This document shows, piece by piece, positions 1-47,043 of a stretch of 47,043 bases of DNA. The notes below the pieces were generated by a model. It worked only from the letters and a program-made list of their open reading frames with translations, had not been told where the DNA came from and did no database searches. The stretch spans positions 1 to 47,043 of the IMG/VR virus record IMGVR_UViG_3300048015_000339; one strand, given 5' to 3'. This DNA comes from a virus. How positions within the stretch are numbered: the first letter of the stretch is position 1; the number at the start of each line of letters is the position of its first letter. The position numbers and the translations under genes were made by a program.

Positions 1-234
1 CTACAGCTTGATGATGGTGGCTAGCACCGCGACGCCGATAGCGACGATGCCGCCAAGCCGTACGGTGAGCCGGAGCGTCTGATGCTCCAGCGCCGATGCC
101 AGGTCGGATTTCGTGACCAGCTCCACCATGACGAACTCCCGTGCCGCGTCGGCGTGGGCCTCGGCCTGTTCGGTCGGGATGCCCGCGTCCCGTAGTCGGC
201 GAGCATACCCTAAAGTGTCGAACGCGTATGCCAT
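1..234 (-). CDS. DUF1640-like small membrane-anchored protein
   Basis: This 77-residue protein begins MAYAFDTLGYARRLRDAG. It has a charged, probably coiled-coil body (residues 5-55) with the motif GIPTEQAEAHADA, followed by a hydrophobic C-terminal segment (about 57-76) that should anchor it in the membrane. The layout matches short DUF1640/CCDC90-type proteins common in phages and mobile elements; their function is unknown. The start follows the stop of the upstream gene by one base, so it is translated from the same message. The stop codon lies exactly at the window edge, so the gene is complete. Confidence 0.7.
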   Translation of the reverse strand: MAYAFDTLGYARRLRDAGIPTEQAEAHADAAREFVMVELVTKSDLASALEHQTLRLTVRLGGIVAIGVAVLATIIKL

Positions 235-235
235 C

Positions 236-649
236 TCACGCGGCCTTGCGAAGCGCTGCTGAGCGGGCCTGCTGTAGCTTCATGATGGGCTCGTCCATCT
301 CGCCCTTTTGGACGGCCTGGGCCGCCGCGTCGTAGAACGCGGGAAGCTCGGCGAGCGGCCCGACCTGCACCGCGGTGTTCGTCCCCTCCAGCGGGATGGA
401 AAGTTGGCCGTAGCGCAGGGTGGTCCAGTAGGTGCCGTCGATCTCCCGGTAGAACCAGGTGCTCGCCTCTCGGCCGCCGTCCGTCTTCGGGAGTGGTTGG
501 TTTTCGAGGACCCGCTGAACGTAGCCCTTCTGGATCTTCAAGCCTTCGATGACCTTGGCTTTGGCCGCAGTCAGCGGGTCGCCTTTCTTGCTGCCGGCAT
601 ACTTCGGCGGGGTGCCGACTTTCTTGCCGCGCGTGAACGATAGTGCCAT
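236..649 (-). CDS. hypothetical phage protein, 137 aa
   Basis: The protein begins MALSFTRGKKVGTPPKYAG. I recognise no domain. It is soluble, with a basic N-terminus (residues 5-30), a Trp/Tyr-rich middle (WFYREIDGTYWTTLRYGQ) and an Ala/Gln-rich C-terminal helix. I chose the start at 649 rather than an in-frame ATG 99 bases upstream because a perfect AGGAGG lies six bases before it, and because a TGG-TACGAT extended -10 box lies about 33 bases upstream, inside the longer reading frame. It forms a two-gene unit with the DUF1640-like gene. Confidence 0.7.
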   Translation of the reverse strand: MALSFTRGKKVGTPPKYAGSKKGDPLTAAKAKVIEGLKIQKGYVQRVLENQPLPKTDGGREASTWFYREIDGTYWTTLRYGQLSIPLEGTNTAVQVGPLAELPAFYDAAAQAVQKGEMDEPIMKLQQARSAALRKAA

Positions 650-682
650 GTGGAACCTCCTATGTGATGTGCTCCACTGGCT

Positions 683-691
683 ATCGTACCA
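683..691 (-). promoter_or_regulatory. extended -10 promoter TGG-TACGAT (33-base leader class)
   Basis: On the minus strand the sequence reads TGGTACGAT. It lies 33 bases before the ATG at 649, with an AGGAGG ribosome site between. The same TGGTACGAT occurs at nearly the same distance before the genes starting at 36473 and 40380. No good -35 box is visible; the TG dinucleotide probably compensates. Confidence 0.5.
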
Positions 692-728
692 TTGCGGATC
701 GTTTCGGTGTAGGACGAATGGCGAGGAA

Positions 729-1415
729 CTATGAGGATATCGTTGCAAGATCCTTCATCATCCTCTGAGTTCCATAGCCATATGTCGGTGTCTTTGCATG
801 GCAGACCGCGCACAGTGTGCGGCCGTTATCAACATCCCATAGGTTGTCACACCGATCGGCGGCCAATGAGGTTGATATACGATGTTCATACAGGAGCAAC
901 GCTAGCGGTCGGATGTGGTCAGCATGAAGGCGCTCGTAATGCTTTTCTGATTTATTCCAGCCGCCCTTCTTACCACACTGAGTACATCGCCATCCGTCTC
1001 GACGATAGATCGCGAGCCGCCACGCTCGGAACCTTGCAGAACCGCGTACGAGATTCTGTAGGGCAGTTGTTCCTCCTCGCCAGTTACTCGTGTGCGGCCC
1101 TCTATAGGCACGCAGCTTTGCTTTTGTTGCTTCGGAATGAGGTTGCATATGTCGGGCCTTTCCGAACGCAGCTTTTCGCATCTTCTCGATTGTTTCAGGC
1201 GAGCGAGGCACACCGATCTTAGACAAGCTGATGCGTCGGCAATGGTCGGCGCTTTTGACGCGCCCCTTCCAATTAAAGAAGCGATTTGGGTGATGATTGA
1301 TTTTCTTTAGTAAGCCAGCAACACATGCGCGGCCACAGACGCGGCGTTTCAGCTCATATTTGTATCTAATAGAAAAGCGGTTGTTGCACACCTCGCAGAT
1401 CTTTTGTTTTGACAT
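729..1415 (-). CDS. HNH homing-type endonuclease
   Basis: The product has 228 residues. An N-terminal zinc ribbon (CEVCNNRFSIRYKYELKRRVC, about residues 8-28) is followed by a basic linker with a NUMOD3-like Ser/Thr-Lys stretch (about 55-105). A C-terminal HNH nuclease follows: CTQCGKK (about 144-150), LHADHIRPLA with the catalytic His pair (about 163-172), and CAVCHA (about 201-206). Such enzymes nick or cut DNA and usually act as homing endonucleases in phages; some serve in packaging. The ribosome site AAGGAG sits unusually close to the ATG. The start is six bases after the previous gene's stop. Confidence 0.85.
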   Translation of the reverse strand: MSKQKICEVCNNRFSIRYKYELKRRVCGRACVAGLLKKINHHPNRFFNWKGRVKSADHCRRISLSKIGVPRSPETIEKMRKAAFGKARHMQPHSEATKAKLRAYRGPHTSNWRGGTTALQNLVRGSARFRAWRLAIYRRDGWRCTQCGKKGGWNKSEKHYERLHADHIRPLALLLYEHRISTSLAADRCDNLWDVDNGRTLCAVCHAKTPTYGYGTQRMMKDLATISS

Positions 1416-1420
1416 ACTCC

Positions 1421-1717
1421 TTACAAATTATCGAACCAGTCTTCCGAGGTTATCCGGCTCGGATTAAGTCTGTGAAAACAGAATCCCCACTGGTCGGTCA
1501 CCTTACTCGTCTCGATGTTGTAGCCCTTGGCTCTCAACTCGCTGATGCGGCCATTGCATTCTGATACCAGCATCACCTGCTTGAAGTAGCGGGTGCTGAT
1601 GCCGTCGCCGCAGGGATGCCGACGGATGTATTCCTCGGGTATCTTGTGATGGCCTGACTGGACAGCTTCCAGCACCTTCAAGATGCGTTCCTGCTGCGTG
1701 GGCTTCTTAGTGGTCAT
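1421..1717 (-). CDS. small winged-helix-like protein, probable DNA-binding
   Basis: The product has 98 residues. The N-terminal stretch TTKKPTQQERILKVLEAVQ, followed by a second helix and the turn ISTRYFKQVMLVSECNGRISELRAKGYNIE, resembles the helix-turn-helix/winged-helix domain found in small phage proteins, with a recognition helix near residues 55-68. The ending is acidic and aromatic (SEDWFDNL). It could be a regulator of the early genes, but I see no family-specific signature. It is tightly packed between its neighbours, with GAGG just upstream of the ATG and overlapping the end of the preceding gene. Confidence 0.6.
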   Translation of the reverse strand: MTTKKPTQQERILKVLEAVQSGHHKIPEEYIRRHPCGDGISTRYFKQVMLVSECNGRISELRAKGYNIETSKVTDQWGFCFHRLNPSRITSEDWFDNL

Positions 1718-1720
1718 ACC

Positions 1721-2179
1721 TCATTTGCCATCTCCAAGAAGGAAAGACGGATCGCTGGCGACGTGTTCGGATAGTGTGCGGTTGTCCTTCATGATCGCGT
1801 AGGGAAGGAATACTTGCGGCACCGTTGCCATGTTCACTTCCACAAGCGCGAGCTGCGCTTCTATCCAGTCCTTGATGATACGCCACGCGGTGCGCGTAGC
1901 CTGGGCACCGCTCTCATCGAATCGGTCTGGTAACCGGCCTCTCACTTTAGTTCTGTGGGCGTTGTGATGTTTGAAAATCTCTTGCACCGCGCGCCAGTTG
2001 CACGGCAGACGAAACCCCATCGGTTTACCACCGACGTTCATGCGGAAGCTCACTGATGAAACGTTAGGACCATCGTACTCCGTCATCATCGCGGTTACAC
2101 CGTGACGAGATAGCATCTTCTGTATCTCGCTGATGGTCTGCTCCGGTTCGATTTTCGTCGTGTAGTTAAGGAGTGCCAT
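1721..2179 (-). CDS. conserved hypothetical phage protein, 152 aa
   Basis: The protein begins MALLNYTTKIEPEQTISEIQ. The N-terminal half looks like an alpha/beta fold (QKMLSRHGVTAMMTEYDG, then the strand SVSFRMNVGGKPMGFRLP). The middle is basic, and a helix (RTAWRIIKDWIEAQLALVEV) is followed by a hydrophobic patch. I do not recognise a family, but the composition and strand/helix alternation look like a real soluble protein. The ATG lies two bases after the stop of the 42-residue gene upstream and has no clear ribosome site, so it is probably translated by coupling. Confidence 0.65.
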   Translation of the reverse strand: MALLNYTTKIEPEQTISEIQKMLSRHGVTAMMTEYDGPNVSSVSFRMNVGGKPMGFRLPCNWRAVQEIFKHHNAHRTKVRGRLPDRFDESGAQATRTAWRIIKDWIEAQLALVEVNMATVPQVFLPYAIMKDNRTLSEHVASDPSFLLGDGK

Positions 2180-2181
2180 GG

Positions 2182-2310
2182 CTAGGTGTTTCGACGGCGC
2201 TTAGCTTTTAATCTGCGCCAACCAAGCTTCGCTGCCTTTGACCGCACTTCAAACGTCAGCTTCGCATTGGTGACTTTCGCACCTCGCCGCCCAGCTTCTC
2301 GTGTATCCAT
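2182..2310 (-). CDS. 42-residue basic protein at head of early operon
   Basis: This small gene reads MDTREAGRRGAKVTNAKLTF and ends in a strongly basic tail (KLGWRRLKAKRRRNT). The opening REAGRRGAKVTNAKLT resembles the start of small phage proteins with a glycine/lysine repeat, possibly nucleic-acid binding. Three things support it as a gene: it ends two bases before the next ATG, it is the first gene of the minus-strand operon, and a TGT-TATCCT -10 box lies six bases before its ATG, giving a leaderless message. Confidence 0.6.
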   Translation of the reverse strand: MDTREAGRRGAKVTNAKLTFEVRSKAAKLGWRRLKAKRRRNT

Positions 2311-2316
2311 ACTCTG

Positions 2317-2325
2317 AGGATAACA
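2317..2325 (-). promoter_or_regulatory. leaderless extended -10 promoter TGT-TATCCT
   Basis: The minus strand reads TGTTATCCT, then six bases, then the ATG at 2310. Transcription should start at or next to the A of the ATG. It drives the operon 2310 to 1. Confidence 0.5.
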
Positions 2326-2351
2326 CGGGTTTTGCAATCAATGCGCGGCGC

Positions 2352-2360
2352 TGTGGATAA
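2352..2360 (+). promoter_or_regulatory. DnaA-box-like site TGTGGATAA
   Basis: This is a perfect match to the complement of the consensus DnaA box TTATCCACA. It lies in the divergent control region between the minus operon and the SSB operon. A second perfect copy with the same flanks (GC before, TCG after) is at 22823-22831. Confidence 0.35.
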
Positions 2361-2383
2361 TCGATAGCGCGCCGCCGTGCATA

Positions 2384-2392
2384 TGATATACT
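2384..2392 (+). promoter_or_regulatory. extended -10 promoter TGA-TATACT
   Basis: TGATATACT on the plus strand is the best -10 match in the 2311-2529 control region. It would start a roughly 130-base leader before the ATG at 2530; the leader contains short reading frames such as ATG GTT CGT TGT TGG GGG TAA at 2410. It is the probable promoter of the SSB operon. Confidence 0.4.
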
Positions 2393-2480
2393 GGGTAAGG
2401 TCGAGCAGATGGTTCGTTGTTGGGGGTAAGGCTCGGTAGGTATGGAGTAACACCAGACCGTGAGTGCCTAAAACTACCGA

Positions 2481-2492
2481 ATATCCCCACCA
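2481..2492 (-). repeat. 12-base repeated motif TGGTGGGGATAT, copy 1
   Basis: The minus strand reads CTGGTGGGGATAT. Three further copies occur on the plus strand at 27153, 27972 and 33703. Four exact 12-base copies in 47 kb are far above chance. This copy is in the leader of the SSB operon, in antisense orientation. Confidence 0.6.
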
Positions 2493-2529
2493 GCGAATCG
2501 TCACATTATTCACCAACCGTAATCAGCGT

Positions 2530-2769
2530 ATGAAGAAAATAGAACGATTCGAGGTAGGAGATGAGTGCTTTGACACGCTCCATAAGATCGAGGCCAAAGT
2601 GCTGTATGTCCATCCGAAAAGCGGAAAGCTCCTGATCGAGCACGTCGGGGATGGCAGCGGGTATCTCGCGGTCAAAGACCCGGACGAAGTTACCTCGGCG
2701 CATATCGAAGAAATGACCGTCGCGGAGGTAAGTGCGGCACTTGGTAAGCGTGTCAAGATCGTTGAATAG
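2530..2769 (+). CDS. hypothetical protein, first gene of SSB operon, 79 aa
   Basis: The protein begins MKKIERFEVGDECFDTLHK. The pattern of short beta strands (FEVGDECFDTLHKIEAKVLYV, then GKLLIEHVGDGSGYLAV) suggests a small beta-barrel, SH3- or DUF-type, but I recognise no family. A GTG at 2464 could extend it by 22 residues, but those residues are low-quality and run through the repeated 12-base motif, so the ATG at 2530 is preferred. No ribosome site is obvious. The stop is three bases before the next ATG. Confidence 0.6.
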   Translation: MKKIERFEVGDECFDTLHKIEAKVLYVHPKSGKLLIEHVGDGSGYLAVKDPDEVTSAHIEEMTVAEVSAALGKRVKIVE

Positions 2770-2772
2770 CCC

Positions 2773-2946
2773 ATGCCTCCCTTCACCATCAATCATAGTC
2801 GCGCATACCTCGCGCACCGGAACTATGAGAGGAACTACCGATGGCTGGCGTGGGGTTCCGTGCTCCTAGTCGCCACCGTTACAGTATGGGCGCTGTTCGT
2901 CATTCAGGTCGCGTTAGACAGCGGGGCGTTCGGGCCGTTGCAGTAG
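2773..2946 (+). CDS. 57-residue single-pass membrane protein
   Basis: This small gene begins MPPFTINHSRAYLAHRNYE. It has a charged N-terminal region with an Arg/Tyr-rich stretch and one strong transmembrane helix (WGSVLLVATVTVWALFVIQV, about residues 28-47), followed by a short outside tail ending GPLQ. The start is three bases after the stop of the preceding gene, and the next gene follows 30 bases later, so it is embedded in the SSB operon. The function is unknown; a small membrane protein among early genes could take part in superinfection exclusion, but that is only inference. Confidence 0.65.
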   Translation: MPPFTINHSRAYLAHRNYERNYRWLAWGSVLLVATVTVWALFVIQVALDSGAFGPLQ

Positions 2947-2976
2947 CATTACACAAAGCAGTAACCACACAACCCC

Positions 2977-3597
2977 ATGAACACAAAAAGCGGTTCGTTT
3001 TTGCCTGACGGATACGAGGTGCCCCAGGCACCAAGCGATTATACAAAGCTCAAGAAGGGGCCGAACAAGCTCCGCATCCTTTCAACGCCCATCCTCGGCT
3101 ACGAGTATTGGACGGAGGAGCCGCGCAAGCCGGTGCGCTCGCGCACGCTGTGGAACGTCATCCCCGTCGATGCCGACATTTCCAAAGGATGGCAGCCCAA
3201 GCACTTTTGGGCGATGATCGTGTGGAACTACGATACGCAGTCCATACAGATCTGGCAGCCTACTCAGAAGACCATTCTGACCGAGATACAGGGCTATGCC
3301 GAGAATGAAGACTGGGGCGACCCTCGTAAATACGACATCACGATCAAGCGCAGTGGCGAAGGCTTGAAGACGGAATACACCGTGCAACCGTCGCCGCACT
3401 CTGTCATCTCGCCTACCATCAAGGCGGCCTACACCGAGAAGAAGATCAACCTTGAAGCTCTCTTTGACGGTGCCAACCCGTTCGATGCTACCGAGCGCAG
3501 CGCCAGCCTCGATACCGAGACGTTCAAGCCCGAAGTAGCAGCGCATGAGGGCGAATTTCCCGAAGAGGAAATCAACCCTGACGATGTTCCTTTCTGA
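2977..3597 (+). CDS. phage single-stranded DNA-binding protein
   Basis: The product has 206 residues. An OB-fold-like body carries aromatic and basic residues (LKKGPNKLRILSTPILGYEYW at about 25-45 and HFWAMIVWNYDTQSIQIWQ at about 76-94). The acidic C-terminal tail ends EEEINPDDVPF, a close analogue of the SSB tip DDDIPF that docks replication proteins. The arrangement matches phage SSBs rather than bacterial Ssb. It probably coats single strands during phage replication or recombination. It is the third gene of the early plus-strand operon. No ribosome site is obvious before the ATG. Confidence 0.8.
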   Translation: MNTKSGSFLPDGYEVPQAPSDYTKLKKGPNKLRILSTPILGYEYWTEEPRKPVRSRTLWNVIPVDADISKGWQPKHFWAMIVWNYDTQSIQIWQPTQKTILTEIQGYAENEDWGDPRKYDITIKRSGEGLKTEYTVQPSPHSVISPTIKAAYTEKKINLEALFDGANPFDATERSASLDTETFKPEVAAHEGEFPEEEINPDDVPF

Positions 3598-3601
3598 GTC
3601 G

Positions 3602-3610
3602 TGCTAGAAT
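3602..3610 (+). promoter_or_regulatory. leaderless extended -10 promoter TGC-TAGAAT
   Basis: TGCTAGAAT is followed by six bases (GGGAGT) and the ATG at 3617. GGGAG is too close to act as a normal ribosome site, so a leaderless secondary promoter inside the operon is likely. Confidence 0.4.
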
Positions 3611-3616
3611 GGGAGT

Positions 3617-4042
3617 ATGAAGCGGTGCTTCAAATGCAAGAAGGCAAAGCCTCTCGACCAGTTCTACGTTCACAGTGAAACGTTGGATGGACACCTCGGT
3701 AAGTGCAAGGCCTGCACAAAGAAGGACGTAAGGCGGCGATACTATGACCCTAGGTTTCGGCCCAATATCATCGCCTATGAAAAGGCTCGCTTCCGGCAAC
3801 CCGATAGGAAGGCGAAGGCCCTTGAATACGCCAAGCAGGCAAGGAAACGGCACCCCGGTAAGGCGAGAGCAAGAACTAAGGTAGCCCGTGCGGTTCGCGC
3901 CGGTAAGATCAAGCGTTTGCCTTGTCAGACATGCGGCTCGCTAAAGGTGGAAGCACACCACACAGATTATCGAAAACCATTATCCGTCGTTTGGCTCTGT
4001 CGTAAGCATCACATGGAAGCCGAAAACAAGTCACCCTTCTAA
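3617..4042 (+). CDS. zinc-binding HNH-like protein
   Basis: The product has 141 residues. It has an N-terminal zinc knuckle (CFKCKKAK ... CKACTKKDVRRR, residues 4-40) and a long basic helix. The C-terminal module has CQTCGS, then EAHHTDYRKPLSVVWLC and KHH, a treble-clef layout like HNH/endonuclease VII relatives. This architecture is common in phages and usually annotated as an HNH-like protein. Whether it cuts DNA is uncertain. It lies next to the SSB gene and ends three bases before the next ATG. Confidence 0.75.
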   Translation: MKRCFKCKKAKPLDQFYVHSETLDGHLGKCKACTKKDVRRRYYDPRFRPNIIAYEKARFRQPDRKAKALEYAKQARKRHPGKARARTKVARAVRAGKIKRLPCQTCGSLKVEAHHTDYRKPLSVVWLCRKHHMEAENKSPF

Positions 4043-4044
4043 TC

Positions 4045-4323
4045 ATGGAACACGGCACCACACGCATCGGCGACATCCTGCTTCAACCGCGCAAGCCGGT
4101 TAAGCCGGTGTCGTCCGAACGTGCCGAACTGGTGGGGAAGTTCGCCGATAGGCTCAACCGTGACAGGGATGGCGTGAAGTTCAAGAAGCTGTCCTACGCC
4201 GCGGTGTCGGTGAAGCTGGCGCATATCAGGACCATCTTTGACCTGTATGCGTTCTACCGTCAGTGCGAGGAAGCACGTTCCTTCTCCGCCTACTTCTGGT
4301 GGGCGCTCAAACCGAAAGAGTAG
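4045..4323 (+). CDS. hypothetical protein, last gene of SSB operon, 92 aa
   Basis: The protein begins MEHGTTRIGDILLQPRKPV. It is a small, basic, helical protein; the central segment (ADRLNRDRDGVKFKKLSYAA) and the aromatic C-terminus (FYRQCEEARSFSAYFWWAL) suggest a compact domain. I do not recognise it. It starts three bases after the previous stop, and a strong terminator follows 27 bases after its own stop, so it closes the operon. Phage proteins of similar size and ending occur beside replication genes. Confidence 0.65.
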   Translation: MEHGTTRIGDILLQPRKPVKPVSSERAELVGKFADRLNRDRDGVKFKKLSYAAVSVKLAHIRTIFDLYAFYRQCEEARSFSAYFWWALKPKE

Positions 4324-4350
4324 GACCCGCGGCCGTCGCTTGGTATCCGA

Positions 4351-4373
4351 AAGGCCCCCCTGCGGGGCCTTTT
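4351..4373 (+). terminator. bidirectional intrinsic terminator
   Basis: AAGGCCCC-CCTGC-GGGGCCTTTT forms a GC-rich stem with a T run on the plus strand (end of the SSB operon). On the minus strand the same stem is followed by TTTCGG, serving the convergent gene at 4377. Confidence 0.85.
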
Positions 4374-4376
4374 CCG

Positions 4377-4610
4377 TTAGCGAAAGTTGCTATGAAAGGC
4401 AACGCAGATCGTCACATACGGGTCGGGCCTCGCATTTGCTAGTGGCGGAAGTTTAACGGGATGATGCTCTACATAGAGCACTGATAAAATATCAAGGCCC
4501 CCACCACCGTTGCCGATAACAAGGCGGTCGCCTGGATTGGGAAGCGTCACGAAGCGAAAAGTTCCATAGCCTGAACCTTCTGTTTCACCATGCACGATCG
4601 CCTCAATCAT
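4377..4610 (-). CDS. hypothetical small beta-rich protein, 77 aa
   Basis: The protein begins MIEAIVHGETEGSGYGTFRFV. Strand-rich segments and the phrases LPNPGDRLVIGNGGGGLDIL and YVEHHPVKLPPL...DPYVTICV resemble small conserved phage and bacterial proteins with an N-terminal FRF...LP.PGD pattern; their function is unknown. An in-frame ATG at 4631 gives a start seven residues longer; the later start fits the family pattern better. It is the second gene of the minus unit beginning at 4880 and ends at the shared terminator. Confidence 0.6.
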   Translation of the reverse strand: MIEAIVHGETEGSGYGTFRFVTLPNPGDRLVIGNGGGGLDILSVLYVEHHPVKLPPLANARPDPYVTICVAFHSNFR

Positions 4611-4658
4611 TGTTGCTGTCCCATTTTGCATTGGTGTAGCCGCACTGCGGCCCGCGTG

Positions 4659-4880
4659 TCATTTTGTCAGATACGGCTTCCTATAGCTCTCTGGATGCCC
4701 GGCGCCTTGCGACGGCGGCTTCTTCACCAGGACGAAGCCAGACAGCTTGAGATGCTCCACCAGCCGCTCGGCTACGATGGCGGCCATGAAGCGGTCTGCA
4801 TCGTGTGTTCGCTTCCCGGCCTTGAACGTGAGTGCGTAGGCCAGGGTATCGGCGGCTTCCTCGGGGCTTGCTTCTCTCAT
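4659..4880 (-). CDS. hypothetical protein, 73 aa
   Basis: The protein begins MREASPEEAADTLAYALTF. The middle (DADRFMAAIVAERLVEHLKLSGFVLVKKPP) is a helix followed by a short strand and matches a small protein type common in phages, with the pattern AD.FMA.IVAERLV.HL..SGF; function unknown. A TACAGT -10 box lies five bases upstream of the ATG, so the message is probably leaderless. Confidence 0.65.
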   Translation of the reverse strand: MREASPEEAADTLAYALTFKAGKRTHDADRFMAAIVAERLVEHLKLSGFVLVKKPPSQGAGHPESYRKPYLTK

Positions 4881-4885
4881 AGTCT

Positions 4886-4891
4886 ACTGTA
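4886..4891 (-). promoter_or_regulatory. leaderless -10 box TACAGT
   Basis: The minus strand reads TACAGT, then five bases, then the ATG at 4880. There is no room for a ribosome site. Confidence 0.4.
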
Positions 4892-5019
4892 GCGTGGGAA
4901 CGTAACATGAACAAGCATGAAAAGTGCTTTCAGCATCCGGGCAAGATTTTTCAGCGGCGCGGTAGCACAAAATGGGAACGGACTCGCCTTAACGCACTGC
5001 GGTGTGGTATTGCAGGTGA

Positions 5020-5871
5020 ATGGCCGGTCAAGCGAAGCAGAAGCAGTATAGTCGGGAGCAGTTCTTGCTGCGCCATCCCCGCTGTGCGTACTGCAATAGT
5101 GCCGCCACGACCACCGATCACTGTCCGCCACGCTCATTCTTTGTGGGGCGCGCGTGGCCAGAGACATATGAGTTCCCAGCTTGCGAACAATGCAATGCCG
5201 ATGGACGCTACGACGAGCAAGTGCTCGCCGTGCTCGTGCGAATCGGTCCCGCCGAAATGGCGCCCGCCGCGCTGGAGGAATGGAAGCGGTTTTGGAAGGG
5301 CGTGCTCAACAATTCCCGAGACGTAGCAGTTGAGATGATGTCCATGAGTGCCAACGATCGACGGCGCTCGTTGCGCGAATCCTTTGGTCCGATCGGGGAT
5401 CAAATGCGGCTCGCGGGATGGGGTTCTATGCGGTTGGGACTGCTCACACAGGATGCTATCGGGCGTTTCATGGTGAAGCTCGGTAGAGCGCTCTATTATC
5501 GTCATAACAATGTGCCATTTCAGGGTGTGATCTATGCTAACCACTTCAACACGCTCAGTAAGGCACACACACCTGCGTTGATAGAGTCACTTCTGCGCAT
5601 CGCTCCAATGCAACCGGAGCTGAAGCGAGCTAACCAGGACCTATCGGACCAGTTCATCTACAGATTTAATCACAATGCAGAACATGGCGCGATGTATGCC
5701 GTTGTGCAATTTAGTGAGCAGATGATCTTCCAGATCCTCGCGATGCGGTGGGAGATGAGTGATCAAATTGACCAATGGATTAAAGAGAAGGGCATTGAAT
5801 CACCTTTCCAACGGCGTGTAGAATGTCGTCTGTCTCAGACGGATATCCACATCCCCATCCCTTCCGGGTGA
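5020..5871 (+). CDS. HNH-domain cargo protein, 283 aa
   Basis: The N-terminus (residues 20-65) carries CAYCNSAATTTDHCPPRSFF followed by YEFPACEQCN. This Cys-x2-Cys, Asp-His, Cys-x2-Cys arrangement matches HNH/treble-clef nucleases. The remaining 215 residues are helical and unrecognised; they are rich in Met and Arg (GPIGDQMRLAGWGSMRLG; MIFQILAMRWEMSDQID). It is a stand-alone plus-strand gene with AGGTGA before its ATG, in a less GC-rich context than the operons around it. It looks like accessory cargo, perhaps a defence or host-takeover nuclease. Confidence 0.7.
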   Translation: MAGQAKQKQYSREQFLLRHPRCAYCNSAATTTDHCPPRSFFVGRAWPETYEFPACEQCNADGRYDEQVLAVLVRIGPAEMAPAALEEWKRFWKGVLNNSRDVAVEMMSMSANDRRRSLRESFGPIGDQMRLAGWGSMRLGLLTQDAIGRFMVKLGRALYYRHNNVPFQGVIYANHFNTLSKAHTPALIESLLRIAPMQPELKRANQDLSDQFIYRFNHNAEHGAMYAVVQFSEQMIFQILAMRWEMSDQIDQWIKEKGIESPFQRRVECRLSQTDIHIPIPSG

Positions 5872-6324
5872 GGAATAGGTATATGCTGATTGATGATGTT
5901 ACGTAGTCAGGCACATATCGTGTCGTGCACAGAGAGCGCAACGTGTGTTATGCTTTCAATGCGCGATAAGCGCCCGCTACAAAACATCCGAATACGAGCC
6001 GCTTCCTGCAAAGGGAGTGGCTCTAATTCGTTGTGTTTACATACACCTTGTGCAACCGCGTGATCGGGCCGCCGCGCGTAAAATCATCGTCCGCTAAACT
6101 CAAAGCTCTCGCTCAGACGCATACGGGAAAGACAGGAAAAACAGTTGACCACTCTGTCCTGTCCAATGGTATGCGCCGGAGAGAGAGAACCTGGATATAT
6201 CGCTCTTCACTGAGAGAGGTCTGATAGGACAGGCGCACAGGTAAACGAATTAGCTTTAAGCCTTGTTTCGGGTAAGACCTGATGCAAAAGTGGGGCTAGT
6301 GGTCGAATTGTGAAGGAGAGTAAG
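5872..6324. other. gene-free stretch with strong hairpin
   Basis: I see no convincing gene here. A nearly perfect hairpin spans 5989-6030: CGAAT, GAGCC and CT arms on the left, AG, GGCTC and ATTCG arms on the right, loop near TGCAAA. It is followed by a weak T-rich stretch, so it may end the 5020 gene. A second inverted repeat pairs CTGTCCT near 6153 with AGGACAG near 6225. The rest is probably control sequence for the gene at 6325. Confidence 0.5.
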
Positions 6325-6579
6325 ATGCCCGTCCACGCAATGGGTTCGCTACTGAGCCTTGTTAGCGCAGCCTCAGCCTTTGCGGCGGCAGTCTATTGGT
6401 ATCTATCTGCTCGTCATAAGCTTCCCCCCTTGGTGCCATATTGGGATGGAACACCAGAGGATGATCCATTCTCAGTGGCAATCCAAAAAGGGGTGCGACT
6501 GAATCGGTGGGCAGCATCGTTCGCTGGATTGTCGGCGCTCTGTGCTGGGATATCGACGCTGCTCACTTTCCTTCCATAA
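6325..6579 (+). CDS. two-pass small membrane protein, cargo
   Basis: The product has 84 residues and begins MPVHAMGSLLSLVSAASAF. Two transmembrane helices (about residues 5-25 and 60-83, ending GLSALCAGISTLLTFLP) flank a loop with WDGTPEDDPFSVAIQKG. The start at 6325 is chosen because AAGGAG lies six bases before it; a GTG at 6310 would place that ribosome site inside the gene. It is isolated on the plus strand opposite the late operon and is probably lysogenic cargo; function unknown. Confidence 0.65.
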   Translation: MPVHAMGSLLSLVSAASAFAAAVYWYLSARHKLPPLVPYWDGTPEDDPFSVAIQKGVRLNRWAASFAGLSALCAGISTLLTFLP

Positions 6580-6812
6580 CGAAAGGATGCCATCTACCAC
6601 TCGGCAGGAAACGAGATACAGGGGCATCGTCCCTTTACGCCGGGTGTCTCCACAAATCCCGTGTGTCGGCACGGGAACGGCGCGCGCTCGGGCCGGACGT
6701 GAGCAGTGTGGCCGGGGCGCGATATTTCGCTTCCTAGCGAGCAGGAGCCAGTGGATGGGACAATGTGCCATCCCTGACCCAAACTCTTTGCTACGGGGCT
6801 TGTGGGCCAGAA
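6580..6812. other. intergenic region beyond holin
   Basis: These 233 bases separate the plus-strand cargo gene from the end of the late operon. I see no supported gene. A hairpin GGATGG-GACAATGTG-CCATCC lies at about 6752-6775 and could help end late transcription, but it lacks a T run on either strand. Confidence 0.4.
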
Positions 6813-7007
6813 TTACGAGGTGCTGGAGGCTGCGGCCACCGCGCTCTTGTGCGCGAGGTGCGACCAGATGAAGCACGCGGCGGTGACGATGGCCCCCATG
6901 ACGGTGACGAAGCCCTGCACGTCCTGGGCCGTGAAGCCAGTGGCTCCGGCGAGCGTCAGGACGGAAAACAGGAAGCCGGTAAGGTTTGCTGCAAGCGTTT
7001 GATTCAT
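6813..7007 (-). CDS. probable holin, 64 aa
   Basis: The protein begins MNQTLAANLTGFLFSVLTL. It has two hydrophobic helices (about residues 8-27 and 34-52) separated by a short turn (TGFTAQDVQGF) and a small C-terminal tail with His and Lys. Size, two helices and position directly after the lysin gene at the end of the late operon fit a class II holin, which forms membrane lesions to release the lysin. Sequence alone cannot exclude another small membrane protein. It is 18 bases downstream of the lysin stop. Confidence 0.6.
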   Translation of the reverse strand: MNQTLAANLTGFLFSVLTLAGATGFTAQDVQGFVTVMGAIVTAACFIWSHLAHKSAVAAASSTS

Positions 7008-7025
7008 ACTGTTGATGAGGTGAAC

Positions 7026-8111
7026 TTATAATAGCCCGTTGAGCTTGGCCCTGGTGGCGGGACCGACAACATCGCCCCCCAGCTCCTCCAGGGTTGCGGC
7101 ACTGCTGACCAGGTACTTGAGTTGGAACGCCAACACGGCTTGAGCGGTGATCTGCCCATAGTAGCCTGTTGGCGCGAGATTGAATTCGCCATCGTAGGCG
7201 AGAAACTGCTGCAAAGCGAGAACGTCGGGGCCGGAAGCGCCAAGCTTGAGGTCGTTGGCGAAATTGTAAGACGGCGGCTTGACCGGCGCGGGGTTGTAGA
7301 TCAGCACGATGGCTCCCCAGATCGCGCCGGTGCCGTATTGGGTCGCCACCTGCGCCGCGAAGTAGTCCTCATCGAGGAATTGCCAGCCGTTCAAGCCAAC
7401 GCCCTGCACGCCCCAGCTCTGCGGGCACCAGATGCCCTTCTTGCCATTGTAGATCTGTGGCTGCGCCCCGTGCATGTAGTGATACCACAGCTCCTCGCCG
7501 GGGGCGGGCGGCTTGGGTTGGGTAGAAAGCCAGGTGCCGTTGTTGCTGCCCGCGATGCCCAGCACGATGCCGTTGCACGCGATGATGGCCTGCGCGACCG
7601 TATCCAGATCGAAGGACGGGAAGGCATAGGCCATGGTTGCCTGATCCTTGGCTGCGCCGATACGGGCCGCCGCGGTGATGTCCTGCGGCCGTTCCATGAA
7701 TGACTCGGACGGCGCCTGCCCGTTCTGGTAGCTCGGGCAGTCGTCCTCCAGGCCGAAGCCCTGCCGCTTCGCGATGGTGGCGAGGTCGCGGTCGCTGCTG
7801 CCGCCTCCGGGGACGTAGACCTGGCTGTAGAGGTATTTGGCACTGCGCGGTGCGCCGTCCTGTGCATAGGCCGCGCGAAGGCGCTGGCCATAGTACGAGA
7901 ACGCCTGGCCGCCGCAGCTTCCGCTCTGCCCCTGGTTCTTGATGGAAAGCAGGGATACGAGCGCAGGATCGGGACCGTCGCCCTCCTGCCACGAAAACGG
8001 GATCGAGGCTTCGGCTACTTCATTGGGAAGGTAGGGATAGTCGCGAGGGTCGGGCCGCTTGAGCGTCGCGCCGCTCGGGTGAACACCGATGAGATCAATT
8101 GGGTCTTTCAT
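7026..8111 (-). CDS. papain-like (C1) peptidase with peptidoglycan-binding domain, candidate endolysin
   Basis: The product has 361 residues. Residues 11-30 include KRPDPRDYPY, a segment typical before C1 peptidases. The catalytic block KNQGQSGSCGGQAFSYY places the oxyanion-hole Gln at 60 and the nucleophile Cys at 66 with papain spacing. A candidate His is at 211 or 214 (HYMHGA), and PQSWG at 230-234 sits where papain has NSWG, so the usual Asn is Gln. Residues about 286-361 are a peptidoglycan-binding type 1 module (LGASGPDVLALQQFL, GYYGQITAQAVLAFQ, GPATRAKLN). No signal peptide is seen, so release would need the holin. AGAGG lies just before the ATG. Confidence 0.75.
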   Translation of the reverse strand: MKDPIDLIGVHPSGATLKRPDPRDYPYLPNEVAEASIPFSWQEGDGPDPALVSLLSIKNQGQSGSCGGQAFSYYGQRLRAAYAQDGAPRSAKYLYSQVYVPGGGSSDRDLATIAKRQGFGLEDDCPSYQNGQAPSESFMERPQDITAAARIGAAKDQATMAYAFPSFDLDTVAQAIIACNGIVLGIAGSNNGTWLSTQPKPPAPGEELWYHYMHGAQPQIYNGKKGIWCPQSWGVQGVGLNGWQFLDEDYFAAQVATQYGTGAIWGAIVLIYNPAPVKPPSYNFANDLKLGASGPDVLALQQFLAYDGEFNLAPTGYYGQITAQAVLAFQLKYLVSSAATLEELGGDVVGPATRAKLNGLL

Positions 8112-8117
8112 ATGCCT

Positions 8118-8426
8118 CTATCGTACACCCACTGAGAAGTAGGTGGTCACCAATCCCCACACCGCCTGCACGGACTGGATGAAGCTGCCGATGGCGATGA
8201 GTAGGCCAACAACGAGGAAGGCGTTGCGTCGCGCGGATAGCCACTTGCCATACGCCTGCGTAATGGGTGCCGTCTGGTCTACGAGGGCATCTACTTTTTT
8301 GGTGAGGGCGTTCACTTTGCCGTTCACTGCGCCATCGACGGCCACCTGGATGGCCGGTTGAAGCTGCGACTTGAGCGCGGATTCGATTCCATCATGTATG
8401 TACTTTTGGATATCCTCGGGTTTCAT
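8118..8426 (-). CDS. tail-anchored coiled-coil membrane protein
   Basis: The product has 102 residues. The N-terminal 65 residues form a helical, probably coiled-coil region (DIQKYIHDGIESALKSQLQP; LTKKVDALVDQTAPITQAY). One transmembrane helix follows near residues 69-95 (AFLVVGLLIAIGSFIQSVQA). It lies between the tail fibre and lysin genes, so a lysis accessory (second holin or spanin-like) or a virion-associated role is possible. Start and stop are six bases or fewer from those of its neighbours, indicating coupled translation. Confidence 0.6.
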   Translation of the reverse strand: MKPEDIQKYIHDGIESALKSQLQPAIQVAVDGAVNGKVNALTKKVDALVDQTAPITQAYGKWLSARRNAFLVVGLLIAIGSFIQSVQAVWGLVTTYFSVGVR

Positions 8427-8428
8427 GG

Positions 8429-10333
8429 CTAGAAGATGTTGGTAATTGCAAGGTGAGTTGTGTCGATAGCAACGCCGACCTTCCTCGTGTTCGTGCCCGG
8501 AGTGCTGCCGATAGTACCGTTGGTGTCGTTGAGATAGTACTCCTGTAGAGGTTTGAGGCCCGAGAAGCCGCCCAGTATGCCGGATGAAGCAACAATAGTG
8601 TTCGACCCCGGCGTTGACTGAGCCCCGTTGGCGAAGCCGATGAACGCAACTGAACGATATTTAGAATTGGAGTAGTATCCGGTAACGGATGGATTGGCTG
8701 AATTTGCATTTACTATAGCGTAGGTTGGTGCAGTTGCCGGTGCAAAGGATATTAAATCTAGGTTATAGTAATCAGTCCCCCCGAATGTCATGGTGGCTGT
8801 GAATGCTGAAATGGGATTTATGACTCCGCTGTCACCTACTGCTCCGTCACCAATAGAACCAGAGGTATTGAAACTTCCTAATGATACTGCCGAAGGAGTG
8901 CCTTGCGCTTGTCCCACAGCAAGCACGACACATCCTGCGACTGTGGGTGTTAAAGATAGCGAAGCACTATTTGCATTTCCATAGACCGTGTTTGAGTTAT
9001 CAGGGAAACCTGACTGTGACACTCCATAGTAAGAAGTTACTTGTGCCGCATAGCCAGCACTCGAGTAATTGTAGACTATATTTTGAGATCCCGTAGCGGG
9101 TGCGTAGAGATACCAAATAGAATAACCGAGGTTGGTGAAAGTTGATCTGGATACCAATTTCGTCATTCCAACCCCATTTACGGTTATGGAGGTTGGGTCT
9201 GCTCCAACACCATTTCTCATAACCGTAATGATGAGTAGACGGTTTGCGTTATTCCCTATGGTTACCGCTTGAGTGTGAGAAGTACCACCGAAACCACTGG
9301 TAACAGTAGTTGCAAAATCTGTCTGTATGCCACCATCGCTCTGATACCATCCTGCGGCGAGCGCCGCGCGGTCAGCCACTGCCTCTCCCACAGCAAGCGA
9401 TAGGCCAGTAAACGGGGTATTGAGGTTGGTGATATTGGAGCCGTCACCGTAGAGGTATCGCCATGGGAATGACGCACTGCCCAGGTCATAGCTCGAAGCT
9501 ACGGCCGGGAGCAGCGTGTCGGGTATCGCTGCGGGATTAAACTGCAACCCGAGTATCGGCCGCACGTCGCTTTGGATGTACCCCTCCCCGCTCTGCTGGT
9601 TGTCGAAGTCGTAGAGCGCCGTTTCACCTGTCACGTTGTACAGCTCGCACAGGGGCATCTTGCCGGCAGGATAGGTCGGGACGGCAGGGCTGGCGTTCTC
9701 GGCGCCTGTCGTCCATGCCAGCGTGCCCGTGTTGTCCACGGTGAGCACGTCGATGCGGGGATGAGAGCTTGGGGCCGTGACGGTTGGGGTCACTCCGCCA
9801 GCGAAAAGCACCCGCGTTCCATTGACGTATACGGTGCCCTTGTGGACGTACAGCGCCATGGTGTTTGCCGTCCAGCTTCCGCTGGTGACGGTCGTGGATA
9901 CCGAGAGGCTCGTGAGAGGAGCATAGAGGCTGGTGTTGCTGCTGGCGAGGTAGAGGGATGTTCCGCCTGCAGGAAGGTAGAAGGACAGGTAGCCGACGAG
10001 GAGCTGGTTGGCGGCGGACAATGCCACGCCGTTGGCGGTGGTGGTTTGCGGCTGGTTGAGCAAGGCGAGGACGTTTGCAACAAAGCCCGCCGCGGTTCCT
10101 GGATTGAGCACGTCGCCGGGCGTGGTGCCAATCGTGCCGACGGCCGTGAGCACGACGTTCGTGCCATTAATATCGAAGGTTATCGTCTGGCCGTTTGTGG
10201 GCGCGGTTCCCAAAGCCAGGATGCCTTGCATCTGCTGAACAAGAAGCGAAGCGGCCCCACGCGCGTCGGCCCGAAGGTTGGTGATGTTTTGGGCCAGAAT
10301 GTTCTCGGCTGGAATGACGGATAGGCTACGCAT
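8429..10333 (-). CDS. tail fibre / receptor-binding protein
   Basis: The product has 634 residues. The first 260 or so residues are rich in Thr, Ser, Asn and Gly with repeated short strands, like tail-tip or fibre proteins. A phrase typical of trimeric fibres (YDLGSASFPWRYLYGDGSN) lies near residue 285. Residues about 330-540 form a separate module starting DFATTVTSGFGGTSHTQAV and ending DLISFAPATAP, whose DNA (about 8710-9320) is clearly AT-richer. The C-terminus (about 565-634, GLKPLQEYYLNDTNGTIGST) resembles a carbohydrate-binding-type repeat seen at the ends of fibres. It probably determines host binding. Confidence 0.7.
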   Translation of the reverse strand: MRSLSVIPAENILAQNITNLRADARGAASLLVQQMQGILALGTAPTNGQTITFDINGTNVVLTAVGTIGTTPGDVLNPGTAAGFVANVLALLNQPQTTTANGVALSAANQLLVGYLSFYLPAGGTSLYLASSNTSLYAPLTSLSVSTTVTSGSWTANTMALYVHKGTVYVNGTRVLFAGGVTPTVTAPSSHPRIDVLTVDNTGTLAWTTGAENASPAVPTYPAGKMPLCELYNVTGETALYDFDNQQSGEGYIQSDVRPILGLQFNPAAIPDTLLPAVASSYDLGSASFPWRYLYGDGSNITNLNTPFTGLSLAVGEAVADRAALAAGWYQSDGGIQTDFATTVTSGFGGTSHTQAVTIGNNANRLLIITVMRNGVGADPTSITVNGVGMTKLVSRSTFTNLGYSIWYLYAPATGSQNIVYNYSSAGYAAQVTSYYGVSQSGFPDNSNTVYGNANSASLSLTPTVAGCVVLAVGQAQGTPSAVSLGSFNTSGSIGDGAVGDSGVINPISAFTATMTFGGTDYYNLDLISFAPATAPTYAIVNANSANPSVTGYYSNSKYRSVAFIGFANGAQSTPGSNTIVASSGILGGFSGLKPLQEYYLNDTNGTIGSTPGTNTRKVGVAIDTTHLAITNIF

Positions 10334-10336
10334 ACG

Positions 10337-10939
10337 TTATGAATTAGTGATATTGACATCGACCTGAACCGTGCTGTCTTGGCCATTCACCTTGATGTAG
10401 CTGGAAGACAGCAGGGAGTGGTTGAAGATCTGGCCGCTACCGATTGTCGTGCTTCCATCAACGAAGGCTCCCACCTCGGTATAGGTGCCGTTGGGTAGGT
10501 TTGCATCCGACACATACGCCTGCACGATGGCATCGGTCGTCCCATAGTCCTGCTGGAAGGACACGGGTAGACGGATAACGGGCGTGGTGAGCGCTGTGTC
10601 GTTCACTGTGGGCGTCGCGGTGCCCGTTCCCAGCTCGATGTAAGAAAGGTTTAGGCTGTAGGTGTTGATTCCGACGAGGCGCTGGATGATGAGGTCGAGC
10701 CCGTAGCCGGGGCTGTCCATGACCAGGTTGGGGCACTCGACGGCAGTGCGTATGAAATACGCCGCCTTTACTGCCTCGATAGCGCGATCAAGCGTGAGTG
10801 GAATGATGCCTTGGGCACGGCAGCGCGCGCGCTCCTCAAGCAAGGGAGTGGCGGCCTCCACCATGCCGGCGCGGTAGGTGTTGATGGTGATTTTCCCGCG
10901 TATGCGCAGTCCTTCCCGTGTCGTTTCCATTCCCACCAT
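10337..10939 (-). CDS. tail tip / baseplate-associated protein, 200 aa
   Basis: The product reads MVGMETTREGLRIRGKIT and has a helical N-terminal 60 residues (TYRAGMVEAATPLLEERARC). The C-terminus is beta-rich (LSYIELGTGTATPTVNDTAL; TYTEVGAFVDGSTTIGSG), a layout common in phage tail-tip proteins that attach fibres. The start at 10939 lies one base after the previous stop (TAA-A-ATG); 10930, with GGTGGGA before it, is an alternative. It sits between the baseplate hub and the fibre gene, which supports an adaptor role. Confidence 0.6.
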   Translation of the reverse strand: MVGMETTREGLRIRGKITINTYRAGMVEAATPLLEERARCRAQGIIPLTLDRAIEAVKAAYFIRTAVECPNLVMDSPGYGLDLIIQRLVGINTYSLNLSYIELGTGTATPTVNDTALTTPVIRLPVSFQQDYGTTDAIVQAYVSDANLPNGTYTEVGAFVDGSTTIGSGQIFNHSLLSSSYIKVNGQDSTVQVDVNITNS

Positions 10940-10940
10940 T

Positions 10941-12482
10941 TTACCCATAGGACGCGAAGCCATACCGGGGTTGTGGAGAAGTCGGGCCGTACTGATACGG
11001 TCTCGTGCCGCCTGTCACGGCCACGGTGTCCGTCACAGTGAGCGCTTCCTCCACGGGCACAAGAACCTGTAGCACGGTGCTGGCACTTGTCTGCGTCTGT
11101 CCGTTCGTCTGCTGCAAAAGGTAAAGCATCATGTCGGTGAACGTGACGGTCTGACTGCCCATCGCCTCCACTTGGTATTCGAGCTGGTAGGGGGAACGGC
11201 CCACGCACTCGATGCGGCGGATGAGCAGCGGGTAATTGGACACGCCGAACTTGGCGGAATTGAACATGATCGTCTGGCCGATATAGAGCTGGTTGGACAG
11301 CGGCGATATCGAATTGAATTTCACGTCGTAGACGGGGTGGCCGAACATCTCGATTTCGGCCAGGGCGCGGGCCTGAGCCTGCTGAACCGAAAGGATATTG
11401 TTGTCTGTGATCACGTCCTGAAACTCGCCATAGGCGGCGATCGACGCAGGGTTGGACACGAATGCGAGGATGGGCACGTGGGCTGTTCCCTGCACGACAA
11501 GTGCATGGCCGCCGCCGGGGTCGCTAGTGAAGAGAAGGAAGTGTCCTGTGCTGTCGTAGAGCACCTGCACCTCCGCCGGGTCAGTGACCTGGTTCTGGCC
11601 GATGGCCTGGCCCACACCGTCGAGCGTCACAACTAGCGTGTTGATGTCGTAGGGGTAGATGAGGGGATATGCCAGCGTGCCGGCCACAGTGGTATAGGTG
11701 TCCACCGGGGCGTATTGCGGTGGGACGGCCGATGGATTGGGGTCGAGCACGAACGCCTTGGCGTACGACCCTCCCTGGACGTAGACGCTGTTCTTCATGT
11801 TGGAGAGATCGAGCGTTGCGTCCAGCGTGCTCCACTCCAAATTGCCGTTGTTGTCGTCTATGGCGAACGGCGCGGGATCTGTTTCGGTCGAGCCGGTCGC
11901 GGTGTCCGCGAAGAAGAAATGTACGTCCTTCTCGGGATCGACATACCAGTCCCACCCGATCTGTTGCGCGAGACTCTCGATGGCCTTGCTGGGCTGCTGG
12001 TAGTTGAACTGGATAAGGGATACGAGGAAGTTGCCGCGCTCGACGTGGTTGAGGGTGAACCCGGCCGGGCAGAAATTCTCAACAATGTCGGCGACGATGT
12101 CGGCCGGGTCCATCTGCGCGTAGGTCTTCTTCACCAGCTTGGAATCGAGCAGATAGCCCCAGTCCGCGCACGTAACGTGATAGCGCGTGACAATGCCCCC
12201 ATCCACCACCTGTTCCAGTGTGATGACGGTGCCCCCGAAGATGAGCCGCGTGGTCGGATTCCCCGCGTCGTCATAGATCGTATAGTAGGCGCTGATGGTA
12301 TTGGAGAGTTGCGGGAAGTGCGCCGGCAACGTCGGGGCGGCGGGTATCACGATGTCAAATGTGAGAGTGCCCTTCTCCTTGGTAAGCACCATCACCAAGT
12401 CGAAAGTCGTCCAGTCGATGAGACTGCTGATATCATTGCTGCCGTTGAGCACCTGGATCTGTGACGACGCGATGGTAGGCAT
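10941..12482 (-). CDS. tail tip / baseplate hub protein, 513 aa
   Basis: The N-terminal third has short strands (LTFDIVIPAAPTLPAHFPQL; GGTVITLEQVVDGGIVTRYH). The region PADIVADIVENFCPAGFTLN, followed by LAQQIGWDWYVDPEKDVHFF, resembles the hub fold of siphovirus tail-tip proteins (gp27/late control family), including the helix after CADWGYLLD. The position just downstream of the tape measure matches the distal tail/tail-tip slot. The C-terminus (TRPYQYGPTSPQPRYG) is Pro/Tyr-rich. It is translationally coupled to the tape measure gene, with a five-base gap. Confidence 0.65.
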   Translation of the reverse strand: MPTIASSQIQVLNGSNDISSLIDWTTFDLVMVLTKEKGTLTFDIVIPAAPTLPAHFPQLSNTISAYYTIYDDAGNPTTRLIFGGTVITLEQVVDGGIVTRYHVTCADWGYLLDSKLVKKTYAQMDPADIVADIVENFCPAGFTLNHVERGNFLVSLIQFNYQQPSKAIESLAQQIGWDWYVDPEKDVHFFFADTATGSTETDPAPFAIDDNNGNLEWSTLDATLDLSNMKNSVYVQGGSYAKAFVLDPNPSAVPPQYAPVDTYTTVAGTLAYPLIYPYDINTLVVTLDGVGQAIGQNQVTDPAEVQVLYDSTGHFLLFTSDPGGGHALVVQGTAHVPILAFVSNPASIAAYGEFQDVITDNNILSVQQAQARALAEIEMFGHPVYDVKFNSISPLSNQLYIGQTIMFNSAKFGVSNYPLLIRRIECVGRSPYQLEYQVEAMGSQTVTFTDMMLYLLQQTNGQTQTSASTVLQVLVPVEEALTVTDTVAVTGGTRPYQYGPTSPQPRYGFASYG

Positions 12483-12487
12483 ACAGG

Positions 12488-14152
12488 TCAGGCGTAATTG
12501 TGCATCCGAAGTTGCTGCTGAATCATCTTAGTGAGCTGGTTGGCGAACCGCGTAGCGCTCTGTGAGTCAGTCCCGACCAGTGAGCCGATGTTGATGACGA
12601 TGTTCCCGCCGCCGCCATAGCTGCCTGCGCCGGACAGCGAGGAGCCGCCGTTGAACGCTGAGAGCGGAATGATGGCCTCCGGCCCGGCTTCGCCGACCAG
12701 CGCGAGCGTCGGGCCGTTGACGATGCCCCCCTCGGCGAACGCGGGTATCTTTGAGAGCGTGCTGCTTATGGCTCCGCCTATTGCGCCACCGACGCTGCCC
12801 ACCTTGCTGACTGCGGCGGCGATAGCCTCGATGGCTTTCTCGATCAGATTAAGCGACACGACGAGCACGTCTGTAAAAAAGGTGGCCACCTTGGTCGCGA
12901 TGGTGAGGATGTCGGTGAAGCCCTGGGTAGCCAGGGTCAATATGTCCACGAGCAGCACGATCGCACCGACCAGCGTTGCGCCGATGACGACCCCCATCGC
13001 TTCCATAAACGGCTTGAGAGGTTGGAGCGCATCCCACAACTGTTTGAGCGCGGGCAGCAGCTCATCGTTCCAATCGGCTGAGATGCTCTGCCACGACTGC
13101 TTGAAGAGATCGAGGATACCGGTGTGCGTATTGAGGTCATCGAAAAAGCTGACGATTTGAGTATGAAAGTCTACCCATAGCGCATAGGCAATTGCTATGC
13201 CTACCGCGAGCGCCAGTAGCACGCCCGCTATAATCAGCATCGGGCCTTCGAGTATGCCCATCGCAACGTCAATGAGGGTAATGCCGATGAGCAGAAGACT
13301 GAGGCCCGTGATCAGTGGTCCCAGCGTCGTCATGAACGTCTGGATGAAGGTTTCGATTTTTTCATTCGCGCCTATCCAGGCAAGCGTGGCGTTGGCAATG
13401 CCTTGTACCTGCCCAGTCATTCCCTGCTGCGTTTGAGAGAGGGTCGCGAGCTGCTGATTGAGTTCGGTTATCTTGACCTTCTCGGCGTCAATGTTGGCTG
13501 CGGCCTTCTCATGCGCAGCGGCTATCTCGATCGTGGTGCCGGTCCATTTCTGCAGGGCGGCTTCGTTCGAGGCGATTGACGCCTTCTGCTGGTCTATCTG
13601 CGCGGTGAGGGTCGCTATCTGGTTTGCGTTCTTTGATGCAGCCTGAACCGCAGAATCGATGCCCCCGGACAGAAACGAGCCGATTTGCTCGCCGATATAC
13701 CCGACGATCATCTTCTTGAAGTAGCCGCCGAAGCCTTCGCCTGCCGCGCTTCCCATCGCCTCAGATTCAGCGACCACGGCCGGTTCTGCGTCTGCGATTG
13801 CCGCACTGAGGTCGGCCTCCATCGCCTTACCCTGCGTCGCCCACGCGGCCGATACCGTCGCGGCTGCCTCGGCATTGGCGCTGGCCAACGCGTCAAAGAC
13901 CTCACTCATGGGCGTCTCGATCGCCGCGAAGTCGTCGGGTATGCTCTCGGCCGCTACCTTCCACGCATCGGCCGCTGCTTGCGCCTGCGCGACGACCGCA
14001 TCCTCCGCGGGCGTTAAGCTGTCACTAATAGCCGTGCCCGCTGCCTCCGCGATTGGCCCGAGCCCCGAAAGTTGCTCTCCTACTTCCGTGATCTGCTCCC
14101 CGGCCTCGTTGACCGCCGAGATGACGATTTGAAGCTGCGACTCATTTTCCAT
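12488..14152 (-). CDS. tape measure protein
   Basis: The product has 554 residues. The N-terminal half is helical and Ala/Glu-rich, with a coiled coil near residues 190-240 (IATLTAQIDQQKASIASNEA). Hydrophobic segments occur near 285-335 (GLSLLLIGITLIDVAMGILE; GVLLALAVGIAIAYALW) and 395-415. The C-terminus has the tape-measure signature AEGGIVNGPTLALVGEAGPE. The length would set a tail of roughly 80 nm if the usual 1.5 angstrom per residue holds. A TGG-TATAGT -10 box lies six bases before the ATG, so it can also be made from a leaderless message. Confidence 0.9.
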   Translation of the reverse strand: MENESQLQIVISAVNEAGEQITEVGEQLSGLGPIAEAAGTAISDSLTPAEDAVVAQAQAAADAWKVAAESIPDDFAAIETPMSEVFDALASANAEAAATVSAAWATQGKAMEADLSAAIADAEPAVVAESEAMGSAAGEGFGGYFKKMIVGYIGEQIGSFLSGGIDSAVQAASKNANQIATLTAQIDQQKASIASNEAALQKWTGTTIEIAAAHEKAAANIDAEKVKITELNQQLATLSQTQQGMTGQVQGIANATLAWIGANEKIETFIQTFMTTLGPLITGLSLLLIGITLIDVAMGILEGPMLIIAGVLLALAVGIAIAYALWVDFHTQIVSFFDDLNTHTGILDLFKQSWQSISADWNDELLPALKQLWDALQPLKPFMEAMGVVIGATLVGAIVLLVDILTLATQGFTDILTIATKVATFFTDVLVVSLNLIEKAIEAIAAAVSKVGSVGGAIGGAISSTLSKIPAFAEGGIVNGPTLALVGEAGPEAIIPLSAFNGGSSLSGAGSYGGGGNIVINIGSLVGTDSQSATRFANQLTKMIQQQLRMHNYA

Positions 14153-14158
14153 GCCAAA

Positions 14159-14167
14159 ACTATACCA
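14159..14167 (-). promoter_or_regulatory. leaderless extended -10 promoter TGG-TATAGT
   Basis: The minus strand reads TGGTATAGT, then TTTGGC, then the ATG at 14152. It is an internal late promoter for tape measure and downstream tail genes. Confidence 0.5.
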
Positions 14168-14173
14168 CGCGGG

Positions 14174-14383
14174 TTAGGCGGCATTTTTGCGCTTCGCCGC
14201 GTCCGATTCCGCTTTCAGCATCGCGGTAATAGCCCACAAAAAGGGCATCGGCTGGTCGAGGTATTCCTGCCACGTCCACTTCATCTCACGGCAGAGAGCC
14301 GCTGCTACCATGTCGCGCGTGGCGTCCGTAAAACCGAACGAGAAATAGCGGTGCCACGCGGCCTCTACTTCTCCGCTGTTAAA
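14174..14383 (-). CDS. tail assembly chaperone, -1 frame extension
   Basis: An open frame of 69 codons continues from within the end of the upstream gene without its own good start: FNSGEVEAAWHRYFSFGFTD, then DMVAAALCREMKWTWQEYL, ending AAKRKNAA. It lies in the -1 frame relative to the 14365-14640 gene. This position, between major tail protein and tape measure, is where siphoviruses make a G-T fusion by -1 frameshifting. The overlap contains TTTAACA (14383-14377, minus strand), an imperfect slippery heptamer. An internal ATG at the DMVAAA segment would give only 45 residues. The coordinate 14383 marks the candidate slip, not an initiation codon. Confidence 0.6.
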   Translation of the reverse strand, partial: FNSGEVEAAWHRYFSFGFTDATRDMVAAALCREMKWTWQEYLDQPMPFLWAITAMLKAESDAAKRKNAA

Positions 14384-14640
14384 TCCGTTATCAGTCCGCC
14401 CACCTCTTTCACAATCGCCGTATACTCGGCCAATGGCAGGTCGAGCAGTTTGTCGCCTATGCCTTCGGTCTCTCCGTCCAATGACACGATGCTGGCAACG
14501 GCGAACCTCTGCGTCTTCGCGGAGTTGGTGAGATCCTTGTCATCGACAATTGGAGTGAACTCGCGCGCAGTGAGATACGTCTTGAGCACAACCTTATGTC
14601 CACCGGGCGAGGTAAACTCCTTCGTTTCACGATCATTCAT
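14365..14640 (-). CDS. tail assembly chaperone (first frame)
   Basis: The product has 91 residues and begins MNDRETKEFTSPGGHKVVLK. It has an N-terminal beta strand region with PGGHKVVLKTYLTAREFTP and a helical C-terminus (LLDLPLAEYTAIVKEVGGLI). Its place between the major tail protein and the tape measure, and the overlapping -1 frame, identify it as the G-type chaperone that binds the tape measure during tail assembly. I chose ATG 14640; an upstream ATG at 14685 would add 15 residues overlapping the previous gene. Confidence 0.75.
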   Translation of the reverse strand: MNDRETKEFTSPGGHKVVLKTYLTAREFTPIVDDKDLTNSAKTQRFAVASIVSLDGETEGIGDKLLDLPLAEYTAIVKEVGGLITDLTAEK

Positions 14641-14650
14641 ACAGGATTTG

Positions 14651-14905
14651 TTAATGGGTAAATGCCAATTCTCGACCTCTGCCATGCCAACCGCATTGCA
14701 GGCAGCGATATGTCCCCCGCGTTGCCATCGCGCATATCACCGACAGGAGAGCACCGAACCACAAAATGAGGCCGACGCCGAAAACGACAAGCAAAGGAAA
14801 GCCGGCGACAAACAGTCCGACCGCCAAGCGTCTGTATCGCGCCCCTACGTCTTGAACTTTGAAATTATGGCAGTGCGGGCACTGAGCCTGTCGCGCATCT
14901 TTCAT
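14651..14905 (-). CDS. split zinc-ribbon membrane protein
   Basis: The product has 84 residues. The N-terminal knuckle CPHCHNF (residues 9-15) and C-terminal knuckle CLQCGWHG (about 68-75) together make a zinc ribbon, but they are separated by a strongly hydrophobic stretch (LAVGLFVAGFPLLVVFGVGL and LLSVICAMA) that should cross the membrane twice. The knuckles would then meet on the same side. It is inserted in the tail gene block between major tail protein and chaperone, where no such gene is usual. Function unknown; it may be cargo. Confidence 0.65.
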   Translation of the reverse strand: MKDARQAQCPHCHNFKVQDVGARYRRLAVGLFVAGFPLLVVFGVGLILWFGALLSVICAMATRGTYRCLQCGWHGRGRELAFTH

Positions 14906-14961
14906 ATGCCGTCACAGTACATCCGATACCGGAATGACGCAAGGGGGGCGGTGTGAATAGG

Positions 14962-16143
14962 CTAGTAGGTCGAGAGGCTGTTCGTGAGGATGATCTCACC
15001 CATCAACGTATCCGAGACGCTGTAGACAGCCTTAAACTTGACGGTTTGGTAGACCAAATCCTTTACCTTGAATGGCCGGCCCAGCTCAGTGAACGTGCAT
15101 TTTGCCAGCGTGATGTTGAGCGTCGGGTGGCCAGTGGAGTTGATGGTCACGTCGGTGTTCGTCGCGATCAGGCTGATGGCCTGCGGCGTCGGCCCCATGA
15201 ACGCGGTCTTGGCATCCGTCTCGTTCTGCCAGATGCACTCGAACGAACCTTCGATGGAAAACTCTTTGTTGAGGAAGTCGGCGGGATTGAGGGAACCGAG
15301 CACTTCCTGGTCCTCGACATTCGCATTTATGGTCACCTTGGCACTCTTGAGCGGGACAACGGCGGGCGTGAAGGTCTGAGTACCAATGGCGCCCGTCGTG
15401 GCAGCGGAGAGGTCGTAAGCCGTCGCAGACACTATCTTGGCGACGGTCGTCCCGGTTGGAATGTTCGTACCGGACACGCCCATGCCGACGCGCAACTGCG
15501 TCTGCGGGTTTATCGAGCATGCGGTGACATGCACGGTCGAGGCCGCGGTGCCGGTTGCCGTGAGCGTACCCTGCAAGCCCGCCAGCGTGGGTGCGAACGA
15601 AGCGGCCAGGTATTGCGGCAGGAAGCGGTTGTCGCTCGTGGTTGAGGGGGTAAAGCTGCTCTGGGCCGCGCCGGACAGCGCCTTAATGCTCGCGTTGAAG
15701 GTAATGAACTTCTTGAGCGCGATGTCGATGTCAAGCTTTTCCACGACGCCGTTGGCATAGGAGTAGTCCTGTGCGGCAAGCGGGTCGTGCAGGAAGAGGG
15801 TAAGCGACTGGTGCTGCGCGCTCTCGCCGATGGTGAAGGTGTGCACATAGGGGCCGGAGCCGGTAACGGCATAGCCCCCGAACATTGAATAAAGGATGAG
15901 GCCGCTGCTTTGGTCCAGGAAGTTGCCCTGGAAGCTGCCCTGCGCCCACTTTTTCGTCTGCGTCATGTTGACGCTGTCTTCTATAATTCCGAACGCTTGC
16001 GCGTCGGTGGCAAACTCCTTCTTCTCGTCCAGCGTGAGGTCGTTCCATGGCGTCCAGTAGGATGCCGAAGACTGCGCGGTGCCCCGTGTGCTTTCCTTCG
16101 CTACGCCGAACTGAATGAGTCTCCCGATTCCCTTTGATGACAT
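14962..16143 (-). CDS. major tail tube protein
   Basis: The product has 393 residues and begins MSSKGIGRLIQFGVAKESTR. The N-terminal part (GVAKESTRGTAQSSASYW, then a Thr/Ser beta region) is typical of siphovirus tail tube proteins. Residues about 205-262 are an extra module (LRVGMGVSGTNIPTGTTVAK and TAYDLSAATTG) that also occurs in the connector gene at 17391. The C-terminus returns to the tube fold (FKVKDLVYQTVKFKAVYS). Gene order (before the chaperone and tape measure) strongly supports the call. No canonical ribosome site is visible. Confidence 0.8.
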   Translation of the reverse strand: MSSKGIGRLIQFGVAKESTRGTAQSSASYWTPWNDLTLDEKKEFATDAQAFGIIEDSVNMTQTKKWAQGSFQGNFLDQSSGLILYSMFGGYAVTGSGPYVHTFTIGESAQHQSLTLFLHDPLAAQDYSYANGVVEKLDIDIALKKFITFNASIKALSGAAQSSFTPSTTSDNRFLPQYLAASFAPTLAGLQGTLTATGTAASTVHVTACSINPQTQLRVGMGVSGTNIPTGTTVAKIVSATAYDLSAATTGAIGTQTFTPAVVPLKSAKVTINANVEDQEVLGSLNPADFLNKEFSIEGSFECIWQNETDAKTAFMGPTPQAISLIATNTDVTINSTGHPTLNITLAKCTFTELGRPFKVKDLVYQTVKFKAVYSVSDTLMGEIILTNSLSTY

Positions 16144-16152
16144 AGTTGGTTG

Positions 16153-16425
16153 CTATTCTACGCCCTCCTCCTTGGGGGCAGGCGCAGGTGTGGATATCGG
16201 AGCTGATGTGGTGCTGGGAGTGGACACGGCTGGTGCTTCGGCGGTGGAGTCCGCTGGAATGACAGGCACCGTTATCGGCCGCCTAATCTTCTGATATAGG
16301 GCCTCGGCTTCCTCGATGGTGGCGGCCCATATCACCTCGGCAAAGTGCACGGTGGTGGCTGCGAAATGAAACTCCTTCTTCGCGGGAGCGCCGGTCATCA
16401 TCTTGTTTTGAGATTCGTCGATCAT
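16153..16425 (-). CDS. small protein with Pro/Ala/Thr-rich tail, 90 aa
   Basis: The protein begins MIDESQNKMMTGAPAKKEFH. The first 55 residues look folded (FHFAATTVHFAEVIWAATIE; EALYQKIRRPITVPVIP). The last 35 are a low-complexity Pro/Ser/Thr/Ala linker ending KEEGVE. It may be a tail-associated or decoration protein; no family recognised. The start at 16425 is chosen because a consensus TATAAT lies six bases before it, which also rules out the longer TTG start that would overlap the promoter. Confidence 0.6.
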   Translation of the reverse strand: MIDESQNKMMTGAPAKKEFHFAATTVHFAEVIWAATIEEAEALYQKIRRPITVPVIPADSTAEAPAVSTPSTTSAPISTPAPAPKEEGVE

Positions 16426-16431
16426 AGGCCG

Positions 16432-16437
16432 ATTATA
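16432..16437 (-). promoter_or_regulatory. leaderless promoter, consensus TATAAT
   Basis: The minus strand reads TATAAT, CGGCCT, then the ATG at 16425. A GC-rich hairpin (CCCGCC/GGCGGG, 16441-16464) lies just upstream and may isolate this promoter from read-through. Confidence 0.55.
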
Positions 16438-16480
16438 CAACCCGCCGTGCCCTGCCTCGGCGGGATGGGGACAACCACAC

Positions 16481-16939
16481 CTATGTCCCGATCTGGTAGA
16501 GCGTGCGGGCTTCGATCCTCACAACGAATACGCAGAGGTTCATCGCGCCTGTTGTTATCGGGCCGCCTGCTACCACCTGCGCGGGCGGGACCGTGGCGCC
16601 AACGGCCGCACCATTGAGGCTGAACGCCGTATCGAAGGCATTGAGCGCCGCGTCTATCAAATCTTCCACGCCTGTGTCGGGACTGGCTAACGCTTCTGGG
16701 TTGAGCACGAACATGATGTCGTAGCGGTAAGTGCGTTTGTTGGTCGCCTGGTCCTCGAAATCGGAGGATACCGGTGGCATGCCCACAATGGCGAACGGAT
16801 AGCCCGCCGTAGCGATGTCGGTGAGCGGATTTGGGTTCTTGTCCAGGGACTTGAAGGAATTGAGAAGGCCGCCATCCACAAGCGATTGAAGGACGGAGAG
16901 GATCTGGGTCTTGATCGGCTTGGCTAAGAAGGTGGTCAT
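16481..16939 (-). CDS. tail terminator/completion-like protein
   Basis: The product has 152 residues. The pattern is an N-terminal helix (IKTQILSVLQSLVDGGLLN), then strands (GYPFAIVGMPPVSSDFEDQ, RTYRYDIMFVLNPE), then a helix ending LNAFDTAFSLNG and a final strand (MNLCVFVVRIEARTLYQ). This matches the alpha/beta fold of siphovirus tail terminators (gpU/TrP family), which cap the tail tube and join it to the head. Its position between the gp10-like protein and the major tail protein is the expected slot. The start is three bases from the previous stop. Confidence 0.65.
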   Translation of the reverse strand: MTTFLAKPIKTQILSVLQSLVDGGLLNSFKSLDKNPNPLTDIATAGYPFAIVGMPPVSSDFEDQATNKRTYRYDIMFVLNPEALASPDTGVEDLIDAALNAFDTAFSLNGAAVGATVPPAQVVAGGPITTGAMNLCVFVVRIEARTLYQIGT

Positions 16940-16942
16940 AGG

Positions 16943-17389
16943 TCAGGCTGCGATGGCCGCGATTATCTCCTCTAATGCTGCGCCGAAGGTTGCGTTGATT
17001 TCAGGTGTTGCGGCGGCGATTATCCGTTCCATGAAGGGATTGGCCTTCGTGCCCGGATGCTGGACGCTTTTGACGGGATGTTGGGCTCCAGGCCAGAAGA
17101 GCGCCTTGGCGTTCTTGGCCTCGATGATGTGCGGCGCGGTGCCGAACTCGACATACCGTGCATACGATGCGGTCGGATACCACCAGCCCTTGAGGTTCCC
17201 TGCCACCCATTGGAAGTGGTTGACGAGGAAGCCTGTGCGTACCGGGACCGTATTGGCGTTGGTATTCTGCGCCAGCACCAGCGACGATGCGATGACGGCC
17301 CGCTGCAATATGGGTGCGGAAATGTTGGGATAATCGTCCAATTTAGCGACGAGCTGCTGTAACCCCGCTATTAGAACAACGAAGTCCAT
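16943..17389 (-). CDS. HK97 gp10-like head-tail connector
   Basis: The product has 148 residues and begins MDFVVLIAGLQQLVAKLDDY. The segment SSLVLAQNTNANTVPVRTGF, with the later YARYVEFGTAPHIIEAKNAK and KANPFMERIIAAATPEI, is the characteristic HK97-gp10 family pattern (parallel to TG.LR.SI...Y....E.GT..H.I..K). The protein joins head and tail. The start at 17389 overlaps the end of the upstream gene; a longer in-frame extension into that gene is not needed. It is followed by the tail terminator gene. Confidence 0.8.
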   Translation of the reverse strand: MDFVVLIAGLQQLVAKLDDYPNISAPILQRAVIASSLVLAQNTNANTVPVRTGFLVNHFQWVAGNLKGWWYPTASYARYVEFGTAPHIIEAKNAKALFWPGAQHPVKSVQHPGTKANPFMERIIAAATPEINATFGAALEEIIAAIAA

Positions 17390-17390
17390 A

Positions 17391-18311
17391 TCAGAAGTTG
17401 AGCTGCCGGTATTGAGCCAGGACGTCGAGGTCCTCCTGGTCGAGCGTGTTGCGCCAGACGGTCGTGGCGTCGCCGATACGGTCTGACGACTTGCCCGCCA
17501 GACCCCGACGCAGAAAGCGCCGCACAACCAGATTCTCGCATACGCCTGTGATGTCGCCCGGGAGCCAGTGGGTATTGTGGTCTTCTGGGTTGGCCCAATT
17601 GACCGGGTAGCCGCCGACATAGCTCACGCGGATCATGTTGTCGTAAAGGCGCGGTAGCACGCCGTAGACGCGGATCTCGCCTGAGGGATACCAGGTGAGG
17701 CCGGACACCGGATCGGTGCGCGGTTCCACCAGTTCGTACTGATCGGGGATGAAGTCCGTCCAACTCGGGTTGGTGGGCGTGCCCGCGCGCCACTGGAAGC
17801 TCGATATCGAGAACACCGGAGTGTTGCGTAGCAAGAGGTATATCTGCCGAGAGTTCTCTATCGAGTAGGTATCGTTCGTGAATGTCTGCTGCACGAAGGA
17901 ATACCGGCCACACTCGTTGTTGATGTAGTTGGTCGCCCAGTTGATGAGGCGAATGAGCAGGGTGTCGAAGGCCGTGGGCTGATCTATGACAGTGAGGGTC
18001 TGGCCCGACGCTGCGTTCGTTGCGGGCTGGGACAGCGTGTACTGGGTCGGGCTGACGATGGCCGTTATGGTCGTGCCTGATGGGATGTAGGTACCGGAGA
18101 TGGGCTGCCCGACGCGCGGCGTCTTGCCAGCCTGCACGGTAGCAGTCGTTACTGTCGTCGTGCTGTTAAGGGTACAGCCGGTGAGGGTAAAAGTGAGGTT
18201 AGGGTCAAAGAGCAGGTCTTTAACCCGCTGAAGCGTCGTCAAGGCGAAAGGGGAGAGTTGTTCCAAGGTGGTGTCGAGGTAGTGCCCTCGTCGCCACCCG
18301 CGTCCGTCCAA
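17391..18311 (-). CDS. head-tail connector / head completion protein with inserted module
   Basis: The product has up to 306 residues. The N-terminal helix region TTLQRVKDLLFD and the later ATNYINNECGRYSFVQQTFT, with a C-terminal PEDHNTHWLPGDITGVCENL, fit the gp6-like connector family. Residues about 45-100 form an extra module (PRVGQPISGTYIPSGTTITA and PTQYTLSQPATN) matching the one in the major tail protein. The start is uncertain: the reading frame opens with TTG at 18311 and further TTG codons follow, one about 45 bases downstream; none has a clear ribosome site. Confidence 0.65.
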   Translation of the reverse strand: MDGRGWRRGHYLDTTLEQLSPFALTTLQRVKDLLFDPNLTFTLTGCTLNSTTTVTTATVQAGKTPRVGQPISGTYIPSGTTITAIVSPTQYTLSQPATNAASGQTLTVIDQPTAFDTLLIRLINWATNYINNECGRYSFVQQTFTNDTYSIENSRQIYLLLRNTPVFSISSFQWRAGTPTNPSWTDFIPDQYELVEPRTDPVSGLTWYPSGEIRVYGVLPRLYDNMIRVSYVGGYPVNWANPEDHNTHWLPGDITGVCENLVVRRFLRRGLAGKSSDRIGDATTVWRNTLDQEDLDVLAQYRQLNF

Positions 18312-18349
18312 GAGGCAAGGACACGGGCAAAGCGAGGGTACGAGTACCG

Positions 18350-18865
18350 TTAGGTATTCGATACGGCCGTGCGCACGGGTAGCGGCTGGCCACTCGCTGG
18401 CGTGCCGATGAACTCGGCGATAGCCAAGATGGCCGGGCTGGTGCCCGATGTGAACGCTGGGGTGAGCACGATGCGGAGGTAGCGCTTGCGGCCTCCGTAC
18501 GGAGCGGCAGTGGCGCTGTTGTTGCGCAGCATGACGCCTGCAACGCGAGCGTAGCTGTCCTGTGCAGCGGTGTGGACGTTGAGCGTCGCGCCTATCGCGG
18601 TGCCGGTGTTATCCGTTGCAGCCGCCCACGCGTCGCTTACGCCGTTGTCGTTGGACTCCTGGAGTGCCCAGGCGACCGTGGCCGCAGACGGCGAGCCGGA
18701 CGCGATTTCCGCGCGCACGTGCACCATGATGGACTCGGCGATGAAGGCTTGCGCCGTATCAATCGAGTCGCCGTTTACGGCCGAGCTGCCCGTGAGCGAT
18801 TGTATCGCCACGGAGCTGACAGTGGAGCACTGGAACAGCGTGTCGTCGTAGGGATTTTCACGCAT
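18350..18865 (-). CDS. hypothetical virion protein, 171 aa
   Basis: The protein begins MRENPYDDTLFQCSTVSSVA. It is beta-rich with a regular structural-protein composition (ESIMVHVRAEIASGSPSAAT; RKRYLRIVLTPAFTSG). Lying between the capsid-associated coiled-coil gene and the connector gene, it is probably a head decoration or minor head protein. Proteins of this size at this position are typical of siphoviruses, but I cannot name the family. A 66-base gap precedes the ATG. Confidence 0.6.
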   Translation of the reverse strand: MRENPYDDTLFQCSTVSSVAIQSLTGSSAVNGDSIDTAQAFIAESIMVHVRAEIASGSPSAATVAWALQESNDNGVSDAWAAATDNTGTAIGATLNVHTAAQDSYARVAGVMLRNNSATAAPYGGRKRYLRIVLTPAFTSGTSPAILAIAEFIGTPASGQPLPVRTAVSNT

Positions 18866-18931
18866 AGGTGTTCGGTTCTTGTGCCTGCCGCCGTCGATCC
18901 GGCGGCTGCGGCGGGCGACCGCGCGGCGTCA

Positions 18932-19402
18932 CTAATTGCCCTGATCTGCGTTGGGAATGCACACAAGCCCTTCGTCGAACCGATGGACCGTGCCCTTGCG
19001 CCCGTCTGGGCACTGGCACGCGTCACCGGGCCTGGCGTTGCGGACGAAGCCGGTGCGGCTTTCGCCCGCGTCAGGGACCTGCTCGGCACCTGCGCCGCCT
19101 TGAGCGGCTGCTGCCGCTTCGGCCTCAGCTTTGGCTTTCGCGTCGGCTTCGGCCGCTGCGGCTGCTGCATCGGCGTCGGCTTTTGCCTTGGCCTCCGCCT
19201 CTGCTTGTGCAGCGGCGTCAGCGTCGGCTTTGGCTTTCGCGTCAACAAACACGCTCTCGGCCGCAGTAGCGTCAGTGTCCGCCTGTGCCGCCTCTGCCTT
19301 CTCCTCGTCGGAGGAAGCCTCGGTGAGTGCCGCGTTCAGCTCGTCAGCTTTCGCCCGAGCCTGCGTCGCAGTGTTCTGCAACGCGGTAAGTTCGTCGCTC
19401 AT
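18932..19402 (-). CDS. Ala/Lys/Asp-rich coiled-coil protein with CIP tail motif
   Basis: The product has 156 residues. Residues 5-50 form a coiled coil (TALQNTATQARAKADELN). Residues about 52-100 are a low-complexity repeat of Ala, Lys, Asp and Glu in units such as AKAKADADAAA. The C-terminal 40 residues form a small Cys domain: ACQCPDGRKGTVHRFDEGL followed by VCIPN. A related motif (CTMDDGSEGELAS...LVCIP) is inside the protease-scaffold protein. It lies just downstream of the major capsid gene, suggesting a head-associated or fibre-like role. The repeat may be length-variable. Confidence 0.65.
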   Translation of the reverse strand: MSDELTALQNTATQARAKADELNAALTEASSDEEKAEAAQADTDATAAESVFVDAKAKADADAAAQAEAEAKAKADADAAAAAAEADAKAKAEAEAAAAAQGGAGAEQVPDAGESRTGFVRNARPGDACQCPDGRKGTVHRFDEGLVCIPNADQGN

Positions 19403-19411
19403 AGCGAGAAG

Positions 19412-19417
19412 ATGTTA
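19412..19417 (-). promoter_or_regulatory. possible -10 box TAACAT
   Basis: The minus strand reads TAACAT nine bases before the ATG at 19402. It fits a very short or absent leader, but the match to TATAAT is weak. Confidence 0.3.
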
Positions 19418-19481
19418 CCGAATAAGAGGCTGTTTACTGCTTCGCGCGAGGAATGCGCGGAACATCCGGTCAGCCACCGGG

Positions 19482-20735
19482 TTAGGAAGCGGCAGTCTTG
19501 CCGACAACCATGGCGCGAGGAAGCGTCAGCGTGAGAGCGTGCGAGTGCTTGTAGACAAGGCCGCGCTGATCGCTCAGTGCTATCTCCTTGCCGCCGAAGC
19601 TGCCCGATTCGAACTGCGCCACGCGCATCTCGCCGCGGTCGCCGAACGCAAAGGCTTGCATGTTGCCGAAGACGACGAACGGGTTGCTCGCCGTGTCGGA
19701 GAAGCCGTTGACGTTGGATGCGCCGACCGCCGGAAGCCAGCGGTTGGTGTAGACCGGGTAGCCAAGGATCTCGCCTGCGGGCTTGATAGGGCCGCCGCCG
19801 GGGTGGTTCTCCACCGCCGGTTCTGGTTTGCCCAAGCCTGCGTAGGGCAGAACGTAATTGCCTGCCCCGTCCTTCGCCACGCGAACCTTCGCCCATACGG
19901 TGCGGTTCATGTAGAACGCCGCGCCGGGGAGCAAAGACTCTTCGAGGTCGCCGATCATCGCCGAGCTGTCGTCCATGAGGGCGTACTTGGCGAAGGTAGT
20001 CGAGCCGCTCGGGAGGACGTAGCTGGTCACTTTCGTGCCCGTCTCGTCCACCGTGGTGGTCGAAGGGTAGTTTAGGATACCGAGGAACGGGTCGCCGGTA
20101 TTCGCCCCACCGATGAAGCCCTGGTAGTCGATCTCGTTTGCAAGTGCCTCCCCGCCAAGGGCGAGAAGCCAATCCGCAACGTTGACCGAGGCATCCGCCA
20201 AGAGATCGTTGCCGACCACAAAGGCGAGCTGCCACTTCTTCACGATGAGCATAGCCTGGCCAAAGGTCAGGCCCGTGACGGTGCCCGGGGCGTCAATGCC
20301 GAGGTACGCCCCTTTCAGGAACGACCCGGTGTAGCTCGGGATCGCCAGCGAGTCGCGCGTCATCGTCCACTTGGCCGCCTGGCTCATGATGGTTCCGACC
20401 GACGCTGCGATGCGGACTATGGCATCAGCTATCTCGCGTGAAACGAGATACCCGCCGCGATTGTCCTGCTCTTCGATAAGAGCCTCGTTCGCCTTCAGGT
20501 TCAGATTCTGGAAGCTTTTGTTGACGATGGCTGAAGCCGCCTCAACGAAGTCTTTCTTCGCCTTCTCGGTGAGGCCGGTGCGGTCGAAGCCGAACGCCTG
20601 GCGCTCCTTGCGGAGATCCGCGACGGTCTTCTGAACGCTTGCCGTAACCTCCTGACCGATGAACGGAAGCAGCTTCTCCTGCATCACCTCGTCGAACGCG
20701 GTGACGTGCATCTGCTTGATTTGTTCTGGTGTCAT
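19482..20735 (-). CDS. HK97-fold major capsid protein
   Basis: The product has 417 residues. Residues 1-95 are a helical delta/scaffold-like domain (VTASVQKTVADLRKERQAFG; FVEAASAIVNKSFQNLNLKA). From about 96 the HK97 fold begins: GGYLVSREIADAIVRIAASV (N-arm/E-loop region), DSLAIPSYTGSFLKGAYLGI, KKWQLAFVVGNDLLADASVN, then the A-domain with GGEALANEIDYQGFIGGANT and the late P-domain GEILGYPVYTNRWLPAVG. The C-terminus is RAMVVGKTAAS. The protease encoded just upstream probably removes the N-terminal domain during capsid maturation. Confidence 0.9.
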   Translation of the reverse strand: MTPEQIKQMHVTAFDEVMQEKLLPFIGQEVTASVQKTVADLRKERQAFGFDRTGLTEKAKKDFVEAASAIVNKSFQNLNLKANEALIEEQDNRGGYLVSREIADAIVRIAASVGTIMSQAAKWTMTRDSLAIPSYTGSFLKGAYLGIDAPGTVTGLTFGQAMLIVKKWQLAFVVGNDLLADASVNVADWLLALGGEALANEIDYQGFIGGANTGDPFLGILNYPSTTTVDETGTKVTSYVLPSGSTTFAKYALMDDSSAMIGDLEESLLPGAAFYMNRTVWAKVRVAKDGAGNYVLPYAGLGKPEPAVENHPGGGPIKPAGEILGYPVYTNRWLPAVGASNVNGFSDTASNPFVVFGNMQAFAFGDRGEMRVAQFESGSFGGKEIALSDQRGLVYKHSHALTLTLPRAMVVGKTAAS

Positions 20736-20757
20736 TGTAGATGGGAACTGCGGCAGA

Positions 20758-22776
20758 TTACTTTTTAAGCCGGCCCTCTCGGTTGAGACGTTCGAGGGCG
20801 GTGCTTGCCGCAGTGGTTACTCCGCGCAAAACCTCCTTCGCCAACAGGTGTGCGTCAAGCGCATCCTGGGCAGGAACTCCTGCGGGCCTCGACCTTTGTG
20901 TTCCGGGAGCCGCCGATGACTTTTTGCCGTCATCGTTGCTGCGGCCTTCCTCCCCGTCGTCATCCCCGAGGTTGCCATGCAGGTCCTCGACAATAGACGT
21001 TGCAGCTTTCAAATGTTCATGCGCCTCGCGCAGCCTTTCTCTCGTGGCAGACGATATCCGTGCTCCTACCTTGGCGGTGAGCGCCGTAAGCACCTGAGGG
21101 TCAACGTGCGGAGCGAGATATTCTTTGAGGATCTCCACCATCTTCTCATCCGGCTCGTCCTCCTCGCCGTAGGCGTCGCGCACCATGGCCTTCGCTATCT
21201 TCGTGACGGCCTTCTTATGGGCGCGGGCCGCCGTGTCGAACTGGTCCGTGATCCAATCGGTATTGTCGTCGCCGCTCTGCCCGCTCTCAACGGACTTGAG
21301 GCACTTCTCCTCGAACTCGTCCATCGCCTTTTTGTGCTTGTCGTCATATGCGTCGTGCTCGTCGCGCAGCGCCTTGAGGTGCGGCTTCCGGTCAAATGCT
21401 TTGTTCTCTGACGGATCAAAGGAGCGCATCATCGCCATGTTTTTGGCGCGGTGCATGTCGTGCTCGTCGCGTAGCGTGTCGCGCAAGTCTTTCAGGTGTT
21501 CGCGCATCTTGCTCTCGGGCGTGGGCTTCTTACCCTTCTCGCCGCTCTCGTCGCGCACGGACGTCGCCTTCTCGCGGAACTCGTCGACGGCCTTGTCCAC
21601 CTCGCCGGTGTGCCGGTCATGCTCGTTATGGAGCGCCTTCACCAGCTCCTTTTGATTGGAGCGGTTTGCGGCCTTACTTTTGTCGTCTTCCTTCGGGATA
21701 CACACCAAGGGGCCGTCAGGGTCTTTCGGGTCGGAGGCCAGCTCGCCTTCCGAGCCGTCGTCCATGGTGCAGCTATCGCCAGCCGCCGCCTCTTTGAGCG
21801 ATTTGAACTCCGGCGGCTTCTTGTCAAACAGTGCGTAGTGCTTCGCGAGATGCTCGTAGACGGCCTTCTTATCGCCATCCACGTCCACACCGCCGCGTGC
21901 GCCCATGAGCGCACCCATGGCGGCTGACAGGCCCCTCCAGACGATCGCACCGTCGCTCGCGCGGTGATGGGGCAGTTTCAGATCATCAAATGCGGCGGGA
22001 GGGTTCTCTTTGCTCCAGGCGTAGTGTCCTGCGATGTGCCGCTTCTCGGCGTCCGAGAGGTCATCCCAGTCCTTGTCGGTGAAGTCGGCAAGGCTGGGCT
22101 TGCTCCAGGCCGTGTCGATCGGTGCGGCCTTGTCGCTCACGTCCTTCGGTATCCAGCCTTTCGTCTCTGCGAAGGTGAGGCCCTTCTGCTTGAGGCCCAC
22201 AGTGTCGAGGCCAAGCTCTTTCGCCTCGTCAAACGTCAGCGCGCGACCCTGCGCGGGACCGACACCCTGATTTGCTGGCACGGGGACGAATGAAAACTCA
22301 AGTAGCTCCGCGCGCGTGATGATCGAGCGATCATCCTCGGCAAACTCCTTGGGGATGAAGCCGACTGACGTAGTGCAGCCGACATTGCTGCCGCTCTTGA
22401 GGCCATATTCGTACATCCGGCGCACTTGCTGGGCGAGTGGATTGATGTCCGCAGGGTAGAACACGCCGCGCGCACCCAAAGCGGGCACGCCGCGGTACGT
22501 GGTGTCATACGTTTCAGTGCACACGCCGATCGGAAGGCTGTAGTAATCGTGTCCCCACAAGACGATCGGGTTGTTCTTGTAGTTGGCCAGGTCCCAGCCG
22601 TCCTGGCGAACGATCTCCCCGGCACGATCCTTGACCTCAGTCGAGATAATTACGTCGAAGGTGCCGTTCGCCTCCTTGGCCTTGCCGATTTTCTCTATGG
22701 CGGCAAAGTCCAGCGACTTTACGCGGGCGCGAATATCAGCGGCGAGATCCTCTGTGAGCTTGAGCGCGTAAGGCAT
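20758..22776 (-). CDS. prohead protease (S78) fused to scaffold-like domain
   Basis: The product has 672 residues. Residues about 35-160 are an HK97-type prohead protease with catalytic His76 (VLWGHDYYS) and Ser137 (CTTSVGF). Residues about 205-320 hold an extra conserved module with DTAWSKPSLADFTDKDWDDL and DDLKLPHHRASDG. Around residues 335-365 is a Cys motif ending LVCIP. The remaining roughly 300 residues are very charged and helical (EHDRHTGEVDKAVDEFREKA; LRDEHDMHRAKNMAMM), as expected for scaffold. A single gene therefore supplies protease and scaffold. The start at 22776 follows a TGT-TATCAT -10 box at 22789-22797. Confidence 0.85.
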   Translation of the reverse strand: MPYALKLTEDLAADIRARVKSLDFAAIEKIGKAKEANGTFDVIISTEVKDRAGEIVRQDGWDLANYKNNPIVLWGHDYYSLPIGVCTETYDTTYRGVPALGARGVFYPADINPLAQQVRRMYEYGLKSGSNVGCTTSVGFIPKEFAEDDRSIITRAELLEFSFVPVPANQGVGPAQGRALTFDEAKELGLDTVGLKQKGLTFAETKGWIPKDVSDKAAPIDTAWSKPSLADFTDKDWDDLSDAEKRHIAGHYAWSKENPPAAFDDLKLPHHRASDGAIVWRGLSAAMGALMGARGGVDVDGDKKAVYEHLAKHYALFDKKPPEFKSLKEAAAGDSCTMDDGSEGELASDPKDPDGPLVCIPKEDDKSKAANRSNQKELVKALHNEHDRHTGEVDKAVDEFREKATSVRDESGEKGKKPTPESKMREHLKDLRDTLRDEHDMHRAKNMAMMRSFDPSENKAFDRKPHLKALRDEHDAYDDKHKKAMDEFEEKCLKSVESGQSGDDNTDWITDQFDTAARAHKKAVTKIAKAMVRDAYGEEDEPDEKMVEILKEYLAPHVDPQVLTALTAKVGARISSATRERLREAHEHLKAATSIVEDLHGNLGDDDGEEGRSNDDGKKSSAAPGTQRSRPAGVPAQDALDAHLLAKEVLRGVTTAASTALERLNREGRLKK

Positions 22777-22788
22777 ATGGTTGGATGA

Positions 22789-22797
22789 ATGATAACA
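22789..22797 (-). promoter_or_regulatory. extended -10 promoter TGT-TATCAT
   Basis: The minus strand reads TGTTATCAT, 12 bases before the ATG at 22776. It gives a leader of about five bases and is a candidate internal late promoter before the protease and capsid genes. Confidence 0.4.
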
Positions 22798-22822
22798 ACG
22801 ATTGGATAAGGGCACACAAAGC

Positions 22823-22831
22823 TGTGGATAA
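22823..22831 (+). promoter_or_regulatory. DnaA-box-like site TGTGGATAA, second copy
   Basis: This site is identical over 14 bases to that at 2350-2363 (GC, TGTGGATAA, TCG). It lies between the 22836 gene and the protease gene. Confidence 0.3.
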
Positions 22832-22835
22832 TCGC

Positions 22836-23063
22836 CTATGACGCGAACACTGGCTGGCACGTCCACCCAGTTTGGTCGAACGGCGTCAGATCTGTCGCGA
22901 CGCCCATGCGGATGAACCAACCAGGCGCGGGGTTCCCATTCACGTCGGTCACTTGCACGTTGGGGATGGTGAGGCTCGTGTCCCAGCCACTCACGGCGTC
23001 GTAGAGCTGCGGGAGGGCGTTCTGCGCATCTGCTTCGGTATCGAACTGAAGGATGTAGTCCAT
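22836..23063 (-). CDS. small phage protein, 75 aa
   Basis: The protein begins MDYILQFDTEADAQNALPQL. The opening (a strand followed by EADAQNALP and a helix) and the Trp-rich end (TPFDQTGWTCQPVF) match a type of small virion-associated protein often found near phage appendage genes; function unknown. It starts one base after the stop of the appendage gene (TAA-C-ATG), so translation is coupled. Confidence 0.6.
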   Translation of the reverse strand: MDYILQFDTEADAQNALPQLYDAVSGWDTSLTIPNVQVTDVNGNPAPGWFIRMGVATDLTPFDQTGWTCQPVFAS

Positions 23064-23064
23064 G

Positions 23065-24270
23065 TTAGGTAGTTATTGTTACGAGCTGCGCCTGGGTAAG
23101 CATGGTTGGGAAATATGAGGCGCGGCCAATGTACGTTCCTGGATTAGCACCTCCATCCCCCAGCCCAATGCCGAATGTTGTGATACCCGTTGTGAGGGAC
23201 GCGGCAGAGGTCGTGACGACATTAGTGGCGTTACCGACACCTATCTGAGAACCCGGCGTGAATGAAAACGCTGCTTTGTAGGGTGGTGTGGGCTGCAACA
23301 TTATTACGGAATTCAAACCGACGGTGCCGTCGAATATGTTCACCCTGTTACTTCCGTTTATGGTTATGCCGGTGAACTGGCTCGCCGAAGATAGTGATAG
23401 AAGGCGGGTCACCACGTTAGCAGCGCCTGTCATTTGAATGAACAATGAACCAATCTGATCTTGGCCATACCAACTGCCGGATGATACCGAGAGAGTGAGC
23501 GAGTCCGCAGCGCGTGCCACTGTAGAGCCTGCGGTGTATATGAGAGAGGACGCGAATGAGCCTGTTTCCGCTTGTGCTCCCCACGCGTAGAAGGTTTGAG
23601 CGGAAGTCGAACTCTGGGTGCCGTCACGAAGGTCGGTGCCGATGTCAAACACCCACGTTCCCGATGAGGCCGCCGTGAATGTGAGCGTGTATCTCGTCCA
23701 TGTCGTCGTCAGCGTACACTTTGTGCTGGCAAAAGACGCACCAGCTTTGTTCGTTCCTATGTACACCACTTCGCCTCCGACAGCCCCTTTCAGATAGACC
23801 GAGAACGTGTACGAAACGGCTGCCAGGGTGAGGTTTTGATACACCACTCCTGTTCCCGTTGAGACAGCTTGGGCGGCTATCTGGGTCGCCGTATTCGTCC
23901 CGTCCGGAGCGGTTGCAGCGTTCGCGGTGAGAGTGGGTTGGTAGGAGCCAAAAAGCGTCCATGGCGATGTCGTGAGGCTCGTGTTTTGCAGCGCGATGTT
24001 CGTCGCTGTCACCTCTGACAAGTACCCTAGCGGCGCGTGCGTCACGGGGTCACAGCACGCAGTTCGGGCCACGCCGCTGCCGGCAGTCTGGAGGGTTCCT
24101 GTAACATCGAAGTATGTGGCCGCCGACGCGCGGGTGAAGGTGAAGGGGGACAGGCTGCTGCCGAGCCCTTGTACGAAGTAGCGATTGTTTACGAAATCAA
24201 TGTCAACGCTCGCGCCTGGGAGAACCCAGTTTGGGAGTCCGCCAAGGAGCAACAGAAGTCGCCGGTTCAT
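23065..24270 (-). CDS. virion appendage with carbohydrate-binding modules
   Basis: The product has 401 residues. After a hydrophobic start (MNRRLLLLLGGLPNW) comes the segment FTFTRASAATYFDVTGTLQT, then DPVTHAPLGYLSEVTATNIA and WTLF. This is a very common phage signature (SAT.FD..G.L.TA...R..HDPVT...LG.L.E..RTN) that precedes a carbohydrate-binding-type beta sandwich. The C-terminal 150 residues are a second beta-sandwich, probably LamG-like. It lies among head genes next to the portal, so it could be a head fibre or decoration that binds cell-surface sugars. It starts three bases after the preceding gene. Confidence 0.7.
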   Translation of the reverse strand: MNRRLLLLLGGLPNWVLPGASVDIDFVNNRYFVQGLGSSLSPFTFTRASAATYFDVTGTLQTAGSGVARTACCDPVTHAPLGYLSEVTATNIALQNTSLTTSPWTLFGSYQPTLTANAATAPDGTNTATQIAAQAVSTGTGVVYQNLTLAAVSYTFSVYLKGAVGGEVVYIGTNKAGASFASTKCTLTTTWTRYTLTFTAASSGTWVFDIGTDLRDGTQSSTSAQTFYAWGAQAETGSFASSLIYTAGSTVARAADSLTLSVSSGSWYGQDQIGSLFIQMTGAANVVTRLLSLSSASQFTGITINGSNRVNIFDGTVGLNSVIMLQPTPPYKAAFSFTPGSQIGVGNATNVVTTSAASLTTGITTFGIGLGDGGANPGTYIGRASYFPTMLTQAQLVTITT

Positions 24271-24273
24271 AGA

Positions 24274-24756
24274 CTAAATCTCGACGGCCTCGATCGTGAC
24301 GCTGATCGTCTCGGCGCTGGCAGGCGTGTAGCTTCCGCTGACGTACAGCAGACCGTAGACGGTTGAATTGCCGTTCACGACGACACCGAAATCCTGGCCT
24401 GTCCGCGGCGTCCCAAAGCCTTTGTAATAGTCGCGGAACGCGAGGCTCGTCGTGATATCGGCTACCCCCTCACAATCTGACTCGTTGACGCTGAACGTCC
24501 CACCATCTCCGTTGGCGATACCGGAGTTCGCGCTCGGATCGCTGTTGAACAGGTAGAGGGTGACGGACAGCGCCTGGAGGCTGGTATGTTTGAGTCGGAT
24601 CTTCCGAAGCAGGAAGTTCTGTGGCCCGTTGTTCAGCGCGAATACGAATTTCAGCGGGACGACACTCGCTGCGGTGGTGCTGTTGGCCATGAGCTGACCG
24701 GCCGAGTACGCCGTGGTATTCGCGGGGCGCGTGAACTTGTCCGTGAGCAGTTGCAT
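24274..24756 (-). CDS. head decoration-like protein, 160 aa
   Basis: The protein begins MQLLTDKFTRPANTTAYSAG. The beta-rich sequence includes VPLKFVFALNNGPQNFLLRK, LYLFNSDPSANSGIANGDGG and a closing strand region (ASAETISVTIEAVEI), which resembles phage decoration/appendage proteins carrying a FTRPANTTAYS start. No catalytic motif is seen. It is probably part of a two-gene appendage set with the next gene. A TGC-TATCCT box lies eight bases before the ATG. Confidence 0.65.
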   Translation of the reverse strand: MQLLTDKFTRPANTTAYSAGQLMANSTTAASVVPLKFVFALNNGPQNFLLRKIRLKHTSLQALSVTLYLFNSDPSANSGIANGDGGTFSVNESDCEGVADITTSLAFRDYYKGFGTPRTGQDFGVVVNGNSTVYGLLYVSGSYTPASAETISVTIEAVEI

Positions 24757-24764
24757 ATGGCGTT

Positions 24765-24773
24765 AGGATAGCA
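24765..24773 (-). promoter_or_regulatory. near-leaderless extended -10 promoter TGC-TATCCT
   Basis: The minus strand reads TGCTATCCT eight bases before the ATG at 24756, leaving at most one or two untranslated bases. Confidence 0.45.
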
Positions 24774-24807
24774 TCGCGTCGCTTGGAGGCCTGCCGGGTG
24801 TGGAAAA

Positions 24808-27108
24808 CTACGCAGCCTCGATTGTTTCGGGCCTGATGAAGCAGGCGCAGTCGGGATGGAGGGGCGGCGCCTCAACGTTGGCGTAGTCCACGGTCATGAA
24901 GCCGCCGTTCGCACCCTTCACTGTGTCGCCGAGGTCGAAGAAGTTATCGTCAATGCCGATCTCCTTGCCGTCCAACGCTCGGCAGAACTCGCACACGTTG
25001 TCCTTCTCTGACGTGTACCATTTCAGCGTCTTGACCATGCCGCTGTCGCGCCACGCTTCCTTGTTCGCCCAGTTGGCGGCACGGAAGCTTTCGGTCTTGG
25101 CGATGAGCCCCGCCCGGCGTTCGTCCGCGAAGCTGTAGACGCCATCCACGGCCTCGGTCAGCTCCGTGAGGTTCGTCCCGCCAGTTTGAGCAAGTTTATC
25201 GCCCAATACCTTTTCGAGCTGCGCCAGCGTCGTCTCGTTGTAGCTGCGGGCCATCTTCGAGATGCCCTGCTCCAGCGCGGCGCGAGTCTGCTGGTCGGCG
25301 AGGATGTTGCGGTGCTCTGCGCCGATCATGGCGAAGGCGGATGCTGCTTCGTCCTTGGCCAGTGATACGAGGACGGGGGTAACCAGGTCGATGGTGAGGC
25401 CGATCCATTCCTTGGCGTCGAATAGCTCGCCGATGTCTTTGGTGATGCCGGTAGCTTGCGAGAGATTGAACAGCACTTCCTGTTTCTGCTTGGCGTTGAT
25501 GCCGGAGAAGATCCCGCGCAACTGGGCCTCGGCCACCTCCGATCGGTCGGCAAAGCGTTTCCAGTGCTCCATGTAGTCGGCGTGGGTGAGCTGGTTGAAG
25601 CTCTTGACTTGAAACGCCGGGGCGGCGTCGATCGCCTTGCCAAAGGCCGCCAGAAGGGCCGTGCGCGCCGCGTAGGCGCTGCTGTGGGCCGTCTTGCCAC
25701 CCGTGCGCACCCGGACGGCCTTGGTATGCCAACCCTCCGGGGTGATCGCTTTGGCCAGGTTGGGCGCCGGGTCGTCTCCCTCCGGCTTCTCCGTCTGGCC
25801 GGCCGCCTCCATCGTCGTGGGCCGCATGAGCTGGTCGCCACCGTCGATCGGCCCAAGCCCGAGGTAGTTCTGGCGGGCCTCGTTCTGCGTCATCACCGGC
25901 ATGCTGCCGACCGCAGCCTGCATCTCTTGGGTGCGGAATTCTTTGTCCTCTGGCGTGGGGTCGATGAACGTGAGGTAAAGGTCGTCGCCGTAGCGAGGGA
26001 CCAGGAACTCATTGAGGTAGGAAATCACCAGCAGCATCTTCGGCTTGATCGTCCGCTTGCTGAACACGTAGTCTGCGGTCTCGGCCGTCGCGCGGTTCGT
26101 GTCGCTTTCGGCCGTTCCCAGGATGGTTTTGGAGACGCGGAATGCGGCCAAGATGCGGTCGCGGGTCGTCGTGGTCAGCTTGTCGAAGTCCATGTCCCGC
26201 TGCGTGACGCCGGTATGCTCCAGCTTCACGCCCTTGGGTAGCACTGGGACGCGGTGCGCGTTCTCAACCCCCTCCTGGCGGTTACCCCAGCCCTTGCGGA
26301 TGCGGTCGAGGTTGCCATCGACGTTGGTATCGGTCTCGATATAGAGGCCAACCTGTGCGCCATTGATGAAGAACTTACGATTGTACTCCATCGCGTAGTT
26401 GTCGCTGTCGATCCACGACGCGATGGTCTGCGGGATGCCGATACCCACGAACGGGTCGTTCGGGTCGGGGTATTTGATGTGCAAAATCTGATGCGGCTGG
26501 AAGGTGTAGACCTTGGTGTCCAGCGTGTATTCGTAATGGCTGAGCTTGTAGGGGAATGACGTCTTGTCGAGCTTCACGCGAACCGCGCCCGGATTGAGCG
26601 GGTAGATCGCTTTGGGCTTGGCTGTGGGGCTGTCCGCGCCGTCCAGGAACCAATAGCAGTTACCGGCCAGCTCCAGGTGCGCCATGGTGACGTACTTCAG
26701 CTCCGGGCCGGTCATGTGCGGATTGACCGCATCCAAGAGCGTCAGCAGCTCGTGGTCGTCCAGCTCTTTGTGGTCATTGCCTTTGACCTGATAGAGCCGG
26801 AGCTGGATGCCGGACACCTCCGACGCGACGGCATTGACTGCGGCGTAGGTCCAGCCGGTGAAGTTCGCCATGGCGCGGGCCGCGTCGATGGTCTTGGCCC
26901 CTGCTGGGCGATAGATGGCGAGGGGGTCATTTCCGACGCTGATTCCCTTGGCTTCGACATTGGGTATCTCCGCCTTGCGGGTGCCGCGGCTGTCGCTGAT
27001 GACCACGCGGCCATCCCCGGTGATGCCCTCATACCGGTTGAACCGCTCCGTCGTCGTGTTGTGCGGACTTGCGGCTCGTTGGAAGATTCGCGAGAGAAAT
27101 TCGGGCAT
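24808..27108 (-). CDS. portal protein fused to MuF/SPP1 gp7-type head morphogenesis domain
   Basis: The product has 766 residues. Residues about 60-420 match the HK97-type portal (AMANFTGWTYAAVNAVASEV, FQPHQILHIKYPDPNDPFVG, MDFDKLTTTTRDRILAAFRV, YLNEFLVPRYGDDLYLTFID). The C-terminal half (about 560-766) is a MuF/gp7-like domain with a zinc-type ending: CEFCRALDGKEI and LHPDCACFI. The linker (about 440-560) is charged. Portal and minor head protein are usually separate genes, so this is a fusion. A TGT-TACACT box lies 13 bases before the ATG. A cargo gene on the other strand begins 74 bases away. Confidence 0.85.
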   Translation of the reverse strand: MPEFLSRIFQRAASPHNTTTERFNRYEGITGDGRVVISDSRGTRKAEIPNVEAKGISVGNDPLAIYRPAGAKTIDAARAMANFTGWTYAAVNAVASEVSGIQLRLYQVKGNDHKELDDHELLTLLDAVNPHMTGPELKYVTMAHLELAGNCYWFLDGADSPTAKPKAIYPLNPGAVRVKLDKTSFPYKLSHYEYTLDTKVYTFQPHQILHIKYPDPNDPFVGIGIPQTIASWIDSDNYAMEYNRKFFINGAQVGLYIETDTNVDGNLDRIRKGWGNRQEGVENAHRVPVLPKGVKLEHTGVTQRDMDFDKLTTTTRDRILAAFRVSKTILGTAESDTNRATAETADYVFSKRTIKPKMLLVISYLNEFLVPRYGDDLYLTFIDPTPEDKEFRTQEMQAAVGSMPVMTQNEARQNYLGLGPIDGGDQLMRPTTMEAAGQTEKPEGDDPAPNLAKAITPEGWHTKAVRVRTGGKTAHSSAYAARTALLAAFGKAIDAAPAFQVKSFNQLTHADYMEHWKRFADRSEVAEAQLRGIFSGINAKQKQEVLFNLSQATGITKDIGELFDAKEWIGLTIDLVTPVLVSLAKDEAASAFAMIGAEHRNILADQQTRAALEQGISKMARSYNETTLAQLEKVLGDKLAQTGGTNLTELTEAVDGVYSFADERRAGLIAKTESFRAANWANKEAWRDSGMVKTLKWYTSEKDNVCEFCRALDGKEIGIDDNFFDLGDTVKGANGGFMTVDYANVEAPPLHPDCACFIRPETIEAA

Positions 27109-27121
27109 AGGTGTTGCCGGA

Positions 27122-27130
27122 AGTGTAACA
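27122..27130 (-). promoter_or_regulatory. extended -10 promoter TGT-TACACT
   Basis: The minus strand reads TGTTACACT, 13 bases before the portal ATG at 27108, in the divergent region shared with the plus-strand gene at 27183. Confidence 0.4.
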
Positions 27131-27152
27131 TCTCGGCTACGGTCTGCCTCTC

Positions 27153-27164
27153 TGGTGGGGATAT
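27153..27164 (+). repeat. 12-base repeated motif TGGTGGGGATAT, copy 2
   Basis: This copy is preceded by C and followed by AGAAGGGGGAG. It lies 18 bases before the ATG at 27183 on the same strand. Confidence 0.6.
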
Positions 27165-27182
27165 AGAAGGGGGAGAGTCCAG

Positions 27183-27653
27183 ATGGAAATCGATAAAGCC
27201 ATTGTTGATCTGATAACGCAGAAACCAGAATTTCTGCTTATGGTGCTAACTATCGCAGTGATGCCAATTCTCACAATTCCAATGTTGCTAACAAAGAGGT
27301 CTTTACCGGGGGAGCTGAGGCGACAATTTGTGCTTGAGATGATGAAGAATCCTGCCATCGAAAGCCGTCTAAAAGACCCTCAAGCCGACCTAAAAGAAAT
27401 TATGGAACAGCTTCTCAAATTTGCCGCATCACCGCCCCCAACTGTACCTCCAGAGCCGGCGGCGCAAACGATGGGATTTTGGGCAAAGTTAAGTCATGAC
27501 ATTACGTGGGATGTGGCCGGGATTATCGGGCTGATCGTAACTGTAGTACTTATGTTCATGGTGGTATCGCGTACATATGCCGACATGCCGCGCGAAATCT
27601 TGGCTGGTTGGACTACCATCCTTGGATTCTATTTTGGTAAGGCAACAAAATGA
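27183..27653 (+). CDS. membrane-anchored cargo protein, 156 aa
   Basis: The protein begins MEIDKAIVDLITQKPEFLLM. The first transmembrane helix is near residues 18-38 (FLLMVLTIAVMPILTIPMLL). A charged cytosolic segment with a Pro-rich linker (SPPPTVPPEPAA) follows, then a second membrane helix (about 112-128, AGIIGLIVTVVLMFMVV), and the protein ends with WTTILGFYFGKATK, a tail seen in phage-encoded small membrane proteins. It stands alone on the plus strand between portal and terminase regions, has a GGGGGAGAG ribosome site and AT-richer DNA, and is probably lysogenic cargo. Confidence 0.7.
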   Translation: MEIDKAIVDLITQKPEFLLMVLTIAVMPILTIPMLLTKRSLPGELRRQFVLEMMKNPAIESRLKDPQADLKEIMEQLLKFAASPPPTVPPEPAAQTMGFWAKLSHDITWDVAGIIGLIVTVVLMFMVVSRTYADMPREILAGWTTILGFYFGKATK

Positions 27654-27686
27654 TCGCGGTCAGAAGCGGATGCCTGCATCACGACT

Positions 27687-27881
27687 CTATTCCTCCATCA
27701 GCTCGAACATCTTGAGGAAGGCACGGTCCGAGAACGAATGAGTGTTACCATCCGAACAAACAGCCCTCCACCCATCGCGCTTCCCCGCCTTGTTCACCAC
27801 CACAGCGTAATACGGCTGTCCGCTGGATGTGTGCTTCTTGCGGTACTTTTGGCCGCGCCGTATCCGATTGCTGGTAAGCAT
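27687..27881 (-). CDS. small basic phage protein, 64 aa
   Basis: The protein begins MLTSNRIRRGQKYRKKHTSS. It is very basic at the N-terminus, with a strand-turn-strand core (QPYYAVVVNKAGKRDGWRAV; SDGNTHSFSDRAF) and an acidic end. It looks like a compact beta domain, perhaps nucleic-acid binding; no family recognised. The promoter TGA-TACTAT lies six bases before the ATG, so the message should be leaderless. It faces the convergent cargo gene ending at 27653. Confidence 0.65.
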   Translation of the reverse strand: MLTSNRIRRGQKYRKKHTSSGQPYYAVVVNKAGKRDGWRAVCSDGNTHSFSDRAFLKMFELMEE

Positions 27882-27887
27882 ACTCGA

Positions 27888-27896
27888 ATAGTATCA
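27888..27896 (-). promoter_or_regulatory. leaderless extended -10 promoter TGA-TACTAT
   Basis: The minus strand reads TGATACTAT, TCGAGT, then the ATG at 27881. There is no room for a ribosome site. Confidence 0.5.
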
Positions 27897-27971
27897 CACA
27901 CAATGTACCTCGTGTCGCGCGGCGCATTTGCGATTGCGGAAGGTCCATCACGCTGTCATGCTCGGCTGGCG

Positions 27972-27983
27972 TGGTGGGGATAT
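27972..27983 (+). repeat. 12-base repeated motif TGGTGGGGATAT, copy 3
   Basis: This copy is preceded by G rather than C and lies five bases before the ATG at 27989 on the same strand. Confidence 0.6.
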
Positions 27984-27988
27984 TGAGC

Positions 27989-28510
27989 ATGGTTGAGTGG
28001 AAGACTCTTATCGCATTGTTGGGAGGACTGACGCTCTATGCTGGCGTCGTCGCAGCAGTAATAAGCGCACTTTGGAACGTCGCATCCCGCTATCTGTTAA
28101 GCAGGTGGATTGAAAAGGAAAAGGCAGAGCTGTCTAGGGAGATAGAGACCCACAAGTCCAGGCTCAGGAGGATGGAACTCCTATTCGACAAGGAGTTGGA
28201 GGCTGCAGGAGATTTTATCAGGTTGCACAGGCAGATTCGACTGAAGTATCGCTTCGAGGACATGATTTTGGATGAGGCTTACGACGAGGTATCTGGTGAA
28301 TTTGGTTCAATCACCAAAAAGCTGACCGATTTCCTCGCTACGCATGGTGCAATAGTCAGCGAGGCCGTCTTCAAGGAAATAGAAGGTTGCATAGATGAGA
28401 TTGACGGCAAAAAATTCGATCCTAAAGAAATACAAAGGCACACGGCAGAGCAACTCTTGAAGTGGTTCCCCAGAATCGAGAATCTCCTGATCAATGCCGT
28501 GAAGAAATGA
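27989..28510 (+). CDS. membrane-anchored coiled-coil cargo protein, 173 aa
   Basis: The protein begins MVEWKTLIALLGGLTLYAGV. An N-terminal transmembrane helix (about 6-28) is followed by a long coiled-coil (about 40-75: WIEKEKAELSREIETHKSRL) and a helical cytosolic domain (DFIRLHRQIRLKYRFEDMIL; DEIDGKKFDPKEIQ). No enzyme motif is visible. The architecture resembles membrane-bound defence or exclusion proteins, but that is inference. The DNA is AT-richer than the surrounding late operon. The ATG is five bases after a copy of the 12-base motif. Confidence 0.65.
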   Translation: MVEWKTLIALLGGLTLYAGVVAAVISALWNVASRYLLSRWIEKEKAELSREIETHKSRLRRMELLFDKELEAAGDFIRLHRQIRLKYRFEDMILDEAYDEVSGEFGSITKKLTDFLATHGAIVSEAVFKEIEGCIDEIDGKKFDPKEIQRHTAEQLLKWFPRIENLLINAVKK

Positions 28511-28531
28511 AGGATCAGGTGTATCAGCACG

Positions 28532-28945
28532 TCAATTATGTCGAGCCGTGTCGAACTTATGGTGGCACTGTTTGCATAGCCGTATGAAATCCTTGAGGTC
28601 GCGCAGATATTTGTGACTCACATTGGCCCATTCGTAGTGTCGGTAGGGTGAGCGTGTACCGCAATGGCCGCATCGCTTAGGCTTTCCTCGATGACGCTCA
28701 ACCCATCGATGCAGCGCGGTATATCCAATCTTGTCGCCAACCCAATGATGATGGTTCGCTCCGCTGACTGACCGCTTAAACTTACGGTGCTGCTTCGCAC
28801 TCCACCTCTTACCTGACATTCGCGTGCCAAGGTTCGCAACGGCAACCGTTGACCAACATTTGCGGGAGCAATAGAGGCCTGATTTTTCGGTCGTATAGTA
28901 CTCAAGCGCTGTTTTGCAGACCTTGCAGGTCGCGGTTGCCCGCAT
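28532..28945 (-). CDS. HNH endonuclease adjacent to terminase
   Basis: The product has 137 residues and begins MRATATCKVCKTALEYYTTE. The N-terminal zinc ribbon is CKVCKTA ... YCSRKC (about residues 7-29). The C-terminal HNH-like part includes HHHWVGDKIGYTALHRWVER, then CGHCGTRS and YEWANVSHKYLRDL, ending CKQCHHKFD. HNH proteins beside TerL often stimulate DNA cutting during headful or cos packaging, though a selfish homing enzyme is equally possible. The start follows a good -35/-10 promoter by six bases. Confidence 0.75.
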   Translation of the reverse strand: MRATATCKVCKTALEYYTTEKSGLYCSRKCWSTVAVANLGTRMSGKRWSAKQHRKFKRSVSGANHHHWVGDKIGYTALHRWVERHRGKPKRCGHCGTRSPYRHYEWANVSHKYLRDLKDFIRLCKQCHHKFDTARHN

Positions 28946-28951
28946 CCCTGA

Positions 28952-28979
28952 ATCATACTGTTCAGTACCGAAAGGGCAA
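28952..28979 (-). promoter_or_regulatory. leaderless promoter TTGCCC-16-TATGAT
   Basis: On the minus strand a -35 TTGCCC (28979-28974) and a -10 TATGAT (28957-28952) are 16 bases apart. The ATG at 28945 follows six bases later. The promoter lies in the last codons of the terminase gene. Confidence 0.5.
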
Positions 28980-30446
28980 TCAAACGTAGTGGATATCTTG
29001 AGGCGATATGCCCTCCCCAACCAGCCCAAGAATGAGATAAACGAGAGCATCGACACCGTCATCGTGGCGTTCCACCCCGAAGCCGAGTAGCTGGGTTATC
29101 AGCTCCTCGCACCCCGTCCTGGGGAACCTGACCACGCCCATCTTGATGTAGCGGGCTGCCACGCGGAGCCGGGCACGCTTATCTTTGATGGGGTGCATCG
29201 CCTGCACGCTGAACGCCCGTCGTCCCATCTCCTCGATGGCCGCCTGCTGGTATGCCACCGCCTCAACGAAGAACTCGCTGGACATGGTGCTGCTGTGCCG
29301 CACGTTGTCCAGCGTGGACATGGTGTCACTGAACGTCATGCGCCGGATGATCGGGTGAGGCTGGATGTAGATTTCGATGTTCCCGCCCGGCCATGTCACC
29401 TCGCCCGATACGATGGCGGTGTAGTCGGCGCTTTCCTTGGTCGAGATAGCCAGGTCAACGCCGTGTGCCAGGTGATTGCCGTCATCGAAGGGTGGGTCGT
29501 CGTAGTAGTGGATGTCCTCCGGGTGAACGTCTTGGCCTTCCTCGGGCACCACCTGCAGAAGCATCTCGCGGCGGAAGCCGATGTCCCCCAGCTCGTTGCG
29601 CTTGGCGTCTATGGCTTCCTGGGTGGGGTATTTAGCCCTCCAGGTGCATCGTTCGATCTCGGTGCCGGGGCCATCGCGCAGAAGGGGAAACTCAAGCACA
29701 GCGAAGATGCCGGTGTTCTTGAGCCGCGCCATCAGGCCATCGGTGTGTAGCCAGTTCCCGATGATGACCATACGGCCGTTGGCTTCGTCTATCGACGGCA
29801 GGACGTTGCCGCGCATCCATCGGTCGCTCTTGTCGCGGTTCTCCTGGGTGCGAACCCAGTCCAGGTCCTCCACGTCGTCGGCGATGATGAGGGAAGGGCG
29901 GTGCTGCCGGTGCTTGAGGCCGCGGATCTTCTGGCCACGGGAGCGGCTGAGGATGCGCACGCCATTGTCCAGCACGCAGTTCATAGCCTGCCAGTCTTCG
30001 TCGCTCTCCAGCGTGGGCTCGGGCCTGGGATCGTCAATCCGCTTGTATTTCAGGTGCCCGTAGTCTTTGAGGATGAGGTCATTGTTGCGCAGCTCGTGCT
30101 GAACCGAGGCAGCGTTGATGCTCGCCTGGCTCCTGGTATCCGCCAGCATGATGATGAACGGGTAGAGGTCGGGATGCTCCAGTGCGGCCCATAGCACCAA
30201 TGCCAGCGATGCCATGGTGCTCTTGGCGCATCCGCGGAAGCCGATGATTTCCAGGCGCTTGATGTCGTGGTCTTGAAGCCCACCGGCCATCTCGTCGAAG
30301 TAGTCGGACAGATCGGCCGGGAAATGGTGAGGCAGGTAGGTGAGGCAGAACCCCTTGAGGGTCTTGGCCGCCGCAAGGCGTATCTCAGGGTCGTCTACGA
30401 GACGCTCAAGCTGTAGCGTCTCCGTTATCATTGCCTTTGAAGTCAC
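28980..30446 (-). CDS. terL: terminase large subunit (TerL)
   Basis: The product has up to 488 residues. The packaging ATPase has a Walker A variant GFRGCAKS (69-76) and Walker B IIADDVED (187-194) with the catalytic Glu at 193. The C-terminal RNase H-fold nuclease begins near GVDLAISTKESADYTAIV and ends with a helix holding a late Asp (DDGVDALVYLILG). The domain order and length fit large terminases. The start may be GTG at 30446, overlapping the previous gene, or ATG at 30431; AAAGG lies just before the ATG. It packages DNA into the prohead through the portal. Confidence 0.9.
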   Translation of the reverse strand: MTSKAMITETLQLERLVDDPEIRLAAAKTLKGFCLTYLPHHFPADLSDYFDEMAGGLQDHDIKRLEIIGFRGCAKSTMASLALVLWAALEHPDLYPFIIMLADTRSQASINAASVQHELRNNDLILKDYGHLKYKRIDDPRPEPTLESDEDWQAMNCVLDNGVRILSRSRGQKIRGLKHRQHRPSLIIADDVEDLDWVRTQENRDKSDRWMRGNVLPSIDEANGRMVIIGNWLHTDGLMARLKNTGIFAVLEFPLLRDGPGTEIERCTWRAKYPTQEAIDAKRNELGDIGFRREMLLQVVPEEGQDVHPEDIHYYDDPPFDDGNHLAHGVDLAISTKESADYTAIVSGEVTWPGGNIEIYIQPHPIIRRMTFSDTMSTLDNVRHSSTMSSEFFVEAVAYQQAAIEEMGRRAFSVQAMHPIKDKRARLRVAARYIKMGVVRFPRTGCEELITQLLGFGVERHDDGVDALVYLILGLVGEGISPQDIHYV

Positions 30447-30615
30447 GCCTGCGTAGGTATTCGCGCAGCGCTACGTTGCACTTCTCGCGATGGGCTGGGA
30501 ACGAATGGATTGCTTTGTGGTTCGGACAGAACATGGAAAGGCGAAAGTCCGAGGAAAATTGCCAGTAGGTAGGACCAAAGAAGGTCGATATGCTTTTAGG
30601 CGTAAGCTGGCTCAT
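30406..30615 (-). CDS. small Cys/His-rich protein upstream of TerL, 69 aa
   Basis: The protein begins MSQLTPKSISTFFGPTYWQF. The core has CPNHKAIHSFPAHREKC, a set of Cys and His residues that could bind one zinc, followed by a basic Arg-rich region (LREYLRRRDFKGND). Its stop overlaps the TerL start region, so the two are probably coupled. I do not recognise a family; a packaging-related or HNH-derived role is possible. A TATGAT box at 30666-30671 on the minus strand lies about 50 bases upstream. Confidence 0.55.
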   Translation of the reverse strand: MSQLTPKSISTFFGPTYWQFSSDFRLSMFCPNHKAIHSFPAHREKCNVALREYLRRRDFKGNDNGDATA

Positions 30616-30664
30616 ACCATCATCAGGCGCACACTCGAACGGGCTAGCTGATACGGGTAAAGTG

Positions 30665-30670
30665 TATCAT
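30665..30670 (+). promoter_or_regulatory. possible -10 box TATCAT with 31-base leader
   Basis: The plus strand reads TGTATCAT; the box ends 31 bases before the GTG at 30702. The same bases read on the minus strand give TATGAT one base offset, so the site may serve both directions. Confidence 0.35.
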
Positions 30671-30701
30671 ACTCCGCTCAAAGCAGGGGACGGGCTGACT
30701 G

Positions 30702-31271
30702 GTGGACGCTCTTGAATTTATCGCTAGGTCTGAGTGGCCTCTGGTCGCGGTGGGAGCCATCTGGCTACTTCGGCGGCCGCTGCAAGAGATGTTCCGCCGA
30801 GTTAATCTAACCAAGCTCGATGCCTGGGGTCTTAAAGCTGAATTTGAGTCTGGGCTTGCTAAGGTAGAAGCATTGGCCGAACAGGGTGAGGACAACAAGC
30901 CTCAAGAGGAGGATACGAGCACAGGACCAATTGCGTTTTTGACAGCCAATGAAGGATCACTAGCTGATTTCTTAAACAATCCGGAAGGACGGATCATTCT
31001 GCGGTGGGGGGAACTCGAACGAAAATTGCACTCCTTTGCTAACTCCACAAAACCTGAGGGTATCGTTAACTTGGTGGAAGCAGCGAGTGTGTTGGGACTT
31101 TCCGAAGCCGATACGGATTCGCTGATGACGATGAGAGATCTTCGCAATCAGGCACTTCATTCTCCCGCTGCCACACTTACGGCAGAGGATGTGAAGAGGT
31201 TTTATGCGGCAGCACATCGCCTTGAAAGCAGGATAACTTCTGCATATCTGCGCCGCCGTCGGCCGAAATAG
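30702..31271 (+). CDS. membrane-anchored cargo protein with HEPN/DUF4145-like C-terminus
   Basis: The product has 189 residues, starts at GTG and begins MDALEFIARSEWPLVAVGAI. A short membrane helix (about residues 10-25) is followed by an amphipathic region and a helical domain from about 95: GRIILRWGELERKLHSFANS and TMRDLRNQALHSPAATLT, with the RN....H pattern seen in HEPN-like and DUF4145-like domains. HEPN proteins are often RNases in defence systems; whether the active residues are present is uncertain. It stands alone on the plus strand beside the terminase genes and is probably cargo. Confidence 0.65.
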   Translation: MDALEFIARSEWPLVAVGAIWLLRRPLQEMFRRVNLTKLDAWGLKAEFESGLAKVEALAEQGEDNKPQEEDTSTGPIAFLTANEGSLADFLNNPEGRIILRWGELERKLHSFANSTKPEGIVNLVEAASVLGLSEADTDSLMTMRDLRNQALHSPAATLTAEDVKRFYAAAHRLESRITSAYLRRRRPK

Positions 31272-31294
31272 AGCACGGATGGAAAGCACAGTTC

Positions 31295-31840
31295 TCATTT
31301 AACCGGCTTTGCGGGCACGATCTCCGCAATCGCCGCTGCCGGCAACAACCCCCCACGCACCCATGCTGCAATGACCACAGTCCGTATCTCGGCGGGCAGG
31401 GGCTCATACCGTATCTCCCGTGCCAGCTCTTCCACCGGCCGCTTGTAGAGGCCATTATCGATCTCCGCTTTCAGCAGTGCAAGGTCGAGCATCACGATGG
31501 TCTTTGCCGCGTCGATGATCTCTGCATGGAACGGTGGCTTGATACCTGGCGCCGCGGTAGCCGGTGACCAGTAGACGATCTTGAGCAAGCGCTCGCGCAT
31601 CATGCGATACGTCTCACGGGTGGGTGCCAACCGCTGTTCGATCTGGGTGCGGTCAGCCTCGATCAATGCCTGGCGCGATACCTTCTCGTGCAGCTTCCGC
31701 AGATACGTCCAGTCAAAGGTGCGATTGAATTTCTTTTCGAGCGCCTTCTGTAGTTGCGAGACGGTGATGAGTGGGTCGAGTGCCTGTGCGTCACGGATGG
31801 CACGTTTGATTTCCTGTTCGATCGCTGGGACTATGCGCAT
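31295..31840 (-). CDS. putative small terminase subunit
   Basis: The product has 181 residues and begins MRIVPAIEQEIKRAIRDAQA. Residues about 20-55 form a helix-turn-helix-like region (PLITVSQLQKALEKKFNRTF, then WTYLRKLHEKV), followed by a long helical region (APTRETYRMMRERLLKIVYW) and a Pro/Ala tail. As the first gene of the late operon, upstream of TerL and with a DNA-binding-type N-terminus, it fits a small terminase; I cannot see a definitive family signature. The start is six bases after a perfect TATAAT, which rules out a 27-residue longer version. Confidence 0.55.
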   Translation of the reverse strand: MRIVPAIEQEIKRAIRDAQALDPLITVSQLQKALEKKFNRTFDWTYLRKLHEKVSRQALIEADRTQIEQRLAPTRETYRMMRERLLKIVYWSPATAAPGIKPPFHAEIIDAAKTIVMLDLALLKAEIDNGLYKRPVEELAREIRYEPLPAEIRTVVIAAWVRGGLLPAAAIAEIVPAKPVK

Positions 31841-31846
31841 TGGGGT

Positions 31847-31852
31847 ATTATA
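31847..31852 (-). promoter_or_regulatory. leaderless promoter, consensus TATAAT (late operon head)
   Basis: The minus strand reads TATAAT, ACCCCA, then the ATG at 31840. It is the likely first promoter of the late block. No clear -35 is visible. Confidence 0.6.
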
Positions 31853-31944
31853 GGGTATTTTCTGGCGTGCGCGTTGCCTCACATGCCGCAACGGCGGGTC
31901 GGTAGACGCCGATGTGGACAAGGGACTCCGGTTAGGAGCGATGG

Positions 31945-32226
31945 ATGGAGCGGTTTCGGCGCTTCAATGCGTGGTCAAGACGCACGATGAATCGTTTCGC
32001 CTTAATCTGGGGCGTGTGCCTGTTTGGCACATTGTCCTCGATCCTACTTGTAGGTCGGATGGTGTGGGATGGAGTGCATCTCTCTCCCTCCGCTGTAGGT
32101 ATGATCGTCCTGCTGGCAATCCCCGCTAGCTACCTGTGGGGGACGGTAATGTGGTGGTATCTGTTTTTGGCTGAGAAAACGATGCGCGCGCTTCGCAATC
32201 GGCGGCAACAGCGTCGATCAGGTTAA
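31945..32226 (+). CDS. two-pass membrane protein, 93 aa
   Basis: The protein begins MERFRRFNAWSRRTMNRFAL. Two transmembrane helices (about residues 18-38, ALIWGVCLFGTLSSILLVG, and 50-75, AVGMIVLLAIPASYLWGTVM) are followed by a basic tail (RALRNRRQQRRSG). AGGAG lies a few bases before the ATG. It ends inside the last codons of the convergent ParB-like gene. Function unknown; the isolated plus-strand position suggests cargo. Confidence 0.6.
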   Translation: MERFRRFNAWSRRTMNRFALIWGVCLFGTLSSILLVGRMVWDGVHLSPSAVGMIVLLAIPASYLWGTVMWWYLFLAEKTMRALRNRRQQRRSG

Positions 32227-32718
32227 GACGGTACTGGTTACCGCATGTCCGGCACGTCTCTCATGCCCGTCTATGGCTTTCCGCAGCTCTTCACATCGGG
32301 AGCACTTGCCGTCCTCGGTAGGTGTTGCTTCTCCATGGTCGCCTTTGAGTAGGTCGGCGATGTCGATGCCGGGCGTGTCGAGTAGCTGGTCATCGAAGTT
32401 CACCAGCAAGTCGTAATCCCACTGGCCCTGGTGGATGTTGTCTTTGAGTGCCCAGCGCTGCTCCTGCTCTTCGGTGAGGTTGGCCAGGATGCAGGGGACG
32501 GTGGTGTAGCCGATATGCTGGCAGGCGCGGACGCGCATGTTGCCGGCGATGACCACGTTCTGCCCGGTGCGGGTGCTGACGATGACGGGCCGGGCTTTCA
32601 GTAGCTCCGGGTCGTCTTTGATGCTTTGGACCAGCCGCCCAAAGTCGTGCTCGCGGATCTTGCGAGGGTTCCATGAGGGAAGCTCAAGGGCGGAAATGTC
32701 TATCTCGACTGTTTCCAT
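32218..32718 (-). CDS. ParB/Srx-domain protein
   Basis: The product has 166 residues and begins METVEIDISALELPSWNPRK. It has the ParB/sulfiredoxin N-terminal fold: NPRKIREHDFGRLVQSIKDD, then ARPVIVSTRTGQNVVIAGNM with the GN.R motif and VRACQHIGYTTVPCI. The middle has TEEQEQRWALKDNIHQGQWD, typical of phage ParB-like proteins. The C-terminal tail holds a CSRCEELRKAIDGHE knuckle. Such proteins in phages may act in DNA modification, transcription or nuclease functions rather than partition. It is the last gene of a four-gene operon from 33662. Confidence 0.8.
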   Translation of the reverse strand: METVEIDISALELPSWNPRKIREHDFGRLVQSIKDDPELLKARPVIVSTRTGQNVVIAGNMRVRACQHIGYTTVPCILANLTEEQEQRWALKDNIHQGQWDYDLLVNFDDQLLDTPGIDIADLLKGDHGEATPTEDGKCSRCEELRKAIDGHERRAGHAVTSTVLT

Positions 32719-32724
32719 GCCGGG

Positions 32725-32988
32725 CTAAAGATGAGTTACCTCGCGAATGGTAACGTGGTCATGTACATGGATGCCTGACTCGAAGACGTTGAACTTTCCC
32801 CAGCGCGGACAAATACGCACTACCCAGCGTTCCGCCCGCCCGCATTCATTGCAATGTGACTGCTTTCTGGTGACTACCTGCTCAATGAGGCGTCGGCCGC
32901 AGTCCTCACAAAAGGTATGATTGAGTTTGGTGGTGCGCTCGGGTGTGTCAGCGCGGCAGCTTTTCGGATTTAGCCAGGTGAGTGCCAT
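32725..32988 (-). CDS. zinc-ribbon protein, 87 aa
   Basis: The protein begins MALTWLNPKSCRADTPERTT. The zinc ribbon is CEDCGRR (about 27-33) and CNECGR (about 46-51). The C-terminus (WGKFNVFESGIHVHDHVTIR) is beta-like with several His. It is probably an adaptor or transcription-related zinc protein; function unknown. It starts three bases after the stop of the preceding gene and ends six bases before the ParB-like ATG. Confidence 0.65.
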   Translation of the reverse strand: MALTWLNPKSCRADTPERTTKLNHTFCEDCGRRLIEQVVTRKQSHCNECGRAERWVVRICPRWGKFNVFESGIHVHDHVTIREVTHL

Positions 32989-32991
32989 ACA

Positions 32992-33504
32992 TCAGCAACA
33001 AGCCCTGCACCCCGGACACTTGGAACCATCGGGCAGCTTCTTTGTGTTGCCGCATAGGTCGCCGGGCGCCTCGACCACCTCAATCTTTGCTTGGGATTTC
33101 TCTTCCGGTTGCGCCTCGGCCTCCTTCCAACTCCACGTCTCCGCGTGCTTCACCAGCGCCAGGTTGTTCTCCACGCTGGCGAGTAGCTGCTGCATGGCCT
33201 GGGTGCCCTGCTGGGCGTTGCGGGCGATGAGGAGGAGCTGCTGCGCGATCTGGTCGCGCTTCGCCCGCAAGGCTTTGCGCTTCTCGCGATTGTCCACAGT
33301 GTGGGCGTCCAGCGCGTTCTCCAGCTCCTTGATGTCAGCCGTGAGCGTGCCGTCCTCCTCCTGTAGCTTCCTGTAGTGGGCCATCACTTGGTCCAGCTCC
33401 TTCGAGATGAAGTCGGCGTGGCAGGCGCAGTCCCATGCCTTCTGGCGGCACGCCTCGATGAACGCGGCGCGATGCTCCTTCTGCTGCTTGTCGGTGAAGG
33501 TCAT
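32992..33504 (-). CDS. coiled-coil protein with C-terminal Cys cluster, 170 aa
   Basis: The protein begins MTFTDKQQKEHRAAFIEACR. Most of the protein (about residues 40-130) is a long coiled coil (QVMAHYRKLQEEDGTLTADI; REKRKALRAKRDQIAQQLLL). It ends CGNTKKLPDGSKCPGCRACC, a zinc-binding cluster. The start at 33504 overlaps the stop of the preceding gene (ATGA). Function unknown; it could bridge proteins in the four-gene operon. Confidence 0.6.
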   Translation of the reverse strand: MTFTDKQQKEHRAAFIEACRQKAWDCACHADFISKELDQVMAHYRKLQEEDGTLTADIKELENALDAHTVDNREKRKALRAKRDQIAQQLLLIARNAQQGTQAMQQLLASVENNLALVKHAETWSWKEAEAQPEEKSQAKIEVVEAPGDLCGNTKKLPDGSKCPGCRACC

Positions 33505-33662
33505 GCGAGGTAGAGGGTGTCGCACCCGCATTGTGGGCAGAGATGATCGCGGATCTGCGTCCCGAGTGGGATGCTGACGGACTGTCCCTCAAAGATGTCC
33601 CCGAGCCGGCAATTGCTGCACTTGACGAATGGCGCGTAATGGCTGCGCTTGGCTTTTCTCAT
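33501..33662 (-). CDS. zinc-ribbon microprotein, 53 aa
   Basis: The protein reads MRKAKRSHYAPFVKCSNCRL, then a short strand region, then CPQCGCDTLYLA. CSNC and CPQCGC form a zinc ribbon of about 30 residues. It heads a four-gene operon, with a four-base overlap (ATGA) to the next gene, and the ATG follows a TGA-TACGAT -10 box by six bases, so the message is leaderless. Both neighbours downstream also carry zinc ligands. Confidence 0.7.
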   Translation of the reverse strand: MRKAKRSHYAPFVKCSNCRLGDIFEGQSVSIPLGTQIRDHLCPQCGCDTLYLA

Positions 33663-33668
33663 ACCTGT

Positions 33669-33677
33669 ATCGTATCA
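33669..33677 (-). promoter_or_regulatory. leaderless extended -10 promoter TGA-TACGAT
   Basis: The minus strand reads TGATACGAT, ACAGGT, then the ATG at 33662. It drives the zinc-ribbon/ParB operon. Confidence 0.5.
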
Positions 33678-33702
33678 AACGACGATGCGGCTGTCGCGGG
33701 GC

Positions 33703-33714
33703 TGGTGGGGATAT
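33703..33714 (+). repeat. 12-base repeated motif TGGTGGGGATAT, copy 4
   Basis: This copy is preceded by C and followed by CCGGTCACG. It lies just beyond the stop of the minus gene at 33719 and does not precede a plus-strand gene. Confidence 0.6.
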
Positions 33715-33718
33715 CCGG

Positions 33719-33928
33719 TCACGTGAGGGACAGCTCTTGAAGCTCCCGGCGCCGCTGGTCAGTTATCTCGTCCTCGGTCGGCGGCAGCGGGATGGTCACG
33801 CCGGTGTCGTGCAGCAGCTCCATGATGGCGACGCGGGATAGGTGTAGCTCCAGCCGCAGATGGGCGTAGATGTCCGCCGCGGGCGTGCCGTTCGTGATGA
33901 GTGCCACAAGCTCGTCCCGATAGTTCAT
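33719..33928 (-). CDS. small helical protein, 69 aa
   Basis: The protein begins MNYRDELVALITNGTPAADI. It has two helices around residues 3-20 and 22-45 (YAHLRLELHLSRVAIMELLH), a Pro-rich turn (TIPLPPTEDE) and a final helix (DQRRRELQELSLT), which looks like a small DNA-binding or adaptor helix bundle; no family recognised. The start at 33928 is chosen because a TGG-TATAGT promoter lies 34 bases upstream, inside any longer reading frame. No strong ribosome site is visible. Confidence 0.55.
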   Translation of the reverse strand: MNYRDELVALITNGTPAADIYAHLRLELHLSRVAIMELLHDTGVTIPLPPTEDEITDQRRRELQELSLT

Positions 33929-33962
33929 TGCCAGCTTGCCGTTGGTTAGCTTGTATGGCGAA

Positions 33963-33971
33963 ACTATACCA
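33963..33971 (-). promoter_or_regulatory. extended -10 promoter TGG-TATAGT (34-base leader)
   Basis: The minus strand reads TGGTATAGT, 34 bases before the ATG at 33928. It is identical to the box before the tape measure gene, but in the longer-leader arrangement. Confidence 0.45.
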
Positions 33972-33999
33972 CGCTTCTGGCCTCCTTCTGCCTGCGCCA

Positions 34000-34128
34000 C
34001 TACACGTGATAGCCGTACGCGCAGTCGTAGCAGACTGGATTGGGAATCACTCGGTATCTGAGGGTCGTGTTGGTGCAGCCGGGATGGCTACAGGGTAGGA
34101 CGTAGAGATGTGGCGGAGTGGTTTTCAT
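34000..34128 (-). CDS. zinc-binding microprotein, 42 aa
   Basis: The protein reads MKTTPPHLYVLPCSHPGCTN, then TLRYRVIPNPVCYDCAYGYHV. CSHPGC and CYDC form a compact zinc finger. The start at 34128 is preferred because a TGC-TATCAT -10 box lies 35 bases upstream, within the longer reading frame. It is the fourth small zinc protein in this region. Function unknown. Confidence 0.6.
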   Translation of the reverse strand: MKTTPPHLYVLPCSHPGCTNTTLRYRVIPNPVCYDCAYGYHV

Positions 34129-34163
34129 TCCGTTCTTGCGGCGCTGATGCCTTGTATGGTGGG

Positions 34164-34172
34164 ATGATAGCA
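34164..34172 (-). promoter_or_regulatory. extended -10 promoter TGC-TATCAT, divergent overlap
   Basis: The minus strand reads TGCTATCAT, 35 bases before the ATG at 34128. It overlaps the start of the plus-strand gene at 34172, whose own candidate box (TTG TATGGT, 34155-34160) lies 11 bases before that ATG. The two units may exclude each other. Confidence 0.4.
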
Positions 34173-34618
34173 TGTTTAGACTGACTCCGACGATGCCGAT
34201 GACATCCAACGAAATAGAGGCGGCAAACCGTGCAGAGGCGACCGCACTTCTGATACGAGCCGGATACCGAGTCTATCGGCCGGAGGCTGACGCGTATGGA
34301 GAAGACTTAATCCTGCGCGACCCAACTGGAGAACTGCGAGCGGTACAACTGAAAGCGCGACCTCTGGTAGATTGGAGCCGTTATGGCGGCAAGAACATAT
34401 GGATGCTGTTTCCCGACCCGAAAGGGACAATCCCTGGGAGGGATTGGTTTCTGATCATGCACGACACTTTGTTCGAGAATATGCTCCAAGAGCACGGGGG
34501 CACCGAGTCAATGGCCAAGAAGGCGTGGAGTGACGCCACAATCTCCAAGAGACTGCGGACTTTCCTCGCTAACTATCAGTTGCCGCACTCGATGCCAGCT
34601 CCAACAGAAGCTACCTGA
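34172..34618 (+). CDS. PD-(D/E)XK-like nuclease-fold protein
   Basis: The product has 148 residues. The segment NRAEATALLIRAGYRVYRPE, then DAYGEDLILRDPTGELRAVQ and LKARP, matches the restriction-endonuclease-like core: helix, GYxVxxP, then ED and the xQLK strand carrying the catalytic residues. The rest is helical. ATG codons at 34172, 34193 and 34202 are all possible; the last gives MTSNEIEAANRAE, a typical opening. It is convergent with and overlaps the next gene by eight bases. It is probably a cargo nuclease or transcription-type restriction-fold protein. Confidence 0.6.
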   Translation: MFRLTPTMPMTSNEIEAANRAEATALLIRAGYRVYRPEADAYGEDLILRDPTGELRAVQLKARPLVDWSRYGGKNIWMLFPDPKGTIPGRDWFLIMHDTLFENMLQEHGGTESMAKKAWSDATISKRLRTFLANYQLPHSMPAPTEAT

Positions 34619-34943
34619 CCACTTTCTTTTCTTTCTCCGGATAGCAAGCCCCAAACAGCTTCCACTTCAAACGCCATTCGGGTGTCTCAAAGCCCTTTAC
34701 CTCGATGTACGTTTCGCTACCATCCTTGCCGATCTCCACGAAGTCGATCGTGTAGGTGCAGATGAGCTTGCCGTTGACCCGTAACTCAATGGGAATCTGC
34801 CGTCGCCACTCGCGTAGATCCCCGGCCTTCACGCGCCAGTCTAACTCCTGTGCGTACTTGGCCTCGCGACCGCTGTGATAGGTATGCCCGTTGTAGGTAG
34901 CTCGCTTCGCATTGTACTTACCCGCGCGTAGTGGCCAATTCAC
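34611..34943 (-). CDS. DUF1064-type resolvase-like nuclease
   Basis: The product has 110 residues. The N-terminal RATYNGHTYHSGREAKYAQE with a following helix, and CTYTIDFVEIGKDGSETYIE then VKGFETPEW, match the DUF1064 family, related to phage Holliday junction resolvases. The catalytic set Asp (DF), Glu and Lys (IEVKG) is present. It starts at GTG and would have no leader if transcribed from the TGG-TACAAT box six bases upstream; no in-frame ATG is available in the N-terminal region. It may act in recombination or branch removal before packaging. Confidence 0.75.
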   Translation of the reverse strand: MNWPLRAGKYNAKRATYNGHTYHSGREAKYAQELDWRVKAGDLREWRRQIPIELRVNGKLICTYTIDFVEIGKDGSETYIEVKGFETPEWRLKWKLFGACYPEKEKKVVR

Positions 34944-34949
34944 CCACCC

Positions 34950-34958
34950 ATTGTACCA
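34950..34958 (-). promoter_or_regulatory. leaderless extended -10 promoter TGG-TACAAT (GTG start)
   Basis: The minus strand reads TGGTACAAT, GGGTGG, then the GTG at 34943. This shows the leaderless arrangement with a GTG start. Confidence 0.5.
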
Positions 34959-34961
34959 TTC

Positions 34962-35648
34962 TCAGGGATGGACGCCGATCGGAAGAGCAGATCGGATCAC
35001 CCATGCGTAGACGATCAAACTGATAACGACGAGCGCAATTAGATGCGGAATTACCCAGAAGTTGCCAAAGAATATCGCTCTGATCCAGAACCAAAGTCGT
35101 ATTGGGGCATGCCAACGACATGCATAGGCATCCGGGAATAAGTGCGGCTTCCGAACCTTCTCGTGATAGAAATCGACGTTCGCGTGGTTGATTGGGCATT
35201 CGTCGAGCGCACGCGCGTACTCTTTCATTAGATGCTCAAAATCTCCACGAGCCTTCTCAACGTCCGCATCCACATCGATGTTCTTGAGATGGTGGTGCAC
35301 GGTTGCGATTTTACGAGCGCATTGGTGTAGTAACTCACCTTGGTGGTAGAAATTTTGCGCGCCATCAATGAGGCTGGTGAATATGACAAAGACCGAAAAC
35401 ACGATTGAGCACGCGAGGAGGATCTGAGACTGGAAGGGCTTCAGTTCCAATATATTCGGTACCAGCGAAAGAGCGATTACATAGAGAGACAGGAACGACA
35501 CGATGTATGCAGACGCCCGCTGCCGACCCGCTAGGCGCAGATTGGCTTGAAATCGAACGTCTCGTGTGATCTCGACGCTTCGCTTGAAGTCCTTAATGGC
35601 ATCCTTCAGCACCTGGTTATCGTGGCTACTGCTGTGCTCCTCAACCAC
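34962..35648 (-). CDS. SLATT_5-like two-transmembrane effector
   Basis: The product has 228 residues, starts at GTG and has GGGAGG five bases before it. The N-terminal part (FKRSVEITRDVRFQANLRLA), two helices at about 47-66 (AYIVSFLSLYVIALSLVP) and 76-97, and the post-membrane segment (AQNFYHQGELLHQCARKIAT) match the SLATT (SMODS- and SLOG-associating 2TM effector) family, best its fifth subfamily. A third hydrophobic stretch is near 198-218. SLATT proteins are predicted pore-forming effectors of prokaryotic immunity. No adjacent SMODS cyclase or SLOG sensor is visible, so it stands alone here. Confidence 0.7.
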   Translation of the reverse strand: MVEEHSSSHDNQVLKDAIKDFKRSVEITRDVRFQANLRLAGRQRASAYIVSFLSLYVIALSLVPNILELKPFQSQILLACSIVFSVFVIFTSLIDGAQNFYHQGELLHQCARKIATVHHHLKNIDVDADVEKARGDFEHLMKEYARALDECPINHANVDFYHEKVRKPHLFPDAYACRWHAPIRLWFWIRAIFFGNFWVIPHLIALVVISLIVYAWVIRSALPIGVHP

Positions 35649-35710
35649 GTCTGCCTCCCATAATCTCGACGGATGTCATCATTCCTACACGGTTTCGAAG
35701 ATCTTGCCAC

Positions 35711-35739
35711 CGTAAGAAAACCCCGCCAATTAGGCGGGG
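35711..35739 (-). terminator. intrinsic terminator after DUF932 gene
   Basis: On the minus strand CCCCGCC-TAATT-GGCGGGG is followed by TTTTCTTACGG. It closes the 36473-35754 transcription unit and protects the SLATT gene from read-through. Confidence 0.85.
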
Positions 35740-35753
35740 CTGGGGCTATACCC

Positions 35754-36473
35754 CTAGTGGACGGTCTCGCATACGCCGTCGATGACACGATGCAGCGTTG
35801 GGGTCGAGTTCGGATTGTCCATCACCCGGCCCGCGAGGGAGTGCGTGACGGCGTTGAACAGACGCCACGCGGTCGGCTCCTCCAGGTCGGGGAAGGACGG
35901 CTTTTCCCATTCCTTGAGCACGTCAGGCACCCGTTGGATGTTGATGACGCCCTGCCGGTAGAGGTCGAGGATGGCATGGTCGGCCTGGCTGTCGGTGAGC
36001 ATCACCTGCTTGTAATGCTGGAAGGTCTTTGCCTGGGCCTCCCGATGCAGGGCCAGCGGCTCGATCAGCTCCCCGACGATGCCGGGTAGATCCCGCTTGA
36101 GGTTGGCGGTGTGGCGGCGCTTGATGACGTGATCGGCGCTGAACGCCATGTTGTCGCAAACGAACACGCGCGAGCCGAAGCCAATCCCCACGGGGAAGCT
36201 CCGGTCATTGCTGTTGCGCAGGCCCACGGTGTCCTCGTAGCCCGTGTAGGCGCTGCGCAGGGACAGCAGGCCGAAGAAGCGGAGGCCGTCCTCGGTGACG
36301 CCGTAGTGCTCGTCCGTCACCTCGTGCCCGTACATGCCGAGCGTGCTCTTGAGCAGGTCCACTACCCGAAAGTGCGGGATGGGGACGTGGGTCGTGGTGG
36401 CAGCCGGCGTGTCGAGCTGGCGCAGTCCGTCATAGTCGATCGCCGAAGCGCCGACGTGAAGCATCAGAGTCAT
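35754..36473 (-). CDS. DUF932 phage/plasmid protein
   Basis: The product has 239 residues and begins MTLMLHVGASAIDYDGLRQL. The core (PIPHFRVVDLLKSTLGMYGH, VGLRNSNDRSFPVGIGFGSR and VFVCDNMAFSADHVIKRRHT) fits the DUF932 family widespread on phages and conjugative plasmids; its role is unknown. It is transcribed alone from TGG-TACGAT, has an AGGAGAG ribosome site, and ends at its own terminator, so it is an independent unit. A longer in-frame start upstream would cross this promoter. Confidence 0.8.
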   Translation of the reverse strand: MTLMLHVGASAIDYDGLRQLDTPAATTTHVPIPHFRVVDLLKSTLGMYGHEVTDEHYGVTEDGLRFFGLLSLRSAYTGYEDTVGLRNSNDRSFPVGIGFGSRVFVCDNMAFSADHVIKRRHTANLKRDLPGIVGELIEPLALHREAQAKTFQHYKQVMLTDSQADHAILDLYRQGVINIQRVPDVLKEWEKPSFPDLEEPTAWRLFNAVTHSLAGRVMDNPNSTPTLHRVIDGVCETVH

Positions 36474-36505
36474 GGGTAGCTCTCCTGTGAAAGAACAACC
36501 CACTA

Positions 36506-36514
36506 ATCGTACCA
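36506..36514 (-). promoter_or_regulatory. extended -10 promoter TGG-TACGAT (32-base leader class)
   Basis: The minus strand reads TGGTACGAT, about 32 bases before the ATG at 36473, with AGGAGAG between. It is identical to the boxes at 683 and 40415. Confidence 0.55.
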
Positions 36515-36582
36515 TGCGCGAGTTGAGTAATCCTGAGCAAGAATGTTGAAGCGACATCGGAATGGTGTGCCGAGTAAGGTTG

Positions 36583-36598
36583 CCTCCTCCATAGGAGG
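36583..36598 (+). promoter_or_regulatory. hairpin hiding the ribosome site
   Basis: CCTCCT-CCAT-AGGAGG is a perfect six-base stem with a four-base loop. The right arm is the AGGAGG ribosome site five bases before the ATG at 36604. In the mRNA it could block translation until opened. Confidence 0.4.
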
Positions 36599-36603
36599 TC
36601 AGC

Positions 36604-37197
36604 ATGACACTCAAAATCAAAACAATCCGCGGTCGAGGATACTACTACAACGACGTGTCCAAGCGCGTCGGCGGCAAGGTGAAGACGACCAGTTCCTACG
36701 TCGGCCCGGTCAATCCGAAGCGGAAGCGCATCGGCGTCGGCACCATCCTCGCTAATCTGCTCATCGGCTCTGCCGCCTTTGGTGGCATGGCGGCGATGGG
36801 CCGGCTCAAGACGCGGCACTACACGGACAGGCCCTACACCAATCAGCGTGCCAAGTCGTTGGCGAATAAGGCGCTGCGCGAGCTGTATGCCAAATACCAG
36901 ATGGACGACACCCATCCCGACAAGTTCCAGGCCAGCTTCGACCGGCTGCCCCAAGAGATGAAGGATGAGGTGCTGGCGGGGCGCAAGGCGGTATTCGACC
37001 GGCACCAAGCCTCGCAGCCGCGCGTCAAGGAAGTGCCGACTACCAAGCAGATGACACCCGACATGAAGGAGTTTGCAGACCGGCTGACGGCGCACCGTGC
37101 CAAACAAGCCGCCCGTGCTGCTGCACCCTCGGCACCTGCTGGCCCACAAGCTGAGGCGGTTGCTGCGCCGGATGAGGGCGATGAAGGAACGAGCTAG
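36604..37197 (+). CDS. hypothetical basic protein, 197 aa
   Basis: The protein begins MTLKIKTIRGRGYYYNDVSK. The opening RGRGYYYNDVSKRVGGKVKT resembles the N-terminal segment of phage and plasmid proteins of the type xxxYYLVxSKRVGGKVR. A weakly hydrophobic patch (TILANLLIGSAAFGGMAAMG, about 45-65) may be a membrane helix. The C-terminal 60 residues are Ala/Pro/Gln-rich and disordered. AGGAGG lies at optimal distance from the ATG, but inside a hairpin. Function unknown. Confidence 0.65.
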   Translation: MTLKIKTIRGRGYYYNDVSKRVGGKVKTTSSYVGPVNPKRKRIGVGTILANLLIGSAAFGGMAAMGRLKTRHYTDRPYTNQRAKSLANKALRELYAKYQMDDTHPDKFQASFDRLPQEMKDEVLAGRKAVFDRHQASQPRVKEVPTTKQMTPDMKEFADRLTAHRAKQAARAAAPSAPAGPQAEAVAAPDEGDEGTS

Positions 37198-37216
37198 ATC
37201 CCCTCAGCGCTCATTG

Positions 37217-37225
37217 TGCTATTGT
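37217..37225 (+). promoter_or_regulatory. extended -10 promoter TGC-TATTGT (29-base leader)
   Basis: The plus strand reads TGCTATTGT, 29 bases before the GTG at 37255, with GGAGG between. Confidence 0.4.
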
Positions 37226-37254
37226 CGCGGTGTGCTGCCAGATGGAGGATCGGC

Positions 37255-37797
37255 GTGAGTGAATCAAATAAGCCCGCCCATGCGGCAGAAAAGAGGCTAG
37301 CCGCAGCCGTCTTTGTCAAACTGGCCAAACGTGTAACGGAGTCTATAGGCCCGTTCGGTGGTTGGATGCTCGCCGCATATGCGGGCGCATTCTCCTTCGT
37401 GCTTTCGAAGTACCCTGAAGTATCGACGTTCGTTGATGCGCCACATATCCGAGACGCGCTCATGTGGCTGCTGGCGGCTTTTGTGCTTGCGTTGCCATCA
37501 CGATTGATGATTGCACAGGTGACCAGCGGTTTGGCCGTGACAGAGGACATGCCCGCATTGGTTGCTCAGCACGAGCCGTACGATAGAACCATTTGGGCCA
37601 GAGAATACTTGAGCGGCCTGATCCTGCCAAACAGGTTGATCGCTGGTTGCGTTATGAGGAAGGTTCAATCCGGCGATATAGCCGCCGGTGCTCGGCTAAT
37701 CGCAAAGCTGTCACAGTGGCAAGCGGTGACAGTCTGGGTTCAGATTTTGTGCGGAATAATCGCAACCGGATGCTTAGTATTTGGATTGAAAGCGTGA
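37255..37797 (+). CDS. multi-pass membrane cargo protein, 180 aa
   Basis: It starts at GTG (MSESNKPAHAAEKRLAAAVF) with GGAGG six bases upstream. Hydrophobic segments lie at about 33-50 (GGWMLAAYAGAFSFVLS), 67-83 (ALMWLLAAFVLALPSRLM) and 158-178 (VWVQILCGIIATGCLVFG). The cytosolic stretch between contains PYDRTIWAREYLSGLILPNR. No family recognised. It is isolated on the plus strand, overlaps convergently with the 46-residue gene by 24 bases, and is probably cargo. Confidence 0.65.
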   Translation: MSESNKPAHAAEKRLAAAVFVKLAKRVTESIGPFGGWMLAAYAGAFSFVLSKYPEVSTFVDAPHIRDALMWLLAAFVLALPSRLMIAQVTSGLAVTEDMPALVAQHEPYDRTIWAREYLSGLILPNRLIAGCVMRKVQSGDIAAGARLIAKLSQWQAVTVWVQILCGIIATGCLVFGLKA

Positions 37798-37914
37798 TGC
37801 TTGGTTCGCTTTTTTCGCCAGCTCTGTCCGCCCCTTCTTCCCCAGCTTCTTCATGCGGGCCACGCCTCCCTTGGAACGGGCGAGGCGGGCGGCCGGTGAC
37901 ATGGTGTAGGTCAT
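37774..37914 (-). CDS. KGG-like basic microprotein, 46 aa
   Basis: The protein reads MTYTMSPAARLARSKGGVAR, then MKKLGKKGRTELAKKANQAS and a short end. The SKGGVARMKKLGKKG stretch with Gly/Lys repeats resembles the stress-type KGG motif and small phage proteins. The ATG overlaps the stop of the preceding gene (ATGA), good evidence that it is translated. It overlaps the 3' end of the plus-strand gene. Confidence 0.65.
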   Translation of the reverse strand: MTYTMSPAARLARSKGGVARMKKLGKKGRTELAKKANQASRFQSKY

Positions 37915-38069
37915 GCTGTGGGTTTGATATCACTCGCCCATGCTGCAAGCCGTCTGACGTGATGGTAGATGTGGTCGTCGGGAAAGCGTGTCGCTTCCCA
38001 ATGCTCCTTCTCGTCTTGCGTGTAGTTGGCAAGGATGGCGAGCACGCTTTTGTAGGTGAGTGGGTCCAT
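37911..38069 (-). CDS. hypothetical microprotein, 52 aa
   Basis: The protein reads MDPLTYKSVLAILANYTQDE, then KEHWEATRFPDDHIYHHVRR and a short end. It is helical with a His-rich middle. It sits in a row of five tightly packed genes (39162 to 37774) and has a four-base overlap with the next gene. Function unknown. Confidence 0.6.
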   Translation of the reverse strand: MDPLTYKSVLAILANYTQDEKEHWEATRFPDDHIYHHVRRLAAWASDIKPTA

Positions 38070-38073
38070 ACGG

Positions 38074-38283
38074 TTAGGCCATCGCCTTGGCTAGTTTGGT
38101 AATGCGTGCCTCCGAACCGACCAATCGAACCTTCACTGAGATTTCCTTCGGCCGTCTGCGAGCTTCCTTCTGCGCCAGCTTGCCCGCCCGTTGAAACGCA
38201 GTGCCGAACGATGACGCTTTGATGTTCCGGTCTGAGAAGATGTGGCCCCAATCGCACGTTGCGGAAGCGATGTAGTGGTTCAT
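38074..38283 (-). CDS. hypothetical protein, 69 aa
   Basis: The protein begins MNHYIASATCDWGHIFSDRN. It has a basic helix (QRAGKLAQKEARRRPKEISV) and a C-terminal strand/helix (VRLVGSEARITKLAKAMA). It overlaps the stop of the preceding DUF3560 gene by four bases and belongs to the same operon. No family recognised. Confidence 0.6.
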   Translation of the reverse strand: MNHYIASATCDWGHIFSDRNIKASSFGTAFQRAGKLAQKEARRRPKEISVKVRLVGSEARITKLAKAMA

Positions 38284-38984
38284 AAAGTGGCCAAAATCTG
38301 ATAAGCGCGGTCAATCGCAAACCTGGCATTAACGGCATTCCGCACCCACGCGCCGCGCGATGGCGACCAAAGGAATCCGTATGAGCGGAGAGATTTGCAA
38401 ATCTCCGAAGACGGTCGCGAATTGAATTTGATGACAATGCGGTTGTCGCTTTTGTCCTCGTGCATCGTCCATCCGTTGCCGCTCTTCGGCTGCATCGTTT
38501 CGGCCCCGCGTGCTTGTTCAAGGCCAGCGATACGCTCCTTGATGCGGCGGACGTTCGCACCACTGTTGGTGAGCTGATAGGTCGCATATGGCTTCTCTTG
38601 GCCATTCGCCCTGGCTTCACGGTTGCTCTCAACCATGTGCGCATGCGCTTCTTCGAGCTTGAGCAGCTTATCCTCCAGCTTCCGTACTGCTTCGGGGTCG
38701 TCCGAAGATATGCCGCCTGAGCCTACGCCGTCCGCGCGTGCTTCGAGGTTATCAGCCTGCTTGGAAAGCTCGACCGATTTATCAATTTTGCCAACCGCTC
38801 GGCCACGATATGCCCGGTCGCTGCGTTCGCTGTGATGTCCTACAAGGATTGGCTGCCCGAAAGGGATTTGTGAAAGAGCGTCCCATCCGTCTTTTGAAAG
38901 CTTCTCCGCTGCGGCGCGGCGCTTGGCCGCCGCCGCTTTGAGTCGCTCGCGCTTGGCTTCCTGCTTTTCTTCGTACGAATTCAT
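38280..38984 (-). CDS. DUF3560 phage/plasmid protein
   Basis: The product has 234 residues and begins MNSYEEKQEAKRERLKAAAA. The opening Y.EKQEAKRERLK, followed by IPFGQPILVGHHSERSDRAY with the conserved HHSE, is the hallmark of DUF3560. A long coiled coil follows (about 90-150), and the C-terminus carries a small domain (NRIVIKFNSRPSSEICKSLR; GFLWSPSRGAWVR) common in plasmid and phage proteins. Function unknown; it is found on conjugative elements and large phages. Confidence 0.8.
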   Translation of the reverse strand: MNSYEEKQEAKRERLKAAAAKRRAAAEKLSKDGWDALSQIPFGQPILVGHHSERSDRAYRGRAVGKIDKSVELSKQADNLEARADGVGSGGISSDDPEAVRKLEDKLLKLEEAHAHMVESNREARANGQEKPYATYQLTNSGANVRRIKERIAGLEQARGAETMQPKSGNGWTMHEDKSDNRIVIKFNSRPSSEICKSLRSYGFLWSPSRGAWVRNAVNARFAIDRAYQILATL

Positions 38985-38988
38985 ACGC

Positions 38989-39162
38989 CTAGAGAGTTAG
39001 GCCCGTTGTCTTACCGAGATGGCTGATAAGCTCGTCTACCGAGGGAGCACCTTCGGCGTAGGCCGGGTGGTGGCTCGGGCACATGACCTCTTCCGCACCG
39101 TTGCTGAACTGGCCGGGGAATACCCCTGTACCGTTACACTCGCACTTTACATCAATCTTCAT
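38989..39162 (-). CDS. Cys-rich microprotein, 57 aa
   Basis: The protein reads MKIDVKCECNGTGVFPGQFS, then NGAEEVMCPSHHPAYAEGAP and a C-terminal helix (VDELISHLGKTTGLTL). CECNGTG and MCPSHH look like a half zinc-finger of DnaJ-like type. It is the first gene of the DUF3560 operon and ends four bases before the next ATG. A TATATA-like -10 box lies about 25 bases upstream near 39190. Confidence 0.65.
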   Translation of the reverse strand: MKIDVKCECNGTGVFPGQFSNGAEEVMCPSHHPAYAEGAPSVDELISHLGKTTGLTL

Positions 39163-39300
39163 ACGCTAAGATTTGATTACGAACCTTGTATATACACAGC
39201 ATATCAGCCAGCAAAAACCTGTCCAGCAAAATACTGTGTACAACATACCCGACGATTGAACCGCTAACGTGTCAAGGTGTGGGACATTTTGTCACCCCCC

Positions 39301-39339
39301 CTTGAAGAAAGAAAGCCGCCCCCCAATCGGGGAGCGGCT
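39301..39339 (-). terminator. intrinsic terminator of microprotein unit
   Basis: On the minus strand AGCCGC-T-CCCC-GATT-GGGG-G-GCGGCT is followed by TTTCTTTCTTC. It ends the short transcript from the promoter at 39526-39534. Confidence 0.85.
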
Positions 39340-39369
39340 GTAACGCTTTCGGAAGCGAACGGAGTGAGC

Positions 39370-39459
39370 CTATGCCCACTCGGCTCTTAGCCGAAAAATG
39401 CGAGTATCACGTATAATAGTGCAATCAATAAATGTATAAGTAAATGTAACATGCTTCAT
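39370..39459 (-). CDS. microprotein frame A, 29 aa
   Basis: This frame starts at the ATG six bases after GGAG of a perfect AAGGAG: MKHVTFTYTFIDCTIIRDTR, ending IFRLRAEWA. The ribosome site fits this ATG best. It overlaps, in another frame, a 21-residue hydrophobic peptide that looks more like a functional product. Together they form a minimal unit with its own promoter and terminator. Confidence 0.4.
   Translation of the reverse strand: MKHVTFTYTFIDCTIIRDTRIFRLRAEWA
39387..39452 (-). CDS. microprotein frame B, 21-residue membrane peptide
   Basis: From the ATG at 39452 the frame encodes MLHLLIHLLIALLYVILAFF plus a final Gly, then TAA. It is a single hydrophobic helix of the right length to span a membrane, as in type I toxins or small phage membrane regulators. 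The AAGGAG site is 13 bases before its ATG, somewhat far. The transcript has a promoter at 39526-39534 and a terminator at 39301-39339. Confidence 0.45.
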   Translation of the reverse strand: MLHLLIHLLIALLYVILAFFG

Positions 39460-39525
39460 ACCCGTCTCCTTCCAATGCAGACATCCGATAGCGCTTCGCA
39501 AAACCCAACGTACCAGCATAGGCAT

Positions 39526-39534
39526 ACTATACCA
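39526..39534 (-). promoter_or_regulatory. extended -10 promoter TGG-TATAGT of microprotein unit
   Basis: The minus strand reads TGGTATAGT about 65 bases before the AAGGAG-preceded ATG at 39459. With the terminator at 39301-39339 it defines a transcript of roughly 210 bases. Confidence 0.5.
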
Positions 39535-39560
39535 CGTTTCGATATTGTATTCAAGTGTTA

Positions 39561-39598
39561 TTTTTCAGAAAAATGCCCCGCTTTACGGCAGGGCATTT
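39561..39598 (-). terminator. intrinsic terminator after primase gene
   Basis: On the minus strand AAATGCCC and GGGCATTT arms flank a GC-containing loop and run into TTTTTCT. It closes the 40380-39607 unit. Confidence 0.8.
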
Positions 39599-39606
39599 AG
39601 GGACCG

Positions 39607-40380
39607 TCAGAATTCGATGGTGAGTTTCTTCTCCTCGACCAGAGCCTTGAGGCAGGTGAGCGCGTCTCCGTCCGTAGGCGCGAGCGGACAAATGACGTTC
39701 GTGCAGCCGTGCTCGCTGGCACGCATCACGTCCAACACGTCGGACACTATCCGCACGCTCTCGCCCTCTGCGAGCCGGTGAGTGCCGAACCAATACGGCA
39801 GCGGCACGTCCTTTGGCATGAGGTAGTGCGGCACATCGCCGCCCAGCGATACGCCGATGAAGGCTTTGACGGTGCCGGTAACGTCGTGCCACGCCACGGC
39901 CAGCCGTCCTCGGTTAAGACCCTTCGACGCATACCCAGCCTGGAACTCAATGAGAGTCTCCGGTTGGAGGTCCAAGTCCTTCAACGCATCGTGCCCGGCG
40001 TCGAGGGTCTTCAAGTAGGCGAGCGGGTCAAACCCAGCCGCCTTGCGCTCCTGCGGGCCTTCTGAGGCTGCGGGAGCGTTGTCGGCGGGTTTGCCCGCAC
40101 CATTGAGGCCGAAGTGCTGGGCGAGCTGCTGGCCCGCCTGGCTCTCTGGTATCCGCTTGAAGCGGGCAACCAGGTCGATGACCGAGCCGCCGCGCTTCTC
40201 CGAGAAGCAGTAGAAGATGTTGCGGGCGGGCGTGACGACGAAGGCGCGGTTGTTCCCCTCCTTACAGATTGGGCAGAAGCCGCGGAGCGTCTCGCCGTGG
40301 GGTGTGAGGCCCGTGATGCCAAGCATCTCGATCACCTGGGCGATGGTCACTTGCTGCTTAATCGATTGGAAGTCGGCCAT
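39607..40380 (-). CDS. CHC2-type DNA primase-like protein
   Basis: The product has 257 residues and begins MADFQSIKQQVTIAQVIEML. The zinc finger is GFCPICKEGNNRAFVV, then NIFYCFSEKRGGSVIDLVAR: three Cys ligands are clear, while the fourth (normally in CFGC) is replaced (CFSE). A middle region (YLKTLDAGHDALKDLDLQPE) precedes a Toprim-N-like part with GRLAVAWHDVTGTVKAFIGV and PHYLMPKD. It lacks the full catalytic core and helicase-binding domain of DnaG, so it is a short plasmid/phage form. AGAGGAG and a TGG-TACGAT promoter lie upstream. Confidence 0.75.
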   Translation of the reverse strand: MADFQSIKQQVTIAQVIEMLGITGLTPHGETLRGFCPICKEGNNRAFVVTPARNIFYCFSEKRGGSVIDLVARFKRIPESQAGQQLAQHFGLNGAGKPADNAPAASEGPQERKAAGFDPLAYLKTLDAGHDALKDLDLQPETLIEFQAGYASKGLNRGRLAVAWHDVTGTVKAFIGVSLGGDVPHYLMPKDVPLPYWFGTHRLAEGESVRIVSDVLDVMRASEHGCTNVICPLAPTDGDALTCLKALVEEKKLTIEF

Positions 40381-40414
40381 GAGCCGTTCTCCTCTGTGAT
40401 GTTCTCCTTACGAT

Positions 40415-40423
40415 ATCGTACCA
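40415..40423 (-). promoter_or_regulatory. extended -10 promoter TGG-TACGAT (34-base leader class)
   Basis: The minus strand reads TGGTACGAT, 34 bases before the ATG at 40380, with AGAGGAGA between. Confidence 0.55.
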
Positions 40424-40426
40424 TCC

Positions 40427-41380
40427 CTACGGCTGGCTGATGTCGATGTCCGGGTGTCCCGCGCGGCGCCACGGCGTCGTCAACAGTTCCGACAAGACGG
40501 GCGGGACGATGAGCTTGTCCGCGAAGTTCGGAACAACCTTGAACAGCATGTAGGGGAGGCCGCGGCCGTTGGTGAGTTTCATCACGAGGGCGATGATGCT
40601 CTCCATGTGCGCGTAGCTGGTGGTGATAGTGAGCACCAGCATGCCGCCCCTCAATCCGAAGTGCTCTTTGTAGCGGCCCGTCTCGATGAGCTGGCGGTAT
40701 TGGAGGATCTTCCGCAGGTAGGATGTCTGGTCGAGGTTATTGCGCACGACCGGCTCATTCTCCCGATCAGCCTCAAGGAGAAAGGCGCGGGCTTTGCCAT
40801 TGCCATACCGGATGCCGAAATAGGCGTCGGAAATAAGCGGGGTCTGCGACGTGTGGCCGTTGTGCGAGATGGTCAGCGGCACTTTCAGGTCGCCGCCTCG
40901 CGCACGGGTCAACAGCCACTCGCCCGTGTCGAACGTCAGGCCCGCGTCTTTGCACGCCAGCTCGATTGAGGCCGTGAGGCACGCCTCCATGAAGCGGTGG
41001 TGGTAGTTGGTCTTCTTGCTCGGGAAGGACGTGTGCGCGATGAGGCCGCGCTCTTTGAGCAGCAGCTCCGCCGCCGCGTCGCACTCATACACGGCGTCCT
41101 GGTATTTCGTGATGACGCTGTTCTGCTGCGGGGGACGTTCAAGGTAAGCTCCGCCGTGCGGCGTGTTGTCCTCATGGTAGAGGTCTTTCAACCGCTGCTT
41201 CACGGTATCCAGCGACGGCGTGGTGTCCTTCGTGAAGGCGTAGAGGTAGCCGGTCGGGAGCGGCCCATGCTGCCAGAGTTTCTGGAACCACACGATCTCT
41301 CGCGCACCTGGAGTGACGCGGATGCCGGATGGCTGGCGGAAATAGCGCGCGCGGCGCTTCGGTTTGACAAGTGCGTCCAT
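40427..41380 (-). CDS. replication-relaxation family protein
   Basis: The product has 317 residues and begins MDALVKPKRRARYFRQPSGI. Two winged-helix-like segments are visible: the N-terminal one (ARYFRQPSGIRVTPGAREIV; PLPTGYLYAFTKDTTPSLDT) and a core with HRFMEACLTASIELACKDAG. The later phrases AYFGIRYGNGKARAFLLEAD and RENEPVVRNNLDQTSYLRKI are typical of the Replic_Relax family (YF.LEaD.GT...R...S...K...Y), found next to TraG/VirD4-like ATPase genes on mobile elements. The protein probably acts at the element's origin. It starts six bases after a TACCAT box; the longer frame would cross it. Confidence 0.75.
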   Translation of the reverse strand: MDALVKPKRRARYFRQPSGIRVTPGAREIVWFQKLWQHGPLPTGYLYAFTKDTTPSLDTVKQRLKDLYHEDNTPHGGAYLERPPQQNSVITKYQDAVYECDAAAELLLKERGLIAHTSFPSKKTNYHHRFMEACLTASIELACKDAGLTFDTGEWLLTRARGGDLKVPLTISHNGHTSQTPLISDAYFGIRYGNGKARAFLLEADRENEPVVRNNLDQTSYLRKILQYRQLIETGRYKEHFGLRGGMLVLTITTSYAHMESIIALVMKLTNGRGLPYMLFKVVPNFADKLIVPPVLSELLTTPWRRAGHPDIDISQP

Positions 41381-41386
41381 GCACCA

Positions 41387-41392
41387 ATGGTA
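41387..41392 (-). promoter_or_regulatory. leaderless -10 box TACCAT
   Basis: The minus strand reads CTG-TACCAT, TGGTGC, then the ATG at 41380. The spacing matches the other leaderless boxes. Confidence 0.4.
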
Positions 41393-41445
41393 CAGCACTA
41401 CGGGGCATGTCATATAGGAAGCGGAATGAGTAGCTGTGAGTAACG

Positions 41446-43800
41446 CTAGTAGCCGTCGTCAGGTAAATCCCGAGTTGGCGGCCTGGGGCGCTTGGGACCC
41501 GGCAACCCCGGCCGATTCGGTAGCTCCTCAGCCTTACCGTCTATGGTCGTGCCTTCAAAATCATCCTCGGCTTTTCGCGGCGGAGGGTCTTTCGTCATCT
41601 CTGCGCGATTGAACATGCGCATGCGGCCGTAGTCGTGCTCGTCCATCGACTTCCGCTTGTCGAGCGCCCCAAAAGGGATTTGAAGGGATACGGCGCGACG
41701 CAACCCCCGCGCATAGCAAGCGAAGCGTCCAAATTCGGGACGGTCTCCAGCGGGCTTTTCGTGTTCCATGATGAACTCTGGATCGGTTCGCATGTCGCTC
41801 GCGAATGCTTTGGCATCGGATGCTGATACCGTGCTCATCATTTTAATGGCCGTGTTCGACTGGATGGTATGCACAAACGAGCCCATCTGCGGCACATCCT
41901 GAAACGCAAGCATGGCACCCAGCCCATAGGAGCGAAGCGTAGTAAGCAGTTCCTCCAATTTCTCATCTACATAGGGAGCGCACTCGTCGATATAGATGCG
42001 TGCTGGTTTCACCGACCCTTCGACCATCCTACCCCGATCAAGGGCAGCACTGATAACGCGGGAGATGAAATAGCGAGCGAACATCGGGGAAAGTTGTGGG
42101 CCGAGGAAAGCACGCTCCGCCGAGACAAGAATGATCTTCCCGGCATTGAGAGCTTTCGCGATATCAAGTGCATTGCCACGGGCGCTAAACATGCGGCTCA
42201 AGGTGCGGCGCTGGATGACCTGTTGTATGCGGCGCTTGAGTTCATTCTTCGTCTCTGCGTAATGCCCCCGAGGCCGTAAGAAGTCATCGCTGAGAAGGAA
42301 GTCGCGTGCCTCGGGGGCTAGCTTCTTGACCCACTTCGTAAATGGTGTGAGGTCGGTGAGGGCTTCCTCAAACGTAGCGAGCGTTGCTTCGGGGATGTGG
42401 CACATAAGCTCCACAAGCGGTATAAAAATCACGCTCTGCTTTCCGGTGATGTCGGATCCCAACAGGCTCCCCAAGAAGTATTCCAGACTGGAAACAACGT
42501 CGTTCACTGCCTGGTCGTCTGATGTCGAGATATCGACGTCAAACATGTTGAGGTGGGGCCGCTCTCTCGGATCGATGATGACCAATCGATCGCGCAGGCG
42601 CCCATGATCAGGGTGGAATACGTCCAATCGGGCAATGCGCTGCAAGAGGTCTCGTGGACCAGCCTTGCTGTCTATCACGACCATGCCAGGCGGATCATCC
42701 CGGTCAAGGTCGGCAAGGATGAGATTTTCAAGTGTCTGGCTTTTACCGCCATCGCTGCCTGCAACGATAACGCCGTGCGCAGCGCGATGAACCTCTGAGA
42801 AGCCCCACGACACGCGAGCAGTGAACAGGTCGTGGAACTTGGTGCTTTTCCAATATGCTTGGGCCAGCTCGGTTGAAGTGGCGGCACGGTAAGCGCCCGG
42901 TTGAACACGCTGCCCTGCGTCTAACTCTTTTTGCGATAGGCTTCTTTTTGAAGCGCCTTCACGATTGAGGTCGAAGACCTTGCGAAATGTATCTCCAAGG
43001 TGTACTGCTTTGCAGTCGTCGTCATAGAGACGGTCCGACACTGTACACATATCTTCCGCAGGGTCGGGCAGTATCTCAGCCATCGGTAGCTCAAACGGGC
43101 CTCCGACGCGTCCTTTGAGCTGATCGGCTAGGAACGTTAATCCCTCGGCGACCACGTTACCCGCGAGTTCCGCTCGCGCCCTATCTGAGCCGACGCTCGT
43201 CAGTGCCTCGTCCATCCGGGTGCGAAGACGAGCGTAAAAGTCTAATCGGTGGCGGATATCAAAGCCTGTGTATTCCGGGAAGGGTACCTCTGTTCTGTCC
43301 TGTTGATAGATCTCAACAAGGAGGTCTAACCCGATGCGCACTGCATCAGCACCAAGGAGCACACCGTGTCCGGACCTACCGCTTTTGTAGGCAGCAATTA
43401 TCTGCGGATGGCTCCTACCAATCTGCTGTAGAACCGACCCGCCTATGGTCTCACGCACCGCTTCAGGCGGAATCCTCGTTGCTGAACGATATACGGCTTT
43501 TCGACTCTCATATTCGTTTTTGAACTCGATGCCATACCAAGGCACGTACTTGTAGAGGATGTATCCGGTGACCGAGCTGGCGATCAATCCCCAAACGGGA
43601 TTGATTAAAAGGGAGAAAAACACGAGCCAAGCAACCGATGCCGCAAACACCCAAAGAAGCACGTCTTTATTCCAATGCATCACCTCATGTCCGTTTTTCA
43701 GGACGGGCGCCCAAAACAGAATCGGCATAAAAACGTAGGTGCCAGGCAGTGCGAATAGCAGGAAGAACGCGGTGAACATACCGGATGCGGTATCGGGCAC
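41446..43800 (-). CDS. type IV coupling-protein-like ATPase (VirD4/TraG family)
   Basis: The product has 784 residues. Two or three N-terminal membrane segments (about 8-30, 46-88) are followed by a soluble ATPase domain. Walker A is GSDGGKSQ (348-355), followed by PPGMVVIDSKAGPRDLLQRI and RLVIIDPRERPHLNMFDVD. Walker B is RIYIDECAPYVDE, and LGAMLAFQDVPQMGSF is the conserved post-Walker segment of coupling proteins. The C-terminus is Pro/Arg-rich and disordered. Such ATPases move DNA through a membrane during conjugation. No other type IV secretion gene is visible, so it may rely on host machinery. It starts at GTG 43800; ATG 43779 is an alternative. Confidence 0.85.
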   Translation of the reverse strand: MPDTASGMFTAFFLLFALPGTYVFMPILFWAPVLKNGHEVMHWNKDVLLWVFAASVAWLVFFSLLINPVWGLIASSVTGYILYKYVPWYGIEFKNEYESRKAVYRSATRIPPEAVRETIGGSVLQQIGRSHPQIIAAYKSGRSGHGVLLGADAVRIGLDLLVEIYQQDRTEVPFPEYTGFDIRHRLDFYARLRTRMDEALTSVGSDRARAELAGNVVAEGLTFLADQLKGRVGGPFELPMAEILPDPAEDMCTVSDRLYDDDCKAVHLGDTFRKVFDLNREGASKRSLSQKELDAGQRVQPGAYRAATSTELAQAYWKSTKFHDLFTARVSWGFSEVHRAAHGVIVAGSDGGKSQTLENLILADLDRDDPPGMVVIDSKAGPRDLLQRIARLDVFHPDHGRLRDRLVIIDPRERPHLNMFDVDISTSDDQAVNDVVSSLEYFLGSLLGSDITGKQSVIFIPLVELMCHIPEATLATFEEALTDLTPFTKWVKKLAPEARDFLLSDDFLRPRGHYAETKNELKRRIQQVIQRRTLSRMFSARGNALDIAKALNAGKIILVSAERAFLGPQLSPMFARYFISRVISAALDRGRMVEGSVKPARIYIDECAPYVDEKLEELLTTLRSYGLGAMLAFQDVPQMGSFVHTIQSNTAIKMMSTVSASDAKAFASDMRTDPEFIMEHEKPAGDRPEFGRFACYARGLRRAVSLQIPFGALDKRKSMDEHDYGRMRMFNRAEMTKDPPPRKAEDDFEGTTIDGKAEELPNRPGLPGPKRPRPPTRDLPDDGY

Positions 43801-43802
43801 TA

Positions 43803-43952
43803 CTAGGTCGCTAAGAACCTGTGCACGCCTTTCTCCACCATGACCCTCGGCCTGGCATACCGTGCGCCGATGCTCTTCCTGACGGCTGATGGGTGCGTTC
43901 TTAGGGTACGTGGCGGCACGGTCAGCCTCCCCTGTTCATTACCGAAAACCAT
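43803..43952 (-). CDS. possible 49-residue basic protein
   Basis: The frame reads MVFGNEQGRLTVPPRTLRTH, then PSAVRKSIGARYARPRVMVE and KGVHRFLAT. It fills the gap between the neighbouring genes and its stop lies two bases before the GTG of the ATPase gene, which supports coupled translation. The ribosome site is weak (GCGGG) and the sequence is not recognised, so it may be chance. Confidence 0.4.
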   Translation of the reverse strand: MVFGNEQGRLTVPPRTLRTHPSAVRKSIGARYARPRVMVEKGVHRFLAT

Positions 43953-43988
43953 CCCGCAACGAGAGCAATTGCGCAAGGGGAGTCAACC

Positions 43989-44765
43989 CTAGACGCTCTG
44001 GTGTCTCATCGCCGCCTCGATGAACTCGTTGTAGGCGTTGTCCTCCCGGAGCGGGTCCGGGTAGAGGCCGGCGTGCTTCGCAAGGAGTACGGCATCATCG
44101 TGGAGTGCTCCCGCGATGACCTTGTCCTTTACCAATAGGACACTCCGGCGCAGGTTCTCCGGCAGCTCATCGAGGAACCGGACGCCTGCTACAAGGCGGT
44201 TCTCCCGTATCAAGGACACGTGGGCGTCTCGGCCATAAAAGCCAAAGTCAGGGACAACCACCTGTCCTTTATACTGCACCATCAGGAACAGTCCGATGGC
44301 GAGCGCATCGAAGTCGCCCAGCTCGGCGCGGTTCACCCTCGCCAGGATGGTCGAGCGCGGGTTGAAGGAGAAATTGGTCGGGGTGCAGAGCATCCGCCGC
44401 AGGACGGGTGAGCGCATCAGACGCCGGACCTTGCCGTACGCCCAGACCTGACCCGTGGAGGATTGCCGGTCGGGGACGGGTATAAGGCTGGCCAGGGAGG
44501 CTGGCGCCTGGTCCAGCGCCTCGGCTATGAAATCCAGGCCGGTGTCTTTCGTGAGAGTACCGTCACCTCGCGAAAAGAGGGCGTCGAAGATCTCGACCAG
44601 CTCGTTCGCGCCCCGGTAGGTGAGCTGTTGGAGCGGGTTGAATGAGTGAACTGTGGGGTCGAACACCCGCGCCCGTGGGATGTCCGGCACCTCGTCGTGT
44701 ATGAACAAGTAGCCGCCTTTCGGCGGCGCAATTGGTGTCGTGCCTATATATATGCGGTTGGTCAT
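43989..44765 (-). CDS. hypothetical protein linked to coupling ATPase, 258 aa
   Basis: The protein begins MTNRIYIGTTPIAPPKGGYL. Phrases such as ARVFDPTVHSFNPLQQLTYR and ELVEIFDALFSRGDGTLTKD echo the segment after Walker A in coupling ATPases (..DP...FNPL......A.E......LF), but no intact P-loop is present, so it may be a degenerate relative or partner of the neighbouring ATPase. The C-terminal half (FLDELPENLRRSVLLVKDKV) looks folded. Unrecognised as a family. It lies downstream of a possible TACAAT box at 44855-44860, with a leader of about 89 bases. Confidence 0.65.
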   Translation of the reverse strand: MTNRIYIGTTPIAPPKGGYLFIHDEVPDIPRARVFDPTVHSFNPLQQLTYRGANELVEIFDALFSRGDGTLTKDTGLDFIAEALDQAPASLASLIPVPDRQSSTGQVWAYGKVRRLMRSPVLRRMLCTPTNFSFNPRSTILARVNRAELGDFDALAIGLFLMVQYKGQVVVPDFGFYGRDAHVSLIRENRLVAGVRFLDELPENLRRSVLLVKDKVIAGALHDDAVLLAKHAGLYPDPLREDNAYNEFIEAAMRHQSV

Positions 44766-44873
44766 GGGCGAGCGGGCTGCGGGAGGTAGAGCCCGTGTGG
44801 TAGCAGGATGCCTACGGTGCCCACTCGCCGCGAAACGAAGAACCGTCCTCGGTCATTGTAACTCGTGAAACGC

Positions 44874-44895
44874 AAAAGCCGCCGTGATGGCGGCT
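44874..44895 (-). terminator. intrinsic terminator facing left
   Basis: On the minus strand AGCCGCC-ATCAC-GGCGGCT is followed by TTTGCGTTT. It would stop transcripts coming from the integrase side before they enter the mobility genes. Confidence 0.75.
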
Positions 44896-44949
44896 CGTGC
44901 GCTTAATGACTTACCGCATGCGCGGCACCGTCAATTGTATAACAGCACG

Positions 44950-45407
44950 CGGGGCGGAGGCGGCGCGAGCAATCAGGGCGGGCGAGAACTGTGAACCGTC
45001 CCCGCCAACGGTTCGTCGTGGAAGCGAAGCGCCCCGACCCAAATGACGTACCCCGAAGCATCGGGAGGCAGCCCCCCTGTAAGGTTACCTTCAGGGGGTG
45101 CGCCCGCCTCGTGCGAGGGGGGTGATGGTATTCAAGGACACGAACGATAGTGAGTGGAGGAGATAGACAACACAGACATTTGGGTCGGGGCGTTAGCCGC
45201 GCGAACCGTTGTGCGGGAAGTGTCTGATATTATTGCGTTTCATCGCGAAAATTACGTCCACGCAGAGAGACATACTGGGTGTAACTCCGTATGTGGCCCT
45301 GCATGGCGTTTTCGTGGGCATCGTAGACTATCGGACAGGGTGAGGCCCTAGGCTCCCCGCCCTGTCGCACCTGGCCGCTAAGTCTTCATACGCTCGGCGG
45401 CCTTTTG
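44950..45407 (+). ncRNA. candidate large structured RNA (or structured origin)
   Basis: This gene-free stretch folds into nested helices. 45030-45045 pairs perfectly over 16 bases with 45177-45192; 45006-45015 pairs with 45202-45211 (10 bases); 45001-45005 with 45213-45217; 44964-44973 pairs with 45232-45247 around one bulge. Local hairpins fill the middle (45052-45065, 45073-45098, 45107-45118). A second arm runs from 45254 to 45309 with four paired segments, and a third pairs 45334-45340 with 45360-45366. A terminator hairpin with TTTT ends the region. TTGTATAAC at 44935-44943 is a possible promoter on this strand. The exact ends and the strand are uncertain. Confidence 0.55.
45373..45406 (+). 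terminator. probable terminator of the structured region
   Basis: GGCCGC (45373-45378) pairs with GCGGCC (45397-45402) around an 18-base loop, followed by TTTT. Confidence 0.6.
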
Positions 45408-45455
45408 CGTGGGCGGTCAATTGTCAACCGACTTTGCGGTAGTTGTAAACAATGC

Positions 45456-45503
45456 AAAACCCCCTGGTGATCCCGGTGTTGGAAGCCGGGGCCAGGGGGT
45501 TTC
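45456..45503 (-). terminator. terminator after integrase operon (bidirectional)
   Basis: CCCCCTGG and CCAGGGGG arms, with an inner CCCGG/CCGGG stem, are flanked by TTTT on the minus strand and TTT on the plus strand. It closes the integrase and AlpA-like transcript. Confidence 0.8.
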
Positions 45504-45513
45504 GTGGCTCCAT

Positions 45514-45753
45514 TTAGGAGTCAGTAGGCGGCGGCTTGAGCGCCCGGCGAGAGCGGTTATTGGCCCAATCGACCATCTCGTGTCGCAGGAAGAGCAACGC
45601 ACCACGGTTGGTCTCCGAGAAACCAATTGGTTTCGGAAAGTCCGGCCGTTGGCGGTAGCGATCAATTTGCGGGCGCGACCGTCGAAGGAATCCCTTAACC
45701 TCCTCCATAGTCATGTAAACGCTCTGTAGGTCGTCCATCACGAACAGCTCCAT
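45514..45753 (-). CDS. AlpA/excisionase-like DNA-binding protein
   Basis: The product has 79 residues and begins MELFVMDDLQSVYMTMEEVK. The segment MTMEEVKGFLRRSRPQIDRY, then PDFPKPIGFSETNRGALLFL and RHEMVDWANNRSR, is the winged-helix layout of AlpA/excisionase proteins (strand, helix, YR....FP.P, then W). Such proteins direct integrase toward excision or regulate it. It is encoded just downstream of the integrase on the same strand, in the usual recombination module. Starts at 45753, 45738 or 45714 are possible; none has a clear ribosome site. Confidence 0.75.
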   Translation of the reverse strand: MELFVMDDLQSVYMTMEEVKGFLRRSRPQIDRYRQRPDFPKPIGFSETNRGALLFLRHEMVDWANNRSRRALKPPPTDS

Positions 45754-45864
45754 GTGTTGGAACCGTCCGGACGGCGTCGGCGTCCAGCGGGATCGCCGGA
45801 CTGCGAGAAGGTTAAGGCTGAGCAACGGCGAGGGTCAATTACTCTTCCTTGCTCATAGTGCCTC

Positions 45865-47043
45865 TCATACCCATTCAGGTTCGCCGAACTCGATCGCCAT
45901 CTCGGTGTCAGCCTCATCGACGATGGTGCGCTGGAACCACTCCTCGAACTTCTCGACTGCATCGCGCATCTCGTCCGCGTAGTGATGGCGCTGGTAGACG
46001 CCGACTATCCCCGCGCGCGTGCCGCTGACATGGTTGAGCAGCGCCTCGATGACTTCGAGCCGGATACCAAGCCGCTGTAGGTTGGTGGCGTAGGTGCGGC
46101 GTAAGTCGTGGAGTGTCCAATCGGTTCCGGTGCCGGGCGCAAGCTCGATGACCTTCGCTTTTAGTTGCGCGGTAGATTTGGACCAACCGTTGAAGATCTG
46201 GTTGGGCTTACCCCTCGCGGGGAACAAACTCGTGGTCGCCTTGGTAATGTTCGACCGGAGTATAGCCGCACACCGCGCACTGATAGGGAAGGTGTGCGCG
46301 CGGCGGTTCTTGGTTAGCTCTTTTGGAAGGCATATGGAATTATCGGTGATGTAGGCCGCCTGCAACGCGGTGATTTCCCCGCGCCGCTGGCCGGTGAGTG
46401 CGAGCAGCTTCACGATAGCACCGAAGTGGCCGCCAACTGCGTCTGTAGCCTCCCACAAGGTGGATAACTCGGCGTCGGACAGGACGCGCTCCCGAGGTAT
46501 CCATGTGGATGGGAGTTCCAAACCCTCGATCGGCGAGTGCTGGAGTAGTCGGCGACGGACGCACCACCGGAAGAAAGTCTTGCAGTATCGATGAAGGTGC
46601 TCCCCTTCCGAGGGGGAGATCTTGTCGGTGACGTTCGTGATGTGGTGTGCGGTGATGTCCGCTAGCTTCTTGGCGTTGAGGTGCGTGAGGCGCTTGGTGA
46701 AGAGCCGTTCAATCTCCTTTTTGGAACGCGGAGCCAGCTTGGCGAGGTGCTTCTCGCCATACAATTGCAGCGCAGCTCCGAAGGCGATCTTGGGCGTCTG
46801 ATTACGTCCTACGGCCCGCTCCGCCTTTATCAGCCCGGCGATCTTCCGTGCTTCCGCCAGGGCCATGATGGGGTAACGGCCGATCGTCACACGGTCCCTG
46901 GACTTGCCGGCCGATAGGACGAAGGACTTGGCACCGGCCTGGGATACGCGGACGCCGAACCCCTTGAGGGTGTCGTCCACATAGACCCTTACACCTACCT
47001 CGGGGGCCTTCAGCGCGCGCACGCTCGTTTCGGTGAGTCGCAT
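45865..47043 (-). CDS. int: tyrosine recombinase (P4-type integrase)
   Basis: The product has 392 residues and begins MRLTETSVRALKAPEVGVRV. Residues 1-75 are the DUF4102/Arm-binding N-terminal domain (YVDDTLKGFGVRVSQAG). The core-binding domain is about 85-180. The catalytic domain has Arg in TGQRRGEI, the H-x-x-R pair in LHDLRRTYATNL and the nucleophile Tyr in VGVYQRHHYADEM. All key residues are present, so it should be active in site-specific integration. The ATG coincides with the last base of the window, so the promoter and attachment site, usually just upstream, are not included. Confidence 0.92.
   Translation of the reverse strand: MRLTETSVRALKAPEVGVRVYVDDTLKGFGVRVSQAGAKSFVLSAGKSRDRVTIGRYPIMALAEARKIAGLIKAERAVGRNQTPKIAFGAALQLYGEKHLAKLAPRSKKEIERLFTKRLTHLNAKKLADITAHHITNVTDKISPSEGEHLHRYCKTFFRWCVRRRLLQHSPIEGLELPSTWIPRERVLSDAELSTLWEATDAVGGHFGAIVKLLALTGQRRGEITALQAAYITDNSICLPKELTKNRRAHTFPISARCAAILRSNITKATTSLFPARGKPNQIFNGWSKSTAQLKAKVIELAPGTGTDWTLHDLRRTYATNLQRLGIRLEVIEALLNHVSGTRAGIVGVYQRHHYADEMRDAVEKFEEWFQRTIVDEADTEMAIEFGEPEWV

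Follow-up and report, generated by a model that had tools for sequence, protein, structure and literature searches.

What is the role of the structured DNA that lies beside a set of mobility genes in the genome of a phage? The genome, which is called the window here, comes from IMG/VR and comprises 47,043 bases. An earlier note on its sequence had singled out positions 44950 - 45407 as a region without a convincing gene, and had left the choice between a large non-coding RNA and a structured origin, either an oriT or a replication origin. No protein family accounts for this region. Sequence comparisons indicate that positions 45001 - 45217 probably constitute an oriT, a nick origin of the MOBC type that would be cut on the + strand near 45183/45184; the probability of this reading is put at about 0.83.

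The genes on both sides of the element are encoded on the - strand. On one side are a tyrosine integrase (45865 - 47043; PF00589 and PF13356) and an excisionase or AlpA-like regulator (45514 - 45825; weak matches to PHROG 66 and 4745). On the other side are ORF258 (43989 - 44765), a TraG/VirD4-type coupling ATPase that would be the counterpart of MobB (41446 - 43800; PF12696, TraG-D_C), a Replic_Relax protein that would be the MOBC-type relaxase and counterpart of MobC (40427 - 41413; PF13814), and a primase-like protein with a CHC2 zinc finger (39607 - 40380; PF01807 and the PHROG DNA primase family). The coupling ATPase has a P-loop, AGSDGGKS, and a hydrophobic N-terminus. PF13814 is the MobC relaxase family (PMC5357655). 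The site between the coupling ATPase and replication-relaxation genes and the integrase, as given in the earlier note, is borne out by these Pfam and PHROG gene calls; more precisely, the element is positioned between the excisionase-like gene and ORF258. Terminase, portal, head protease, major head protein, tail and endolysin genes are found elsewhere in the window. The terminase, portal, head and tail genes, taken with the integrase, identify the window as a temperate tailed phage. A DUF3560 protein is encoded near the primase (38280 - 38984), and ParB_N (32218 - 32718) and DUF932 (35754 - 36620) proteins are encoded further along the window. A protein with a SLATT_5 domain (PF18160; 34962 - 35648), a defence-associated membrane effector domain, is prophage cargo.

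The core of the structure extends from about 45001 to 45217 on the + strand and contains two helices, one inside the other. The outer helix is formed in the DNA fold of 44980 - 45235 by a 5' arm, CCCGCCAACGGTTCG plus CGTG (45001 - 45020), and a 3' arm, CGAACCGTTGTGCGGG (45202 - 45217). The inner helix is a perfect inverted repeat of 16 bp, composed of CGCCCCGACC plus the variable CAAATG (45030 - 45045) and of CATTTGGGTCGGGGCG (45177 - 45192). Both this repeat and the 10 bp centre of the outer helix, in which 45006 - 45015 pairs with 45202 - 45211, are present exactly as first described, and the two arms match one another in blastn with an E-value of 4.7e-4. The left junction between the helices (45021 - 45032) may contain a small hairpin, GCG-AA-GCGC; an asymmetric segment is found at the equivalent place in relatives of the element and in the plasmid CloDF13 (TTCGC-CATA-GCGA). 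The inner helix encloses a loop domain of 131 nt (45046 - 45176), which has hairpins of its own (e.g. 45070 - 45102) and a length that varies among relatives. Directly 3' of the proposed nick is a local hairpin, GGC-GTTA-GCC (45189 - 45198), which reads GGC-GTGA-GCC in many relatives and in CloDF13. RNAfold, which the earlier note had proposed for both strands, gave z-scores of -6.56 (+) and -6.17 (-) for 44950 - 45420 relative to dinucleotide shuffles, and none of 100 shuffles reached the fold energy of either strand. The separate arm at 45254 - 45309 of the earlier note is outside the 45001 - 45217 core. A CATAC..GTATG hairpin on the 3' side of the nic strand (45240 - 45320 in the window) was ruled out as a conserved companion of the core because a comparable one occurs in only 5 of 28 records, the window included.

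The region did not match any sequence when used as a DNA query against phage and plasmid collections, nor did scans of viral contigs with a single integrase query and a single coupling-protein query find a match. Relatives of ORF258 are present in 11 host-genome contigs, mostly of Hyphomicrobiales and also of Sphingomonadaceae, and in 22 viral contigs. An inverted-repeat search around CGAC/GTCG located the element in 28 records, counting the window. All of them have an ORF258 relative, and they comprise alphaproteobacterial prophages and IMG/VR phages. The element is in front of ORF258 in 18 records and about 2 kb behind it, inverted relative to ORF258, in 10. The gene order element-ORF258-T4CP-MobC is found in 15 loci, including the window, and a MobC profile detects the relaxase in most of the remaining records. 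Where the element is in front (18 loci), ORF258 is antisense to the nic strand, and so are the T4CP and MobC genes wherever these were found. MobC was also found in seven records that have the element behind ORF258, and there the locus orientation, combined with the relaxase position, places the nic strand antisense to MobC again. This orientation relative to the relaxase gene holds for all records checked, including those with an inverted ORF258, and in CloDF13 too the nic strand is antisense to the mob genes.

The helices covary massively across these relatives, which is how the check for compensatory changes suggested in the earlier note turned out. The inner arm is hypervariable, with 23 distinct 9-mers in 26 loci. 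When the arms were swapped between loci, the Watson-Crick fraction of the inner arm was 0.90 with its own partner versus 0.355 with arms from other loci; the anchor on the core of the window was displaced by a few bases, and this makes the own-arm figure lower, not higher. The outer helix, which had played no part in finding the loci, scored 13.3 with its own arms and 8.1 with foreign ones. A scan for a single arm was added because the first search itself used complementarity. Two patterns, run against 2.9 million viral contigs, gave 84 hits. Ten of them fall in contigs that belong to this phage family (L045, L050, L055, L071, L100, L105, L109, L116, L123 and L124), and all ten have a partner that is complementary at 12 - 14 of 14 positions, whereas the other 74 reach at most 11 of 14, the chance level. 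L116 and L123 are counted as members of the family on the ground that L039 and L022 come from their contigs, although no module gene was detected in the fetched stretches.

The nic motif of CloDF13, which we take to be GGGTGGTCGGG, occurs exactly once in this plasmid, at 9752 - 9762. It sits within nested repeats, an outer one of 14 bp (9650 - 9783) and an inner one (9685 - 9759), and the DNA fold is of the same design as that of the phage element. The commonest nic arm of the phages, GTCGTGGCGTGAGCCCGACGG, aligns to GTCGGGCGTGAGCCTGACGG of CloDF13 (9756 - 9776) with a score of 16, which is the best match in the whole plasmid; the best score on the other strand is 10, and 30 random copies gave 13 at most. 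An ungapped motif scan of CloDF13 missed the nic, because CloDF13 has one base fewer there, and gapped alignment found it. The nic core GTCGGG of the window is located in GGGTCGGGGC at 45182 - 45191, inside the 16 bp repeat, and the CloDF13 alignment predicts the nic between 45183 and 45184 (CATTTGG/GTCGGGGC).

The likeness to CloDF13 is not confined to the nic. In both, the origin is upstream, followed by the coupling ATPase and then the relaxase, the order in the window being element-ORF258-TraG-Replic_Relax; both have nested long-range repeats and a near-identical arm, GGTCG-GGCGTGAGCC-GACGG. Unlike CloDF13, the phage versions add the gene of a P-loop-less ATPase and a primase, have loops of about 50 - 250 nt, one extra base after GTCG and hypervariable inner arms, and sit among virion genes. 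A profile of the phage MobC proteins gave no match to MobC of the CloDF13 group, so the link between the two is their shared Pfam family. A Citrobacter plasmid that MOB-suite assigns to MOBC shares its Pfam pair with the window, PF12696 for the coupling ATPase and PF13814 for the relaxase, with a CloDF13-type arm upstream of the coupling-protein gene. This plasmid, from Citrobacter koseri, has lost the inner domain of its CloDF13-type origin, of which a simple hairpin, GTCAGGCGTGAGCCTGAC, remains (L044:3960-4044). A Sulfitobacter plasmid classed as non-mobilizable by MOB-suite (L041:6482-9867) encodes a protein related to the phage relaxase (31% identity) beside a T4CP; no comparable inverted-repeat origin was found in the scanned stretch upstream of this T4CP. 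Of the two options in the earlier note, the structured origin is therefore the one favoured by the co-occurrence with a relaxase, the oriT-mobB-mobC order, the fixed orientation of the arms and the match to the CloDF13 nic region.

The AlphaFold2 model of the relaxase (40427 - 41413) has a pLDDT of 82. Its Foldseek matches, to restriction-endonuclease-like and winged-helix structures, are of low confidence; the best are FokI (E-value 6e-3, probability 0.72) and 2okf (probability 0.84), both with low TM-scores. His139, Asp196 and Glu214 are invariant. MOBC relaxases have been described as having a restriction-endonuclease-like fold (PMC11389934). The model of ORF258 has a pLDDT of 95 and resembles TrwB, Cag-beta and VirB4 (Foldseek probability 1.00). 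The P-loop is absent from every member of the ORF258 family scanned, and this protein, with its coupling-protein-like ATPase fold, looks like a second, catalytically dead coupling-protein paralogue. In a crude hydropathy scan, no more than about half of the coupling ATPases had clear N-terminal membrane helices. A hairpin, GCGGCGA..GGCTCTA..TCGCC-ATG, immediately precedes the start codon of ORF258, at 44766 - 44850 on the - strand. Its stem shows, by eye, apparent compensatory changes in three relatives (L004, L005 and L006), and the hairpin has the look of a regulatory leader in the mRNA of the mob operon.

The element can be pictured as a DNA site in which two nested long-range inverted repeats around the 131 nt loop would be recognised by the Replic_Relax relaxase, the helices serving this recognition as either double- or single-stranded DNA. 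The relaxase would nick the + strand in the inner 3' arm, between 45183 and 45184 by analogy with CloDF13. Displacement of the + strand, which is the strand opposite the mob genes, would run 5' to 3' in the direction of the excisionase and integrase genes, and the mob genes would come last. Delivery of the complex to a type IV secretion channel, which another element would provide, would be the task of the coupling ATPase, perhaps together with the P-loop-less ORF258. Synthesis of the complementary strand would be restarted by the primase. The fast-changing inner arm may give each phage its own specificity. What the comparisons show is the structure, its conservation and covariation, its co-occurrence and fixed orientation with the relaxase, and its likeness to the CloDF13 oriT; nicking, the nick position, specificity and transfer are what we infer.

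The site may be used for mobilisation, for replication of the phage, or for both. VirB4, the mating-pair ATPase that a self-transmissible element would have of its own, was found in none of the 23 phage records searched, and transfer would therefore need a helper. DnaB-type helicase was likewise found in none of the 23, and a CHC2 primase is present in 21 of them, including the window. The same nick could be the phage's own replication origin, at which the relaxase starts rolling-circle replication of the excised phage, with the primase making the second strand and the coupling-type ATPases acting as DNA motors, while conjugation is secondary or plays no part. Besides the counts, this possibility agrees with the scans of window proteins, which brought up no further replication initiator, and relaxases are known to initiate replication of a rolling-circle-like kind in the course of transfer (PMC5704250). 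The absence of DnaB counts for little, however, because many phages of this size use host helicases. The records may be incomplete. Two coupling-protein-type ATPases have been retained beside the origin, as expected for transfer through a secretion channel, and a MobC relaxase is likewise encoded by the few mobilizable plasmids for which a VirD4 of their own is known (PMC5704250). For the reason that both ATPases are kept, mobilisation appears somewhat more likely than replication. The replication origin is nevertheless a real possibility, at rather less than even odds, and it takes its share from within the probability of the nick origin, with which it does not compete.

The strong fold energy and the extensive compensatory changes would also be explained by a large structured non-coding RNA, read from either strand. 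A transcript of the region may exist; a small RNA encoded beside the oriT of Salmonella Genomic Island 1 (SGI1) is needed for transfer of that element (PMC9299015). The base pairs themselves argue otherwise. Among about 1380 paired positions, read in the orientation of the mob genes, 1226 are Watson-Crick, 27 are G-T, 51 are A-C and 76 are other mispairs, so that wobble pairs amount to 2 - 4% on either strand. A conserved RNA helix as variable as this one would be expected to hold more G-U pairs. The scarcity of G-T wobbles on both strands therefore favours a DNA structure. Read on the nic strand, the mispairs are 51 G-T versus 27 A-C, a slight wobble bias that speaks for an RNA and also allows for folding of that strand when it is single. 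A pattern scan of the + strand found neither a promoter nor a terminator in the region, and none at 45406, where a terminator had been claimed; on the - strand it found one promoter-like and three terminator-like sites. No Rfam family matches the region at the gathering or a relaxed threshold, in keeping with the earlier failure to match it to a known RNA, and the closest sequence relative is the nick site of a plasmid. The non-coding RNA is thus unsupported and improbable. Still less probable is a recombination or partition site placed by the integrase, attP-like or with ParB-type repeats: integrase and excisionase genes are nearby and the window encodes a ParB_N protein, but in the ten relatives with the element about 2 kb downstream of ORF258 no integrase was found in the fetched stretch and the orientation to the relaxase stays fixed, and the arms change fast, unlike an att core.

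The nick origin of the phages also has counterparts outside CloDF13. By their published description, the MOBC oriTs of pMET1, pCRY and HPI-ECOR31 resemble it in the order oriT-mobB-mobC and in having nic in an inverted repeat; the order is reported for CloDF13, pMET1 and HPI-ECOR31, and the position of nic for the latter two (PMC2262945). These are, however, enterobacterial plasmids and islands with type IV secretion genes. The class 8 streptococcal integrative mobilizable elements share an integrase, MobC (PF13814) and a VirD4 coupling protein with the window, but they have a serine integrase and Gram-positive hosts and are described as mobilizable elements rather than phages (PMC5357655). 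The oriT of SGI1 is, as published, GC-rich, contains several inverted repeats and is mobilised by a helper (PMC6414798), but its relaxase is unrelated and of the tyrosine-recombinase type.

An oriT of the MOBC type was already known; what is unexpected here is its host, a phage with terminase, portal, capsid and tail genes. P1-like phage-plasmids are nearly always without oriT and relaxase (PMC10879196), and no paper on relaxase-bearing phages with portal and terminase was found in the open literature. As far as that literature was searched, the new features are the phage setting, the primase and the additional, dead-looking ATPase, the length of the loops, and an inner arm that is hypervariable and co-evolves. 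It is tentatively suggested, as an idea that may well prove wrong, that temperate phages of a widespread alphaproteobacterial lineage have taken over a MOBC relaxase, coupling ATPases and an oriT of plasmid type to process their own DNA, a system in which the nick starts replication and conjugation with a helper adds to the spread by virions. Throughout a family of integrating phages the mobilisation kit is kept complete, with an origin that evolves fast, and the 28 natural variants with covarying arms are a data set on origin recognition by MOBC relaxases. If the kit is functional, these viruses would have two ways of passing between cells, or else would use a plasmid relaxase to replicate.
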